DNA of 64,000 nt from Companilactobacillus formosensis (GTDB lineage Bacteria > Bacillota > Bacilli > Lactobacillales > Lactobacillaceae): NCBI RefSeq assembly GCF_005405305.1, contig NZ_BJDU01000006.1:124001-188000 (forward strand), in the 5' to 3' direction. A model generated the notes under the pieces. It saw only the letters and a list, made by a program, of their open reading frames with translations, searched no databases and was not told the origin of the DNA. Position numbers and translations under genes: made by a program. This document shows, piece by piece, positions 1 to 64,000 of the stretch; the stretch's first letter is position 1; the number at the start of each line of letters is the position of its first letter.

Positions 1-219
1 TTGTGTTCTGAACAGCATATTACTTACTATTTACCAAGATTGAAATTGTTAGAAGCTAAAATTGCAATTGATAAAAATCAACCAGCAGCGGATGTCAAAG
101 ATTTATTAACGGATGCGATGGCTTTTGCTAAAATTAATCATAACGAAGTAGTGGAATTAAGAATCAACGCTTTGCGCAAACAATATCAAGATATGAAGGG
201 TAATGACAATCATGAGTAA
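1..219 (+). CDS. C-terminal part of an unrecognised helical protein (start outside window)
   Basis: The frame is open from the first base, so the real start is probably upstream of the window. The 72 visible residues are rich in Leu, Ala, Lys and Glu and look like a few amphipathic helices, in the style of a TPR or other helical-repeat tail. I see no catalytic motif, membrane segment or family signature, and I propose no function. It overlaps the next gene by 8 bases if that gene starts at the ATG preferred here, so the two are probably co-translated. Confidence 0.5.
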   Translation: MCSEQHITYYLPRLKLLEAKIAIDKNQPAADVKDLLTDAMAFAKINHNEVVELRINALRKQYQDMKGNDNHE

Positions 220-718
220 GGGTTCAGAACAAGCTTATAAAGATTTGGCAGAAAAACTCAATCAGATAGATATTAAATATAAAGTGGTTGACCATCCAGC
301 AGCCGAAACAACTGAGCAAGCTGATAATTATATTGCCGGATTAGAAGGCGTTAGAACTAAGACAATGTTTTTGAAAGATAAGAAGAAGCATTTCTACTTA
401 GTGATCATGGATGATAAAAAACGCATGGATTTCAAGAATTTTCAAGAGCTTACAGGAACAAAACGTATTTCAATGGCACATGATCACGATATTGAAGAGC
501 AACTCGGTCTGGAGGCAGGAATCGTTTCACCATTTGGCATTATGAATAATACAGCTCACAATATAAAGTTGTATTTTGATAAAGAAATGTTAGATAGTGA
601 AGAGATTCTGACATTCCATCCGAACGTCAATACGCACACGATTTTCTTAACTGCTAGTGACTTGATGAAGTTTATTGATGCTTGTGGTTTTGAGTATGAA
701 ATTTTAAATTTAGATTAA
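212..718 (+). CDS. YbaK/PrdX-type aminoacyl-tRNA deacylase
   Basis: This 168-residue protein is a stand-alone YbaK/ProRS-editing domain, of the type that hydrolyses mischarged tRNA (classically Ala-tRNAPro) in the cytoplasm. The family pattern is visible as KTMFLKDKKKHFYLVIMD near residues 48-65, with the conserved Lys of the substrate pocket, and as a GIVSPFGIMN loop near residue 107. An ATG nine bases earlier sits only two bases from the AAGGG ribosome binding site, so the second ATG, with a gap of 11 bases, is the better start. Which mischarged tRNA it edits cannot be told from sequence alone. Confidence 0.85.
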   Translation: MSKGSEQAYKDLAEKLNQIDIKYKVVDHPAAETTEQADNYIAGLEGVRTKTMFLKDKKKHFYLVIMDDKKRMDFKNFQELTGTKRISMAHDHDIEEQLGLEAGIVSPFGIMNNTAHNIKLYFDKEMLDSEEILTFHPNVNTHTIFLTASDLMKFIDACGFEYEILNLD

Positions 719-750
719 AAAACGTTCATTTGTTAATTGAACGTTTTTTT
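717..750 (+). terminator. Rho-independent terminator after the YbaK-type gene
   Basis: The arms AAAACGTTCA and TTGAACGTTTT flank a short AT-rich loop and are followed by a run of T. It separates the deacylase gene from the suf operon. Confidence 0.85.
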
Positions 751-763
751 AGTTTTTTCATAT

Positions 764-769
764 TATAAT
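764..769 (+). promoter_or_regulatory. Probable -10 element of the suf operon promoter
   Basis: A TATAAT hexamer lies 30 bases upstream of the sufC start. No convincing -35 lies at 16-18 bases; the nearest candidate, TTGAAC, is 21 bases away inside the preceding terminator. The -10 is clear and the rest of the promoter is uncertain. Confidence 0.45.
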
Positions 770-799
770 GTTGTTATCGAAAATATTTGGAGGATCACA

Positions 800-1591
800 A
801 TGGCAACACTTGAAGTAAAAGATTTACACGTTGAAGTGGAAGACGAAGAGACTAAGAATAAAAAAGAGATCCTCAAAGGCGTCAACTTGATGATGAATAC
901 TGGTGAGATTCATGCCATTATGGGACCTAATGGTACAGGAAAATCAACGTTATCGCAGACTATTATGGGTCAAAAAAACTATCACGTTACTAAAGGCGAT
1001 ATTCTCTTGAATGGTGAAAGTATTTTGGACATGCCAGTCGATCAGCGTGCTCGAAAAGGATTGTTTTTGGCGATGCAATATCCCGCTGAAATCCAAGGGG
1101 TTACTAACGCTGAATTTTTGAGAGCGGCGATTAATGCTAGACGTCCGGCAGATGACAAAATTTCTGTGATGGATTTTTTGAAAGAGCTTGATAAAAATTT
1201 GGAACTGTTAGATATGAGTCAAGCTATGACAGAGCGTTACTTAAACGAAGGGTTTTCTGGTGGTGAAAAGAAGCGCAATGAAATTTTACAATTGCTGATG
1301 ATCAAACCCAGTTTTGCCTTATTAGATGAAATCGACTCAGGGCTTGATATCGATGCTTTAAAAGTTGTTTCAAAGGGTGTTAATTCAATGCGAGGAGACA
1401 ATTTCGGTGCTTTGATCATTACACATTATCAAAGACTTTTGAATTACATCAAACCAGACGTGGTCCACGTAATGATGGACGGAAGAATTGTCGAAACTGG
1501 TTCAGCCGAATTAGCGCAGAAACTAGAAGATGAAGGTTATGCAGGTTTGCGCGATGAACTAGGAATCAAAGCTAATCTAGTCGACGATTAA
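800..1591 (+). CDS. sufC: Fe-S cluster assembly ATPase SufC
   Basis: SufC is the ATPase of the SufBCD scaffold that builds Fe-S clusters in the cytosol. The 263 residues contain a Walker A GPNGTGKST, the SufC-type ABC signature FSGGEKKRNE and the Walker B region FALLDEIDSGLD. The chosen ATG follows TTGGAGGATCACA; an upstream in-frame ATG would run back into the preceding terminator and is rejected. It opens the order sufC-sufD-sufS-sufU-sufB usual in lactobacilli, with only 9 bases before sufD. Confidence 0.97.
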   Translation: MATLEVKDLHVEVEDEETKNKKEILKGVNLMMNTGEIHAIMGPNGTGKSTLSQTIMGQKNYHVTKGDILLNGESILDMPVDQRARKGLFLAMQYPAEIQGVTNAEFLRAAINARRPADDKISVMDFLKELDKNLELLDMSQAMTERYLNEGFSGGEKKRNEILQLLMIKPSFALLDEIDSGLDIDALKVVSKGVNSMRGDNFGALIITHYQRLLNYIKPDVVHVMMDGRIVETGSAELAQKLEDEGYAGLRDELGIKANLVDD

Positions 1592-1600
1592 GGGGATATT

Positions 1601-2770
1601 ATGACATTAGAAAATCTGACAATTAATGAACCAGATTGGTTCGTTCAAAAAAGACTGACGGCATTAGATTTGATTGATGAATTGCCATTGCCAACAATAC
1701 AGCGTTTTGACTTTCATAATTGGCAACTGACGCCATCGACTGAGACGATTATTAAGACAAATGTAGTGCCACGAGATGATTATATTTTAATGGATTTGTT
1801 TGAGGCTCTAAATGAATATCCTGATTTAGTTCAGAAGTATTTGTACACCGTAATCAAAGTAAATGAAAACAAGTTGTCGGCTTATCATGCGGCATATGTA
1901 AATCATGGCGTTTTTTTATACGTCCACAAAAATACTGTTATTGAAAAGCCAATCGAATTAGAGTTCCAACAAGATTCCAGTCAGCCATTTGTTTCTCACG
2001 TTTTAGTCGTAGCAGGTGAAAATTCAAAGTTCTCATTGATTCAAAAAACTACTACCAATGGCGATCAAGAAAGTGTCGCCAATTGTGTTGTGGAAATCAA
2101 AGCTTTGGCCAATAGTGAAGTGAAGTATGCGGCAGTTGATGAACTCGGTCAAAATGTAACGTCATATTTAAGTCGCCGAGCAAATGTAGAACAAGATGCT
2201 TACGTTGATTGGTCGATTGGCTTGATGAATGAAGGCAATACGGTAGCTGATTTCGACACTGATTTAAAAGGTACTGGCGCACATTCAGAAATTAAAGTCG
2301 TCGACATTACTGCTGGCAAACAACTTGAAGGGGTCAATACTCGAGTTACTAATTATGGTAAGAAAACTATCGGCAATATCAACCAACGTGGGGTAATAAC
2401 CGACCATTCACGACTGATTTTTAATGGTATCGGTCATATTATCAAAGGTGCTTCCGGAGCTAACGCAGAACAACAAAATCGTGTCTTGATGATGTCGAGT
2501 CATGCTCACGGGGATGCAAATCCGATTTTGTTGATTGATGAAAATGATGTCTTAGCAGGACATGCCGCTAGTGTTGGTCAAGTCGATCAAAATCAACTCT
2601 ATTATTTGATGAGCCGTGGCTTGGATAAGAAAACTGCCCAAAGAATGGTTATTCGTGGATTCTTAGGTGATGTGTTAGTTTCTATTCCATCTAAGGCAAT
2701 TAGAGAACAATTAGTACAAACAATTGAAAGGAAGTTGGCAAATGGACAAGCAATTTCAGAAAATTCGTGA
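1601..2770 (+). CDS. sufD: Fe-S cluster assembly protein SufD
   Basis: SufD is the beta-helix partner of SufB in the SufBC2D scaffold. The 389-residue protein is of normal length and ends with the SufB/SufD core signature, including AHGDANPILLIDENDV and a C-terminal [19 protein letters not shown] that mirrors the end of SufB downstream ([19 protein letters not shown]). A GGGG tract sits 7-10 bases ahead of the ATG. The 3' end overlaps sufS by 29 bases, which suggests translational coupling. Confidence 0.96.
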   Translation: MTLENLTINEPDWFVQKRLTALDLIDELPLPTIQRFDFHNWQLTPSTETIIKTNVVPRDDYILMDLFEALNEYPDLVQKYLYTVIKVNENKLSAYHAAYVNHGVFLYVHKNTVIEKPIELEFQQDSSQPFVSHVLVVAGENSKFSLIQKTTTNGDQESVANCVVEIKALANSEVKYAAVDELGQNVTSYLSRRANVEQDAYVDWSIGLMNEGNTVADFDTDLKGTGAHSEIKVVDITAGKQLEGVNTRVTNYGKKTIGNINQRGVITDHSRLIFNGIGHIIKGASGANAEQQNRVLMMSSHAHGDANPILLIDENDVLAGHAASVGQVDQNQLYYLMSRGLDKKTAQRMVIRGFLGDVLVSIPSKAIREQLVQTIERKLANGQAISENS

Positions 2771-3971
2771 TAATTTTCCAATCTTAAAACAACGAATAAA
2801 TGATGAACCATTAGTTTATTTAGATAGCGCCGCCACTTCCCAAAAACCACAAGCAGTGATTGATTCGATTACTAATTATTACCAGACCATCAATGCCAAT
2901 ACACATCGCAGCGTTTATACTTTAGGGCAAAGAGCAACTGATGAATATGAATTGGCTCGTAAAAAAGTTCAGCGCTTTATTAAGGCTAAGTCTAGTAAAG
3001 AAATTATTTTCACTAAAGGAACGACGGATAGTTTGAACTTAGTAGCTAGTACTTATGGTGAAGCAAATATTCAACCAGGTGATGAAATAGTTATCACTTA
3101 CATGGAACATCACAGCAATTTGATTCCTTGGCAACAACTTGCTCTCAGAAAAAATGCAGTTTTGAAATATATTGAATTAACTAATGATGGTCAATTAGAC
3201 ATGAATGATGCGCAAAGTAAAATCACTGATAAAACTAAAATTGTTGCTGTGACACATGCCAGTAATGTATTGGGCGTGACTAATGATATTGAGAAGTTAG
3301 CTCAAATTGCACATCTTCATAACGCCGTTATAGTAGTTGATGGTGCTCAAGCAGTTCCTCACCAACCAGTCGATGTTCAAGTATTAGATGCTGATTTTTA
3401 TGCTTTTTCGGGACACAAGATGTTGAGTCCAATGGGAATCGGCGTTTTGTATGGTAAAAAAGAATTATTAGAACAGATGTCGCCATATCAATTTGGGGGC
3501 GAGATGATCAATTCAGTCGACAAATTCGACAGTACCTGGAGCGAGTTGCCTTGGAAATTCGAGGCGGGAACGCAAAATGTCAGTGGTGCAATTGGATTAG
3601 GCAAGGCTATCGATTATTTGAATGATTTGGGAATGGAAAATATTGCCGAATATGAACAAGAATTAATTGATTATGCATTGCCCAAATTGCTGGATATCAA
3701 AGGATTAACAGTCTATGGACCACAAGATTCTACAGCACATAACACCGTTATATCTTTTAATCTCAGCAATTTACATCCGCATGACGTGGCGACCGCTTTT
3801 GATATGGATGGAGTGGCTGTCAGAGCGGGACATCATTGTGCCCAACCATTGATGAAATACTTAGGTGTCGTAGCAACTGTTCGTGCTAGTTTTTATTTTT
3901 ACAATACTAAAGCTGATGTTGATAAATTATTACAAGCAATCACTGATACAAAGGAGTTCTTCAGAGTATGA
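2742..3971 (+). CDS. sufS: Cysteine desulfurase SufS
   Basis: SufS is a PLP-dependent class V aminotransferase-fold enzyme that takes sulfur from cysteine and passes it to SufU. The 409 residues include the Schiff-base lysine in FSGHKML (Lys226) and the persulfide cysteine in RAGHHCAQP (Cys366). The start was chosen because GAAAGGAAG precedes this ATG at normal distance; an in-frame ATG 18 bases upstream has no such site. The stop codon overlaps the sufU start in an ATGA arrangement. Confidence 0.97.
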   Translation: MDKQFQKIRDNFPILKQRINDEPLVYLDSAATSQKPQAVIDSITNYYQTINANTHRSVYTLGQRATDEYELARKKVQRFIKAKSSKEIIFTKGTTDSLNLVASTYGEANIQPGDEIVITYMEHHSNLIPWQQLALRKNAVLKYIELTNDGQLDMNDAQSKITDKTKIVAVTHASNVLGVTNDIEKLAQIAHLHNAVIVVDGAQAVPHQPVDVQVLDADFYAFSGHKMLSPMGIGVLYGKKELLEQMSPYQFGGEMINSVDKFDSTWSELPWKFEAGTQNVSGAIGLGKAIDYLNDLGMENIAEYEQELIDYALPKLLDIKGLTVYGPQDSTAHNTVISFNLSNLHPHDVATAFDMDGVAVRAGHHCAQPLMKYLGVVATVRASFYFYNTKADVDKLLQAITDTKEFFRV

Positions 3972-4414
3972 GTTTAATGGGATTAAACAATCTATATCGT
4001 GAAGTTATCTTGGATCACTCACAAAATCCGCATCATAAACACGCTTTACCACAAGCAACGACCACAACGACTTTGAAAAATCCAACTTGTGGCGATGTGA
4101 TCAATTTAGAGTTGAAAATCAAAGATGACAAAATTGTCGATGCAGGATTCAGTGGTGAAGGCTGTACCATCAGTCAAGCATCGGCCAGCATGATGACTGA
4201 TGCTATAATTGGTAAAACCACCACACAAGGACTAGAAATGGCCCACATCTTTTCTGATATGGTCATGGGTAAAAAACATCCAGATTCGGATTTAGAAAAA
4301 CTAGGTGATGCTGCAATTTTATCTAGTATCATGCAATTTCCAGCCCGAATTAAATGTGCCACATTGAGCTGGTGGGCTTTGAGAAAATCGTTAGGAGAAG
4401 AAGTCGATGATTGA
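3968..4414 (+). CDS. sufU: Zinc-dependent sulfurtransferase SufU
   Basis: SufU receives sulfur from SufS and delivers it to the SufBCD scaffold; in Gram-positive bacteria it acts as a zinc-dependent sulfurtransferase rather than a true scaffold. The expected ligands are present: Cys41 and Asp43 in NPTCGD, Cys66 in SGEGCTIS and Cys130 in RIKCATL. The gap of about 20 residues before the last Cys, typical of SufU compared with IscU, is also present. An AAGGAG site precedes the ATG, and the gene overlaps both sufS (4 bases) and sufB (8 bases). Confidence 0.96.
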
Positions 4415-5798
4415 TTTAGGAAATTCAGAATACGAATACGGTTTTCACGATGATGTAAAACCTAAATTTACTACTGGACGTGGTTTGACAGAAGAGACGG
4501 TCCGCCAAATCTCAGCCGAAAAGAATGAACCACAATGGATGTTAGATTATCGGTTAAAGTCTTATAAAACCTATCAAAAATTGGCGATGCCTAATTTCGG
4601 CCCGGATTTGTCGGATTTGGATTTGAAAAACATGTTGTATTATCAAAAAATGACTGATAGAAAATATCGTGATTGGGATGATGTGCCGGACAAGATGAAG
4701 GAAACCTTTGACCGTTTGGGCGTCCCCGAAGCAGAACGAAAATATTTAGCTGGGTCTTCAGCTCAATATGAATCGGAAGTCGTCTATCACAATATGCGCA
4801 ATGAATTTGAAAAATTGGGAATATTGTTCACTGATACTGATACGGCACTACAAGAATATCCAGAACTTTTTAAAAAATGGTTTGGCAAACTAGTTAAACC
4901 TACTGACAATAAATTTGCGGCTTTGAATGGAGCAGTTTGGTCGGGTGGTTCATTTATTTATGTCCCTAAAGGTGTTCGTTGCGATATTCCAATTCAGTCT
5001 TATTTCAGATTAAACGCCGAAAACTCAGGACAATTCGAACGAACTTTAATTATCGTTGATGAAGGCGCCAAAGTTGACTACGTGGAAGGCTGTACGGCAC
5101 CAAATTATTCTTCTGATAGTCTGCATGCGGCGGTTGTTGAAGTTAATGTTTTACGTGATGCTTACTGCCGTTATACAACGATTCAAAATTGGTCTGATAA
5201 TGTTTATAGTTTGGAGACTAAACGAGCTGCTGCTGCAGAGAACGCCACAATGGAATGGGTCGACGGCAACCTTGGTTCAAAAGTTACGATGAAATATCCT
5301 AGTGTTTACTTAAATGGCGAAAATGCTCGAGGAACAATGTTGTCGATTGCCGTGGCTAGTAATGGAATCCACCAAGATTCTGGTGCACGTATGATTCATA
5401 ACGCCAAAAACACCTCTAGTTCAATTGTTTCTAAATCAATTGCTCAAACTGGCGGATCAGTAGATTATCGAGGAACGGTCAGATTTGGCAAACATTCCGA
5501 TGGTTCAAAGGCTCACGTTGAATGCGACACGATTATCATGGATGACCAATCTTCATCAGATACGATCCCTTACAATGAGATTGATAATGCCAACGTTTCA
5601 ATGGAACACGAAGCCCGGGTATCGAAGATTTCCGAGGAACAACTCTATTACTTAATGAGTCGAGGAATATCTGAAGAAAAAGCTACCGAGATGATTGTTA
5701 TGGGCTTTGTTGAACCATTTACGAAGAAGCTCCCTATGGAATATGCGGTTGAATTGAATCGTTTGATCAGTTATGAAATGGAAGGATCAATTGGTTAA
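4407..5798 (+). CDS. sufB: Fe-S cluster assembly protein SufB
   Basis: SufB is the core scaffold subunit on which the Fe-S cluster forms. The 463 residues match the family length and contain its typical stretches: [46 protein letters not shown] and a C-terminal [21 protein letters not shown] site lies inside the end of sufU. It closes the core suf operon, with a MIP18-family gene starting 5 bases later. Confidence 0.97.
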
Positions 5799-5803
5799 AG
5801 AAT

Positions 5804-6133
5804 ATGACAGAAGATAAGACAAAAAAAGACCTAGTTATGGACGCCTTAGAGGAAGTAATTGATCCCGAACTAGGAATCGATATTGTTAATTTAGGTTTGA
5901 TTTATGAAGTAGAGATTGAAAATGAGACTGATGCCGTTATAACGATGACTTTGACCACAATGGGCTGTCCTCTCAGCGACATGTTACACGATACAATTAC
6001 TACAGCTGTTAAATCTGTTGATGGTATTAAGAATTGTGAAATCGAGTTAGTTTGGTATCCAATCTGGGATATTTCTAAAATGAGCCGCTACGCACGAGTG
6101 GCATTAGGGATTCCAGAAGGATTCGGTCAGTAA
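5804..6133 (+). CDS. MIP18/DUF59-family Fe-S assembly factor (SufT-like)
   Basis: This 109-residue protein is a single MIP18-family (DUF59) domain, the family of SufT, PaaD and B. subtilis YitW, which helps mature Fe-S proteins. The conserved start DALEEVIDPELGIDIVNLGL and the motif TTMGCPLSD with its conserved Cys are both visible. It follows sufB by 5 bases, so it is almost certainly part of the suf transcript. I see no clear terminator before the next gene. The symbol sufT is plausible but not assigned. Confidence 0.88.
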   Translation: MTEDKTKKDLVMDALEEVIDPELGIDIVNLGLIYEVEIENETDAVITMTLTTMGCPLSDMLHDTITTAVKSVDGIKNCEIELVWYPIWDISKMSRYARVALGIPEGFGQ

Positions 6134-6207
6134 AAAATCATAAACTTGAAAGAAATATTTAATTAAACTAATATTTACATGAACAAATAGGATACGGAGG
6201 GTTTATT

Positions 6208-7359
6208 GTGAAAAAAGCTACATCATTATTATTGAGTGGATTACTAGTATCAGGTATGGTACTAGGCACAGTTAGTGCTCCTGTTACAACTGTTAACGCT
6301 GAAGGAACTGCTTCAACTACAACAGAAAATGAAGCTACGAATTTGATTAAATTTACTGATGTTAACGGCAATGCTATTAAGGATCTTCCTGCCACATCAG
6401 TGAAGGCTAGTGTTGGTGCAAAAATCAGCATGCCAGACGGTTATTCACTATATCCAGGACTTGATCAAGAAGCAGTTGTCAAAGCTGACGGAACTACTCA
6501 AACTTTTAAAGTTGTGAAGACAGATCAAATTACTAATGTCACGATCAATTACGTTGATGAGGCAACTAAAATTCAAGTAGGACAAATAAGTGTTGATGCC
6601 GTTATTGGACAAACTTTGTCAATTCCTAAACCAGATATCACGGGTTATGTTTTGAGTGACGCTGATGCTAGTGTTGGAATTACAAAAGACGCTACATATA
6701 GCATTAATGTAACTAAAGAAATCAGCAATACTGTAATCTTTAAGACCGCTGACAATGAACAAGTAGGAACAGCTACTATCTCTGGTAAAAAAATTGGTGA
6801 CACTGTCGACGTTACTTCACAACTTCCAAAAGGTTACGCTGCTAAAGATGCTACGGTAACTTTGCAAGCCAATGGTAATACTCAAATTGTGACCGTTAAT
6901 AAGACCGCCGATGGAGTGACACCATTCAAGAGCGTTGTAACGACTAATACTAATTCAGAATACACACCACTATATACGAAGACTGGTGCTTTAGCTAATC
7001 GTGCACTTCGTGGAGGAACTGACTGGCAAACGAACAATAAGATGACTTTGGATGGAGTAGTTTATTACCAAGTATCGACTACAGAATGGGTCAAAGCCTC
7101 TGATGTATCAGTTAAATCAACCGATAATAACACTAATACAGAAGCCGACGCCGTTGGTGCAGAAAAATCCGATGTGAATAAGGTAACTACAAAGAATGTC
7201 GATATCACACCACTTTATACAAGAGATGGTCAAACTATTTCAAATCGTGGTTTAGGTAAGAATTCAGCTTGGGCTACTGATTTGATGAAGACAATCAATG
7301 GAGCTAAGATGTATCGTGTAGCTACTAATGAATGGGTTAAAGCTTCCGATATTAAATAA
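6208..7359 (+). CDS. Secreted protein with MucBP-like repeats and two SLAP domains
   Basis: The GTG start follows ATACGGAGG at good spacing. Residues 1-32 form a signal peptide: KK, a hydrophobic LLLSGLLVSGMVLGT core, and a probable cut after VNA. Residues from about 45 to 235 carry beta-rich, MucBP-like segments. The C-terminus holds two copies of the SLAP domain (PF03217 type), each running from a PLYT motif to EWVKASD. SLAP domains bind lactobacillar proteins to the cell wall or S-layer, so this is a surface protein of unknown ligand. It is not a main S-layer protein by length or composition. Confidence 0.85.
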   Translation: MKKATSLLLSGLLVSGMVLGTVSAPVTTVNAEGTASTTTENEATNLIKFTDVNGNAIKDLPATSVKASVGAKISMPDGYSLYPGLDQEAVVKADGTTQTFKVVKTDQITNVTINYVDEATKIQVGQISVDAVIGQTLSIPKPDITGYVLSDADASVGITKDATYSINVTKEISNTVIFKTADNEQVGTATISGKKIGDTVDVTSQLPKGYAAKDATVTLQANGNTQIVTVNKTADGVTPFKSVVTTNTNSEYTPLYTKTGALANRALRGGTDWQTNNKMTLDGVVYYQVSTTEWVKASDVSVKSTDNNTNTEADAVGAEKSDVNKVTTKNVDITPLYTRDGQTISNRGLGKNSAWATDLMKTINGAKMYRVATNEWVKASDIK

Positions 7360-7371
7360 TTAAAAAATTCG

Positions 7372-7403
7372 ACCGTGGATCAAGTTGATTCACGGTTTTT
7401 TTG
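7372..7403 (+). terminator. Terminator after the two-SLAP protein
   Basis: ACCGTG and CACGGT arms enclose a 13-base loop and are followed by a run of T, directly after the stop codon of the surface protein gene. Confidence 0.8.
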
Positions 7404-7472
7404 TTGGAAAAATTATTCGAAAAATGGAATGTTTATCTTTTTTTGAAATAGATTTCTTATTTTGAAGGTAAC

Positions 7473-7501
7473 TTGTTGGAAAAACCCAGTCGTGAGACAA
7501 T
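7473..7501 (+). promoter_or_regulatory. Possible promoter of the HAD phosphatase gene
   Basis: TTGTTG and GACAAT are separated by 17 bases just upstream of a cre-like site. The -10 is a weak match, so this is only a candidate. Confidence 0.35.
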
Positions 7502-7505
7502 TTGA

Positions 7506-7520
7506 TTAAAAGCGCTTGCA
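7506..7520 (+). promoter_or_regulatory. cre-like site before the HAD gene
   Basis: TTAAAAGCGCTTGCA matches the CcpA operator pattern WTGNAANCGNWNNCW with one mismatch. It sits between the candidate promoter and the ribosome binding site, where bound CcpA would block the transcript. Confidence 0.5.
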
Positions 7521-7533
7521 TGGGAGGATGCTT

Positions 7534-8208
7534 ATGATTGATACAATGATTTTTGACTTCAACGGGACTATGATTTTCGACGGCCTGATTCAAAAGCGAG
7601 CTTGGGGTAAATTTTTAGAAGTCGAGTTCAATCGCAAATTGACTGATCAGGACTATCAATTACACATTGCCGGAATCAATAATCGTAATACTTTTGAATA
7701 TTATTTAGATAGAAGTATTTCAGATGCTGAATTGGCTCAATTGTCAGATAAAAAGGAGAATATTTATCGAGAAATTTGTCTGAATACTCCGGATGAATTT
7801 CAGTTGGTGCCAGGATTAGCCGACTTTTTGGATTGGTGTAAAAGTAATGATATTAAGTTGAATATCGCAACGGCTTCAGAATATTCTAATGTTGTATTTT
7901 TCTTCAATCAATTGCAACTGGGACGTTGGTTTGATTTAAGCAAAGTTGCTTTTAATGACGGTCAAATCAAAGGGAAACCAGCACCTGATATCTTCTTGAA
8001 AGCTATCGAAAACGTTGATAGCAAAGCCAGTAATAGTGCTATTTTTGAAGATTCAGTTTCCGGTATCCAAGCAGCCAATACAGCTCAATCGGGAAAAGTA
8101 GTTCTGGTCGAAGATCCAAAACTGGAAAAAGTAAATCTTCCAGAGAATTTGCAAATAGATAAAATAATTCAGAGTTATTCAGGTATTAATAAATTCTTCC
8201 AAAAATAA
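7534..8208 (+). CDS. HAD-superfamily phosphatase, beta-phosphoglucomutase-like subgroup
   Basis: The 224-residue protein shows the HAD motifs in order: motif I DFNGTM (nucleophile Asp near residue 7), motif II as the TAS of NIATASEYSN, a motif III Lys in KGKPAPDIF, and motif IV EDSVSGIQAA. A helical cap lies between motifs I and II, as in beta-phosphoglucomutase and small sugar-phosphate phosphatases. Motif I has Asn where many phosphatases have Asp (DxN instead of DxD), which argues against a mutase and makes catalysis less certain. The ATG chosen is 6 bases after GGGAGG; earlier TTG and ATG codons overlap that site. Confidence 0.82.
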   Translation: MIDTMIFDFNGTMIFDGLIQKRAWGKFLEVEFNRKLTDQDYQLHIAGINNRNTFEYYLDRSISDAELAQLSDKKENIYREICLNTPDEFQLVPGLADFLDWCKSNDIKLNIATASEYSNVVFFFNQLQLGRWFDLSKVAFNDGQIKGKPAPDIFLKAIENVDSKASNSAIFEDSVSGIQAANTAQSGKVVLVEDPKLEKVNLPENLQIDKIIQSYSGINKFFQK

Positions 8209-8250
8209 TAAAAATAAAATTAGTAAAGAAAATTTACAATTATCAAAAAG

Positions 8251-8287
8251 AAAACACAAATCATAATTGGTTTGTGCTTTTTTTATT
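8251..8287 (+). terminator. Terminator after the HAD gene
   Basis: CACAAATC and GGTTTGTG (one U-G pair) enclose a 6-base loop and lead into a run of T. Confidence 0.8.
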
Positions 8288-8503
8288 AGGGATATATTAG
8301 AAATTGTCGGTTACATAACGAAATTCTTATATTAATATAAAATATTTCAATCCATTAACAATAATTAAATCGTTGTTAAGTTAATATTTATAGTAACTAA
8401 ATTTAAATAATGCTTTTTTTTATTGCTAGAAAAATTCGGATATATTACATTAGCTTTACCTTATTGGAATATTAAGGGAAATTACTTTTCGGAGGGAAAA
8501 ATT
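8288..8503 (+). other. AT-rich intergenic region upstream of the second SLAP gene
   Basis: This stretch is very AT-rich and ends in a strong GGAGGG ribosome binding site. I see no hairpin, riboswitch motif or cre site, and the promoter cannot be chosen among many AT-rich hexamers. Confidence 0.4.
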
Positions 8504-9523
8504 ATGAAGTTAGCTAAGACAGTGATTGTATCCGGATTATTGTTTTCTAGTGTTTTAGGAGGTGTGAATATTAGTAGTATTACTGCTATGGCAGCAGATC
8601 AAAGCGTTGCAACAGTAGGAGAAAATAATACAAGTACAAAAGACGTTAAGGTTATTTTTGTGAATGTTAAAGATGGTTCCACAGTTTCAAGAAATATTAA
8701 AGTAAATAAAGATGCTACACAGATCAAAGTAGAAGATAATCAAGTACCTGAAGGATATATATTACAAACTTTGCCTAAAGAAGTTAATATTACAAAGGAC
8801 GGTGAAATTGATACTGCAAAGGTAAACGTCATTAAATCAAAAAGAGTAAATATAAAATATATTATTGATGGTAAACAGGTCCTAAATAATAAGGATTTAA
8901 AACCAACGGTTGATGTGGCTGAAGATAGTAATGAAGTTCGTATTTTTCAATTACAAGTAAATCCTTATAAATACGAATATGTGAATAAAGAAACAATTTT
9001 TACAATTAAAAATAATAGTATTTTAGTGAATTTGAAATCTAAGCAGAGTAATGGGGTTTCTAAACCACAGACATCAGCTAAACCAGCACCTTCACACCGT
9101 CCATCAGCTCCTCGTTACACAATTCAAAGAGTTCGTATTACATTCGTTGATCAAAACTCAAAAGATTTAGTAGGCTACAAGCAAGTAACAGGGAAAGCCT
9201 CATTCTCAACTAAGATTGAAGCACCTAAAGGTTATTCATTCACAAATGCAAAAGACGCTACAATTAAGTTTGATAAAAAGGGTAACAAGGACATCAAGAT
9301 TTTCGTTAAGAAGATGACTAGTGCACCTGTTAAACATGAAGGCATTGTTACAACAACTAACGGTTCATACAAGCGTCTATACACTCTTGAAGGTAAGATG
9401 ATTACAAACCGTGCCTTGGGTGTTAACTCAAAATGGTACACAGACCAATACGCAACAATCAATGGTGAAAAAATGTACCGAGTAGCTACAAACGAATGGG
9501 TTAAAGCAAGCGACGTTCTTTAA
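8504..9523 (+). CDS. Secreted protein with one C-terminal SLAP domain
   Basis: The 339-residue product begins with a signal peptide (KLAKT, then VIVSGLLFSSVLGGV, probable cut after MAA near residue 33). Two beta-rich segments (residues about 40-170 and 205-270) flank a Pro/Ser/Ala linker around residues 180-203 (KPQTSAKPAPSHRPSAPRY). The C-terminus is a single SLAP domain ending in NEWVKASDVL. It resembles the two-SLAP protein upstream in architecture but not in its middle part, which suggests an old paralogue or domain shuffling. The ATG follows GGAGGGAAAAATT; an earlier in-frame start lacks any signal. Confidence 0.85.
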   Translation: MKLAKTVIVSGLLFSSVLGGVNISSITAMAADQSVATVGENNTSTKDVKVIFVNVKDGSTVSRNIKVNKDATQIKVEDNQVPEGYILQTLPKEVNITKDGEIDTAKVNVIKSKRVNIKYIIDGKQVLNNKDLKPTVDVAEDSNEVRIFQLQVNPYKYEYVNKETIFTIKNNSILVNLKSKQSNGVSKPQTSAKPAPSHRPSAPRYTIQRVRITFVDQNSKDLVGYKQVTGKASFSTKIEAPKGYSFTNAKDATIKFDKKGNKDIKIFVKKMTSAPVKHEGIVTTTNGSYKRLYTLEGKMITNRALGVNSKWYTDQYATINGEKMYRVATNEWVKASDVL

Positions 9524-9560
9524 TCACAATGCAATAAATTTTGGCAAAATAAAGCAAATA

Positions 9561-9591
9561 AAAAGGCGATACTGGCAGGTATCGTCTTTTT
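9561..9591. terminator. Bidirectional terminator between the SLAP gene and trpZ
   Basis: AAAAGGCGATAC and GTATCGTCTTTT form a 12-base stem with a 6-base loop. A-rich and T-rich flanks on the two sides let it work for both convergent genes. Confidence 0.88.
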
Positions 9592-9598
9592 GCTGTGG

Positions 9599-10348
9599 CT
9601 AAAAGTATTGCAACAAGTCACTTTCAGTCAATTTGTCTTTTTCAGTTTTATCCAAATCGAGGATGATTTCACCCTTTTTTAAAACAATCAAGCGATTACC
9701 GTATTTCATGGCATCGGATAGGTCGTGGGTAATCATCATGCAAGTCAATTCTTTTTCCAAAATAATCTTGTTAGTTAATTCCATTAAATCCTTGCTAGTT
9801 TGAGGGTCGAGGGCGGCGGTATGTTCATCCAACAATAATAGTTCTGGGCGTTGAATGATTGCCATCAAGAAACTCAAGGTCTGTCTTTGACCACCAGATA
9901 ACTTCTCAGTGAAGGTATTCAAGCGATTGTCCAAAGTAGGCAAGTTAGAAATCAATTTTTGAAATTCAGGCATGTTTTCTTTTAATTTACGTAATCTTAA
10001 ACGTCTAGGTAAACCACGGCGCTTGGCAAGCAACAAGTTTTCGGCGACTGTCATTCGAGGGGCTGTTCCAGATTTGGGATCTTGATAAACACGACTGATG
10101 TGGCGACTTCTTTTGGCTAAATTTTCACCAGTGATATCGTCACCGTTGAGAAGAATTTGACCGGAAGTTAATTTGTTAGTTCCAGTAATGGCGTCTAGTA
10201 AGGTTGATTTACCGGCACCATTAGTTCCTAAAACAACTAAGAAATCTTTGGGATTGATAGTTAAGTTAATGTCGTTGAGAATATTGAGATTATCGTCGTC
10301 ATTATAAATGGTTTTGACGGCATGTTTAATTTCTAGTAATGGTTTCAT
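9599..10348 (-). CDS. trpZ: Tryptophan-type ABC transporter, ATP-binding protein
   Basis: This 249-residue cytoplasmic ATPase energises the permease encoded just upstream. Walker A is GTNGAGKST, the signature is LSGGQRQTLS, Walker B is LLLLDEHTAALD and the switch His is in THDLSDA. His in place of the usual Pro after LDE is a feature of this ATPase subgroup. It overlaps the permease gene by 4 bases and is the last gene of a three-gene operon. Assignment to tryptophan comes from the binding protein type and the leader RNA, not from this sequence. Confidence 0.82.
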   Translation of the reverse strand: MKPLLEIKHAVKTIYNDDDNLNILNDINLTINPKDFLVVLGTNGAGKSTLLDAITGTNKLTSGQILLNGDDITGENLAKRSRHISRVYQDPKSGTAPRMTVAENLLLAKRRGLPRRLRLRKLKENMPEFQKLISNLPTLDNRLNTFTEKLSGGQRQTLSFLMAIIQRPELLLLDEHTAALDPQTSKDLMELTNKIILEKELTCMMITHDLSDAMKYGNRLIVLKKGEIILDLDKTEKDKLTESDLLQYF

Positions 10349-11235
10349 TTAGTTTTAACCCCATTTCTCATAGTTTTTAAGAATTGTGCTCGAATCGTTG
10401 GTAGTGCTAGACATAATGCCAAGATGATAGCTGAGATCAACTTCAAATCGTTGGTATTGAAGCCTAGTTGTAGAACAATCATCAAGATTAGACGGTAAAC
10501 GATACTACCAATAACAATAGTAATCAGACGAATGCTTAGTGGGACGTCAGGATAAATTACTTCACCGATAATGATGGCAGATAGACCGATAACGATGACA
10601 CCGATACCCATGTTGACGTCCGCAAAACCATTTTGTTGAGCAATCAGACCACCCGTAATGGCAACGATTCCGTTAGAAACCATCAAACCAATGAACTTCA
10701 TAACAGTTGTGTTGATACCAAGGGATGCGGCCATTGTTTCGTTGTCACCAGTTGCGATGACGGCTTGACCTTTTTCAGTGTTCAAGAAAATGATCAACAA
10801 GAAGATGATAATAGCAATGATGATGATACCTAGGATAATACCGTTGAAATTAGTAGGTAATTTATCTAAACCAAATTGATTAAAGATATTAGTAGATTTA
10901 GTTAATGACATGTTGGCTTTGCCCAAGATTCTCAAATTAATGGAATAAAGTGCTGTCATTGTTAAGATACCAGCTAATAAGATAGGGACGTTTAATTTAG
11001 CATATAGAAAAGCCGTCGCAAAACCGGCTAAACATCCGAAGATAAAGGCAATTAAGAGTGAGTACAAAGTTGAGTGACCACTTTGAATCAAGCTAACGGC
11101 TGTTACAGCACCTAATGGGAAACTTCCTTCAACGGTCATATCGGGAAAGTCGAGAATTCTAAAGGTGATGAATAATCCGATAGCCATGATGGACCAGATG
11201 AAACCTTGACTGATAGTAGAGACGATTAGATTCAT
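10345..11235 (-). CDS. trpY: Tryptophan-type ABC transporter, permease
   Basis: The 296-residue protein is highly hydrophobic, with about eight or nine membrane segments, and belongs to the branched-chain-like permease group that accompanies TrpX-type binding proteins. The start SLFGLQ-type region is replaced here by FRILDFPDMTVEGSFPLG near residue 26, a stretch typical of this permease family, with DMTVEGSF conserved. It overlaps trpX by 4 bases and trpZ by 4 bases, so the three subunits are translationally coupled. Confidence 0.82.
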   Translation of the reverse strand: MNLIVSTISQGFIWSIMAIGLFITFRILDFPDMTVEGSFPLGAVTAVSLIQSGHSTLYSLLIAFIFGCLAGFATAFLYAKLNVPILLAGILTMTALYSINLRILGKANMSLTKSTNIFNQFGLDKLPTNFNGIILGIIIIAIIIFLLIIFLNTEKGQAVIATGDNETMAASLGINTTVMKFIGLMVSNGIVAITGGLIAQQNGFADVNMGIGVIVIGLSAIIIGEVIYPDVPLSIRLITIVIGSIVYRLILMIVLQLGFNTNDLKLISAIILALCLALPTIRAQFLKTMRNGVKTK

Positions 11236-12239
11236 TTGATTATTTGTCCTTTCTTTTGAGCTTGTTTGATGAGTGAATCAGAGAATTGAATGTTGAGTTT
11301 CTTGGCCATTTTTTCGTTGAGCATCAAGTGACCTTTTTTCATGAAAGTAACAGGAGTTGTAGCGGGATCTTCTTTGTGTTCGAGAATTCTAACAACGTGT
11401 TTACCAGTTTCTTCACCGAGTTCGTATTGACTCAAACCGACTGTTGCTAGTCCACCATCTTTGACCATGGTTGTAGCGGCTGGGAAAACAGCGATGTTTT
11501 GTTTAGTAGCGATAGAAGATAGAAGTTTCATACCAGAAGCGACGGTATTGTCAGTTGGAACGTAGATTGTTTGAACACTTTCAGCTAAAGCAGTTCCGAC
11601 TTGTTGGATATCGTTGACGGAATTGATACTGGAAACCTTGACATTAAAGCCTTTTTTCTTAGCGAGCTTTTGCATCTTCTTCATCTGGCTAGTTGCGGAT
11701 GCGTCGCTTGATGTATAAATAATACCGATAGTTTTGAGATTAGGAATAACTTGTTTCATTAAGTTCAGTTGAGCTTCAAGTGGTGCTTGATCGGAAACAC
11801 CCGTGATATTTTTACCTGGTTTATTGTTGTTACTAATGATACCGGCACCTTCCGGATCAGTGACAGCTCCCATAACGATAGGAATTTTTGAAGTAGCGTT
11901 CTTGAGTGATTGAACCGATGGAGTGGCGATACCAACGGCTACATCGACGTTATCTTGAACAAATTGTTTACTGATAGTCCGTAGATTACTTTGATCGTTT
12001 TGGGCGTTTTGAAATTCAATTTTGATATTTTTGCCATCAACGTAACCATTTTTCTTCAAAGTATCGTTGATTCCTTTGTTGATTTGGTCCAAAGCTGGAT
12101 GCGACATCAATTGCAGGATACCAACTTTAGGGATGGCATTTTGTTTCTGTGTATCAGCTCTTCCCGTGTAAAAATATGCAAAAACCAAGAACATTGCTAA
12201 TGCTATAAGTGTTACGTAAAGTCTTCTCGTATGTTTCAT
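11232..12239 (-). CDS. trpX: Tryptophan-type ABC transporter, substrate-binding protein
   Basis: The 335-residue product begins with a basic stretch and a hydrophobic segment (LYVTLIALAMFLVFAYFYTG). It has no lipobox Cys, so it is probably tethered by an uncleaved anchor or released by signal peptidase I. The body is a type I periplasmic-binding fold beginning PKVGILQLMSHPALDQI, a start shared by TrpX proteins of streptococci and lactobacilli. The ATG follows GGGGG and sits directly after a terminator hairpin. Upstream is a leader RNA with a Trp-containing peptide, which independently supports tryptophan as the substrate. Confidence 0.85.
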   Translation of the reverse strand: MKHTRRLYVTLIALAMFLVFAYFYTGRADTQKQNAIPKVGILQLMSHPALDQINKGINDTLKKNGYVDGKNIKIEFQNAQNDQSNLRTISKQFVQDNVDVAVGIATPSVQSLKNATSKIPIVMGAVTDPEGAGIISNNNKPGKNITGVSDQAPLEAQLNLMKQVIPNLKTIGIIYTSSDASATSQMKKMQKLAKKKGFNVKVSSINSVNDIQQVGTALAESVQTIYVPTDNTVASGMKLLSSIATKQNIAVFPAATTMVKDGGLATVGLSQYELGEETGKHVVRILEHKEDPATTPVTFMKKGHLMLNEKMAKKLNIQFSDSLIKQAQKKGQIIK

Positions 12240-12256
12240 CGTAAATTCCCCCGAAT

Positions 12257-12293
12257 AAAAAAGACAACCCCAGAGTTTTGTGGGATTGTCTTT
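12257..12293 (-). terminator. Attenuator terminator in the trpXYZ leader
   Basis: On the minus strand AAAGACAATCCCA pairs with TGGGGTTGTCTTT around an 8-base loop and is followed by six T. It lies between the promoter and trpX, so it must be bypassed for the operon to be transcribed. Confidence 0.85.
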
Positions 12294-12418
12294 AAAAATA
12301 AAATACCCACATGGCTAAATTGTTAAAACTTATCCATGCAGGCTTAAAATTTCATAGTTTAATAGGCCGACACGGATTCAATCCACTTCAGACTGAATCC
12401 ATCTCGGACCAATCTGAA

Positions 12419-12472
12419 TTATCGGCTTTGCCAACGAACGTTTACGATGTTTAGAGAGTTAAATGATTTCAT
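12419..12472 (-). CDS. trpXYZ leader peptide with one Trp codon
   Basis: The 17-residue peptide MKSFNSLNIVNVRWQSR starts at an ATG eight bases after AGGAG, so it should be well translated. The single Trp codon is at position 14, three codons before the end. A ribosome waiting for Trp-tRNA there would cover the GCCGA segment that competes in the downstream fold. The operon carries a TrpX-type binding protein, so a tryptophan-sensing leader fits. The peptide itself matches nothing I recognise. Confidence 0.7.
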   Translation of the reverse strand: MKSFNSLNIVNVRWQSR

Positions 12473-12503
12473 AATATATTCTCCTAACAAATTTGATGTC
12501 TCA

Positions 12504-12532
12504 AATATATTTCAATAATCACGGATTGTCAA
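12504..12532 (-). promoter_or_regulatory. trpXYZ promoter
   Basis: A consensus TTGACA is followed after 17 bases by TATATT. Transcription would start near 12497, shortly before the leader peptide. Confidence 0.8.
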
Positions 12533-12557
12533 CCACAAATTATTAATGCAAAAAATA

Positions 12558-12585
12558 TTAACTTTTTTCTGAAAAAACATATAAT
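12558..12585 (+). promoter_or_regulatory. Promoter of the yibE/yibF-like pair
   Basis: A consensus TATAAT lies 16 bases after TTAACT, 33 bases before the first ATG and divergent from the trpXYZ promoter. Confidence 0.6.
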
Positions 12586-12618
12586 GTAGACATCAGCAGA
12601 AATGCGAGGAATTTTTTT

Positions 12619-13689
12619 ATGAAAAAAAATATACGGATTCTCTTGTCAGTAGGACTATTAGTCATTTTGGCAACAGTCTTTACTCATTTCGACAGTTTTT
12701 TGTACAAAAATCCAGTTATGAAAGTACAAGAAGTCCAGGTTTTACACAAGAGTACGTCAACTGATCAATATAAAAATACTGATACACAAATTACTCAACG
12801 TGTCAGTGGAACTTTATTGAATCGTAAACATGAAAAAGTAACTTTTAGGAATACGTATTACAAATCACAGTTGATCGATACGAAATATACGAAAGGTCAA
12901 CAAGTGATATTAACTAAATCGGGAAAAAATTATACTCCGCAAAATATTAAACGTGACACTAGCATTGTCTTTACCGTCGGACTAGTAGTTTTCTTGTTGT
13001 TCTGTATGAAGTTCGACCGTAAACGGCTATTCATTAGTGTTTTGATCAATGCAGTAATTTACTATGGTTTTATTCAAATTATCATTAAAACTCACGATAG
13101 TATCTTGTTGCCATTGACCGTTATAACGGCTTTGTTAATATCTGCAACGGCGTTATTAGTAATTCTAGGGCCGAGTTATCAAGCTTTAATGGCTTATGCA
13201 AGTACTGTTTTATCAACGACAGCGGCAATTTTGTTAAGTGTGTTTGTCTTAGGATTATCCAATTACAGTGGAATACATCTGGAATTGACTGATTTTGAAT
13301 TGCAGCCATATTTAGGTGTCTTTTTATCACAAGTTATCTTCAGTGTCTTGGGAGTTATTTTGGACGAGACGATGGATATTTCTTCTTCGTTGATTGAAAT
13401 GAAAAAAGAAGTTGCGGATATTGCTGAAAATAAATTGTTTAAATCCGGTATCAATATCGGTAAAGAATTAATCGGACCATTAATCAATATTTTGTTGTTT
13501 ATTGTTATTGCTGAAGACTTGAATGTGGTCTTGTTGTATTTGAGTAATGGTAACTCAGTAGGCTATACGCTGAATATGACCTTGAGTTTAGGAATTACTC
13601 AATTGTTGATCAGTGCAATCGGAATTGTTTTGACTGTACCAGTGACGAGTTTTATTGCTAGTCGAATAATTACAAGGAAGGTGAAATAA
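12619..13689 (+). CDS. YibE/F-family membrane protein, longer subunit
   Basis: The 356-residue protein has an N-terminal membrane anchor, an extracytoplasmic segment of about 90 residues with a small beta-barrel look (VSGTLLNRKHEKVTFRN, KGQQVILTK), and then seven or eight membrane segments. That order is the YibE/F family layout. The extracytoplasmic part is present in only the first of the two subunits. Function is unknown; lactobacilli usually encode it as a pair. It ends one base before the ATG of its partner. Confidence 0.8.
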   Translation: MKKNIRILLSVGLLVILATVFTHFDSFLYKNPVMKVQEVQVLHKSTSTDQYKNTDTQITQRVSGTLLNRKHEKVTFRNTYYKSQLIDTKYTKGQQVILTKSGKNYTPQNIKRDTSIVFTVGLVVFLLFCMKFDRKRLFISVLINAVIYYGFIQIIIKTHDSILLPLTVITALLISATALLVILGPSYQALMAYASTVLSTTAAILLSVFVLGLSNYSGIHLELTDFELQPYLGVFLSQVIFSVLGVILDETMDISSSLIEMKKEVADIAENKLFKSGINIGKELIGPLINILLFIVIAEDLNVVLLYLSNGNSVGYTLNMTLSLGITQLLISAIGIVLTVPVTSFIASRIITRKVK

Positions 13690-14433
13690 ATGTTATATCT
13701 ATTTTTGACCTTTGTTGTTTTGTTATTGATCGTCATGGGAACACGAGGTTTGACATTGTTATTTGGATTGGGAATCAACGTCGTGTCAGTCTTAGCTTTG
13801 TTGATATTGATTGCTGATGGGTTCAATATTTTAATTACTACCGGCATTATCGCCATGGTTATTTTAGTCGTAGCGATTTATATGAATGTTGATAATGGAA
13901 AAACTGCCAGCACAGCTTTTAAAACATCGTTATTGATAATGATAGTAATCTTATTAATTACAGTACCCTTGGAATTTTGGGCCAATGCGCAAGGCTTAGC
14001 GGCGGAAAATCAAGATGAATTGGAATCCTTCTCGTTAGCAGCCGGAATATCATATCCACAGTTGGCTATTTCTATTATTGTGATCAATAGTTTGGGAGTT
14101 ATCTCAGAAACTAGTGTTGCCATTACGAGTGGATTGAACGAAATCGTTGAAAGCAAACCTACTTTGACACCAACGGAAATTTTTAATGATGGTTTTTCTG
14201 TAGGGAACAAAATTTTGAATACGCAGACTAATACCTTGTTGTTCAACTTCTTCTCATCAACGTTCCCCTTGTTCTTTGTAATTCACTCATTAGGATATGG
14301 TGTTGGTGAAATCGTTAATGATAAATTGGTAGTGGCCGAGGTGTTGACTACTTTAATTTGTACGATTGGCGTTATCTTGACTGTGCCAATTACTTCTTAT
14401 TTAGTTTATCGGGGATCGAAAAAAGTCATATAA
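13690..14433 (+). CDS. YibE/F-family membrane protein, shorter subunit
   Basis: This 247-residue, almost wholly hydrophobic protein matches the membrane half of its neighbour: both contain a motif of the kind ISETSVAITSGLNEI / ILDETMDISSSLIEM and end in a similar LTVPITSYLVYR / LTVPVTSFIASR. That internal similarity shows the two arose by duplication and probably form a heteromeric membrane complex. The ATG abuts the previous stop codon, with AAGGAAGGTG as ribosome binding site. Substrate and role are unknown. Confidence 0.8.
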   Translation: MLYLFLTFVVLLLIVMGTRGLTLLFGLGINVVSVLALLILIADGFNILITTGIIAMVILVVAIYMNVDNGKTASTAFKTSLLIMIVILLITVPLEFWANAQGLAAENQDELESFSLAAGISYPQLAISIIVINSLGVISETSVAITSGLNEIVESKPTLTPTEIFNDGFSVGNKILNTQTNTLLFNFFSSTFPLFFVIHSLGYGVGEIVNDKLVVAEVLTTLICTIGVILTVPITSYLVYRGSKKVI

Positions 14434-14454
14434 TTAAATCCATAACTCATGAAT

Positions 14455-14508
14455 AATAAACCAATTTTAGATACTACGAGGGTATTTTGAAATTGGTTTA
14501 TTTATTGT
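14455..14508 (+). terminator. Hairpin terminator after the YibE/F pair
   Basis: AATAAACCAATTT pairs with AAATTGGTTTATT over 13 bases, followed by TTTATTG. The T-run is short, so it may be only moderately efficient. Confidence 0.6.
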
Positions 14509-14511
14509 CTA

Positions 14512-14543
14512 TGAAATAAATTTCAAAAAATGAAAAAAATTCA
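14512..14543 (+). promoter_or_regulatory. Candidate RpiR operators ahead of the first alpha-glucoside operon
   Basis: TGAAATAAATTTCA is a perfect 14-base palindrome, followed by a second, looser inverted repeat TGAAAAAAATTCA. Both lie just upstream of the promoter of the first GH4 gene. RpiR-family proteins commonly bind such TGAAA-TTTCA repeats, and an RpiR gene is in this cluster. The link is inference. Confidence 0.45.
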
Positions 14544-14579
14544 AAATAATGAAATGCTTCCCTGAATATCCAAATTGTA

Positions 14580-14608
14580 TTGCACCGATTCGAAAACGAT
14601 GCCATAAT
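14580..14608 (+). promoter_or_regulatory. Promoter of the first GH4/PTS operon
   Basis: TTGCAC and CATAAT are spaced by exactly 17 bases. A cre-like box fills most of the spacer, so CcpA would compete directly with RNA polymerase. Confidence 0.65.
14590..14604 (+). promoter_or_regulatory. cre-like site in the promoter spacer
   Basis: TCGAAAACGATGCCA fits WTGNAANCGNWNNCW with one mismatch and lies between the -35 and -10 elements. Confidence 0.5.
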
Positions 14609-14622
14609 GCAGTTGTCAATTG

Positions 14623-14637
14623 ATGAAAGCGCTTTTA
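14623..14637 (+). promoter_or_regulatory. Second cre site ahead of the GH4 gene
   Basis: ATGAAAGCGCTTTTA is close to the canonical CcpA operator TGAAAGCGCTTTCA, with one mismatch to the pattern, and lies just downstream of the -10. Confidence 0.7.
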
Positions 14638-14658
14638 ATTGGTTTGTCATTTATATAA

Positions 14659-16020
<1,362 letters not shown>

Positions 16021-16046
16021 TACATTTGAGCATGGTTAACTATTTG

Positions 16047-16090
16047 AAAGGCTATTCAATATCAAAAAAGAATATGCCTTTCTTTTTTTA
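16047..16090 (+). terminator. Intra-operon terminator between GH4 and EIICB
   Basis: AAAGGC-TATTC pairs with GAATATGCCTTT with a one-base bulge and leads into a run of T. It would lower permease expression relative to GH4, or the EIICB may have its own start signal. Confidence 0.65.
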
Positions 16091-16118
16091 AACAAATAAA
16101 GAAATGAGATGAATTATT

Positions 16119-17984
16119 ATGATGCAGAAATTGCAAAAATTCGGTGCTGCAATGTTTGTCCCTGTTTTGCTCTTCTCATTTGCAGGTTTGGTTGTAGCCT
16201 TTGGTTCTTTATTCACAAATGCGGAAATTTTTCATAATTTAGCTCAACCCAATACCACTTGGTACGGTATTTGGTACACGATTCAAGAAGGTGGTTGGAC
16301 AATCTTTAGACAAGTTCCACTACTATTCGTTGTAGGTTTGCCTATTGGATTGGCAAAGAAATCTCAAGGACGTGCTGCCCTTGAATCGTTAGTTACATAC
16401 TTAACATATAATTATTTTATTGGTGGAATGCTAAGCCAATGGGGTCCATTCTTTGGTGTTAAGAATTATGCTAAGCCTATTCTTGCTAATTCCACAAATG
16501 GTGGTTTGACAGAAATTGCTGGTATCAAAACATTGGATACTAGTATTGTCGGTGCTTTAGTTGTTGCTGGTATTGTTGTTTGGCTACACAATAGATACTT
16601 CGATAAAAAGTTACCTGATTGGTTAGGTACTTTCCAAGGATCCGCATATGTTGTTATTCTAGGATTTGCTAGTATGTTTGTTTTGGCCTTTGTTACATGT
16701 TTAGTATGGCCAAAGATTCAAATGGGTATTTCTGGATTACAAGGATTCATGAAGAATTCCGGTGTCATAGGTGTTTGGATATATTGTTTCTTACAACGTG
16801 TTCTTATTCCTACCGGTTTGCATCACTTTATTTACATTCCGTTCCAATATGGTCCAGCCGCTGTTGCCGGTGGTTTGCAACCATACTGGTTGAAACATCT
16901 AGCAGATTTTGCTGGAAGCACACAAGCTTTGAAGACTTTAGCTCCATCAATGGGATTTGAATTGTTTGGTAATGAAAAAGTCTTTGGTATTCCTGCTATT
17001 TGTTATGCTTTCTACGTTACTGCTAAGAAGAGTCGTAAGAAACAAACAGCTGCTCTATTGATTCCAGCCGGATTAACATCTATCGCAGCTGGTATTACAG
17101 AGCCAGTTGAATTTACATTCTTATTTGCTGCTCCAGTATTATGGTTTGTACACTCATTCCTAGCAGCTACAATGGATGCTACAATGTACGCCTTTGGTAT
17201 TGTTGGTCAATTTGATGGTGGATTAATTCAATTCGCAAGTATGAACTGGATTCCGCTATGGGCAAATCATTGGCACACATGGATTACTCAAATTGTAATC
17301 GGTCTTATTTTTGCACTAATTTACTTCGTAGTATTTAAGGTTCTTATCGAAAAATTTGATTTTGCTACACCTGGACGTGAAGCTGAAGGTGAAGATACAA
17401 AATTAATTAATAAGAAAGAATACAAATCTAAGAAGGCAAATGGATCAAAATCATCTAATCCTTATATTGAACGTGCTCAAGCATATCTAGAAGGTTTGGG
17501 CGGCTCAGAAAATGTTGATGAGATGACAAGTTGTGCCACTAGATTACGTGTCACAGTTAAAGATCCCGAAAAAGTTGAAACAGATGGTTTCTTTAAGGCC
17601 AATAAAGCTGTTGGTGTCGTAAGACATGGTAAAGCCATTCAAGTTATTGTAGGTTTGGACGTTGCTCAAGTACTTGAAAATATGCAAGATTTATCATCAG
17701 GTCCTGTTAATGATCGTGCAACAAAAGCGGTTGAACTAACACCAATCCAACAAAATGCTTTATTGCTTTTAGATTCATTGGGAACAGTTGAAAATGTTGA
17801 AAACATCGAAACTAATGATGGAAAGATTGTTGTTACTGTTGTCGATCCAACAGAGGTTGATTCTAAAGATGTATTTAGTGATTTAGGACTAGATGTTAAT
17901 GATGTAAGTGTAGAAAATAAAAAAGCTACTATCGATATGAAGAATCATGAACTTTATGCTCATACGATGTCATCAATGCTTTAA
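16119..17984 (+). CDS. Alpha-glucoside PTS permease EIICB with an extra C-terminal EIIB-like domain
   Basis: Residues 1-420 are a Glc-family EIIC with about ten membrane segments, including the GLHHFIYIPF loop and the substrate motif AGITEPVEF. An EIIB domain follows with its phospho-cysteine in TSCATRLRV (Cys472). After that, residues about 545-621 form a second EIIB-like segment (NALLLLDSLGTVENVENI, IVVTVVDPTEV) that aligns with the first but lacks the cysteine. The protein therefore exceeds the usual length of about 530 residues. No strong ribosome binding site is visible; GAGATGA is weak. It is paired with the GH4 enzyme upstream and the EIIA downstream. Confidence 0.9.
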   Translation: MMQKLQKFGAAMFVPVLLFSFAGLVVAFGSLFTNAEIFHNLAQPNTTWYGIWYTIQEGGWTIFRQVPLLFVVGLPIGLAKKSQGRAALESLVTYLTYNYFIGGMLSQWGPFFGVKNYAKPILANSTNGGLTEIAGIKTLDTSIVGALVVAGIVVWLHNRYFDKKLPDWLGTFQGSAYVVILGFASMFVLAFVTCLVWPKIQMGISGLQGFMKNSGVIGVWIYCFLQRVLIPTGLHHFIYIPFQYGPAAVAGGLQPYWLKHLADFAGSTQALKTLAPSMGFELFGNEKVFGIPAICYAFYVTAKKSRKKQTAALLIPAGLTSIAAGITEPVEFTFLFAAPVLWFVHSFLAATMDATMYAFGIVGQFDGGLIQFASMNWIPLWANHWHTWITQIVIGLIFALIYFVVFKVLIEKFDFATPGREAEGEDTKLINKKEYKSKKANGSKSSNPYIERAQAYLEGLGGSENVDEMTSCATRLRVTVKDPEKVETDGFFKANKAVGVVRHGKAIQVIVGLDVAQVLENMQDLSSGPVNDRATKAVELTPIQQNALLLLDSLGTVENVENIETNDGKIVVTVVDPTEVDSKDVFSDLGLDVNDVSVENKKATIDMKNHELYAHTMSSML

Positions 17985-18024
17985 TACTTAAAAAAACTTA
18001 AAAACACTTATAAATTTTGAATGT

Positions 18025-18067
18025 TATGAAAAAAGCCTTCATAATTGAGTATGTAACAAAATTACAT
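18025..18067 (+). promoter_or_regulatory. Two inverted repeats upstream of the RpiR gene
   Basis: TATGAA-N7-TTCATA is followed at 18051 by ATGTAA-N5-TTACAT. Both are dyads of the size RpiR-family proteins bind, and the second resembles the HexR-type TGTAA-TTACA pattern. They lie 21-63 bases before the regulator's start, so autoregulation is plausible. Confidence 0.4.
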
Positions 18068-18087
18068 AATTAAAGGAGAGGGATACT

Positions 18088-18849
18088 TTGAAACTAGATT
18101 CATATATTTATAAGCACTTTGATGATTTAAATCAAAATGACAAGCTAGTTATTAGCTTCATATTAAATAATAGCAAAGACGTTATTAATATGAACATAAA
18201 CGAAGTTGCTCAGAAATGCTTGGTTTCTCCATCTGCAGTTTTTAGATTGACTAGAAAAATAGGCCTCTCAGGGTTTAATCAGCTAAAATTTATTTTGGCT
18301 GAAGATCAGGATTTTGTTCAGACTAAAGCAATAACAGATTTTGTTGGAGATACAAAAAATGCGATGGAATATACGATTCATCAATTTGAAACAACCCAAA
18401 TGAGTGGATTGTATGAAAAAATTGATAGAGCACCTAATATTTATGTTTATTCAACAGGCTGGGTTCAAGAAATAATTGCTAATCAACTTCAAAGAAATTT
18501 CTTTTTAGTAGGTAAAAATATTTATGCGTTACCTTCAGCAGGCAGTGAATTAGATAAAGTTTCTCATCGTGTTAAAAATGGAGACCTTTTGATAATTGTT
18601 TCATATAGCGGTGAAGATAAAGAGCTCATAAAAACGGTAAAAGGAATATCTTTAAGAGGTATATCCACAATTGCTTTTACACCCTTCAATCAAAATAAGT
18701 TAGCTGCCGCGTGTGAATATAGCTTGAATTACAATACAATTAGTTTTCCAATGCCTGATAGAGAAGGCGATGAAGTTTTCTTCACAGGTGTCTATGTTTT
18801 AAATGATTTACTAGTGATGGGATACTCAAATTACGTTATAAATAAATAG
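18088..18849 (+). CDS. MurR/RpiR-family transcriptional regulator
   Basis: The 253-residue protein has an N-terminal RpiR helix-turn-helix (residues 1-75, with CLVSPSAVFRLTRKIGLSGF) and a C-terminal SIS domain that would sense a sugar phosphate (YSTGWVQEIIANQLQRNF, LLIIVSYSGEDKELI). The start is TTG, after AAAGGAGAGGG. It sits inside the alpha-glucoside cluster, so it probably controls the GH4/EIICB promoter in response to a phosphorylated glucoside. Whether it activates or represses cannot be told. Confidence 0.88.
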   Translation: MKLDSYIYKHFDDLNQNDKLVISFILNNSKDVINMNINEVAQKCLVSPSAVFRLTRKIGLSGFNQLKFILAEDQDFVQTKAITDFVGDTKNAMEYTIHQFETTQMSGLYEKIDRAPNIYVYSTGWVQEIIANQLQRNFFLVGKNIYALPSAGSELDKVSHRVKNGDLLIIVSYSGEDKELIKTVKGISLRGISTIAFTPFNQNKLAAACEYSLNYNTISFPMPDREGDEVFFTGVYVLNDLLVMGYSNYVINK

Positions 18850-18860
18850 GAGGAAGAACA

Positions 18861-19352
18861 ATGATGGCTAGAACTGGTAATAAGATAATGGATAAAATAA
18901 CTGGTTTTTTGAGATATGATTTGAAAAAATCATTGAATATGTATATAGCCGTTTTGATGGTTGTTCCAGTTATCTTCTTTATATACATGTTATTTGCTTT
19001 AAACCTTGCACAAATGAGCTTAAGAGGATTTTTTGATGAAAGTCCAATAACTGCTGTGATGTTCATTGTTTGTTTGGTAGATCTAGTCGTTGCTTATATT
19101 CTATTTTTTGAAAAAGAAAGGTTATTAAATAATCGTATTAATGTTATTTGGGTGTTTACAGCGTTAACAATTGCTCAGTTGGCAGTTGGTAATCTAGTAT
19201 CTCTAGTTTTAGGGATAATTGTTCTATATCTTTCAAAAGATATAAAATCCGATAATAATAAATTGCACAAGAATTTTATATATTTATTGTTAGGATGTGT
19301 ACCATTGTATAGTGTTAGTGCATTGATCTTAATAAATATTGGAATTCATTAG
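18861..19352 (+). CDS. Unrecognised four-segment membrane protein
   Basis: The 163-residue protein has a basic, amphipathic N-terminus followed by about four hydrophobic segments (near residues 28-48, 62-83, 94-121 and 137-158). AGGAGGAAGAACA precedes the ATG, so it is well expressed. It lies 11 bases after the RpiR gene and 9 bases before EIIA and so belongs to the PTS operon. I know no family with this pattern; a role as a permease accessory or membrane regulator is only a guess. Confidence 0.7.
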   Translation: MMARTGNKIMDKITGFLRYDLKKSLNMYIAVLMVVPVIFFIYMLFALNLAQMSLRGFFDESPITAVMFIVCLVDLVVAYILFFEKERLLNNRINVIWVFTALTIAQLAVGNLVSLVLGIIVLYLSKDIKSDNNKLHKNFIYLLLGCVPLYSVSALILINIGIH

Positions 19353-19361
19353 AAAGATAGG

Positions 19362-19850
19362 ATGGTGAAAGAAATGTTAGGATTTGGTAAAAAAAAGGAA
19401 AAAGTCGTTTCAGTAGCTGATGGAGAATTGATACCAATTACTAAAGTAAACGATGATGTTTTTTCTGAAAAAATGATGGGTGATGGATTTGCTGTCATAC
19501 CTGCAGATAATAAAGTTTATTCACCAGTGAGTGGGACCGTTTCTACTGTCTTCCCAACGGGTCATGCAATTGGCATTACTACAGATAAAGGCTTAGAAGT
19601 TTTGGTACACATGGGATTGGATACTGTAGAGTTAAATGGTGAACCTTTTGTTGGAAAAGTAAAACAAGGTCAGAAGATTGACAAAGGTGATCTTTTATCC
19701 TTTATGGATATTGATTATGTGAAGGACTCTGGAAGGGATAGTGTGATTGTCATTGTTTATACGAATATGGATGTGACACGTGAAGTTCCAGAGATAAGTG
19801 ATCAGTCGACTACGCATGGTGATGAAGTTGGAGAAATTCGTTATAATTAA
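19362..19850 (+). CDS. PTS EIIA component, glucose family
   Basis: The 162-residue protein is a Crr-type EIIA that passes phosphate from HPr to the EIIB domain. The two active-site histidines are in TGHAIGI and VLVHMGLDTV, the latter being the phospho-site. The variable first 15 residues are Lys-rich. An ATG 12 bases later is preceded by GGTGA and is an equally possible start. It should serve the EIICB of this operon and perhaps the second EIICB downstream, which has no EIIA of its own. Confidence 0.92.
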   Translation: MVKEMLGFGKKKEKVVSVADGELIPITKVNDDVFSEKMMGDGFAVIPADNKVYSPVSGTVSTVFPTGHAIGITTDKGLEVLVHMGLDTVELNGEPFVGKVKQGQKIDKGDLLSFMDIDYVKDSGRDSVIVIVYTNMDVTREVPEISDQSTTHGDEVGEIRYN

Positions 19851-19926
19851 TGAAAAAACGGTATCATTAATTTGTTAGTATAAAATGATTGCACTGTTTT
19901 AACCATAATTGAAAGGAGTTCTCAAA

Positions 19927-21600
19927 ATGGCAAAAAGTGATTGGTGGAAGAAATCAGTAGTTTATCAAGTTTATCCAAGAAGTTATCAGGACAGCAATGG
20001 TGATGGGATCGGTGATTTGCCAGGATTAACGAGTCGTTTAGCTTATATAAAAGATTTAGGGGCTGATGTTATTTGGCTAAATCCAATTTACAAATCGCCA
20101 GATAAAGATAATGGATATGATATAAGTGATTATCGGAGTATTCAACCAGAATACGGAACTATGGATGATTTTGATGAGATGTTAAATAGGGCGCATGTTC
20201 TAGGTTTGAAGATTATGATGGATTTAGTTGTCAATCATACATCTGATCAGAATAAGTGGTTCCAAGAAAGTAAAAAATCAAAAGATAATCCTTATAGAGA
20301 TTATTATGTATGGCGCGATCCGGTAAATGGGCATGCACCTAATAATTGGGGTTCATATTTTAATGGACCAGCTTGGAAATTTGATGAAACTACTGGTCAA
20401 TATTACTTACATCTTTTTGCTGATGGTCAACCTGACCTAAATTGGGAGAATCCTAAAGTACGTGATGAAGTTTGGAATATTATGCGCTTTTGGTTAGATA
20501 AGGGTGTTGATGGATTTAGAATGGATGTTATTAATCTCATTTCTAAACCCGCTGGATTACCAGATGGACCTAGAGAACCTGATGAACGTTATGCTAATGT
20601 TGCTAAGGTTGTTGCAGATGGACCTAGATTGAACGAGTTTTTGCAGGAAATGAATAAAAAAGTGTTGTCAAAATATGATGTAATGACAGTTGGCGAAATG
20701 CCAGGGTCAACACCAGAGGATGCAATTAAATATACTGGACTTGATTCCAATGAGTTAAATATGGTCTTTCAATTTGATCATGTTGATTTATCATCCAATC
20801 CTGATGAACGTTTGACAAAGTGGAATGATGAACCAGTAAAATTAGTTGATTTGAAAAAATCTTTGAGTAAATGGGAAACTGCTTTAAATGGTAAAGGTTG
20901 GAATAGTCTTTATTGGAATAATCATGATCAACCTAGAACTGTTTCTAGATTTGCTACAGATGATCCTAAGTATCGTGTACGAGCCGCTAAGATGTTAGGA
21001 ACAACGTTACATATGATGCAGGGGACGCCATATGTCTATGAGGGTGAAGAAATTGGAATGACCAATGTTCACTATAAGAAACTCTCACAATATGAAGATG
21101 TGGAATCGTTGAATGCTTATAAAGAATTCGTCGAGGATGAAAAGATTGTCGATAAAGATACCATGTTAAAATATATGTCTAAAATGTCGAGAGATAATGC
21201 TAGAACCCCTATGCAATGGGATGAAAGTAAAAATGCTGGATTTACGAGTGGTAAACCCTGGTTTGAATTAAATCCTAATTATGACAAGATTAACGCTAGA
21301 GATAGTTTAGATGATAAAGATTCAATCTTTTATTACTATAAGAAATTGATTGAATTACGTCATAATAGTGACTTAATTGTTTATGGCGATTATGAGCTTC
21401 TCGATCCTGATGATAGTAAGATATTTGCATATAAACGTCATTATAATGATGAGACGTTATTAGTTATAAGTAATTTCACAAGTGAAGATTTGTCACGAGA
21501 TTATGGTCAAAATGGTGGTAAATTGTTAATTAGTAATTATAAAGACGATAAAGATACTGAATTGAGAGCTTATGAAAGTAAAGTTTACTTGTTTAAGTAA
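19927..21600 (+). CDS. GH13 alpha-glucosidase (oligo-1,6-glucosidase type)
   Basis: The 557-residue cytoplasmic enzyme begins WWKKSVVYQVYPRSYQDSNG, typical of GH13 subfamily 31. The catalytic residues are visible: nucleophile Asp in GFRMDVI, acid/base Glu in TVGEMPG and the third Asp in NNHDQPR. Such enzymes hydrolyse isomaltose-type, maltose-type or trehalose-6-phosphate substrates; the exact bond cannot be fixed from this reading. AAAGGAG precedes the ATG chosen. It lies 76 bases after EIIA and extends the cluster's ability to use alpha-glucosides. Confidence 0.9.
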   Translation: MAKSDWWKKSVVYQVYPRSYQDSNGDGIGDLPGLTSRLAYIKDLGADVIWLNPIYKSPDKDNGYDISDYRSIQPEYGTMDDFDEMLNRAHVLGLKIMMDLVVNHTSDQNKWFQESKKSKDNPYRDYYVWRDPVNGHAPNNWGSYFNGPAWKFDETTGQYYLHLFADGQPDLNWENPKVRDEVWNIMRFWLDKGVDGFRMDVINLISKPAGLPDGPREPDERYANVAKVVADGPRLNEFLQEMNKKVLSKYDVMTVGEMPGSTPEDAIKYTGLDSNELNMVFQFDHVDLSSNPDERLTKWNDEPVKLVDLKKSLSKWETALNGKGWNSLYWNNHDQPRTVSRFATDDPKYRVRAAKMLGTTLHMMQGTPYVYEGEEIGMTNVHYKKLSQYEDVESLNAYKEFVEDEKIVDKDTMLKYMSKMSRDNARTPMQWDESKNAGFTSGKPWFELNPNYDKINARDSLDDKDSIFYYYKKLIELRHNSDLIVYGDYELLDPDDSKIFAYKRHYNDETLLVISNFTSEDLSRDYGQNGGKLLISNYKDDKDTELRAYESKVYLFK

Positions 21601-21611
21601 TATTGCTGACG

Positions 21612-21648
21612 AAAAGATCATGCCATGATACTTGGTATGGTCTTTTTG
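21612..21648 (+). terminator. Terminator after the GH13 gene
   Basis: AAAAGATCATGCCA pairs with TGGTATGGTCTTTT over 14 bases, with two G-U pairs, followed by more T. It would partly isolate the lyase gene that follows. Confidence 0.78.
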
Positions 21649-21677
21649 TTTAATTACAAAGTAAAGGGTGATTTATT

Positions 21678-23060
21678 ATGCGGGCATTATATGATTCTAA
21701 GTCCAGAACTATGTTTGATCATGGAATACGTTATTTATTTACTGATGAGGCCAAGTACCGTTCATGGATTTACGTTGAAAAAACATTAGCAGAGGCGCAA
21801 GCTGAAGTTGGTTTTATTCCGAAGAAAGCAGCTGAAGAAATTAAAAATAAAGCAAAATATGAAAATTTAAATTTTAAAGAAATGGAGCGAATATATGATC
21901 GTGTGGGACATGGTTTTGTTCCATTTGTTAAAGTTCTCTCTAAAGAATGTGGTAGTTCAGGAAAATATATTCACTACGGGGTGACGACCCAAAATATTCA
22001 ACAAACTGGTGAATTGCTAATTTTAAAAGAAATTAATAAACGATTTATGATAATAATATCTGAAATATTAAACAATTTATCTAAATTATCATTGGATAAT
22101 CAGGATACAGTTATGCCGGGTAGAACACATGGAAGGCATGCAATACCTATTACGTATGGTTTTAAAGTTGCTGGATGGATTCAAAATTTTTTAACCGATG
22201 TAGAAAGAATCAAAGAATTGGAACCCCGAATCTTTCAATCTATGATGGGTGGTGCGATAGGTGCATACAACTCTATGGGAGAGTATGGTCCTAAAATAAA
22301 TGAATTAGTAGCTCAAAAGCTAAATATGAAACCTATGGCAATACCAATGAGAAATATGTCATCAAATAAAATTGAGTATATGAATGCACTTTGTTTGTTA
22401 GCAACATCATGTGATCGTATTGCGCAAGAAGTTTATGCTACGTCTATCGAAGAGTTTGGTGAGGTTTCGGAACCCTACTTTAAAGGAACGATTGGAAGTA
22501 GTACGATGCCACAAAAAATTAATCCTAAATTATCTAAGGGAATTATTGCTAATTCTCAAAAATTATATTCTGTACCAATATCAGGGTATTTTTCATCAAC
22601 GAGACCTTTTGAGGCAGATAGTTCTTCAAATATGCTTTTTGATGGATTACTTGAAGAATCGGTAGAACTTACTACTGAGATTTTATTAAGAACTGAGGAG
22701 CTAACTAGAGGGTTACATGTACATAAAGATAGAATGAAAAAAAATGCAAATATAAATAAGGGCATAGATAATAGTGAATATGTAATGATGAAAGTTGCTC
22801 AAAATATAGGAAAAGATGAAGCTCATTCATTGATATATAAATTAGCAATGGAAGCCGAACAAAGTGATGATGGATATGAAAAAATTTTGTTATCAAACAA
22901 ATATCTTAATAGCAATTTTACTGACGATGAGTTGGAAAAAATGCTGCGACCCGAAAAATATATAGGACTATCTAAAGAGTTTGCAGTTGAATTTTCAAAA
23001 AAGGCTAAGGGATGTGCTAGTCAATTAAGCGTAGAATATAATAATAGATTAGATTTTTAA
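21678..23060 (+). CDS. Fumarase/aspartase-superfamily lyase, substrate unknown
   Basis: The 460-residue protein has the superfamily layout. An N-terminal domain resembles adenylosuccinate lyase (FTDEAKYRSWIYVEKTLAEA). The active-site His region is IHYGVTTQN, followed by MPGRTHGRHA and the mobile signature loop GSSTMPQKINP near residue 275 with the catalytic Ser. It is closer to the PurB/CMLE type than to fumarase. However, purB normally lies with purine genes, and here it follows alpha-glucoside genes. It could be a secondary PurB or act on another succinyl or carboxylated compound. AAAGGGTG precedes the ATG. Confidence 0.75.
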   Translation: MRALYDSKSRTMFDHGIRYLFTDEAKYRSWIYVEKTLAEAQAEVGFIPKKAAEEIKNKAKYENLNFKEMERIYDRVGHGFVPFVKVLSKECGSSGKYIHYGVTTQNIQQTGELLILKEINKRFMIIISEILNNLSKLSLDNQDTVMPGRTHGRHAIPITYGFKVAGWIQNFLTDVERIKELEPRIFQSMMGGAIGAYNSMGEYGPKINELVAQKLNMKPMAIPMRNMSSNKIEYMNALCLLATSCDRIAQEVYATSIEEFGEVSEPYFKGTIGSSTMPQKINPKLSKGIIANSQKLYSVPISGYFSSTRPFEADSSSNMLFDGLLEESVELTTEILLRTEELTRGLHVHKDRMKKNANINKGIDNSEYVMMKVAQNIGKDEAHSLIYKLAMEAEQSDDGYEKILLSNKYLNSNFTDDELEKMLRPEKYIGLSKEFAVEFSKKAKGCASQLSVEYNNRLDF

Positions 23061-23083
23061 GAATTAGAATATTTAATTAAAAC

Positions 23084-23132
23084 AAATGCTCTATCCTTAT
23101 ATTAAAAAATATACAGGATAGAGCATTTTTTC
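23084..23132. terminator. Bidirectional terminator between the lyase and the HAD gene
   Basis: AAATGCTCTATCCT and AGGATAGAGCATTT form a 14-base perfect stem with T-rich and A-rich flanks, between convergent genes. Confidence 0.9.
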
Positions 23133-23953
23133 TACAAAATAAATTTATTTATTATTTCTGCTAAAGCATCATGATTATTGTCAGCTGTAGTAATGTATTT
23201 AGCAGTTTTTTTAACAGAATCAATACCATTTGCAACACTTATAGGAAGGCCTACAACGTCTAGCATTGATTGATCATTGCTATTATCACCCACAGCAATA
23301 ATTTCATTAGGATGTATGCCGAGTGTTTCTGCAAGTTCTAACGTTGCACTTCCTTTATCTATTTTAGCTGGATTAAACTCAACATATCTTCCAGAAGAGA
23401 AGGATATTGATAGGTTAGATGATCCCACTTTTTTCTCTACCATTTTTTTCATATCTTGTCTTTCTTCAACTGTTGGAAGAGCCATAATGACTTTCATTAT
23501 ATTCATGTTTCTGAATTGATTGAAGTCATCATCCTTTAATTCTGAAAAAATAACTCCACGACTTTTCTGATAGGCTATATCTTCTGGTACTGGGTTATAA
23601 ATATATAACTTATTTTGGGTGTTTATATGAATCGATGCATTTTGATTATTTTTACCAATTTCAAAAATTTCCTTAGCAGTATTAAATGTCATTGCGTTAA
23701 TGGTTATTGGTCGATTATTTTTATTCTCTAAAATTAATCCTCCATTATAAGATATTGAATATTGGTTAGATTTATCACGCAGATTCATTTTTTCCAAGTC
23801 TTTTTGGAAGGATGAATAACCTCTACCAGAATTAACTACGAAGTAAACACCAGCATTAGTAGCTGCTTGAATAGCTTTGGCATTTTTTGAGGATAAAGAA
23901 CCATCATCATTCATTAAGGTTTCATCAAGGTCACAAACGATCAATTTATACAT
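23132..23953 (-). CDS. Cof-type HAD sugar-phosphate phosphatase
   Basis: The 273-residue protein is a class IIB HAD phosphatase. Motif I is CDLDETLMND, motif II NSGRG, the motif III Lys is in PAKIDKGSA, and motif IV is GDNSNDQSML with GLPISVANG after it. The large alpha/beta cap lies between motifs II and III. Such enzymes remove phosphate from sugar phosphates or flavin precursors. It is inserted between the two alpha-glucoside modules in opposite orientation, so it may limit sugar-phosphate build-up. A GGGGGA site precedes the ATG. Confidence 0.9.
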   Translation of the reverse strand: MYKLIVCDLDETLMNDDGSLSSKNAKAIQAATNAGVYFVVNSGRGYSSFQKDLEKMNLRDKSNQYSISYNGGLILENKNNRPITINAMTFNTAKEIFEIGKNNQNASIHINTQNKLYIYNPVPEDIAYQKSRGVIFSELKDDDFNQFRNMNIMKVIMALPTVEERQDMKKMVEKKVGSSNLSISFSSGRYVEFNPAKIDKGSATLELAETLGIHPNEIIAVGDNSNDQSMLDVVGLPISVANGIDSVKKTAKYITTADNNHDALAEIINKFIL

Positions 23954-24045
23954 AACTTTATTTCCCCCATGTAAATATATTTTATATTCAATTAAATTTT
24001 ACAACTTTAAAATTGAGAGATAAGTGAATTTTGGTGTCATAAGTA

Positions 24046-24060
24046 GGACCAAGGTTTCAT
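24046..24060 (+). promoter_or_regulatory. Candidate operator shared by the second alpha-glucoside module
   Basis: GGACCAAGGTTTCAT resembles GGAACCTCCGTTTCAT upstream of the GH4 gene of the same module, and both end 13-15 bases before a cre box. A common regulator such as the RpiR protein of this module is likely. The motif is defined from two sites only. Confidence 0.35.
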
Positions 24061-24073
24061 TCTGTAATAACTT

Positions 24074-24088
24074 ATGTAAGCGGTGTCA
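24074..24088 (+). promoter_or_regulatory. cre site upstream of the second EIICB
   Basis: ATGTAAGCGGTGTCA fits the CcpA operator pattern WTGNAANCGNWNNCW at every position. A possible -10, TATAGT, lies 10 bases downstream, so the site covers the -35 position. Confidence 0.75.
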
Positions 24089-24132
24089 ACTTTTTGATAT
24101 AGTTTATCTATAAACAAAAGGAGGATTTTTTT

Positions 24133-25695
24133 ATGAAAAAGGGGATGCAACAATTTTCCAGATCAGCTATAATACCCATTAAATTTATGGCTGTAATGGG
24201 ACTTTTCTTAGCTTTTGCAGTAATAATGCAATTAGAATTTATGCCTAATTTTATTCAAAGTACAGGTAGCATGATTAAATCGATGATGGATGCAATGATG
24301 AATAATTTATCAATTATTTTCTGTGTTGCTATTGCATCATCGATGGCTAAGAAAAACAAATTAGAGGCTGGTGTTTTAGCTGTAATTGCCTTTCTCATGT
24401 TTTTAGCTGCAAATAATGCTTGGCTATCTTCTCAGCACATGCTCGCTAAAGAAGGTGCCGTTGGATTATATGGTACTGGTCAAAATATGGTTTTAGGTTT
24501 TCAAGTGGTTGATATGAATGTCTTTCTTGGTATGATTTTAGGTGTTTTAACGGCATACATACATAATAAATTCGGCAATAAAAAATTTATTGATATTTTA
24601 AGTATTTACGGTGGACCAAGATTAGCTTTTATTATTATGATTCCCGTTACATTAGCACTGGCAATTAGTCTATGTTACATATGGCCTGTTATTAACAAAG
24701 GAATTAATAGTACTTCTAGTTTTATTTTAGGAGCAGGTGCTATCGGCGTATTCTTATATGGATTCGGTAACAGATTCTTAATTCCGACAGGATTACACCA
24801 TTTACTATGGATGCCATTTTGTTTTACAGCAATCGGTGGAACGGCAACAATTGGTGGAAAAGTTTATACAGGAGCAGTTAATATTTTTTATGCTGAAATG
24901 GCAAATATTGGGAGCATTACTTCCTTAGATCCTTCCATTCGTTTTGCATTCTTTGGTTTTTCAAAAGTATTTGCTTCAATTCCTATTGCTTTAGCAATTA
25001 TTCATATGGCAAATAAAAATAGACAAGAAGAAATTAAAGGGATGGTTTTACCAGGAGCATTTGTTGGTACAGTAGCTGGTATTACAGAACCTCTTGATTT
25101 TTCTTATTTATTTGCTGCACCACAATTATGGTTTGTACATAGTCTATTAGCAGGGTTATCAGAAGCATTGCTATGGCAATTTGGAATCAGAACTTTTGTA
25201 AAGGATGGAGTTATTGATACGGCGGTTTCAAATGCGGTATTTAGTCCATCGCTTACAAAGATACATTGGTTTATTATCTTTGGTTTAGTTATGTCAGCGG
25301 TTTGGTACTTCTCGTTTGTATTCTTAATTAAGAAATTGGATTTAAAAACTCCAGGTCGTGAAGAAGTTCCTGAAATGGCAGGAGTTAATTCTGGTGTGAT
25401 TGAAGATTCTCCAGTAAGTTCATCAGAACCAACCGTTGCATTAGCAAACGATGGTTCAAAATTTGATACTTTGGTAGAAGGTCTTGGAGGCAGAAGTAAT
25501 ATTGAAACATTAAATAATTGTTTTACTAGGTTAAGAATTGATGTTTTAGATCCTGAAAAAATTGATAAAGATAAGATTAAAACATTCCCAGGACAAAAGG
25601 GACTAATAATAGATAAGAATAATATTCAAATAGTTATGGGGATGGGTGTTCAATCTATACGTGAAGATATGGCAGAGGAATTAGGGATGGAATAA
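24133..25695 (+). CDS. Alpha-glucoside PTS permease EIICB
   Basis: The 520-residue protein has a Glc-family EIIC of about ten membrane segments, with GLHHLLWMPF and AGITEPLDF, followed by a linker and an EIIB domain with the phospho-cysteine in NNCFTRLRI (Cys463). It is the usual length, unlike its longer paralogue about 8 kb upstream. No EIIA is encoded in this module, so it must borrow one, most simply the EIIA of the first alpha-glucoside operon. AGGAGG lies upstream of the ATG. Pairing with a CDMP-type GH4 enzyme points to alpha-glucosides such as maltose isomers. Confidence 0.9.
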   Translation: MKKGMQQFSRSAIIPIKFMAVMGLFLAFAVIMQLEFMPNFIQSTGSMIKSMMDAMMNNLSIIFCVAIASSMAKKNKLEAGVLAVIAFLMFLAANNAWLSSQHMLAKEGAVGLYGTGQNMVLGFQVVDMNVFLGMILGVLTAYIHNKFGNKKFIDILSIYGGPRLAFIIMIPVTLALAISLCYIWPVINKGINSTSSFILGAGAIGVFLYGFGNRFLIPTGLHHLLWMPFCFTAIGGTATIGGKVYTGAVNIFYAEMANIGSITSLDPSIRFAFFGFSKVFASIPIALAIIHMANKNRQEEIKGMVLPGAFVGTVAGITEPLDFSYLFAAPQLWFVHSLLAGLSEALLWQFGIRTFVKDGVIDTAVSNAVFSPSLTKIHWFIIFGLVMSAVWYFSFVFLIKKLDLKTPGREEVPEMAGVNSGVIEDSPVSSSEPTVALANDGSKFDTLVEGLGGRSNIETLNNCFTRLRIDVLDPEKIDKDKIKTFPGQKGLIIDKNNIQIVMGMGVQSIREDMAEELGME

Positions 25696-25708
25696 GGTTT
25701 CAAACAAT

Positions 25709-25724
25709 GGAACCTCCGTTTCAT
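25709..25724 (+). promoter_or_regulatory. Second copy of the candidate operator
   Basis: GGAACCTCCGTTTCAT lies 15 bases ahead of a cre box and resembles the element before the EIICB gene. An adjoining GGTTTC-N7-GGAACC dyad (25696-25714) overlaps it. Confidence 0.35.
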
Positions 25725-25739
25725 CAACCTGAAAGCGTA

Positions 25740-25768
25740 TTGTAAGCGATTAATTTATACAGTATTCT
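25740..25768 (+). promoter_or_regulatory. Promoter of the second GH4 gene with overlapping cre
   Basis: TTGTAA and TATTCT are 17 bases apart. The box TTGTAAGCGATTAAT (25740-25754) fits the cre pattern with one mismatch and covers the -35, so catabolite repression by direct occlusion is likely. Confidence 0.55.
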
Positions 25769-25803
25769 AATAATCAAATAAAGAAGAAAATAAGGTGACT
25801 TAA

Positions 25804-27147
<1,344 letters not shown>

Positions 27148-27185
27148 AATTATACTAACTACATAGTATAAGGAGCTTAATTTGT

Positions 27186-27953
27186 ATGAAACTTGAAGAA
27201 ATTATTGATAAGCATTATAACGAGTTTAGTGTTACTGAAAAAGGTATGTGTCAATATATTTTGAAGAATCATAATAAAATTGCTTCAATGGGGATATTAG
27301 ACTTTGCTAGAGAAAGTTTGGCTTCAAAATCTTCTGTGATTCGTTTTTGCCAGAAAATTGGATTTACTGGTTATACGGAAATGAAAAATTTTATTAAATG
27401 GGACGATGGAAATTCTAAAAAAAGAGACAGTTATAGTTTTTTTGATCAAGTAAAATCTGATACAGAGATGTTATTGAGTTCTTTAGATTATAGTAAATGG
27501 ATTCCGATATATGAATCAATTTATAATTCAAAACGAGTTTATATGGTAGCTACAGGGGTTACTCAACAAAATCAAGCTCTGGAACTTCAAAGGTTGTTAA
27601 TGCTGAGTGGAAAAGATTCAGGTTTGCTACCAGGTAATAAAGAATCATCTGAATTCCAAAGAATGGCAGAAAGTTTGGATAGTAATGATTTCTTAATAAT
27701 TCTTTCTCTATCGGGCGAAAATAAAAGCTTGGAAGATGTAATAAGAGAAATAGAAAAAAGAGAAAGCAAATTGTTGTCGATAACTAACTATCATAGTAAC
27801 TGGTTGTCTCAAAATTGTGATTTTAATCTTTATTCACGAAGTTCGAGAAGTCCAGATACAGAAGACTGGTGGTTAAAGACTACCTCAACGTTTTTTGTAT
27901 TAATTGAAGCATTTGTTTTTGGGTATAATGATTATTTAAAAACAAAAAAATAA
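27186..27953 (+). CDS. MurR/RpiR-family transcriptional regulator, second copy
   Basis: The 255-residue protein has an RpiR helix-turn-helix domain (ESLASKSSVIRFCQKIGFTGY near residues 44-64) and a SIS domain (MVATGVTQQNQALELQRLL, DFLIILSLSGENKSLEDV). It is only distantly similar to the first RpiR protein, which fits two separate regulons. AAGGAG precedes the ATG, and it lies 38 bases after the GH4 gene, probably on the same transcript. The duplicated GTTTCAT elements upstream of this module are its best candidate targets. Confidence 0.88.
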   Translation: MKLEEIIDKHYNEFSVTEKGMCQYILKNHNKIASMGILDFARESLASKSSVIRFCQKIGFTGYTEMKNFIKWDDGNSKKRDSYSFFDQVKSDTEMLLSSLDYSKWIPIYESIYNSKRVYMVATGVTQQNQALELQRLLMLSGKDSGLLPGNKESSEFQRMAESLDSNDFLIILSLSGENKSLEDVIREIEKRESKLLSITNYHSNWLSQNCDFNLYSRSSRSPDTEDWWLKTTSTFFVLIEAFVFGYNDYLKTKK

Positions 27954-27998
27954 AATGATTGGTGATAATGGAAAAAATCCATTTCACCAATCATTTTT
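27952..27998. terminator. Bidirectional terminator between the RpiR gene and the flavin reductase
   Basis: AAAATGATTGGTGA and TCACCAATCATTTT form a 14-base stem, extended by ATGG/CCAT in the loop, with T-rich flanks for both convergent genes. Confidence 0.9.
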
Positions 27999-28003
27999 TA
28001 TTT

Positions 28004-28630
28004 TTAAAATTTTTGTCCAGCAATCTCAGCTTCATCATAAGCATCATCGAGAATTTCAATGGCATTCATCGGATCAACATCCATACCTTCAGCAAAAATA
28101 CTGGAATAGTCGTCAACACCAATGACGTGCAACATCATTTTGAGATATTCGTCAGCTAAATCTTTAATTTGTGGATCATCGATTGAGGCATTCTTGTGAT
28201 ATCTGTTGCCACTAGCTTGCAAGTGAATTGCTTTTTTACCATGTAATTTATTTAATGAACCGTGCAAAGTATCGTGAGAAGCCATAATCATATCAATGTA
28301 GCTTTTCATTTCGGCAGGGATGAAAAGATTGTACATCGGATTGACGAAAACGTATTTGTCAGCATGGTTGAATTCATCAATCCACGTTTGGCGGGCATCG
28401 TTGAAACGTTTTTCATCGACGTTTAACTCACACTTGGCTAATTTCTTGTTATAAATTGAAACGGCAAATTTGTTTAATGGGTAAGGCATATATTCAGAAA
28501 CATTGTGAACCATGACTTCATCATTAGGGTTAGCTTTTTGATACGCATTAATGAAATGTTTGTATAATTCATGTGTTGAAGATCCCTTTTCAGTCAAAGG
28601 ATGGGCATAAATTACGAGTACTTTTGGCAT
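28004..28630 (-). CDS. Flavodoxin-fold FMN-dependent NADH oxidoreductase (azoreductase-like)
   Basis: The 208-residue protein begins KVLVIYAHPLTEKGSSTHEL, the FMN phosphate-binding start of the NAD(P)H quinone reductase/AzoR family. It continues with the conserved FVNPMYNLFIPAEMKSYID loop near residues 95-113. Such enzymes reduce quinones or azo compounds using FMN and NADH. It stands alone behind its own terminator, unrelated to the sugar genes around it. The natural substrate is unknown. Confidence 0.87.
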   Translation of the reverse strand: MPKVLVIYAHPLTEKGSSTHELYKHFINAYQKANPNDEVMVHNVSEYMPYPLNKFAVSIYNKKLAKCELNVDEKRFNDARQTWIDEFNHADKYVFVNPMYNLFIPAEMKSYIDMIMASHDTLHGSLNKLHGKKAIHLQASGNRYHKNASIDDPQIKDLADEYLKMMLHVIGVDDYSSIFAEGMDVDPMNAIEILDDAYDEAEIAGQKF

Positions 28631-28672
28631 AGGAAGTTCCTCTTTTTTAATAATTTACCTACATTATAAACC

Positions 28673-28722
28673 AAAAAAAGGCAGTTCTTTCAAAAAGTAG
28701 AAATGAAAGAACTGTCTTTTTA
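28673..28722 (-). terminator. Terminator after the aldo/keto reductase gene
   Basis: AAAAAGGCAGTTCTTTCA and TGAAAGAACTGTCTTTTT form an 18-base stem with a 12-base loop and T-rich ends on both strands. It ends the minus-strand aldo/keto reductase transcript upstream of the flavin reductase gene. Confidence 0.88.
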
Positions 28723-28742
28723 TTATGATAAATTTTTAGAAT

Positions 28743-29663
28743 TTATGGCAAATCATTGCCCGCAGCGAAGTAAACGTCGTACCACTCTTGTTTAGTAAGA
28801 TCGACGTCTCCACCTTTGGCACTATCAGCGATGTGTTCAGGATTCATAGTACCGATGATAACTTGAATGTTAGCAGGATGTCTGAGAATCCAAGCTGCGG
28901 CGATAGCGTTTTTACTTACTCCATATTTGTCAGCGAGTTCTTGAAGAACTTTGTTCAATTCAGGGAACTTGTCATTGTTGATGAAAGTACCAGCGAACAT
29001 GCCGTATTGGAATGGTGACCAAGCTTGAATCGTAACGCCCATACGTCTAGAGAATTCAAGGATGCCACCATCGTGGTTGATAGAACGGGTATCGGTCATG
29101 TTAGTGTGCATGCCAAAGTCAATCATACCAGTGTGCATAATACTGAATTGTAGTTGGTTAATCATTAAACGTTGATCAACCGCTTCTTGAACGAGTAAAT
29201 ATTGTTGAGGATTAAAATTGGAAACACCAAAGTGACGAACTTTACCAGATTTTTGCAATTCATCAAAAGCTTCAGCGACTTCTTCAGGTTCCATTAATGG
29301 ATCTGGACGGTGCAATAGGAATGAATCAAGATAATCGACACCTAAACGTTCTAGTGATCCATCAACTGCATCAATTAAATGTTGTTTTGTGAAATCATAT
29401 CTCTTGCCAGAAACAATACCACCTTTTGATTGAATAAATAGTTGATCACGATTTACACTACTTTGTTTGAGCGCTTGGCCAAAGATTTTTTCAGAATCAC
29501 CGCCACCATAAATATCAGCTGAGTCAATAAAATTAATGCCACTATCATAAGCTGTATCGATAGCTTTAGCAGCTTGATCCACGGTCAGACTGTTCATACG
29601 CATGATACCAAGTGCAATAGCTGAAGCTTGCCAGTTACTTTCACCAATATAACGTTGTTTCAT
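28743..29663 (-). CDS. Aldo/keto reductase
   Basis: The 306-residue protein is an NADPH-dependent AKR of the YdhF type. The catalytic tetrad regions are visible: Asp and Tyr in FIDSADIYGGGDSE, Lys in FIQSKGGI and His in SFLLHRPDPLM. The cofactor loop is in HPANIQVIIGTMNPEHI. It would reduce an aldehyde or ketone in the cytoplasm; the substrate is unknown. GGAGG precedes the ATG. It is monocistronic, with a terminator behind it. Confidence 0.92.
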   Translation of the reverse strand: MKQRYIGESNWQASAIALGIMRMNSLTVDQAAKAIDTAYDSGINFIDSADIYGGGDSEKIFGQALKQSSVNRDQLFIQSKGGIVSGKRYDFTKQHLIDAVDGSLERLGVDYLDSFLLHRPDPLMEPEEVAEAFDELQKSGKVRHFGVSNFNPQQYLLVQEAVDQRLMINQLQFSIMHTGMIDFGMHTNMTDTRSINHDGGILEFSRRMGVTIQAWSPFQYGMFAGTFINNDKFPELNKVLQELADKYGVSKNAIAAAWILRHPANIQVIIGTMNPEHIADSAKGGDVDLTKQEWYDVYFAAGNDLP

Positions 29664-29773
29664 TTATTTTTGCCTCCAATATTTAAATATCATCTTAATT
29701 ATTGAAGGTTTGGTGGGGGATGTCAATTGGTTTGTTTGCGGTTACATTATGTATAAAAAGAGAATGCAATTTT

Positions 29774-30781
29774 TTAGTACTCAACTCTTACAGGCATATG
29801 AGATTTGTATGATTTTAGACAAGCCTGTGCTAATTGAATAGATCTTAATCCATCGATTCCACTTGATACTGGAGTTGTATGTTCTGTAACGGATTTATAG
29901 AACGACTTCAATTCATTTAAATAGGCATCCTTATATCTTTCGATAAAGAAGTTAGGAATTTTATCCAATCGACTTCCATCTTTAAGATCGACTTGGATAT
30001 TTGTTAATTTGTCATTATTAGAGAATACTTGACCTTTTGAACCAAATACTTCGGCTCTTTGATCATATCCATACACTGCTTGACGACTATTATCAATAAC
30101 ACCCAAGGCTCCATTAGCAAATTTGCACGTAACCATAGCAGTATCAATATCACCGGCTTTACCAATTTCAGAATCTATTAAAACACTTCCTTGTGCGTAT
30201 ACTTCAGTAACTTCGGTATTGCTCAAGAATCTAATCATATCTAAATCGTGAATCATCATGTCGCTGAAAATACCACCCGAGACCTTTATATAAGCAATCG
30301 ATGGTGGAGCAGGGTCACGAGATGAGATTTTTACAATTTGAGGAGTCCCAATAACTCCTTCTGTAACCAATTCATTAATCTTATTGAAATTATGATCAAA
30401 ACGGCGGTTAAATCCAATTTGTAAAATAACGTTCTTCTCACTTACAAGTGTTAATACTTTTTTAATCCGTGATATGTTTGTATCGATTGGTTTTTCACAT
30501 AGAATATCTTTTCCAGCTTCTGCAGCGGCGCTGATAATTTCTGCGTGAGTATCAGTAGAGGATGCGATGAGTACAACATCTACATTTTTATCGTTTAGCA
30601 CATCCTTATAAGATTTGGAAAAGGTTGGAATTGAGTATTGTTTGGCTATTTCATCTAAATTATCTTTACATGGATCAGCAATTGCTGTTAGTTTATAGAA
30701 TTCAGAAAGATTTAGAATGTTTTTTAAGTGCATCATCCCAATTCTTCCAAGTCCAATTAAACCAATATTCAACTTAGTCAT
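29774..30781 (-). CDS. Gfo/Idh/MocA-family dehydrogenase, first of a pair
   Basis: The 335-residue protein has the N-terminal Rossmann start LNIGLIGLGRIGMMHLKN and the family motif CEKPI with its catalytic Lys (near residue 98), then a second-domain His in MIHDLDMIRF. It resembles inositol 2-dehydrogenase (IolG), but the family covers many sugars and sugar acids. A start 15 bases upstream is rejected because GGAGATG there is the ribosome binding site for this ATG. It is the last gene of a three-gene minus-strand operon with a second dehydrogenase and a sugar transporter. Confidence 0.88.
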   Translation of the reverse strand: MTKLNIGLIGLGRIGMMHLKNILNLSEFYKLTAIADPCKDNLDEIAKQYSIPTFSKSYKDVLNDKNVDVVLIASSTDTHAEIISAAAEAGKDILCEKPIDTNISRIKKVLTLVSEKNVILQIGFNRRFDHNFNKINELVTEGVIGTPQIVKISSRDPAPPSIAYIKVSGGIFSDMMIHDLDMIRFLSNTEVTEVYAQGSVLIDSEIGKAGDIDTAMVTCKFANGALGVIDNSRQAVYGYDQRAEVFGSKGQVFSNNDKLTNIQVDLKDGSRLDKIPNFFIERYKDAYLNELKSFYKSVTEHTTPVSSGIDGLRSIQLAQACLKSYKSHMPVRVEY

Positions 30782-30799
30782 TTTTTCATCTCCCATAAA

Positions 30800-31816
30800 T
30801 TATTTGTATAAATCTGGTTGGTCATCTAGTGAAATTTTGACAGCTTGTGCATCTTTTTGACTTTGAATAGCACAGTCAGCTGTGACGGCGGCTACATAAC
30901 CATCCCAAGTAGAAGGACCAGTTAAAGTCTTATTTTGTTGAACTTCATCAATGAATGTTTGTAGTTCAATTTGATATGCTTTAACGAATCTCTTTGTCCA
31001 ATCTTTATCAATAGTATGACTGATGTGACCATCTTTTCTAATTTCCAAAGAAGGCATATCTGGCAATTGAGCAATTCCTTTTTCACCCATAATTTGGCAC
31101 ATAACGTCATATCCATATTCCGCATTTTGAGTTAAGTATGTGTTAACAAGGGCACCATTCTTAAGTTTTAATGTGGCGACTTGTGGATCCTTAAGTTTGG
31201 ATAGTTTGTTTAATCCGTTTGGTCTACCATATTGAACTTGAACGGATTCGTATTGATCATTAAATAACCAATGGATTATATCAATTTCGTGAATAAATGC
31301 ATCATTGATCATATTTGGAGTTTCAAAATATTGTGTGGCAGGTGTGCAAGTGAAGTGTCTGCAATAGCCCATTAGTGGAGTTCCAATTTCACCACTATCA
31401 ATCGTATTCTTTAATTCAACATAGTAAGGATCAAATCTACGCATAAATCCAACTTGAACCAGTTTTTTACCAGCCTTAGTTTCAGCATCAATAACTTTCT
31501 TACAATCGTCAGCTGTTGTTGCAAGTGGTTTTTCAACGAATACTGGTTTATTAGCATGGATAGCTTCTAGTACAGGTTCAACGTGAGTATCGTTTCTGCT
31601 ACATACCATAATAGCGTCAACGTTTTCAGAGTTAACAAGTTCATGAATTGAATTATAGATAGTAGCATTCAAACCAAACTCTTCAATGATTTCTTTTTCT
31701 GCATCTTTTGAAACATCGTATACAGCAGTAACTTCACCATCCCTTAAAACATTTTTCAAATTTGATACGTGTGTATGTGCAATGGAACCACAACCAACTA
31801 AACCTAATTTAAGCAT
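30800..31816 (-). CDS. Gfo/Idh/MocA-family dehydrogenase, second of the pair
   Basis: The 338-residue protein shows LKLGLVGCGSIAHTHVSN at the NAD site, FVEKPLA with the catalytic Lys near residue 97, and FIHEIDIIHWLF in the substrate domain. It is a distant paralogue of its neighbour, 18 bases apart. Two such enzymes with a transporter usually oxidise and then reduce or epimerise one sugar or inositol isomer (compare scyllo-/myo-inositol interconversion). No other inositol-catabolism gene is present here, so the final product is unclear. Confidence 0.88.
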   Translation of the reverse strand: MLKLGLVGCGSIAHTHVSNLKNVLRDGEVTAVYDVSKDAEKEIIEEFGLNATIYNSIHELVNSENVDAIMVCSRNDTHVEPVLEAIHANKPVFVEKPLATTADDCKKVIDAETKAGKKLVQVGFMRRFDPYYVELKNTIDSGEIGTPLMGYCRHFTCTPATQYFETPNMINDAFIHEIDIIHWLFNDQYESVQVQYGRPNGLNKLSKLKDPQVATLKLKNGALVNTYLTQNAEYGYDVMCQIMGEKGIAQLPDMPSLEIRKDGHISHTIDKDWTKRFVKAYQIELQTFIDEVQQNKTLTGPSTWDGYVAAVTADCAIQSQKDAQAVKISLDDQPDLYK

Positions 31817-31831
31817 AATGTAAATCCCCCT

Positions 31832-32689
31832 CTAATTTTTAGTAATACCAATCATGACAGCTCCGATAACGACTAGAAGTAAACCGGAAAGTGTGAAAAC
31901 AAGCTCCTTCTTGGATTTATGCTCGTGCAGGATCATTAATCCACCAATTGTTGCGACAATAACGTTTAATTGTGACAAAGTAAATCCAACTGCGACACCG
32001 TTCATTGCGTTACTGAATAGGATTGCAACATTAGCGATAGCAAAGAAGACACCGGTAAGCATATTCTGCCATGTTTTTGTGCCAAACATTTGATTATCTT
32101 TCTGGAATCCAACGAGAATACAAGTTGTAATCAACATTGAGATTGATTGAGGTAATAAGACATCCCAACCGTTCAGATCAAAGATTCTTGGAATAACTGC
32201 ATATCCAATGAAACCAATTGATGAAATGGTTAATATAATCAATCCAAGCTTTACGTTGCTACCTTTTTGAGCTTTATTGTCAGAATAAGTAGTCATCGTA
32301 ATTCCGAAGATTATTAGTACTAAAGCAATGATTCCGAGAGTGTATTGCCAACCAGATTTCCATTCTTGAAAATATAAGGCACCAATTAAAGTAGTACCGA
32401 ATAATTGTTCACCGGTACTGATTGGCATAGCCATTGAAACGCCGACTAAATCAAATGATTTAACCTGCAATATTTGTCCTACGCTCCAGAATATTCCACA
32501 TAGAACAGATCCAACGATTAAATCCGTAGTAATAACTGGACGTTTAAAAAAGGCAATGACGACGGCAAATAGAAAAGTGGAAATTACCATACCCATTACT
32601 TTGTTTGTGAATTTACCACCAATCTTCTGCATAACGATTGATTGAAAGCCCCAACCGAGTGCTGGAATTAATGCAATTAAGTAACCCAT
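31832..32689 (-). CDS. GRP-family sugar transporter (GlcU/RbsU type)
   Basis: The 285-residue protein is a ten-segment membrane transporter of the glucose/ribose porter family, starting MGYLIALIPALGWGFQSIV, with the family motif MAMPISTGEQLFGTTLIGAL in the middle. These proteins import sugars with protons or sodium and do not phosphorylate them, in contrast to all other importers in the window. GGGGATGG precedes the ATG chosen; longer in-frame starts overlap it. It heads the operon with the two Gfo/Idh/MocA dehydrogenases, whose substrate it presumably brings in. Confidence 0.85.
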   Translation of the reverse strand: MGYLIALIPALGWGFQSIVMQKIGGKFTNKVMGMVISTFLFAVVIAFFKRPVITTDLIVGSVLCGIFWSVGQILQVKSFDLVGVSMAMPISTGEQLFGTTLIGALYFQEWKSGWQYTLGIIALVLIIFGITMTTYSDNKAQKGSNVKLGLIILTISSIGFIGYAVIPRIFDLNGWDVLLPQSISMLITTCILVGFQKDNQMFGTKTWQNMLTGVFFAIANVAILFSNAMNGVAVGFTLSQLNVIVATIGGLMILHEHKSKKELVFTLSGLLLVVIGAVMIGITKN

Positions 32690-32714
32690 ACATATCCATC
32701 CCCTTTGACAAATT

Positions 32715-32740
32715 ACTGTCACGTATTGATTTGTGACAGT
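32715..32740. promoter_or_regulatory. Perfect 8+8 inverted repeat upstream of the GRP transporter operon
   Basis: ACTGTCAC and GTGACAGT are separated by 10 bases and lie 26-51 bases before the transporter start. This is the geometry of a protein operator. It is not a terminator, because no T-run follows on either strand. The divergent AraC protein is the obvious but unproven candidate to act here. Confidence 0.5.
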
Positions 32741-32849
32741 TTTTAATTTAGAATCACAGTAAATAGACCAGAATAATTATTTAATGTGAATCCTTTAACA
32801 ACGTTGCAACTTTATTTTAACCAATGATGTGTAATAAAACTTGTTCAAA

Positions 32850-32922
32850 TTTGTTGCGGGATTTCTCAATCGTTGGCACCATTGGACATTTTTGTTGCAT
32901 AATCATTGCTACATTTTGTTGT
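32850..32922 (+). promoter_or_regulatory. Three TTTGTTG direct repeats before the AraC gene
   Basis: TTTGTTGC occurs at 32850 and 32891, and TTTGTTGT at 32915. AraC-family proteins often bind direct repeats, so these may be half-sites, but the motif is short and the region is AT-rich. Confidence 0.25.
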
Positions 32923-32944
32923 TGAATACGTAGGGGGGATTACA

Positions 32945-33808
32945 TTGAAGCAGATTTCAGTTTTATATCCTAATCAAATTAGTGATAAATTTAGTTCTAT
33001 AATTTCTAGTCCTTACAATTTGAAATATATTTCAAAGATTGATCATGCCGATAATATGTATTCGAGATGTTTACACTCACACCTTAATACTGTTGAATTA
33101 TCACTGATCCTTGATGGAGAAAGTGAGTACTTCGTTAACAATCGAAAATATAAAATTAAAAAAGGTGATATTTTTATTGTTGGAAAAAATATTATTCATG
33201 ATGAGGGACATACATTACCGTCGCTTTGTATAGGTATAAGTAATCTTGATATCTCAAAGAAATTATTACCAGAGAATTTTTTGATTACTTCTCAATTCAG
33301 TCGGCCTGAATCGTTTAAATCACTAGTGGATATTACATTAATGTCGTATGACTTACTAAAAAATAAAAACCCACAAGATGATTTCTTGGCTAATCAGGTA
33401 ATTTGTTATGCATTGATACCGAATATTGTTAATTCTATTCAATATGATCCGGCCAGGATGTTTCAGACAAGAATTGAAGAAAATAGAGATGCCAAGAATG
33501 CTAAAAATTTCATTGAAAAATATTACAAAATCATCCCGAATATTAAATTCATTTCAGAGAATTTAAATATTTCTCAATCTCATTTAGACCATCTTTTTAG
33601 TGATCAGTATGGCTATACGCCATCAAATTATTTAAATTTACGGCGGATAGGAGAAGCACAGACCTTTCTTATACAAAAATCTGATATGACTGTAACCGAC
33701 ATAGCATATGAAGTTGGATTTCAATCTTTGAGTCATTTTAATCATTACTTTAAAAAGTATTCGGGTGTGTCACCATTGAAATTTAGACAGATCTATACTC
33801 GCTTTTAA
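32945..33808 (+). CDS. AraC-family regulator with N-terminal cupin
   Basis: The 287-residue protein has an N-terminal cupin-like sensor (HLNTVELSLILDGESEYFVN, KKGDIFIVG) and a C-terminal AraC double helix-turn-helix from about residue 188 (LNISQSHLDHLF, VTDIAYEVGFQSLSHFNHYF). I chose a TTG start because GGGGGG lies 6 bases ahead; the in-frame ATG further upstream has no such site. It is divergent from the GRP/dehydrogenase operon and probably activates it on binding a sugar. Confidence 0.86.
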   Translation: MKQISVLYPNQISDKFSSIISSPYNLKYISKIDHADNMYSRCLHSHLNTVELSLILDGESEYFVNNRKYKIKKGDIFIVGKNIIHDEGHTLPSLCIGISNLDISKKLLPENFLITSQFSRPESFKSLVDITLMSYDLLKNKNPQDDFLANQVICYALIPNIVNSIQYDPARMFQTRIEENRDAKNAKNFIEKYYKIIPNIKFISENLNISQSHLDHLFSDQYGYTPSNYLNLRRIGEAQTFLIQKSDMTVTDIAYEVGFQSLSHFNHYFKKYSGVSPLKFRQIYTRF

Positions 33809-33817
33809 TAGTAAACA

Positions 33818-33864
33818 AAGAAGGATTAGCGTTAATTCTGAAAATACGCTAATCCTTTTATTTA
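33818..33864. terminator. Bidirectional terminator between the two AraC genes
   Basis: AAAGGATTAGCG and CGCTAATCCTTT form a 12-base perfect stem with T-rich flanks between convergent genes. Confidence 0.88.
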
Positions 33865-33901
33865 CTATTAAATATTTGCCCAAAGTTGAAATTCTGATAT
33901 T

Positions 33902-35125
33902 TTATTTTTGATTCTTATTATAATTTGGAATTTGATTTTTTGTTCGATATTGCGTAGGTGTCTGATTGTTATACTTTTTGAAAATTCTAGTAAAGTAATT
34001 CGGATCATCAAATCCTACTTTGTATCCAATTTCGACTATTGGCATGTTTGTGTCTCGCAATAATTGTTTGGATAATATCAATTGTTTGTTTATAACATAC
34101 TTTTTAGGGGTTATTTTCATTTCTTTTTTAAATTTTTGAATTAAGTAATTATTGGTTATATTAAGTTCTTTTGCTATCTTATTAATTTGAAAATTTTGAG
34201 TAAAATTATTATCGAGAAAATATAATACACTTATTGTTAGCACGCTGAGATTATTGTCATGTTTTCTTTTGATTATGGAACAATAAGTTTTGATCAGATT
34301 TTCATGTTCTTTATTTATTTGTCTGATAGAAGAAAAATTTCTAATTTTCTTTGCACTTTCACGACTAATTTTGTCATTTAATACTGGGGGTATTCCGGCA
34401 TTTATGGCAGCAATTCTGATAGTAGTTCTAGTAATGGCTGCTGACATTTGAGCCATTCTTATAACATCTTTTGATTCTTTTATAGGTTTAACAGAATCAT
34501 GCAAAAAATACCATTGTTTAAGCGCTAGTTCTGTATTTCCGTTTTGAATGGCGATCATAAATGATTGCTCATGTTTATATCTTTCAACAATTGATTTTTT
34601 ATAGAATAAATTATCTTCATTGATTTCCGAAGGTTGGTGTTTATTAGCACTTAAAATTAATTCATTTGAATTTTTTAAAGGCTTGAAATTCGAAGTTTCT
34701 TTAATAACTATTGCCAATTTTTCATTTATAAGATTCTTATTAATAATTGAAAATTTATTACGCCACAATAATAAAGAATCAGTTTTTTTTGAACTTAAGC
34801 CATTATTTTGTAACAAAATAGAACACTCTAATTTGCTTAAAATTTCATCAATGTAGGGACCCACAATCAAGAAATTTGTTTCATCGAGTTTTACAAATAA
34901 AAGTTTCAACTTTAAATAAGTTTCAATTTGAATAGAGAATAAATTATCGAGATCCATGATTTTATTTAAAATATATTTTTCTTCTCCAAATGAATTGAAT
35001 CCGTCAAATAAATTTTCCAAAATAATTTTTTGTAATTCTATTTTGACCGATGCTAGGGAATGAACTAATTTAATTGGAATATCAATAATATTTCCCATGA
35101 GTTTTAAACCGTCATTTAAATTCAA
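33902..35125 (-). CDS. Large AraC-family regulator of the beta-glucuronidase locus
   Basis: The 407-residue protein ends in an AraC double helix-turn-helix (LNITNNYLIQKFKKE, IVEIGYKVGFDDPNYFTRIF). The first 300 residues form a long sensor without a cupin signature, resembling the YSIRK-type AraC regulators of Gram-positive sugar loci. TTG is preferred as start because GGAGA lies 7 bases ahead; the ATG five codons earlier overlaps that site and has nothing before it. It is divergent from the EIIBC and beta-glucuronidase genes, with a cre box between, and is their likely local regulator. Confidence 0.82.
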   Translation of the reverse strand: MNLNDGLKLMGNIIDIPIKLVHSLASVKIELQKIILENLFDGFNSFGEEKYILNKIMDLDNLFSIQIETYLKLKLLFVKLDETNFLIVGPYIDEILSKLECSILLQNNGLSSKKTDSLLLWRNKFSIINKNLINEKLAIVIKETSNFKPLKNSNELILSANKHQPSEINEDNLFYKKSIVERYKHEQSFMIAIQNGNTELALKQWYFLHDSVKPIKESKDVIRMAQMSAAITRTTIRIAAINAGIPPVLNDKISRESAKKIRNFSSIRQINKEHENLIKTYCSIIKRKHDNNLSVLTISVLYFLDNNFTQNFQINKIAKELNITNNYLIQKFKKEMKITPKKYVINKQLILSKQLLRDTNMPIVEIGYKVGFDDPNYFTRIFKKYNNQTPTQYRTKNQIPNYNKNQK

Positions 35126-35169
35126 TAAAAAAATCTCCATTTATATATTATGTGCTATATACATATATT

Positions 35170-35199
35170 TTGTTCTATTTGTTATCTATACAATATGAT
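35170..35199 (+). promoter_or_regulatory. Promoter of the EIIBC/beta-glucuronidase operon
   Basis: TTGTTC and TATGAT are 18 bases apart, and a perfect cre box starts 11 bases after the -10. Confidence 0.5.
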
Positions 35200-35209
35200 A
35201 ACATACATT

Positions 35210-35224
35210 TTGTAATCGGTTACA
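35210..35224 (+). promoter_or_regulatory. cre site before the EIIBC/beta-glucuronidase operon
   Basis: TTGTAATCGGTTACA fits the CcpA operator pattern at every position and is itself nearly palindromic (TGTAATCGGTTACA). Its place at the expected transcription start suits a roadblock or initiation block. Confidence 0.8.
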
Positions 35225-35266
35225 AAAACATTCTCGTTAATCGCGTTTAGAAACGGAGCGTAAATT

Positions 35267-36706
35267 ATGAAAAAGAATTATGATGATTTATCTAAAAAAA
35301 TAATTCAAGGAGTTGGTGGTGAACAGAATGTTAATTCTCTTACACATTGTGTCACAAGGCTTCGATTTGATTTAAAAGACGACAGTATTGCAAAAACAAA
35401 TCAATTAAAAGATCTCGAAGGGGTCTTGACGGTTGTAAAGGCCGGCGGACAATACCAAGTTGTTATAGGAAATGCGGTTAGTGATGTATATGATGCAGTT
35501 CTAAAAAACAGTAATATTCATGGTTTAGTAGCATCTTCCAGCCAAACAGAGCAGGACACACAGGATACTAATAGTGCATCTGGTTCGAGTAAAAAGAATT
35601 TTGGAGATAAGTTGATTGATATTATTTCTGGTGTTTTTATGCCATTTTTGGGAGCATTTACTGGGGCTGGACTTTTAAAGGGTTTTCTAGTGATGTTTAC
35701 AACTTTAGGCTGGTTAAGTACTAAGAGTACTACATATACGCTTCTTTATGCAGGTGCAGATGGTATTTTCTACTTCTTGCCAATTTTCCTAGCATATTGT
35801 GCTGGTAAAAAATTTGGTGCTCAACCATTTATGAGTATGGCTATTGCAAGTGCCATGGTTTATCCAACAGTTGTTAACTTATTTACAAACCATGTTGCAA
35901 ATGTTAATTTTTTCGGTATTCCTGTTCAAATGATTAATTATACGAGTTCAGTATTACCAATATTAGTTACAGTCATATTACAGGCTAAGGTTGAAAAAAT
36001 CTTAGCAAATCACACTCCTAAAATGTTGTCATCGTTAATAATATCTTTATTTGATTTAGTTATTATCCTTCCATTAGCATTTATTGTTATTGGACCTATT
36101 ACGAATTTTGTTGCTAATGTTTTAGCAACAGCAGTTAAATTTGGATTGGATACAGTCCCATTGGTTGCAGGATTTATTTTTGCCGCAGCATGGCCAATTA
36201 TGATTGTATTCGGAGTTCATTGGGGATTTATGGCCTTGGAAATCAGTAATTTGTCAGTCTTAGGTTATCAGTATATTCTTCCACTAACAGTTGGATGTAA
36301 TTTTGGTATTGCTGGAGCATGTCTTGCTATTTTCTTGAAATCTAAGAATATTAAATTGAAAGAAGTGGCTGGTCCAGCATTTGTTTCGGCCATTATCGGT
36401 GGTGTTACTGAACCCGCAATTTATGGTGTTTTATTAAAGCATAAGAAAATTTTTGGTAGTGTTTGTCTATTAAATGGAATTGGTGGTTCATTGTGCGCTG
36501 TATTTCATGTTACAAGAAATGTTCAAATGCCGGTCAATGTTCTCACAACTCCCGCAATTTGGACTGTCTATGGACAAATGGCAATTGTAGCCATTGTTAT
36601 TTCCTTTATAGGCGCATTTATTATTAGCTATATTCTTTATAATGGGAAAAAAGCTAAAAAAAACGTTGATAAAAAAGAAAGTATCAATGCAGCAGTTTTA
36701 AATTAA
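35267..36706 (+). CDS. Beta-glucoside-type PTS permease EIIBC
   Basis: The 479-residue protein has an N-terminal EIIB domain with the phospho-cysteine in LTHCVTRLRF (Cys28), a linker, and a Glc-superfamily EIIC of the BglP type, with the substrate motif GGVTEPAIYG near residue 385. It has no EIIA domain; a separate EIIA is encoded 2 kb downstream. It precedes the beta-glucuronidase by 21 bases, so the pair probably shares a substrate. The ribosome binding site is ACGGAGC. Confidence 0.92.
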   Translation: MKKNYDDLSKKIIQGVGGEQNVNSLTHCVTRLRFDLKDDSIAKTNQLKDLEGVLTVVKAGGQYQVVIGNAVSDVYDAVLKNSNIHGLVASSSQTEQDTQDTNSASGSSKKNFGDKLIDIISGVFMPFLGAFTGAGLLKGFLVMFTTLGWLSTKSTTYTLLYAGADGIFYFLPIFLAYCAGKKFGAQPFMSMAIASAMVYPTVVNLFTNHVANVNFFGIPVQMINYTSSVLPILVTVILQAKVEKILANHTPKMLSSLIISLFDLVIILPLAFIVIGPITNFVANVLATAVKFGLDTVPLVAGFIFAAAWPIMIVFGVHWGFMALEISNLSVLGYQYILPLTVGCNFGIAGACLAIFLKSKNIKLKEVAGPAFVSAIIGGVTEPAIYGVLLKHKKIFGSVCLLNGIGGSLCAVFHVTRNVQMPVNVLTTPAIWTVYGQMAIVAIVISFIGAFIISYILYNGKKAKKNVDKKESINAAVLN

Positions 36707-36727
36707 TTGAATTGAAGGTATTTATAA

Positions 36728-38521
36728 ATGACAGAATCGGTTTTATATCCATGTGATAATCAATATAGAGAGAGTAAGTCCTTGAATGGCATGTGGCAAT
36801 TCAAATTTGATCCTAAAAATATTGGAATTGCACAAAAATGGAATCAAGGTTTAAGTAACGGAATTTCGATGCCTGTGCCTGGCAGTTTTTCGGATTTATT
36901 TACAAAAAAAGAAGAACGTGATTATGTTGGGGATTTTTGGTATGAAACTGAATTTTATATTCCAAAAAATTGGAATGATAATCAAATTTTGGTTAGATTT
37001 GGCAGCTTAACGCATAGAGGAACTGTTTATTGTAATGGTATTAAAATAACTGAACATGAAGGCGGCTTTTTACCTGTAGTTGCAAATATTAGTTCGGCAA
37101 TTAATGGAAGTGGCATTAACAAATTGGTAGTAAAGCTTAATAATGAATTAAGTGAGTCTACATTACCTGTAGGAACGACAAGAACATTGAGAAATGGAAA
37201 TAAAATTGCAATGCCTTATTTTGATTTCTTTAATTATTCCGGTATTCAAAGAAATGTATGGTTAGTATCAGTACCAAATAAATCAATAAGGGATTTTAAT
37301 ACTAGTATTGATTTAGACGATAATACAGCGTTTTTAAATTATAAAGTAGAATCTGATAATGGTGATATCAGAGTTGAACTTTATCAAGAAGATAAGGAAA
37401 AAGTTGCTATATCTGAAGGTGACGAAGGAACCTTAGTTATAAAATCTCCGCATTTATGGAATGTTAGAAAAGCATATTTGTATACAATTAAAATTTCTTT
37501 GTTAGAAAATGAATTTATTGTAGATCAATATGAAAGTAAAATTGGATTAAGAACAGTAGATATTAAGAATGGGAAAATTTGTATAAATGGTAATCCAGTT
37601 TATTTAAAGGGCTTTGGAAAGCATGAAGATTTTGATGTACTTGGTAAGGCTTTTAATTGGAGCATAGTAAAAAGAGATTTTGAGTGTATGAAATGGACGA
37701 ATGCTAATTGTTTTAGAACAAGTCATTATCCTTATGCTGAAGAATGGTATCAAATGGCCGATGAGGAAGGCTTTCTGATTATTGATGAGGTACCAGCAGT
37801 TGGTATGATGAGGTCTACGCAGAATTTTGCTGATGCGGGTAAGGGAAAGTTTACACATTTTTTTGAAACAAAAACTGTACCTAAATTGAAAGAAAATCAT
37901 ATAAAGCAAGTACAAGAAATGATTAAAAGAGATAAAAATCATCCGTCCGTATTTGCATGGAGTCTTTTTAATGAACCTGAAACAACTAGTCAACAAGCAT
38001 ATGATTATTTTAAGGATATCTTTGAAGAAGCGAGAAAGTGTGATCCGCAGAATAGACCATGTACTGGTGCTTTGGAAAAAAACAGTCAACCTGATACGTG
38101 TAAAGTTTTCCCATTATGCGACTTCATTTGTCTAAATAGATATTATGGTTGGTACATTGACGGGGGCGAAGCTGTAGATGAATCGGAATTTGAATTTGAA
38201 GATGAAATGAATAAGTGGAAAGAGAAAAAATTAAATAAGCCATTTGTATTTACAGAATTTGGTACAGATAATCTCGTTAGTGAACATAAATTGCCAAGTA
38301 TTATGTGGAGTCAAGAATATCAAAATGAGTATTTGAAGATGTATTTTGATATTTTTGATAAATATCCATTTATTCAAGGAGAATTGGTTTGGAATTTTGC
38401 AGATTTTCAAACTAGTCAAGGAATTAGAAGAGTCAATGGAAATAAGAAGGGGATATTCACAAGAGAACGTCAGCCTAAAGAAGCAGCATTTCTATTGAAG
38501 AATCGTTGGTCACTTATTTAA
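36728..38521 (+). CDS. uidA: Beta-glucuronidase (GH2)
   Basis: The 597-residue enzyme has the GH2 sandwich, immunoglobulin and barrel domains, beginning with LNGMWQFKFD. The acid/base Glu416 is in WSLFNEPE, and the nucleophile Glu510 in FTEFGTDN. The Asn-x-Lys motif that binds the glucuronate carboxylate in E. coli GUS (N566, K568) is present as Asn572 and Lys574 in NGNKKGIFTRERQPK. This argues for true glucuronidase activity rather than galactosidase. There is no signal peptide, so it acts on imported glucuronides. The unusual point is its partner, a phosphorylating PTS permease. Confidence 0.93.
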   Translation: MTESVLYPCDNQYRESKSLNGMWQFKFDPKNIGIAQKWNQGLSNGISMPVPGSFSDLFTKKEERDYVGDFWYETEFYIPKNWNDNQILVRFGSLTHRGTVYCNGIKITEHEGGFLPVVANISSAINGSGINKLVVKLNNELSESTLPVGTTRTLRNGNKIAMPYFDFFNYSGIQRNVWLVSVPNKSIRDFNTSIDLDDNTAFLNYKVESDNGDIRVELYQEDKEKVAISEGDEGTLVIKSPHLWNVRKAYLYTIKISLLENEFIVDQYESKIGLRTVDIKNGKICINGNPVYLKGFGKHEDFDVLGKAFNWSIVKRDFECMKWTNANCFRTSHYPYAEEWYQMADEEGFLIIDEVPAVGMMRSTQNFADAGKGKFTHFFETKTVPKLKENHIKQVQEMIKRDKNHPSVFAWSLFNEPETTSQQAYDYFKDIFEEARKCDPQNRPCTGALEKNSQPDTCKVFPLCDFICLNRYYGWYIDGGEAVDESEFEFEDEMNKWKEKKLNKPFVFTEFGTDNLVSEHKLPSIMWSQEYQNEYLKMYFDIFDKYPFIQGELVWNFADFQTSQGIRRVNGNKKGIFTRERQPKEAAFLLKNRWSLI

Positions 38522-38561
38522 ATAAATAGTACGATATTTTGTTATAAAGTGAATAAAGGTA

Positions 38562-38590
38562 TTGCAAAATGAAATCGTTTGCATTAATAT
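38562..38590 (+). promoter_or_regulatory. Promoter of the EIIA-licT operon
   Basis: TTGCAA and TAATAT are 17 bases apart (a TATAAT three bases further on is an alternative). A perfect cre box fills the spacer. Confidence 0.65.
38569..38583 (+). promoter_or_regulatory. cre site inside the EIIA-licT promoter
   Basis: ATGAAATCGTTTGCA fits WTGNAANCGNWNNCW at every position and lies between the -35 and -10, so CcpA would exclude RNA polymerase. Confidence 0.8.
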
Positions 38591-38601
38591 AATACACATA
38601 C

Positions 38602-38635
38602 GAAGGATCATTACTCCTCGGGAGGTGTAACCTTC
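38602..38635 (+). promoter_or_regulatory. RAT antiterminator site 1 (LicT/BglG type)
   Basis: The stretch beginning GAAGGATCATTACT and ending GGTGTAACCTTC follows the ribonucleic antiterminator layout, with conserved GGAT..TTACT and AACC ends. Its last bases are also the first arm of the hairpin that follows, so forming one prevents the other. A licT gene lies in the operon it controls. Confidence 0.75.
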
Positions 38636-38697
38636 TAAAGAAAGTGCGTATTTTATGCACAACTTTAGAGGTACACACTTTCGAGGATTTTTTTGTA
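38627..38697 (+). terminator. Conditional terminator after RAT 1
   Basis: ACCTTCTAAAG pairs with CTTTAGAGGT with one bulged T, and GAAAGTG can also pair with CACTTTC just ahead of a run of seven T. The first arm overlaps the RAT, as in other LicT-controlled leaders. Confidence 0.7.
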
Positions 38698-38748
38698 CAT
38701 TTTATATTAAAAGTGAAATAAAAAGTAATTTTATCTAGGAGGGACAAT

Positions 38749-39231
38749 ATGTTAAATATTTTTAAAAAGAAAGTTAAAGAAGTTGAATTAGTCGCTCCTG
38801 TTAACGGAAAAGCCGTTGATTTGAGTGAAGTACCTGATAAGGTATTTGCATCTGGAATGATGGGAGAAGGAATCGCATTTAAGTATACTGGCGATACAAT
38901 TTGTGCACCTTGTGATGGAAAAATAACAACTATACCAAATACGATGCATGCATTTGGTATTATAGCCGAAAATGACGCTGAAATTTTGGTACATATTGGT
39001 ATTGATACAGTTAACCTGAAAGGTGAAGGCTTTAAAAAATTAGTTAATGAAGGTGACAAGGTAAAAGCTGGGGATCCTATTATCAAGTTAGACCGTTCTT
39101 TGATAGAATCGAAGGGATACAATTTAATTACTCCAGTTTTGATTACTAATAGTAAAGATTATTCGGTTGAAATTCAAAATATAGGAGATGTAAATGCTGG
39201 TAAATCAGTTATTGCTTCTGTAAATAAGTAG
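38749..39231 (+). CDS. PTS EIIA component, glucose/beta-glucoside family
   Basis: The 160-residue EIIA has active-site histidines in TMHAFGI and ILVHIGIDTV. AGGAGGG lies ahead of the ATG. It is the only EIIA in the beta-glucoside and glucuronide region and must serve both EIIBC proteins that lack this domain. It forms a two-gene unit with licT, 15 bases apart, which is typical of systems where the antiterminator is controlled through PTS phosphorylation. Confidence 0.92.
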   Translation: MLNIFKKKVKEVELVAPVNGKAVDLSEVPDKVFASGMMGEGIAFKYTGDTICAPCDGKITTIPNTMHAFGIIAENDAEILVHIGIDTVNLKGEGFKKLVNEGDKVKAGDPIIKLDRSLIESKGYNLITPVLITNSKDYSVEIQNIGDVNAGKSVIASVNK

Positions 39232-39246
39232 GAACGGGGCGTAGAC

Positions 39247-40077
39247 ATGAAAGCAATCAAAAAGATTAATAATAATATTGCAGTATGTTTGGATTCAGAG
39301 AATCATCAACTAATTGCAGTTGGAAAAGGAATTGGATTTCCAGAAATGCCGTATGAAATATCGGATTTGAAAAAAATTCAACGAACTTTTTATAATGTAG
39401 ATTCAATGTATATTGATATGGCAAGTGATATTCCATCTGATATTCTTAATGTTTCTGCAGAGATTGTAGACATGTTTAGGCTGAAAGTACCCACACCAAT
39501 AACTTCTAATTTAGTTTTTACGTTAGCAGATCATATTAAGTTTGCGATTGAACGAAGAAAAAAAGGTATGGTATTTACCGCTCCAATGCAATATGATATT
39601 GAGAATCTTTATACTGATGAATTTGAAATGGGACAAAAAGCCCTTAAATTTATAAATAATGAATTACATGCTAATCTTCCAAGTGAGGAGGCAAGTAATT
39701 TAGCAATGCATTTTATTAATGCAAAAAATGTTTCAACTAGCCCTAATGGTAACGAGGGAGAAGGCAGTTTAATATCCGATATTACCGATATAATTTCAGG
39801 ATATTTCGAACTATATATAGATAAACATAGTTTTAATTACTCTAGATTTGTTACTCACATGCAATATCTTTTAAAACGTCAATCTAGTGGGATTTCAATA
39901 AATACCGATAATAAAATTATGTATCAAGATATGGCTAAAAATTATCCTAAAACTGCAGATTGCGTTGATAAAATAGCACAGTATCTTTCTGAGCAACGTA
40001 ATATGAACTTAGAGGATGAAGAAAAATTTTATTTAATTTTACATGTTAATAGACTTTGCTCACGCGAGGGATTGTAA
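39247..40077 (+). CDS. licT: LicT/BglG-family transcription antiterminator
   Basis: The 276-residue protein has an N-terminal RNA-binding CAT domain (KAIKKINNNIAVCLDSENH, IAVGKGIGF) and two PRD domains. The first has its His in TLADHIKFAIER and the second carries regulatory histidines in HMQYLLKRQ and FYLILHVNRLC. It binds RAT sites to prevent termination and is switched by HPr- and EII-dependent phosphorylation. Candidate RAT sites lie both before the EIIA gene and at its own stop codon, so it should control its own operon and the downstream one. Confidence 0.93.
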   Translation: MKAIKKINNNIAVCLDSENHQLIAVGKGIGFPEMPYEISDLKKIQRTFYNVDSMYIDMASDIPSDILNVSAEIVDMFRLKVPTPITSNLVFTLADHIKFAIERRKKGMVFTAPMQYDIENLYTDEFEMGQKALKFINNELHANLPSEEASNLAMHFINAKNVSTSPNGNEGEGSLISDITDIISGYFELYIDKHSFNYSRFVTHMQYLLKRQSSGISINTDNKIMYQDMAKNYPKTADCVDKIAQYLSEQRNMNLEDEEKFYLILHVNRLCSREGL

Positions 40078-40096
40078 CCTAACGGGCATTACCCTT
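40067..40096 (+). promoter_or_regulatory. RAT antiterminator site 2, overlapping the licT stop codon
   Basis: AGGGATTGTAACC-TAAC-GGGCATTACCC follows the RAT layout (GGATTGT..AC, then GGGC..ACC). The site begins inside the last codons of licT and ends in the first arm of a strong terminator, so translation of licT may also affect it. Confidence 0.7.
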
Positions 40097-40158
40097 CAGC
40101 AAAGGACTTAATGAATCAAAGTTATTTTGATTTATTGTCTTTTGTTGAAGGGTTTTTT
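40091..40158 (+). terminator. Conditional terminator after RAT 2
   Basis: ACCCTTCAGCAAAGGAC pairs with GTCTTTTGTTGAAGGGT and is followed by five more T. Its first arm overlaps RAT 2. It stands between licT and the EIIBC/GH1 genes. Confidence 0.85.
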
Positions 40159-40186
40159 ATTGAAATTATTTAAGGAGATTGGAAAA

Positions 40187-41635
40187 ATGGCAAAAAAAAT
40201 AAAATATAGTGATATTGCCAATAACGTTGTTGACCTTCTAGGCGGACAAGACAACATTGTATTCTTTACACATTGTGTTACACGTTTACGTTTTAACGTT
40301 AAGGACAAGGCAAGTGTTAAAAAAGATGAAATTGAGAAATTAGATAAAGTTATTGGTACTCAATGGTCTGGAGAACAGTTTCAAATTATCATTGGACAAG
40401 ATGTTGGTACTGCATATAATGAGGTACTTCAAGAAACTGGATTAACCGGTGATGGTTCAGTTCCAGCCGATGATGCACCAAAGAAAAAATTTAGTTTTAT
40501 GACAATTATTGATTATATTGCCGGTAGTATCACACCATTACTTCCATTGCTTATTGGTGGTGGTATGTTTAAAGTTCTTTTGTTAGTTCTTCAAATTACT
40601 GGTGTTTTAACTACTAAGAGTCCTAGTTACGTTACTTTAAACTTTATTGGTGATGCAGCATTTTATTTCTTGCCGGTATTTGTTGGTGCTACAGCTGCCA
40701 AAAAATTTGGAACAAATCAAGGTTTAGGTATGTTGATTGGTGCTATGCTTATTGATCCTAATTTTGTAAGCGCTGTCTCATCAGGAAAGGCACTATCACT
40801 TATCGGTATCCCCGTTTATGGCGGAACCTATGGAAATATGATTTTTCCAAGTATTCTTGCCGTTTGGATTATGTCATATGTTGAAAAATTCTTTACACGG
40901 TGGATTCCTGATTCATTGAAATCATTAGCTGTTCCATTTGCAACATTACTTATTATGGCTCCACTAACATTATGGTTGCTAGCTCCAATCGGTTCTATTG
41001 CCGGTACTTACTTGATTAAATTTATTCTTTGGTTCTATAACACTACAGGATTCATTGGTGTCGCTGTTCTTTCAGCAGCATTCCCATGGATTGTCATGAC
41101 TGGTATGCACACGGCTTTTGCACCATATGCTGTTCAAACTTTTGCTACAGTTGGTACAGAACCACTTATTACAATCGCTAATTTTGTAAGTAATTTGGAT
41201 CAAGGTGCTGCAGCCCTAGCCGTTGGTGTTAAAACACATCATAATGAAAAATTACGTTCTACTGCCTTTACATGTGGTATTACTGCCATTGTAGCTGGGG
41301 TTACATAGCCAGCTATGTATGGTATTAATTTGAAATATATGAAACCTATGATTGGTGCTATGATTGGAAGTTTCTTTGGTGCTGGATTTGCTGGATTCTT
41401 TGGTGTAAAAGCATACGCAATGGCTGGTAGTGCTGGATTATTTGGTACACCAGTATTTATTGGAAGCACTATCATGACATTTGTTTGGGCACTTATTGGA
41501 ATGTTAATTGGAATGATTATTTCATTTATTGCAACATTGATTCTTTATAAAGAAGATGTTCCTGAAGAATATAATCAAAAAGATAATGTAAAGAAAGCTG
41601 TTGAACGCACAGAAAGTACTACAGTAACTGCTTAG
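40187..41635 (+). pseudogene. Beta-glucoside PTS permease EIIBC interrupted by an in-frame amber codon
   Basis: The frame encodes a normal EIIBC: EIIB with phospho-cysteine Cys30 in FTHCVTRLRF, then a BglP-type EIIC. At codon 374 a TAG (41306-41308) falls where the substrate motif GVT-E-PA requires glutamate; all other EIICs here have TEP at that point. Reading continues in the same frame without a shift to a natural end (VTA). One G-to-T change from GAG explains it. Unless suppressed, the product is cut off at 373 residues without its last membrane segments. A restart at the ATG six bases after the TAG is possible but has only a distant GGGG. A sequencing error is the simplest alternative. 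Confidence 0.85.
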
Positions 41636-41644
41636 CTTACATAA

Positions 41645-44620
<2,976 letters not shown>

Positions 44621-44653
44621 TCATAAGTTTTGTTTAACTAAGTAAATATTATA

Positions 44654-44702
44654 ATAGAAGTAAGATTGACTATTTTTACAATCTTGCTTCTATTTTTTTA
44701 AT
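44654..44702 (+). terminator. Terminator after the second GH1 gene
   Basis: AGAAGTAAGATTG and CAATCTTGCTTCT form a 13-base stem followed by a run of T, closing the licT-controlled operon. Confidence 0.92.
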
Positions 44703-44705
44703 AGT

Positions 44706-44747
44706 CATGGTGATGTGCATTCACTCATTACCTAAGAGTTCACCATG
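44706..44747 (+). promoter_or_regulatory. Wide inverted repeat upstream of the ROK gene
   Basis: CATGGTGA and TCACCATG are separated by 26 bases, between the terminator and the ROK ribosome binding site. The arms are perfect, but no T-run follows, so it is either an RNA stem-loop or a pair of operator half-sites. Its role is unknown. Confidence 0.35.
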
Positions 44748-44790
44748 TCCAAGCAAAAACCAACCAAAATTGAAAGGAACAAACAAATAA

Positions 44791-45699
44791 ATGACAAAAA
44801 AGTACTTTTCCATTGATATAGGTGGAACTAATATAAAATACGGAATTATTGATGATCAAGGCGAGTTAGTTTTCCATGAAAATGTAAAAACGCCTGATAA
44901 CAAAACGGATTTTTTGAATTTAATCAAATCAATTGTGCAAGAGAATCTTTCTGAAATTCAAGGTGTCGGCATCAGTGTTCCGGGCAAAGTAAACGTCCAA
45001 ACGGGAACTGTTTTTTATGGGGGAGCCTTACCGTTCTTGGATAAAGTTAGTTTCAAGGATGAATTGGAAAGTGCTTTTCATATTCCCGTTGCGGTTGAAA
45101 ATGATGCTAAATCGGGAGCATCAGCTGAACTTTGGCTAGGCTCTTTGAAGGATGTCAACAATGGTGCCATTATCACTTTAGGAACTGGCGTTGGTGGTGG
45201 GATTGTTTTAAACCATCAACTATTGCACGGTTCACACTACCAAGCTGGAGAATTAAGCTATATGAGTTTAGGTACTGATACTAGCAAAATGTCTAATTTA
45301 GTAGGACTCTCTGGTTCGGCGGTTCATATGATAGAAGAATGTGCTAAAGTTTTGAATTTAGCAGATAAACATGATGGCGTAGCGGTCTTTGATGCTATAA
45401 ACAATGGCGATCAACGAGCTATAGAAATTTTCTCCAAGTATTGTGACGTTATAGCGACGGTTATCTTGAATATTCAAAGTGTTGTGGATTTGGAAACTAT
45501 TGCTATCAGTGGTGGAATCAGTGCCCAACCAGTTGTCGTTGAAGAGATAAATAAAGCTTATTCACGATTATTAGACCCTAATCCTTTGTTGAAGGCACAG
45601 ATAGAAATTCCTAATATCGTTCAAGCCCATTTCAAGAGTGATGCTAATTTATATGGAGCGGTATATAATTTGCTTTTGCAAACGGATTCACTAAAATAA
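44791..45699 (+). CDS. ROK-family sugar kinase lacking the zinc motif
   Basis: The 302-residue protein has the ROK ATP site DIGGTNIKYGIID and the phosphate region GVGISVPGKV, with catalytic Asp in VENDAKSGASAE. The Cys-rich zinc motif usual in glucokinases is absent; the matching segment reads SLGTDTSKMSNLVGLSG. That pattern is seen in BglK-type beta-glucoside kinases and a few others. It lies between GH1 genes, so it may phosphorylate a beta-glucoside or the glucose released. AAAGGAAC precedes the ATG. Confidence 0.85.
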   Translation: MTKKYFSIDIGGTNIKYGIIDDQGELVFHENVKTPDNKTDFLNLIKSIVQENLSEIQGVGISVPGKVNVQTGTVFYGGALPFLDKVSFKDELESAFHIPVAVENDAKSGASAELWLGSLKDVNNGAIITLGTGVGGGIVLNHQLLHGSHYQAGELSYMSLGTDTSKMSNLVGLSGSAVHMIEECAKVLNLADKHDGVAVFDAINNGDQRAIEIFSKYCDVIATVILNIQSVVDLETIAISGGISAQPVVVEEINKAYSRLLDPNPLLKAQIEIPNIVQAHFKSDANLYGAVYNLLLQTDSLK

Positions 45700-47178
<1,479 letters not shown>

Positions 47179-47183
47179 ATTAA

Positions 47184-47224
47184 AAAAGACTCAGAAATCC
47201 TAAATGGTTTCTGGGCCTTTTTGC
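47184..47224 (+). terminator. Terminator after the third GH1 gene
   Basis: AAAAGACTCAGAAA pairs with TTTCTGGGCCTTTT, with a mismatch and a wobble pair, followed by T. It also lies at the end of the convergent GntR gene. Confidence 0.75.
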
Positions 47225-47228
47225 GTAA

Positions 47229-47948
47229 TTAGCGATCAATATAAATTTCAAATGAGTTATTATCTCCACGATATTTAGCAATGGAGTATTCAGTTTTTAT
47301 GTCATTTTTTGTAGTACCAACAGTGTGGAAATAAAAAAGTGGATCGTTAATATCAACATTCAATAAATCAGCCGTAGTTTCATCAGCCTTTAAAACTTCC
47401 AATTTACGCTTAACATGTACTATTCGGCGGTCGTGTGAATCCAAAGTATCGTATAAAGATACCTTACTAAAATCGTATTTGTCCAATGTGGGAAAAACTT
47501 TATAAGGAATATAACTAGTTACTAGAACAATGGGTTGGTCATCAGCATAACGTAATCTAACCAATTTATAGACATAATCGTTTGGAGTTATTTTCAAGGC
47601 TTCATAAACCTCTTCGGTAGGTAATTCTTTTTGGAAAAATAAAACGCGTGTTTGAGGAGTGAAACCTTTACTTCGCACTTCATTGTTAAAACTCTTAATG
47701 GTATGCGTGAATTCTTGAGAAATTTTGTTTTGTTTAACAATTGTTCCTCGACGCTTACGTTTTTCTAATAAACCTTTGTCGACTAACTTTTGAATTGCTT
47801 GACGAACAGTAGGACGGCTAACGTGATAAATTTCCATTAATTCTATCTCTTTAGGGATTAATGTATCAGGTTTATAAAAACCAGCTTTTATTTTATTTAG
47901 TAAGTCGTCTTCAATAATTTTGTACTTTGGTAAATTTCCACTGTCCAT
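47229..47948 (-). CDS. GntR/HutC-family regulator with UTRA domain
   Basis: The 239-residue protein has an N-terminal winged helix of the GntR type (IELMEIYHVSRPTVRQAIQKL, LLEKRKRRGTIV) and a C-terminal UTRA ligand domain (RLRYADDQPIVLVTSYIP, KYRGDNNSFEIYI). TAGGAG precedes the ATG. It forms a minus-strand pair with deoC upstream, 19 bases apart. It and the other GntR protein on the plus strand flank the operon's control region and could both act there. Confidence 0.88.
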   Translation of the reverse strand: MDSGNLPKYKIIEDDLLNKIKAGFYKPDTLIPKEIELMEIYHVSRPTVRQAIQKLVDKGLLEKRKRRGTIVKQNKISQEFTHTIKSFNNEVRSKGFTPQTRVLFFQKELPTEEVYEALKITPNDYVYKLVRLRYADDQPIVLVTSYIPYKVFPTLDKYDFSKVSLYDTLDSHDRRIVHVKRKLEVLKADETTADLLNVDINDPLFYFHTVGTTKNDIKTEYSIAKYRGDNNSFEIYIDR

Positions 47949-47967
47949 CTTGAACTCCTATAAATAA

Positions 47968-48708
47968 TTATTTCAAATTTTTCTTGTAATCTCTATCAAT
48001 CTTGATAACGTCAACGTTGTCTTTTTCCATACGTTTTTTGATAGCATTGATGATTTTGACACCGCTACTTGTACCAATTCTATCGGCACCGGCTGCAATC
48101 ATGGCCAAAAAATCATCGGAATTTCTAATTCCCCCAGCAGCTTTAACGGATACTTCGTCGCCAACAACAGATTTCATCAATTTAACGTCTTCAATTTTTG
48201 CGCCACTAGGGCCAAATCCGGTTGAAGTCTTGATGAAATCAGGTTTAACTTCTTTAGCAATTTCAGCCAATTTCTTGATTTCATCTTTTGTGAGATAAGT
48301 GTTTTCGAAAATAACTTTAATTAAAACTGATTCACTGTGGCAAAGATCAACGATTTGTTGCATTTCATCCTTAACATAATCAAAATTGCTATTTTTAACT
48401 TCAGTCAAATTAACGACGTAATCAATTTCATTGGCACCATTTTTTAGAGCGTCTTTGATATCAAACAGCTTGGATTCAATGGTTGTTTGTCCTAGTGGAA
48501 AACTAATAGCAGCACCTGTATCAATATCGGTACCCTTTAATTGGTCAGTACATATCTTAGACTGTACTTGATTAATAGCGACCATTCTGAAATTGTATTT
48601 TTTAGCTTCATTACATAATTTTACCATGTCTTCACTAGAAGCATAGGCATGTAAATTAGTATGATCAATCATTCTTGCCAACTCATTTAAAGTATATTCT
48701 AATTCCAT
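47968..48708 (-). CDS. deoC: Deoxyribose-phosphate aldolase
   Basis: The 246-residue TIM-barrel enzyme reversibly splits 2-deoxyribose-5-phosphate into glyceraldehyde-3-phosphate and acetaldehyde. The Schiff-base Lys is in [10 protein letters not shown], and the second catalytic Lys in [15 protein letters not shown] precedes the ATG. It is not with nucleoside genes but divergent from an amino-sugar-acid type operon, so it may act on another short sugar phosphate here. Confidence 0.93.
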
Positions 48709-48726
48709 AATATTACCTCCACATAA

Positions 48727-48769
48727 TATGTAATTACATAATTAATTATATTAGTACATATAATTATGT
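48727..48769. promoter_or_regulatory. Palindromic operators between deoC and the plus-strand GntR gene
   Basis: TATGTAATTACATA is a perfect 14-base palindrome, followed at 48756 by ACATATAATTATGT with ACATA/TATGT arms. GntR-family proteins bind such AT-rich dyads. They lie directly upstream of the deoC ribosome binding site, in the control region shared with the divergent regulator. Confidence 0.5.
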
Positions 48770-48895
48770 CAATGACATTTCAGCAAGGAAACATCAAAAC
48801 TTGTCATCCGCTTACATAAATGATAACTTTTATTAGCATAAGAAATACTATAATGAATGTATAAATTAATTAAAGCATCTGGGGGAAATACAATA

Positions 48896-49591
48896 ATGGT
48901 CGTTGAAATTTTATACCAAAAAGTAGCTGATGATATCAAGAAGAATATCCTATCAGGTATGTATGAAGTTGGCAGTTTGATTCCAACTGAAAATGAATTG
49001 GAACAAAAATATGATGTCAGTAAAATCACGGTTCGTAAAGCTGTTGAGAAATTGGTAGCCGAAGGTTATTTAAAGAAGAAGAGTGGTATTGGAACACGTG
49101 TGATCAGTAATAATCTCTTCAATAAATTATCGAAAGCTAGATCTTATTCTTCAATCGTCAGTGAATCAGATAATTTAACTAAACAAATTCTAAAAGCTGA
49201 TGTCTTATCTCTTGAAGATACGCCACTTAAAGATGAATTGACTGATAGAAATATTGTTTATATCGAGCGCTTATATTTGTTGAATAATAAACCTTTTATC
49301 ATTGTTAATCATTATTTACCAAATATTGATGTTACTGATGAATTGAAAAATTTGAAAAATCAATCATTGTATAAGTTTTTGCGTGATAATGGGCAGGAAA
49401 TCAGCAGTTTTAGTGATGAATTCAGTGCTATCAATATTGATGAAACTGACAAAAAAATTCTTCAAAAACAAGATAACCTAGCTTTGAAGCGTATTAGACG
49501 TGGTTTTGATAATAAAGGAAAATTAATTGAGTATACTGAATCCATTTATGACAGTAATAAAATGCCATACAAAATTGAATATGAGATTTAA
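48896..49591 (+). CDS. GntR-family regulator with UTRA domain, second
   Basis: The 231-residue protein has a GntR winged helix (ELEQKYDVSKITVRKAVEKL, GIGTRVI) and a UTRA domain (RLYLLNNKPFIIVNHYLP, SIYDSNKMPYKIEYEI). The ATG chosen follows GGGGGA; an earlier in-frame ATG would add 13 residues and overlaps the promoter-like AT-rich stretch. It precedes the EIIC operon and is the most likely repressor at the 18-base palindrome in that promoter. Confidence 0.88.
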   Translation: MVVEILYQKVADDIKKNILSGMYEVGSLIPTENELEQKYDVSKITVRKAVEKLVAEGYLKKKSGIGTRVISNNLFNKLSKARSYSSIVSESDNLTKQILKADVLSLEDTPLKDELTDRNIVYIERLYLLNNKPFIIVNHYLPNIDVTDELKNLKNQSLYKFLRDNGQEISSFSDEFSAINIDETDKKILQKQDNLALKRIRRGFDNKGKLIEYTESIYDSNKMPYKIEYEI

Positions 49592-49600
49592 ATAATCTTT

Positions 49601-49615
49601 ATTTAAGCGTTTACA
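49601..49615 (+). promoter_or_regulatory. cre-like site before the EIIC operon
   Basis: ATTTAAGCGTTTACA fits the CcpA operator pattern with one mismatch and overlaps the -35 element TTTACA. Confidence 0.55.
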
Positions 49616-49638
49616 TTATAACATTATAATGTTATTAT
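49610..49638 (+). promoter_or_regulatory. Promoter of the EIIC/MupG/DgaEF operon with a palindromic operator
   Basis: TTTACA and TATTAT are separated by exactly 17 bases. The spacer and part of the -10 are filled by ATAACATTATAATGTTAT (49618-49635), a perfect 18-base palindrome, which is an ideal repressor site for the GntR protein encoded just upstream. Confidence 0.72.
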
Positions 49639-49664
49639 ATTTGCGAAAAAGAAGGAGGTATTAA

Positions 49665-50942
49665 ATGGATAATTTTATTAATTTTTTGAATTTTAAAGTC
49701 GTGCCAGTTGCGAACAAATTAGGAGCACAACGACACATGATGGCAATCAGAAAGGGTATCATTTCAACGCTACCACTAACGATTGTTGGTTCGTTCTTCA
49801 CGATTATCAATAATATGCCAATTGAAGCAGTCGCTAAAATGTTGGAACCATACAAAGATATTCTGGATATTCCATTCCGTTATACAGTGGGGATTTTAGC
49901 ACTCTATGCAGCTTTTGGAATTGCTTCATCATTGGCAGATTATTATAAATTGGACAAATTGACTAACGGAACCTTAGCTGTTTTAGCTTTTCTAATTTCC
50001 GCTGCAGCCCCAATTCAAGTAACGGACAATGTCAAAGGAGTAATCGATGCGGGTCGATATATCAATATTGCTAATCTTTCGGCTTCGTCGCTGTTTGCTT
50101 CAATTGTGACTGGTCTTTTGACAGTTGAAATTTATCGTTTCTTCAAAGAAAAAAATATCACTATCAAAATGCCGGCCGGTGTTCCACCAGAAGTTTCAAA
50201 TTCCTTCGTAGCTCTATTTCCAGCAGCATTCATCTTGCTATTTTTCTGGTTTATTAGATACGTTTTGAACTTCAATATTTCTACTTTCTTGACAACAATT
50301 TTGATGCCGCTGAAAGGAGTTCTAGTTGGTAACAGTCTCTTCGGTGGGTTACTAACGATTTTCTTGATTACTGGTTTTTGGACTTTAGGAATTCACGGAG
50401 CAGCAATTTTGGCACCAATTACTAGACCATTCTGGGAAATGTCAATTGCTCAAAACATGGGTGAATTTACTAACGGTACTAGTGCTCATCAACTTTCAAC
50501 AATCTTTACAGAACAGTTCTTACAATGGTTCCTTTGGATCGGTGGTGCCGGTGGTACTTTGGCGCTAGTTGTTCTATTTATGTTCTCTAAATCAGCTTAT
50601 TTAAAAGATTTAGGAAAATTATCATTTTTACCAGGACTATTCAATATCAATGAACCAATTATCTTCGGTGCACCAATTGTTATGAACCCAATCTTAGGGA
50701 TTCCTTTCATTTTAGGACCTTTAGTGACCGGGACGTTGTCCTATGTTCTGACGATAACTGGCATCGTGCCGATGATGATGGCTCGTTTACCATTTACTGT
50801 TCCTAGTCCTTTAGGTGCATTTGTCAGTACCGACTGGAGTATCCTAGCTTTAATTTTGGTATTCGTCAATTTCCTAATCGATTTGGCAATTTACTATCCA
50901 TTCTTTAAAGTTTTCGAAAAACAACAATTGGAAAAAGAATAG
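49665..50942 (+). CDS. PTS permease EIIC, lactose/cellobiose family
   Basis: The 425-residue protein is a stand-alone EIIC with about ten membrane segments, of the family that imports cellobiose, chitobiose and lactose. The family motifs GIHGAAILAPITRPFW and FNINEPIIFG are present. No EIIA or EIIB of the matching type is encoded in this operon or anywhere in the window, so these must come from elsewhere. AGGAGG precedes the ATG. It would bring in and phosphorylate the substrate of the operon. Confidence 0.9.
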   Translation: MDNFINFLNFKVVPVANKLGAQRHMMAIRKGIISTLPLTIVGSFFTIINNMPIEAVAKMLEPYKDILDIPFRYTVGILALYAAFGIASSLADYYKLDKLTNGTLAVLAFLISAAAPIQVTDNVKGVIDAGRYINIANLSASSLFASIVTGLLTVEIYRFFKEKNITIKMPAGVPPEVSNSFVALFPAAFILLFFWFIRYVLNFNISTFLTTILMPLKGVLVGNSLFGGLLTIFLITGFWTLGIHGAAILAPITRPFWEMSIAQNMGEFTNGTSAHQLSTIFTEQFLQWFLWIGGAGGTLALVVLFMFSKSAYLKDLGKLSFLPGLFNINEPIIFGAPIVMNPILGIPFILGPLVTGTLSYVLTITGIVPMMMARLPFTVPSPLGAFVSTDWSILALILVFVNFLIDLAIYYPFFKVFEKQQLEKE

Positions 50943-50951
50943 GGTGATGAG

Positions 50952-51218
50952 ATGATCGTGTTTCTACTATTATTTATCTACTTTATTACTTGCGAGATTT
51001 TGGTTCAAAAAGGATTCGTACCTAAATTTCTTAAAGGATTAAAAGCAGGAAAACTAATTTTAATTTCATCGCTAATAATCTTTTTGACGGCAGTCGTGAG
51101 TTTCTTCTTTAAACCGGCAGTTATTCTCGTAATTTTAAGTACGATCTATTTATCAATCAATATTTCAGAATATTACTTACGAGAGTTTAAAAAAATGGAA
51201 AGAGGTAAGAAGATATGA
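50952..51218 (+). CDS. Small two- or three-segment membrane protein, unknown
   Basis: The 88-residue protein has two or three hydrophobic stretches (residues 2-16, 31-48 and 50-68) and a basic tail. It starts 9 bases after EIIC and overlaps the next gene by 4 bases, so it is a genuine member of the operon. GGTGATGAG is its ribosome binding site. I recognise no family; a permease accessory role is only suggested by position. Confidence 0.7.
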   Translation: MIVFLLLFIYFITCEILVQKGFVPKFLKGLKAGKLILISSLIIFLTAVVSFFFKPAVILVILSTIYLSINISEYYLREFKKMERGKKI

Positions 51219-52303
51219 CCAAAAGGTCTTTAGGTATCTCACTTTATCCAGATCACAGTAATTTGGATGATGATAAGCGTTATTTAGTTCAAGCTAATCG
51301 TTATGGTTTCACGAGAATTTTTATGAGTATGTTGGAAGTTTCTGAAGGTAAAGAAAAAGTTGCCAAAAAATTCAGCGATTTAATTAGCTTTGCAAAGGAT
51401 CTAGGTTTCTCAACTACTTTGGATATTGCACCAAACATCTTTGATCAGTTGGGAATTTCCTATGATGATTTGGATTTCTTCTCTGAATTAGGAGCTGATG
51501 CAATCAGATTAGATCAAGGCTTTGACGGGCAAAAGGAAGCACTTTTATCTTATAATCCTCAAGCTTTGAATATTGAATTGAATATGAGTAATGACGTTGC
51601 TTATTTAGACAATATTCTCAGTTATTCAGCCAACCAGCCATTTATTTATGGTTGTCACAATTTTTATCCTCAACGAGGTACTGGATTGCCACTAGATTTC
51701 TTTATCAGTGCGTCGAAACGTTTTAAAAAACATGGCATCGAGACTGCTGCTTTTATCACCTCTCAAGTTGGTAATATCGGACCTTGGGATATCAACGATG
51801 GTTTGCCAACTTTGGAAATGCATCGTGATTTGCCAATTGAAGTTCAAGCTAAGCATTTATTCGCAACTAACTTGATTGATTGCGCCATTATTGGTAATGC
51901 CTATGCTTCTGAAGATGAATTGAAAAAACTCAGTGAGATCAATCGTTATCAATTAGTTTTCAATGTTGAATTATCGGATGATATTAACCAAGTTGAACGG
52001 GAGATTTTATTAGACAATCAACACGTCAGACGAGGGGACATTACTGATTTAGTAATTCGTTCAACTGAAGTTAGAAAGAAGTACAAGAATAACGATAATC
52101 CTGTCAGCCAATCCTCCCATGATTTCAAACGTGGCGATATCGTTATTGGCAATGATAACTTTGGTAAGTACAAGAATGAATTACAAGTCGTGCTCCAAGA
52201 CCATACTGATGAGCGTAAAAACAAAGTTGCCCAAATTTCTCAATCTGAATTATTCCTGCTAGATTATGTCGGACCATGGGATAAGTTCAAGTTCAGGAGG
52301 TAA
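51215..52303 (+). CDS. DUF871 / MupG-like 6-phospho-N-acetylmuramidase-family protein
   Basis: The 362-residue protein has the DUF871 layout: a TIM barrel (LGISLYPDHSN, RIFMSMLEV, LDIAPNIF, IRLDQGF, GCHNFYPQRGTGL) and a C-terminal cyclophilin-like domain. S. aureus MupG of this family splits MurNAc-6-phosphate-GlcNAc inside the cell. Here it follows a disaccharide-type EIIC, so it probably hydrolyses the imported phosphorylated disaccharide. Whether the substrate is muropeptide sugar cannot be read from sequence. The gene overlaps the preceding one in an ATGA arrangement. Confidence 0.82.
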   Translation: MTKRSLGISLYPDHSNLDDDKRYLVQANRYGFTRIFMSMLEVSEGKEKVAKKFSDLISFAKDLGFSTTLDIAPNIFDQLGISYDDLDFFSELGADAIRLDQGFDGQKEALLSYNPQALNIELNMSNDVAYLDNILSYSANQPFIYGCHNFYPQRGTGLPLDFFISASKRFKKHGIETAAFITSQVGNIGPWDINDGLPTLEMHRDLPIEVQAKHLFATNLIDCAIIGNAYASEDELKKLSEINRYQLVFNVELSDDINQVEREILLDNQHVRRGDITDLVIRSTEVRKKYKNNDNPVSQSSHDFKRGDIVIGNDNFGKYKNELQVVLQDHTDERKNKVAQISQSELFLLDYVGPWDKFKFRR

Positions 52304-52305
52304 AT

Positions 52306-53433
52306 GTGACTAGTCTTTATATCAAAAATGGCAAAGACATCAGTGGTTTTCCTTTGGAAGTCTTGATTGAAAATCAAAAAATTGCTCAAATCGGTCCCAA
52401 ATTAAATGTTTTAACGGCTGATGAGGTAATTGATCTGCACAATACTTCTTATATTAGCGCTGGCTGGATTGATGACCACGTCCACTGCTATGAAAAGTTG
52501 TCGCTCTATTATGATGATCCAGATAAGGTCGGTTATTTAACTGGTGTGACAACAGTGATTGATGCTGGTTCCACTGGTGCCGATAACATTGAGGATTTTT
52601 ATCAGATTACTCGTCACAAAAAGACTAATGTTTTTGCAATGATCAATATTTCTAAAACTGGTATTTTAGCTCAAAATGAATTGGCAGATATGACGAAGGT
52701 TGCATATGCGCCACTTCAAAAAATGATTGACCAATATCCCGAATTTGTCGTGGGTATTAAAGCTCGAATTAGTAAATCAGTCGTAGTCGACAACGGCATT
52801 AAGCCACTAATCAAAGCCAAAATGTTTCAAAAATTATTAACGCAGCCTTTACCACTAATGGTTCATGTCGGAACTAATCCACCAACCCTATCAGAAATTA
52901 TGGACGTCTTAGAGAAAGGCGATATTATTACTCATTGTTTCAATGGCAAGGACAACGGTATTTTGAATTCAGATGGACAAGTAAAAGAATTTGTTAAAGC
53001 TGGTTTGGCGAAAGGCATTATTTTTGATATTGGGCATGGTTCCGAAAGCTTTAATGTCAAAACCGCCCAACAAGCTACTATAGAAAGCATCTTTGCTCAA
53101 AGTCTGAGCACTGATATTTATCATCATAATCGGGAACTTGGTCCCGTATATAACATGGCAACGTGTATTGAGAAGATGCTGTATCTAGGTTTTGATTTGA
53201 AACAAGTAATACCAATGATTACAACAGTTCCGGCTCATAATTTCAATTTGGATAAAGGTGAATTATTAGTTGGCAAGGATGCTGATTTAACGATTTTTGA
53301 TGTCAAAAACCAAACTAAAGAATTAGTCGATTCAGATGGCAATAAATTTCAAACTAACAAGGTCGTTGAACCAATTTACAGCATCATCAGCGGTCAAAGT
53401 TATGCAATAGGAGAAAACAATGGATCTATATGA
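52306..53433 (+). CDS. Amidohydrolase/deacetylase-family metallohydrolase
   Basis: The 375-residue protein is an amidohydrolase-superfamily enzyme with metal ligands in WIDDHVHCYE, MVHVGTNPP and ITHCFNG, and a carboxylated Lys candidate in VGIKARIS. The family commonly sits beside DgaE/DgaF genes, as in the enterococcal EF_0837-type group (from memory). A role as deacetylase of an N-acetylated amino-sugar acid fits the operon but is inferred. The start is GTG after CAGGAGGTAA, and the 3' end overlaps the next gene by 14 bases. Confidence 0.82.
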   Translation: MTSLYIKNGKDISGFPLEVLIENQKIAQIGPKLNVLTADEVIDLHNTSYISAGWIDDHVHCYEKLSLYYDDPDKVGYLTGVTTVIDAGSTGADNIEDFYQITRHKKTNVFAMINISKTGILAQNELADMTKVAYAPLQKMIDQYPEFVVGIKARISKSVVVDNGIKPLIKAKMFQKLLTQPLPLMVHVGTNPPTLSEIMDVLEKGDIITHCFNGKDNGILNSDGQVKEFVKAGLAKGIIFDIGHGSESFNVKTAQQATIESIFAQSLSTDIYHHNRELGPVYNMATCIEKMLYLGFDLKQVIPMITTVPAHNFNLDKGELLVGKDADLTIFDVKNQTKELVDSDGNKFQTNKVVEPIYSIISGQSYAIGENNGSI

Positions 53434-54517
53434 TAAATACAAATTAAAACGCGTTATCAATGCAGACGGTAAAATGACGATCTTAGGCGTTTCAAAAGTT
53501 TCAGACGAAGTAGTAGCTGCTCAAAAATTGGGAGCACAAAATTTCTTTGAAATGTCGGATCTGTTAGTTAAAACTGGTGAATATTTAGCTCGTTTAGTCG
53601 GCAGTGAAGATGCTTTAGTGGTTAACTCTGCTTCGGCAGGAATCGCTGAATCTCTTGCAGGAATTATCGGCCAAGGCAGTCAATATCATGTATATCATCC
53701 TTATACTGACCGCATTACTAAGCGAGAAGTGATTTTGCCCATGGGTCATGATGTTGATTATGGAACACCAGTGGATGTGATGATTTCAGTTGCTGGTGGA
53801 AAAATGGTTCCAGCTGGTTACAGCAATATGTGTAAATCTGAGCATTTAGAAATGCAGATTACTGATCAGACAGCTGCCATCTTATACATCAAGAGTCACC
53901 ACACGGTGCAAAAGAGTATGTTGACGATACCAGAAGCAATTGAAGTCGCTCATCGTCACAGTTTGCCACTAGTTTTGGATGCTGCCGCCGAAGAAGACCT
54001 ATTAAAATACATCAAAATGGGTGCTGATATTGTAATTTACAGTGGTGCCAAGGCAATTGAAGGACCAGCCTCTGGGGTGATTTTCGGTAAAAGTGAATAT
54101 ATCAAGTGGGCTCGCATGCAAGGATTCGGTATTGGTCGAGCCATGAAGATTGGTAAGGAAAATATTATTGGGTTAACAGCAGCGATTGCTAAATATTTAA
54201 AAGATGGTTCAGAATCCGGTGAATCGATGATTGAAAGACTCAAGCCTTTCGTTGACAATTTAGCTCAAGTCCCCAATATGGATGTCAAAATAGTTCAAGA
54301 TGGTGCTGGTCGTGAAATTTATCGTGCTGAAGTAAAACCGACTGGCAATTTATCAGCTAAAGAAATCTGTGACCAATTGAGAAATGGTGATACAGCCATT
54401 TATGCACGTGAATATCGAGTGAATGAAGGTATTATCGAATTTGATATTCGGGCCGTTAATGAAGTAGAGATGTACCAAATTGTTTCAAGATTAAAAGAAA
54501 TCGTTGGAGGAAATTAA
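53420..54517 (+). CDS. dgaE: DgaE-like PLP-dependent D-glucosaminate-6-phosphate ammonia-lyase
   Basis: The 365-residue protein is of the SelA-like PLP family, with the Schiff-base Lys in YSGAKAIEGP and a serine- and alanine-rich cofactor loop VNSASAGIAESLAG. DgaE converts D-glucosaminate-6-phosphate to 2-keto-3-deoxygluconate-6-phosphate and ammonia. The pairing with DgaF two bases later supports this. Related enzymes act on other amino-sugar acids, so the exact stereochemistry is open. AGGAG precedes the ATG. Confidence 0.85.
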   Translation: MDLYDKYKLKRVINADGKMTILGVSKVSDEVVAAQKLGAQNFFEMSDLLVKTGEYLARLVGSEDALVVNSASAGIAESLAGIIGQGSQYHVYHPYTDRITKREVILPMGHDVDYGTPVDVMISVAGGKMVPAGYSNMCKSEHLEMQITDQTAAILYIKSHHTVQKSMLTIPEAIEVAHRHSLPLVLDAAAEEDLLKYIKMGADIVIYSGAKAIEGPASGVIFGKSEYIKWARMQGFGIGRAMKIGKENIIGLTAAIAKYLKDGSESGESMIERLKPFVDNLAQVPNMDVKIVQDGAGREIYRAEVKPTGNLSAKEICDQLRNGDTAIYAREYRVNEGIIEFDIRAVNEVEMYQIVSRLKEIVGGN

Positions 54518-54518
54518 G

Positions 54519-55250
54519 ATGAGTTTACGACCAAATTATTTGGAAAATGGAATTTGTTTGAATGTCTTAGCTAATTCAGTTCAGAATGCTAAAGATTGTT
54601 ACGAAGCTGCTGAAGGTCATGTAGTATTAGGAGTTTTGACTAAAAATTATCCAACTGATGAAGCTGCTATTGCTGATATGAAGGAATATCAAAAAGCTAT
54701 CGACAATGCCGTTTCTGTCGGTTTAGGCGCCGGAGATCCTAATCAAAGTAGCATGGTAGTCAGAGTTTCAAAGGCTATTCAACCACAACACGTCAACCAA
54801 GTGTTCACAGGTGTAGGTGCTAGTCGTCAAGCTCTTGGACAAAATGAGACCATTATCAATGGATTAGTTTCTCCAACTGGTAAAGTTGGTTTCGTCAATT
54901 TGGCAACTGGTCCTTTGAGCAGCCAAACGGCTCCAACTGAAGTAAGCATTGAAACAGCTATTGCATTGCTCAAAGATATGGGTGGTTCTTCCATCAAATT
55001 TTTCCCAATGAAAGGTTTAACTCACAAAGCCGAGTACGAAGCTGTTGCTAAAGCCTGTGCTGAAAATGATTTTGACCTTGAACCAACAGGTGGAATTGAT
55101 TTAAATAACTTTGAAGAAATCGTCCAAATTGCGGTTGATGCTGGTGTTAAGCGGATTATTCCACATGTCTACAGTTCAATCATCGATGAAAATGGCGATA
55201 CTAGACCAGAAGACGTTGCTAAGTTGTATCAAATAATCAAAAGATTTTAG
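54519..55250 (+). CDS. dgaF: DgaF-like KDPG aldolase
   Basis: The 243-residue TIM-barrel protein splits 2-keto-3-deoxygluconate-6-phosphate to pyruvate and glyceraldehyde-3-phosphate. The Schiff-base Lys lies in GSSIKFFPMKGL, and the barrel closes with FDLEPTGGIDLNN. It is the DgaF type rather than Entner-Doudoroff Eda, judged by length and by its neighbour. An upstream in-frame TTG is rejected because TTGGAGG overlaps it and serves this ATG, one base after the dgaE stop codon. Confidence 0.87.
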   Translation: MSLRPNYLENGICLNVLANSVQNAKDCYEAAEGHVVLGVLTKNYPTDEAAIADMKEYQKAIDNAVSVGLGAGDPNQSSMVVRVSKAIQPQHVNQVFTGVGASRQALGQNETIINGLVSPTGKVGFVNLATGPLSSQTAPTEVSIETAIALLKDMGGSSIKFFPMKGLTHKAEYEAVAKACAENDFDLEPTGGIDLNNFEEIVQIAVDAGVKRIIPHVYSSIIDENGDTRPEDVAKLYQIIKRF

Positions 55251-55261
55251 AGGTTTTTCAG

Positions 55262-56254
55262 ATGAATATTTTAGCCTTTGGCGAAGTTATGTTACGTTAT
55301 ACCGTCAATGATCATAAAATGCTCGAGCAAACTGACGACATGACGGTCACAACTGTGGGGACGGGCGTTAATTTGTTGAGTAGTTTGGCCCATTTTGGCT
55401 ACGACACATCGATTTTAACTGTATTACCAGATAATCCTGTTGGAAGAAAGGCAGCAGCTGATTTACGAAAGCTGGGTATTTCTGATCGAAAGATTATTTA
55501 TCAAGGTCACAATATCGGTAGTTTCTTCGTTGAATTAGGTTTTGGACCACGACCCCAACGAGTGACTTATCAAGATCGTCTGTCTAGTGCTTTTAGTAAG
55601 AGTAAAGTTGAGGATTACGATTTCGAGAAAGCTTTAACAGGTGTAGATATTGTTCATATTTGCGGCATTGCTTTGAGCTTAACAGATCAAACGCGAAAAG
55701 CCGCTAAAAGATTAGCTCAAGTAGCTCAAGCAAGAAATAAAATCGTCTGTTTTGATTTTAATTATCGCATGAGTTTAAATTTGGATATTGACCACGAAAC
55801 GATGAAAAAACGATACCAAGAGATTTTGCCATACGTTGATATTGTCTTTGGTAGTAAGAGGGATTTAACGGATTTGTTGGATTACCAAATTGACGATGAA
55901 ACCGAGTTGTACAAAAAATTCTGTATCGAATATCAGATCAATTTCTTTGCTGGCAGTCGTCGTAGTATTGTTGATGGCGAGAAGTATTTTGAGGGTTTCT
56001 TGTTCCATCATGACAAAATCTATCGCTCTAGTAAGCATAAATTAAATATCATCGACCGAATCGGTAGTGGGGATGCCTTTGCTAGTGGGATAATTTGTGG
56101 CCTGTTAGAAAAATGGACTTTCGAAGATATTCTAGAGTTTGCCGTTGCTAATTCAGTTTTAGCCCAAGCGTCGATGAATGATACACCAATTTTTACTAAA
56201 GAAGATGTCTTTGGTTATATTGATAGTGATGGATCGAATGATTTGATTAGATAA
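55262..56254 (+). CDS. PfkB-family sugar kinase (KdgK-like)
   Basis: The 330-residue kinase has the PfkB start LAFGEVMLRY, a substrate loop TVGTGVNLLSSLAHFGY and the ATP/anion-hole motif DRIGSGDAFASGI with the catalytic Asp. The position suggests 2-keto-3-deoxygluconate as substrate, giving KDPG for DgaF. That would let the operon use unphosphorylated as well as PTS-phosphorylated intermediates. It starts 11 bases after dgaF, with GAGG as ribosome binding site. Confidence 0.85.
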   Translation: MNILAFGEVMLRYTVNDHKMLEQTDDMTVTTVGTGVNLLSSLAHFGYDTSILTVLPDNPVGRKAAADLRKLGISDRKIIYQGHNIGSFFVELGFGPRPQRVTYQDRLSSAFSKSKVEDYDFEKALTGVDIVHICGIALSLTDQTRKAAKRLAQVAQARNKIVCFDFNYRMSLNLDIDHETMKKRYQEILPYVDIVFGSKRDLTDLLDYQIDDETELYKKFCIEYQINFFAGSRRSIVDGEKYFEGFLFHHDKIYRSSKHKLNIIDRIGSGDAFASGIICGLLEKWTFEDILEFAVANSVLAQASMNDTPIFTKEDVFGYIDSDGSNDLIR

Positions 56255-56288
56255 GAAAAAATCTATTATTTGATGGAGGTTGGTTAGT

Positions 56289-56429
56289 ATTGATTCCATT
56301 TTGAAAGAAGAACTAAAGGATCCAAAATTTAGACGTGAGTTTGAAATTGAAAATGGAAATAATATTAATATTGAAATCGTATATAAACTAGCCACTGCAA
56401 TGGGTAAAAAAAGTGGCGATAAATATTGA
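56289..56429 (+). pseudogene. Remnant of a HigA-like antitoxin/XRE regulator
   Basis: After a good GGAGG site the frame reads DSILKEELKDPKFRREFEIE, typical of the start of HigA-like antitoxins. It then runs within a few residues into EIVYKLATAMGKK, which resembles the end of such proteins. The central helix-turn-helix is missing. No ATG, GTG or TTG lies at a workable distance (an ATT does), so this is probably a deleted relic. No toxin gene is present. Confidence 0.5.
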
Positions 56430-56431
56430 AT

Positions 56432-56478
56432 AAAAAAGCAGTTTTCTCTGATAATTTAAAAGAGAAAACTGCTTTTTA
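56432..56478. terminator. Bidirectional terminator after the sugar-acid operon
   Basis: AAAAAGCAGTTTTCTCT and AGAGAAAACTGCTTTTT form a 17-base perfect stem between convergent transcripts. Confidence 0.93.
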
Positions 56479-58257
56479 TCATTCAAACGGATCTTGCATT
56501 TGTGTTACGTAAACTGTCATTCGTTCAGAATAACTGGAGTCTTTAAATAAATTACGGATTTCTTCATGCAAATCACTGAGATTATCAGTAATCACGCCGT
56601 CAGCACCCATGAAAATCATTCGATCCATATCGGAAGTATCGTTGACTGTCCAAGCGAAGACTTTCTTTTGCTGGATATGGGCTTGGTCAATAAAGGAATC
56701 ATTTAAAGTTGTGTATTCCATCGTGAAAGCATTGGAATTAGTGTAAGGAACCCCGAATAGATTGAATGGTAGGACGTAACTAGTTTGAATCTTAGGTAAA
56801 AGTTGCTTGGTGTCTTCAATGTATTGATAATCCAATGAGTGCACCATGGCTTTATTTTCTTGCAACTTTTTACCATATTTTTTAGCGAAAAGACTGACAA
56901 AATCAGATTTGTTACCAGAAACGTCCTTCAATTCGACTAATAACTTCTGATGCAATTTCGTGGCAGTTGCTAAATAGTCATCAAAACTTGCAATGTGAGT
57001 AGTTTTACCATTCTCGTGAACTTGGATATTAGTTAATTCATTTAAGGTTAGTTGACTTGGAGTCTTATTGATTCCAGCTAAACCTTTAAGCGTGTTGTCA
57101 TGATAAACGACAAACTTGTGATCTTTAGTTTCCTGAATATCCATTTCGATGTAATCAGGTTTTTCTTTGGCAGTAGCTTTAAGTGATTCGATAGTGTTTT
57201 GAACACCATTACCGTCATCAACACCTCGATGAGAAATACTCAAAGGTGGTTCTAGTAACCAGTTGTTGAAGTAAGTGATGTCGAAAGTAACAAAACTGAC
57301 GACGACAGCTGTTCCTAAGATGCCCCAGAACCATTTGTGATAGCGATGGTTGCGTTTAGGATAAAAGTAATTTGTATGTGTATCACTCAAGATAATCAAG
57401 ATGGCCATCCCAGAAGCATAAATTCCCGTGATGTAATTGATCAGTTGAATAGCCGTCATGTTGATAACAGCCATTGGAAAATCAAGAACTTTTAATGCAC
57501 CAACATGGTCAATCAAGTATTGGAAAGCAATCAAGATACTTGTTGAGACGGTGATGAAGATGGCGACCACGGCTAACAAGATTAAAAAGATACCTAAGTA
57601 ATAAAGTTCTTGATGTCTAGTTTTATTCCAACTGTGATGAATTGAAGCTTTGATAGACTTATTTTCAAAAATCATTGAAGGAAGTACTAAGATCCAACGA
57701 ATCCCAACGTATAAAACCACTAAATAAGCGACAATCAGTAGTAATCCTAATGGCAAATGTTCTTGAAATAGCCAATCGAGAATAAATTGGGGAATCTTTA
57801 CTTTACTTAAAAGGGTTGAAGATAATCCCAAACTGCCAAATGGTGTAATAATCAAGAAATATAATAGAAAGAATCCAAAAGCTTTAAATGGCAATCCAAA
57901 GAGGTTCTTACTGACGCTCTTGAGATAGTCCCACCAACTTAGATTGGCATGTGATTTGATAGCTTGAAAGCTGACTAGTAATAAAGTGAACTGTGCAAAG
58001 ACTAATAATAGTAGTAGAAACAGGACTAATATTAATCCGATTACCACTAGTGGCTTGTGCGTGATCAGTTCTAAAGCGTTAGTGTATGAAACATAGTTGA
58101 CATTACCCAAAAAATTGATGCCGTTAGCTAAAAAGCTCAAAACGGGAATCAAAATAAAATGAATAATTAACTGAATTAAGATGATGATTTGACTGTATTT
58201 CCAAAAATAACGCCAAAAATTGCTATTTTGACGTCGAAATTCTGCGAGTATCCCCAT
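56479..58257 (-). CDS. Membrane-bound glycerophosphodiester phosphodiesterase
   Basis: The 592-residue protein has about 330 N-terminal residues with seven or eight membrane segments, followed by a GDPD catalytic domain. That domain shows SHRGVDD with the catalytic His near residue 340, YIEMDIQETKDH with the metal-binding Glu and Asp, and FVVYHDNTLK with the second His. Such proteins release glycerol-3-phosphate from lipid or teichoic-acid glycerophosphodiesters at the membrane face. GGGGGAA precedes the ATG. It is unrelated to the sugar operons around it. Confidence 0.9.
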   Translation of the reverse strand: MGILAEFRRQNSNFWRYFWKYSQIIILIQLIIHFILIPVLSFLANGINFLGNVNYVSYTNALELITHKPLVVIGLILVLFLLLLLVFAQFTLLLVSFQAIKSHANLSWWDYLKSVSKNLFGLPFKAFGFFLLYFLIITPFGSLGLSSTLLSKVKIPQFILDWLFQEHLPLGLLLIVAYLVVLYVGIRWILVLPSMIFENKSIKASIHHSWNKTRHQELYYLGIFLILLAVVAIFITVSTSILIAFQYLIDHVGALKVLDFPMAVINMTAIQLINYITGIYASGMAILIILSDTHTNYFYPKRNHRYHKWFWGILGTAVVVSFVTFDITYFNNWLLEPPLSISHRGVDDGNGVQNTIESLKATAKEKPDYIEMDIQETKDHKFVVYHDNTLKGLAGINKTPSQLTLNELTNIQVHENGKTTHIASFDDYLATATKLHQKLLVELKDVSGNKSDFVSLFAKKYGKKLQENKAMVHSLDYQYIEDTKQLLPKIQTSYVLPFNLFGVPYTNSNAFTMEYTTLNDSFIDQAHIQQKKVFAWTVNDTSDMDRMIFMGADGVITDNLSDLHEEIRNLFKDSSYSERMTVYVTQMQDPFE

Positions 58258-58332
58258 AATTTTCCCCCTGTTTTCTACTACTAATCATACAATAATAATT
58301 CTGAAAACGAGGGCAAAAATTAAGTTTTGTGA

Positions 58333-58620
58333 TTAAGCCATGATTTCAGCCATTAGGTGTTCCTTTAAATAATCAAATTCGCCGTAGCCACTGTATAGGA
58401 AGGAATAAGTTTTATTAGCAAAGTTAAATGAAATTCGGTTCCAACCATAATAAGTGTCTTCTTTGATATTAGTGATCTCTTTGATAGGAATGTTTTGCGT
58501 TGAAGTACCTAATATCCCTTTAATTGGTCTAATTGAAAGAACTCCTTTAGAAAATGAAAAATTAGAATATCCATATGAAACTTTTTCTTCTGAATCAATA
58601 ATTTCAATGTAAGCAAACAT
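58333..58620 (-). CDS. Small PH-like protein, function unknown
   Basis: The 95-residue protein has alternating beta-type stretches (FAYIEIIDSEEKVSYGYSN, GILGTSTQNIPIKEI, ISFNFANKTYSFLY) and a C-terminal helix, the pattern of a small PH-like fold. It has no signal peptide or membrane segment. The start was moved inward: AAGGTGG overlaps the earlier ATG and lies 9 bases before this one. The gene stands alone on the minus strand. No function is proposed. Confidence 0.65.
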   Translation of the reverse strand: MFAYIEIIDSEEKVSYGYSNFSFSKGVLSIRPIKGILGTSTQNIPIKEITNIKEDTYYGWNRISFNFANKTYSFLYSGYGEFDYLKEHLMAEIMA

Positions 58621-58894
58621 AATTTTCATCCACCTTTCTGATTTCAAAATCAGTATAAGCTGTCGAACGCGTTCCATAGCAAGGGCTAAGTGGCGGTATT
58701 TTTAAATACGCATTTGTCCGCATTAATCACTGACTCTCAAACAGCAAATGCTGAAAAACACTGATACCATTTTCTGAAATTGTTAATTTTTAAAAACGTT
58801 TGGCATAAACGATGCTATGATTGCAAATGTTAATTAACGAAAGGCATGCCAAAAATGGTTACTAGTGACCGTCTTATATAAAGAGGGTTTTGTT

Positions 58895-60514
58895 ATGTCA
58901 AAAAATAAAGGTGGAAGTAAAACTTTTGCTGCATTGCAAAATGTTGGTAAAACGTTTATGCTTCCGATTGCTTTATTGCCTGTTGCCGGACTCTTTCTAG
59001 GGGTCGGAGCTTCATTTACAGGTGAATCATTTATCAAAATGTATCATTTAGAGGCGATTCTGGGACAAGGAACATTTTTGAATCGACTATTAACAATCTT
59101 CAATGATTGTGGAAGTGTTATTTTTAATAATCTAGGTCTTTTATTCTCTGTTTCAGTTGCTTTAGGTTTAGCCAAAAGTGAAAAAGGTGTTGCGGCATTG
59201 TCAGCCTTAGTCGGCTACTTTATGATGTATGCCACAATGACTAGTGCTATTGTCAATTTTGGAGAGCTACCAAAATTAAAGAAAATCGGTGGTTTATTGA
59301 CAGATATGCTAGGCTTCACTAATACCATGAATACAGGGGTTTTCGGTGGTATTTTTATCGGTTTGATCTGTGTTTGGCTACACAATAAGTACTATCGTAT
59401 TAAGTTCCCTGATGCTATTTCATTCTTTGGTGGAACTCACTTCAGTCCTATCGCTGGTGCTTTAGCTGGTATCTTTGGTGGATTCTTCATGGCATGGTTC
59501 TGGCCATATATTGCCATGGGTATTGCCGGATTGGGTACATTGATTGGTAAATCAGGTTACATTGGAACATTCTTCTATGCTTATGTTTATAGAGCTTTGA
59601 TTCCATTTGGATTACATCACGTTTTCTATTTGCCATTTTGGCAAACTGCTGTTGGTGGTACTGCTCACATTGCAGGTCAAACAGTTGTCGGTGCCCAAAA
59701 CATCGTCTTTGCACAATTGGGTGCCGGAACGAAAATTTCTTGGGAAGCAGCAAGATACTTTGCTTTTGAATTTCCAGTTATGATCGGTGGTTTCCCAGCT
59801 GCTGCCTTAGCTATGTACCACTGTGCTAAAAAGAGTAAGCGTAAAGATGTCAAAGGATTGTTACTATCATCTTCACTAACATCTATTTTGACAGGTATTA
59901 CTGAACCACTTGAATTTACTATTTTGTTTGCATCACCATTCTTATTCTGGGCCATTCACTGTGTCTTGTTCGCCTTTTCAGCAGTCTTTGTTTCCTTGTT
60001 GAAGATTGGAGTTGGTTTCACATTCTCCGGTGGCTTACTAGATATGATTTTATACGGTGTCTTGCCTGGTCAAGCTAGAACAAATTGGATAGCCTTAGTA
60101 CCATTGATTTTGTTCTACTTTGCTTTGTATTACTTCGTCTTCAAGTTTGCGATTACGAAGTTCAACTTAAAGACTCCTGGTCGTGAAGATGATGAAGAAG
60201 AAGCTACACTTCACACTAAAGCAGACTACGTTGAAGAAAAGAAAGCTCAAGGTAGTAATGATGCTAATGCTGATGGAATCCCTGCTATGATTGTTGACGG
60301 ATTAGGTGGCAAAGATAATATCAGTACTTTAGAAGCTTGTGCTACTAGATTGAGAGTTAGTGTCAAAGATCCCAAAATAGTTAAGAAGAACTTGTTGAAA
60401 TCAACTGGTGCTGTCGGAACAGTTGTCCATGGCAATGGTGTTCAAGTTATTTATGGAACTAAAGTTTCGACGATTGGTCCAGAGGTTGAAGACTATCTAG
60501 GAATTGAGGATTAA
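58895..60514 (+). CDS. PTS permease EIICB, glucose/maltose family
   Basis: The 539-residue protein has a Glc-family EIIC (GLHHVFYLPFW, TGITEPLEFTILF) followed by an acidic linker and an EIIB domain with the phospho-cysteine in LEACATRLRV (Cys482). It is closest in layout to PtsG/MalP-type permeases; the sugar may be glucose, maltose or an N-acetylated sugar. AGAGGG precedes the ATG chosen, and an upstream in-frame ATG is ignored. It is followed at 3 bases by its own EIIA and then by two candidate regulators. Confidence 0.9.
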   Translation: MSKNKGGSKTFAALQNVGKTFMLPIALLPVAGLFLGVGASFTGESFIKMYHLEAILGQGTFLNRLLTIFNDCGSVIFNNLGLLFSVSVALGLAKSEKGVAALSALVGYFMMYATMTSAIVNFGELPKLKKIGGLLTDMLGFTNTMNTGVFGGIFIGLICVWLHNKYYRIKFPDAISFFGGTHFSPIAGALAGIFGGFFMAWFWPYIAMGIAGLGTLIGKSGYIGTFFYAYVYRALIPFGLHHVFYLPFWQTAVGGTAHIAGQTVVGAQNIVFAQLGAGTKISWEAARYFAFEFPVMIGGFPAAALAMYHCAKKSKRKDVKGLLLSSSLTSILTGITEPLEFTILFASPFLFWAIHCVLFAFSAVFVSLLKIGVGFTFSGGLLDMILYGVLPGQARTNWIALVPLILFYFALYYFVFKFAITKFNLKTPGREDDEEEATLHTKADYVEEKKAQGSNDANADGIPAMIVDGLGGKDNISTLEACATRLRVSVKDPKIVKKNLLKSTGAVGTVVHGNGVQVIYGTKVSTIGPEVEDYLGIED

Positions 60515-60517
60515 TAA

Positions 60518-61003
60518 ATGAGTTTATTTAGTTTTAATAAGAAAAAAGATTTCTATGCACCCGTTTCGGGAAAATTAATTGATTTAAAAGATGTTAATGA
60601 TGTTGTTTTTTCTAGCGGTGCAATGGGAGAAGGCTACGGAGTTATCCCTGATGACGGCAATATTTATAGTCCCGTTGCTGGTGAAGTTAGCCAGCTATTT
60701 CCCACAAAACATGCTGTCGGTTTGAAATTTGGCAAAATGGAAGTTTTGGTTCATATCGGAATCGATACAGTTGATTTGAAAGGTGAACCTTTTGAGACAA
60801 TGGTCAAAGTCGGCGATAAGGTTGATCACGATACAATCTTGGTCAAAACTGATTTTGATAAAATCAAAGCTGCTAAAAAAGATACTACGACGATGGTTTT
60901 GATAACTAATTCTAAAGATGTTTTGAAAGAATATAGTTCTTTGACTAGTTTTGATAGTCATGTCGACCATGATAATAAAGTCGCTGAAGTAAAAGAAAAG
61001 TAG
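60518..61003 (+). CDS. PTS EIIA component paired with the EIICB
   Basis: The 161-residue EIIA has active-site histidines in TKHAVGL and VLVHIGIDTV and the conserved start FYAPVSGKLIDLKDV. It starts 3 bases after the EIICB gene, so the two are translationally linked. Of the three EIIAs in the window, this one is next to its permease. Confidence 0.93.
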   Translation: MSLFSFNKKKDFYAPVSGKLIDLKDVNDVVFSSGAMGEGYGVIPDDGNIYSPVAGEVSQLFPTKHAVGLKFGKMEVLVHIGIDTVDLKGEPFETMVKVGDKVDHDTILVKTDFDKIKAAKKDTTTMVLITNSKDVLKEYSSLTSFDSHVDHDNKVAEVKEK

Positions 61004-61056
61004 TTGGTCTTTGAAGTGATCCTCCCATAGTCAAAATGATTATAGGAGGTTTTACT

Positions 61057-61740
61057 TTGACCAAATTTAATTTTGAGACAAAATTAGAAATCGTAAAAAA
61101 ATATTTAGCTGGGACAAATGTTTCAGAGTTACAAGAAGAATATGGAGTAGCTAATCATTTTAGTATTTTCAATTGGACTGATCGATACAAAAAATTTGGC
61201 GCGGAAGGCTTAAAAGTTAGAAGACCTGGTTATGAATATGATGGTAATTTCAAATTAGCTGTTTTGAAGTGGAAAAAAGAGAATCAAGCAACTTATTCAC
61301 AGACAGCCTTGCATTTTGACATTAGTAATCCAGGGACGATTGCCAATTGGCAGAAAATTTTGGATAAATCAGGACAAACTTCGTTATTTGGACGCCATAG
61401 TTTACGGAATTCTCAAGAGAAAACAATTATTGATAAATTAGAACAAGAGAATCAGAATTTGCGCATTGAGATAGCGTATTTGAAAAATTTACTTCCTAGT
61501 GCAGATACTACAAATTTTTATTTTGCGCAAAAGAAGCAATGCGATGAACAGTTATTAGATATAATTAAAGATATAAAGAAGCAATATAATAGTTATGGGT
61601 ATCGTAGTGTCACTAAGGAGCTGCAAAAAAGAGGCTATTCGGTCAATCACAAACGAGTATTACGGATCATGAATGAAAATGGTTTGACTTGCAAAACGAA
61701 AAAACATAATTTGACTATTAGTGACGGATTACTTCAATGA
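61057..61740 (+). CDS. IS3-transposase-derived helix-turn-helix protein without a DDE domain
   Basis: The 227-residue protein has two N-terminal helix-turn-helix segments like IS150 OrfA (LEIVKKYLAGTNVSELQEEY, FSIFNWTDRYKKFG), a leucine-zipper coiled coil (EQENQNLRIEIAYLKNLL), and then the HTH_21 segment that begins IS3 OrfB (YNSYGYRSVTKELQKRGYSVN). It stops before the DDE integrase core, and OrfA and OrfB parts are joined in one frame. I chose a TTG start 7 bases after GGAGG. It lies in a PTS operon between EIIA and a DeoR gene, with no inverted repeats seen, so it may be a domesticated DNA-binding protein or a decayed element. Confidence 0.75.
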   Translation: MTKFNFETKLEIVKKYLAGTNVSELQEEYGVANHFSIFNWTDRYKKFGAEGLKVRRPGYEYDGNFKLAVLKWKKENQATYSQTALHFDISNPGTIANWQKILDKSGQTSLFGRHSLRNSQEKTIIDKLEQENQNLRIEIAYLKNLLPSADTTNFYFAQKKQCDEQLLDIIKDIKKQYNSYGYRSVTKELQKRGYSVNHKRVLRIMNENGLTCKTKKHNLTISDGLLQ

Positions 61741-61779
61741 AACTGACTACTGGTTTTTACTGTGAGAGGAAAGATGCTT

Positions 61780-62547
61780 ATGATTCCAAAGGAAAAAAGA
61801 GAAGCACTTATTTTAGAAAAATTAAAAGATACAAATTGGTTATCGACCAAACAGATTGCTGATCATTTTCAAATTGCTTTTGATACAGCTAGACGTGACA
61901 TTTTGCATTTAACAGCTACTGGTCAAGCAATTCGAGTTCACGGTGGAATCATGGCAGCTCAAAAGAATGAAATACCGGAATTTCTCAATCGCAAGCGAAT
62001 TTTGTCGCCAGTCAAAACTCAAATGGCAAAGATTGCAGCATCATATATTTTGCCGGGAAGATTGTATTTTATTGGTGCTTCGACTACGTTGGTTCAATTG
62101 TGTGATTTGTTAGGTCAAATAGATACGACCATTGTGACGCATGGAATTGACAACGCGGAACATCTGATGGAAAATTCTTTGCCCAAAGTTGAATTATTGG
62201 GTGGTATTGTTGATCGAGTAAACCGTTACACTTCATCATTGGATACGTTGGTTCGTTTGAATGATTATATTTTCGATGCTGCTTTTATCGGTGCTTCACG
62301 AATTACTGACGAAGGTGACATTACCGTAATGGGCAAAGCTGATGCCGCTATTTTAAAAAAGGCTGTTCAAAGAAGTAAAAAAATCATTTTAGTAACGCAA
62401 AATTATAAATTTACCACTAAAAAAACATCACCTTACGTTGTGGCTAATTGCCAAGATGTTGATGTTTTGATAACTGATGAAGAATTGGATGAAAGGTATA
62501 AGAAGTATTTTAGAAAGAGTAATGTTTACCGAGTTATTGGTAAATAA
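61780..62547 (+). CDS. DeoR-family transcriptional regulator
   Basis: The 255-residue protein has a DeoR winged helix (WLSTKQIADHFQIAFDTARRD, AIRVHGGIM) and a C-terminal sugar-phosphate sensor (GRLYFIGASTTLVQL, VELLGGIVDR, DAAFIGASRIT). GAGAGGA suits this ATG; GTG and ATG codons just upstream are possible but overlap that site. It ends the EIICB/EIIA operon and probably represses it until a sugar phosphate binds. Confidence 0.88.
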   Translation: MIPKEKREALILEKLKDTNWLSTKQIADHFQIAFDTARRDILHLTATGQAIRVHGGIMAAQKNEIPEFLNRKRILSPVKTQMAKIAASYILPGRLYFIGASTTLVQLCDLLGQIDTTIVTHGIDNAEHLMENSLPKVELLGGIVDRVNRYTSSLDTLVRLNDYIFDAAFIGASRITDEGDITVMGKADAAILKKAVQRSKKIILVTQNYKFTTKKTSPYVVANCQDVDVLITDEELDERYKKYFRKSNVYRVIGK

Positions 62548-62550
62548 ATA

Positions 62551-62597
62551 AAGCTAAGACTGATTCTGTTTTATGAGAATTAGTCTTAGCTTTTGTT
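62551..62597 (+). terminator. Terminator after the DeoR gene
   Basis: AAGCTAAGACT and AGTCTTAGCTT form an 11-base stem followed by TTGTTTT. Confidence 0.82.
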
Positions 62598-62637
62598 TTT
62601 TGTTATTATCCTACTAATAGATAAATTGGAGGATATT

Positions 62638-63267
62638 ATGAACCAACCCAAAATTGATGAAGATTATCTAACGAAAGGTTCTTTCTTTGATATTTACAAT
62701 GAAGAAGATTACTTTTTGAGCAACTATTTGATCAAAGATGAATTAGTAGAGAAACAGACGATTTCCCATCCGATGATTGAACAGACTTTATTTCAACATG
62801 TGACCCTTAGTGATTGCGATTTTGATAAAAGTGATTTAACCGATATTATTTTTAAAAATTGTGACCTCTCAAATTGTCATATCACTGATTCCAGTTTGTT
62901 TCGAGTTAAATTCCAGAACTGTAAAATGTTAGGAACTGATTTCAATGGTTCTTACTTCAACAATATTCAGTTCAATAATTGTATTTTGGATTTGGCTAAT
63001 TTGAATCAATTGACTTGCAAGGTAGTTAATTTTGACAATAGTAGTTTGAAAGACGTCAGTTTTAGTGACAATAAACTAAGTAAAGTTATTTTTGACAATT
63101 GTGATCTCAACGAGATGATTGTGATGAATACCAAATTAAAAGGCATTGACTGGAGTAATTGCCGTTTTGAAACGATTGAAGTGGACCAAAATTATTTGCG
63201 AGGATTGAAATTGAATCGTGAACAAGCTGCCTTTTTTGCTCAGAACTTTTTAGGAGTGAAGATATAA
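62638..63267 (+). CDS. Pentapeptide-repeat protein
   Basis: The 209-residue protein has many tandem repeats of the A/C-D/N-L/F-x-x type over residues about 50-185 (LSDCDFDKSDLTDIIFKNCD, FDNSSLKDVSFSDNKLS), which fold into a right-handed quadrilateral beta-helix. Qnr and McbG of this fold shield DNA gyrase; other members have no known role. The central loops that define Qnr are not evident. GGAGG precedes the ATG, and the gene stands alone. Confidence 0.85.
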   Translation: MNQPKIDEDYLTKGSFFDIYNEEDYFLSNYLIKDELVEKQTISHPMIEQTLFQHVTLSDCDFDKSDLTDIIFKNCDLSNCHITDSSLFRVKFQNCKMLGTDFNGSYFNNIQFNNCILDLANLNQLTCKVVNFDNSSLKDVSFSDNKLSKVIFDNCDLNEMIVMNTKLKGIDWSNCRFETIEVDQNYLRGLKLNREQAAFFAQNFLGVKI

Positions 63268-63288
63268 TAAACCGCTTAATGGTATATT

Positions 63289-63316
63289 TTGACCACTCAA
63301 GCAAATACCCTATACA
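63289..63316 (+). promoter_or_regulatory. Promoter of the LytTR/LiaF-like pair
   Basis: TTGACC and TATACA are separated by 16 bases, 48 bases before the LytTR start. Confidence 0.65.
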
Positions 63317-63364
63317 CTGACAGTTAAAAATGGTGTAATACTTCTAACGAAAGGGTTGTTGGAT

Positions 63365-63817
63365 GTGAAAATAAAGTTAGATATTTCATCAGAGTATCAA
63401 GAAAAAGAAATTATTATCCGAGCTAATAAAAAGGATGAAGAAGTAGCTGAAATTTTACGTAATCTTCAAAATATTGATACTAAATTGCACAATATCAATG
63501 GTTATTTGGATAATACGGTCTATTCTTTGTCGACACAGGATATTTTATTTTTTGAGACCAATGATCGAAATGTTTACGCTCATACTAAAGACAACGCCTT
63601 TTTGATCCATTATCGGTTGTATGAGTTAGAGGAAAATCTGCCGGATAATTTCTTGCGAGTTTCTAAGTCGTCAATTTTAAATGTTGATGAGGTAAAATCT
63701 CTGACTCAATCCGTTATGGGAAATCTAATTCAGTTTCGCGATAGTTATAAACAAATGTATGCTTCCCGCCGCTTTCTAAAAAAGCTAAAGCTGAAATTGA
63801 ATCAAAGGAAGGTTTAA
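63365..63817 (+). CDS. LytTR-domain DNA-binding regulator
   Basis: The 150-residue protein is a stand-alone LytTR domain (residues about 45-140, with DILFFETNDRNVYAHT, FLRVSKSSILNVDEV and YKQMYASRRFLKKLK) without a receiver domain. GTG is preferred because AAGGG lies 9 bases ahead; two TTG codons upstream overlap it. In lactobacilli such small LytTR proteins often precede a LiaF-like membrane gene, as here (2 bases apart), suggesting a cell-envelope response pair. Confidence 0.87.
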   Translation: MKIKLDISSEYQEKEIIIRANKKDEEVAEILRNLQNIDTKLHNINGYLDNTVYSLSTQDILFFETNDRNVYAHTKDNAFLIHYRLYELEENLPDNFLRVSKSSILNVDEVKSLTQSVMGNLIQFRDSYKQMYASRRFLKKLKLKLNQRKV

Positions 63818-63819
63818 TT

Positions 63820-64000
63820 ATGAGAAATAGAATCTTTTGGGGTTTGTTTTTATTATTGAGTGCCGCTTTATTGATTGCTAGTCAGTTACATTTGATCACA
63901 TACACATTTAATTTTTGGACAATTGTCGCAACGATATTTTTGGTATTCTTTTTAATCAAAAGTTTAGTTTACTTTTCTGTTTCAGGGACAGTTTTTACAT
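63820..64000 (+). CDS. LiaF-like membrane protein (cut by the window end)
   Basis: The first 60 residues show two hydrophobic segments (IFWGLFLLLSAALLIAS and FWTIVATIFLVFFLIKSLVY) separated by a short turn, the layout of the LiaF/DUF5668 N-terminal membrane domain. AAGGAAGG precedes the ATG, which lies 2 bases after the LytTR stop codon. The rest is outside the window, so the assignment rests on position and on this segment. Confidence 0.6.
   Translation, partial: MRNRIFWGLFLLLSAALLIASQLHLITYTFNFWTIVATIFLVFFLIKSLVYFSVSGTVFT

Follow-up and report, generated by a model that had tools for sequence, protein, structure and literature searches.

A probable ribosome-mediated attenuator of trpXYZ in Companilactobacillus formosensis and its codon-swapped relatives across Lactobacillales

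The trp and his attenuators of E. coli combine a short ORF carrying codons for the end product with mutually exclusive stems and an intrinsic terminator. In Gram-positive bacteria, trp genes are usually controlled by a T-box or by TRAP, and in the Gram-positive leader family RF01743 the attenuator follows a leader ORF that contains amino-acid codons. A further means of sensing is provided by TnaC, an arrest peptide whose nascent chain senses tryptophan. The his attenuator of E. coli is summarised in the accessible part of PMC9413887, and Firmicutes have established or proposed cases of leader-peptide attenuation for His (hisS/hisZ in PMC2965389 and his operons in PMC9413887) and for Leu (ilv-leu of S. 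aureus, PMC5794164), RF01743 being the Leu/phe leader of Lactococcus lactis (PMC2864571). As far as the accessible parts of these four papers extend, the his and ilv-leu attenuators carry amino-acid codons in a leader ORF, as does the element described below, but for other amino acids, and none is reported for Trp uptake.

Another precedent is the trpB motif (RF04312), published in 2024 by Narunsky et al. and rated, in the accessible part of that work, a strong riboswitch candidate, with a classic attenuator left possible by its authors. The genes behind it were described as those of an ABC transporter for amino acids, itself uncharacterised, and in some cases trpB (PMC11109978). In the open-access literature the term "trpB motif" was found in that paper only, and a leader-peptide account of the motif or of Lactobacillales trpXYZ was not found.

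Here we compare with these systems a locus from the window, by which we mean the whole 64,000-nt stretch of Companilactobacillus formosensis DNA that was analysed. The element ahead of its trpXYZ operon is very probably a ribosome-mediated transcription attenuator, and the same chassis, which Rfam lists under RF04312 and RF02863, would then constitute a retargetable sensor of aromatic amino acids in Lactobacillales.

The trpXYZ leader in the window

The operon and its leader lie on the minus strand. The trpX gene (11232..12239), encoding the substrate-binding protein of a tryptophan ABC transporter, matches the NCBIfam TrpX equivalog NF041285 at 453 bits (cut-off 390), and its product is 98% identical to the TrpX of C. 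futsaii. The permease gene trpY (10345..11235) and the ATPase gene trpZ (9599..10348) of the same operon show ABC permease and ABC ATPase similarity below the equivalog cut-offs and are named by position. On the plus strand, two divergent hydrophobic genes (12619-14433; 356 and 247 aa) share a common intergenic region with the trpX promoter, and neither has an NCBIfam match.

The promoter itself, TTGACA-17-TATATT (12504..12532), agrees with the consensus at 11 of 12 letters. The region has six promoter-like sites in all, against 2.3 expected in shuffles, and hexamers resembling those of the window were recognised by eye upstream at trpX loci of the genus. Then follow a Shine-Dalgarno (SD) sequence, AGGAG (12481..12485), read directly and seen also at genus loci, and a leader ORF of 17 codons, MKSFNSLNIVNVRWQSR* (12419..12472; the asterisk marks the stop), likewise read directly and conserved in genus and family. 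The regulatory codon, a UGG (12431..12433), is the sole Trp codon of this ORF and stands three codons ahead of the last. Promoter, SD, ORF, lone Trp codon, and a strong terminator had all been claimed in the original prediction, and all were found.

Six segments, whose assignment rests on the coevolution and the genus pair counts given below and, for B, also on the fold, make up the remainder of the element. Segment Z (AGCCGA; 12422..12427) belongs to the end of the ORF and is a partner of the shoulder of C. Segment A (UUCAGAUUGGUCC; 12406..12418) lies right behind the stop codon and is a partner of B (12387..12400), the 5′ arm of hairpin P1. Segment C (12365..12384) comprises the 3′ arm of P1 and a shoulder, CCGUGUCGGC, and would act as the antiterminator strand. 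Segments D (12334..12343) and E (12305..12314) are the 5′ and 3′ arms of terminator T1, the latter followed by a U-rich tail that runs to 12291. A second terminator, T2 (12260..12293), has 13 pairs and was the one found where 0.1 would be expected in shuffles. As a whole, the 243-nt leader folds with a z of -7.0, equalled by 0 of 200 shuffles.

Mutually exclusive pairings had also been proposed. TCGGC (12370-12366) does have two possible partners, GCCGA (12426-12422) and GGTCCGA. The pairing of TGTGGG with CCCACA, which would join T1 to T2, is real in the window but weakens, by eye, at L034, L036, and L037, and has therefore been left out of the model. Two features had been overlooked: the TGTGGG hairpin (12343-12305) is itself of the terminator type, with a U-rich tail, so that two tandem terminators precede trpX, and an additional alternative hairpin can form just past the stop codon, between 12418-12406 and 12400-12387.

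The window also holds a sub-threshold match to RF04312 (12295..12405), scoring 33 bits against a gathering score of 59 (E 0.0071 for 441 bases); relatives in the genus reach 48.7 bits. P1 and the terminator of the motif occupy the same place, ahead of the same downstream gene, at the window locus. The likeness, judged against the accessible part of the motif's description, takes in the P1 hairpin, an antiterminator strand in its right shoulder, the terminator, and a position before amino-acid ABC transporters and trpB. The difference is that the Rfam model begins downstream of the leader ORF and omits the ORF, Z, and A.

Leader codons across Lactobacillales

That the leader ORF and its Trp codon would recur in relatives was borne out across the sampled Lactobacillales, with Phe/Tyr codons where the gene differs. 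Among 26 genomes of the genus Companilactobacillus, counting the best trpX locus of each and leaving out the second copies in G195 and G301, the ORF is present at 25. These leaders terminate in RWQSR* or GWQSR*; towards the N-terminus the peptide varies, and changes in ORF length amount to 3 or 6 bases. The exception, L035, comes from a 1.5-Mb genome (G043) that has kept trpX, and neither a leader nor an attenuator can be recognised where they would usually lie. In other genera of the family, a Trp leader was found in 36 of 39 picked trpX upstream regions when relaxed settings were included, and in 32 at strict settings (SD of at least 4); L192, L207, and L221 have no recognisable leader.

The same arrangement is seen when the hairpins, rather than trpX, are taken as the starting point. 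Of the 295 Lactobacillales genomes sampled, 150 contain RF04312 at E 5e-4, and 52 have a match above the gathering score. A phylum sample of 249 genomes yielded matches in four, with nothing convincing outside Lactobacillales in that sample: L072 is real and belongs to that order, and L073-L075 look false. Cases in Fusobacteria have been published. An SD-led ORF ends near P1 at 132 of 141 trpB-motif matches, compared with 15.7% in shuffles, and an SD-led ORF just upstream has Trp within its last ten codons at 119 of the 141, compared with 1.6% of 7,050 shuffles. The 22 misses consist of four Trp leaders with a weak SD, seven Phe/Tyr leaders, two Arg-Leu-Arg leaders, and nine matches judged false. 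The last of these, all leaderless (L073, L074, L075, L107, L113, L115, L120, L161, and L173), were dropped before folding. The leader ORF is independent of how the matches were found, because it ends 5 to 30 nt ahead of the RF04312 match at the 130 loci that were folded. Over those loci, Trp occupies codon -6, counted from the stop, in 65, -4 in 37, and -3 in 50; at least two Trp codons occur in 67 of the 123 Trp leaders, the window leader having one. Comparison of the sequences thereby demonstrates the ORF and its regulatory codons.

The regulatory codons also change with the gene that follows. For example, the genome to which the window belongs has another TrpX-like operon, at C9:54468, whose leader ends in FAFSFFFR*, and in one genome neighbouring substrate-binding genes have leaders FYFSYFR* and YYYSYYG*. 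All 21 loci examined for this TrpX-like paralogue carry a Phe, Phe/Tyr, or Tyr leader; at L233, L236, and L238 it reads FAFSFFFR* and lies just past 500 nt upstream. Four of the paralogues, when scored against the TrpX equivalog, reached 299-350 bits, under its cut-off of 390. A YYFSYFR* leader stands before aroE (L151 passes the TIGR00507 cut-off), and a Tyr-Tyr-Trp-Phe leader, TTRYYWFS*, before a transketolase whose protein falls under the curated score because it is cut by the end of the locus. Transketolase supplies the shikimate pathway. Since Phe, Phe/Tyr, Tyr, or mixed aromatic codons are set on the same chassis at these loci, the element would be a retargetable aromatic sensor.

Two of the Phe/Tyr leaders, those of L241 and L243, pass the cut-off of RF02863, "Enterococcus sRNA 2410", a family that is filed in Rfam as an sRNA gene and here appears as the Phe/Tyr version of the leader. 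RF02863 occurs in 115 of 217 Lactobacillales genomes. Its best-scoring 30 loci have a Phe/Tyr leader ORF in 27 cases at an SD of at least 4 and in two more at an SD of 3; the thirtieth, L296, is cut by its contig and was left out. These leaders precede aroE-like genes or the TrpX-like paralogue.

A tree of the substrate-binding proteins was built from 177 rows, reduced to 168 by dropping wrong ORFs or mis-assigned leaders (L044, L141, L159, L164, L236, L238, L291, L297, and L298) and to 125 by removing near-copies. One branch, with SH-like support of 100, parts 95 proteins with Trp leaders from 30 with Phe/Tyr leaders. This split is a single event, and related loci are not independent; further instances of the codon-gene match come from aroE, the transketolase, and trpB, and from gradations between Phe and Tyr inside the second clade. 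In general, then, the regulatory codons demonstrably match the downstream aromatic pathway, and some Trp leaders sit before other genes. A single modular, codon-programmable Lactobacillales chassis, retargeted by leader codon swaps among Trp, Phe, Tyr, and mixed aromatic (possibly also Arg or Leu) versions, probably accounts for both RF04312 and RF02863, and its codons would predict the substrates of unassigned TrpX-like transporters.

Several individual loci deserve mention. L043 has a two-Trp leader, IWQSWQS*, before an Opp4A-like oligopeptide-binding protein (318 bits, cut-off 650) and not before TrpX. L117 and L119, which lie ahead of ABC genes of the glutamine and Opp types, have leaders with RLRSQ* and RLRSR* endings where RWQSR* would be usual; these leaders could sense Arg or Leu, or could represent an Arg-Leu-Arg stalling motif. 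Directly behind the attenuator terminator of L042 there is what we take to be a group II intron, with an intron-like 5′ end and a maturase-like ORF. Finally, L115, one of the matches judged false, has a short ORF rich in Leu, LLDLHLFLLIIKSV, together with a terminator, before a gene that by eye resembles hydroxyacid/lactate dehydrogenases, with a T-box elsewhere in the locus.

Coevolving stems and the modelled switch

Covariation of the alternative stems, another check suggested at the outset, was examined by setting the duplex energy that a locus gives with its own segments against that obtained after swapping in partners from other loci, the pairings having been written down before the test was run. 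The 130 loci became 129 after loss of one without usable segments, and 62 after removal of near-copies. A locus's own pairing was better in 58 of 62 for A:B, 61 for B:C, 50 for C:D, all 62 for D:E, and 52 for Z:C (p from 7.6e-12 to 1.2e-6). Nine control segment pairs gave no significant home advantage over the same 62 loci; B:E was borderline (39 of 62, p = 0.055), and A:D was worse at home (p = 0.003). Because the five pairings coevolve and the controls do not, the RNA is to be regarded as a chain of mutually exclusive helices.

Within the genus (25 rows, L035 being left out), A:B and B:C consist of about 95% standard pairs (96% for A:B) with three two-sided pair changes each, and C:D and Z:C of 94-96% (96% for Z:C), the latter two being almost invariant and free of compensatory change. 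Thus, the anticipated covariation is present as coevolution over 62 loci, and as two-sided changes within the genus in A:B and B:C only.

A mechanism can be proposed on this basis. When charged tRNA-Trp is scarce, the ribosome would stall at the UGG codon of the leader, where it would cover Z and leave A free. Free A would pair with B, C would be released to form the C:D antiterminator, and transcription would continue into trpX. With abundant Trp-tRNA, the ribosome would proceed to the stop codon and cover both Z and A, in which case B:C (hairpin P1) and D:E (terminator T1) would form and transcription would end. T2 would provide a second stop, and Z may also hold C once the ribosome has been released. 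The stalling, the direction of the switch, and a response in vivo are inferred.

Like the trp and his attenuators of E. coli, this arrangement has end-product codons in a short ORF, exclusive stems, and an intrinsic terminator. Unlike them, it places the regulatory codon upstream of the first competing segment, giving a chain of A:B, B:C, C:D, and D:E, with Z:C in addition; it would also control uptake, trpB, aroE, and a transketolase, and its one to two Trp codons lie close to where the ORF ends.

The switch was modelled by folding RNA truncated before completion of the terminator, with a ribosome footprint placed at each codon. The set consisted of 130 loci, including that of the window; L117 and L119, which have no aromatic codon, and L182, where no terminator was found, were left out. 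On average, the C:D antiterminator gains when the A-site stands at codons up to -3, the gain being greatest at -6 to -4, and it loses at -2 to +2. With the ribosome at the Trp codon rather than at the ORF end, C:D is higher at 65, lower at 5, and little changed at 53 of 123 loci, and, among 57 non-redundant loci, higher at 30, lower at 3, and little changed at 24. Single loci can be stark: at L072, C:D is 0.96 at the second Trp codon and 0.02 at the stop, and at L052 the values are 0.91 and 0.03. For the window RNA the modelled values are 0.32 for a ribosome on the Trp codon, 0.28 for one at the stop, and 0.26 for the free RNA, a slight effect and no clear switch. The modelling thus favours the proposed switch on average, and barely so for the window copy. 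The ribosome is equally permissive whether it stands before the Trp codon or on it (123 loci, p = 0.55), so what the model says is that termination is switched on once the ribosome arrives at the ORF end. Conservation of the codon suggests that Trp is the place where the ribosome waits.

Competing explanations and relation to known systems

The leader peptide might instead be a nascent-chain sensor of free tryptophan, like TnaC, rather than a counter of codons. Gln follows a Trp codon in 112 of the 123 Trp leaders, as such a sensor might have it, and W-Q is absent from the other 11. Moreover, the Phe/Tyr leaders keep the layout without W-Q and with several cognate codons, and the downstream genes, serving uptake or synthesis, would be expected to be induced by scarcity. 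In view of the codon swaps, we consider a TnaC-like arrest very unlikely.

Alternatively, the hairpins could be a metabolite-binding riboswitch with the ORF incidental, as proposed for the trpB motif in the accessible part of PMC11109978. P1 and the terminator are conserved, in keeping with that proposal and with the authors' rating of the candidate, although they had left an attenuator possible. An incidental ORF sits poorly with the finding that most motif matches are preceded by an SD-led ORF with codons for the amino acid of the pathway, and that these codons change with the gene. A and C, furthermore, coevolve as alternative partners of B, and arms swapped between loci pair much worse. 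A riboswitch therefore seems highly improbable, and the sequence evidence favours ribosome attenuation responding to tRNA charging.

The original prediction held that an attenuator for tryptophan uptake would be new in this group. The attenuation reading is supported; the novelty is narrower, in that leader-peptide attenuation was already known in Firmicutes for His and Leu and the hairpins had been catalogued as the trpB motif. Within the open-access literature, the new points are a family of aromatic leaders that spans the order and swaps its codons on one chassis, the logic of its five helices, and the assignment of RF04312 and RF02863 to this family; sequence kinship of the leader to known systems was searched within Rfam. 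On this account, the nature of the trpB motif would be answered without waiting for a ligand. It also carries a warning, since an attenuator can pass for a riboswitch or an sRNA when its leader ORF falls immediately beyond the edge of the covariance model. The naturally codon-swapped pairs found order-wide, and even in one genome, offer material for studying how an RNA switch is programmed by ribosome stalling, and the aromatic substrate of an ABC importer may be predicted from its leader codons.

Control of trpX by a T-box or TRAP has next to no chance, in spite of the T-box control of trpXYZ in S. suis (accessible part of PMC9382623) and the 25 T-box matches in the window's own genome (six over the gathering score; one of the 25 lies 137 nt before trpB), for a covariance search with RF00230 found nothing at trpX with E allowed to rise to 10, just as had been predicted, and mtrB (PF02081) was not detected in the genome in a search for which the B. 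subtilis control was positive. If the T-box at trpB reads Trp, two tryptophan tRNA-charging sensors would coexist in one genome. Between that T-box (C1, 328648-328915) and trpB (329053) lies a mini-ORF with its own SD, MKNNRRWQTSN* (L249), whose RWQ core is the same as that of the trpX leaders.
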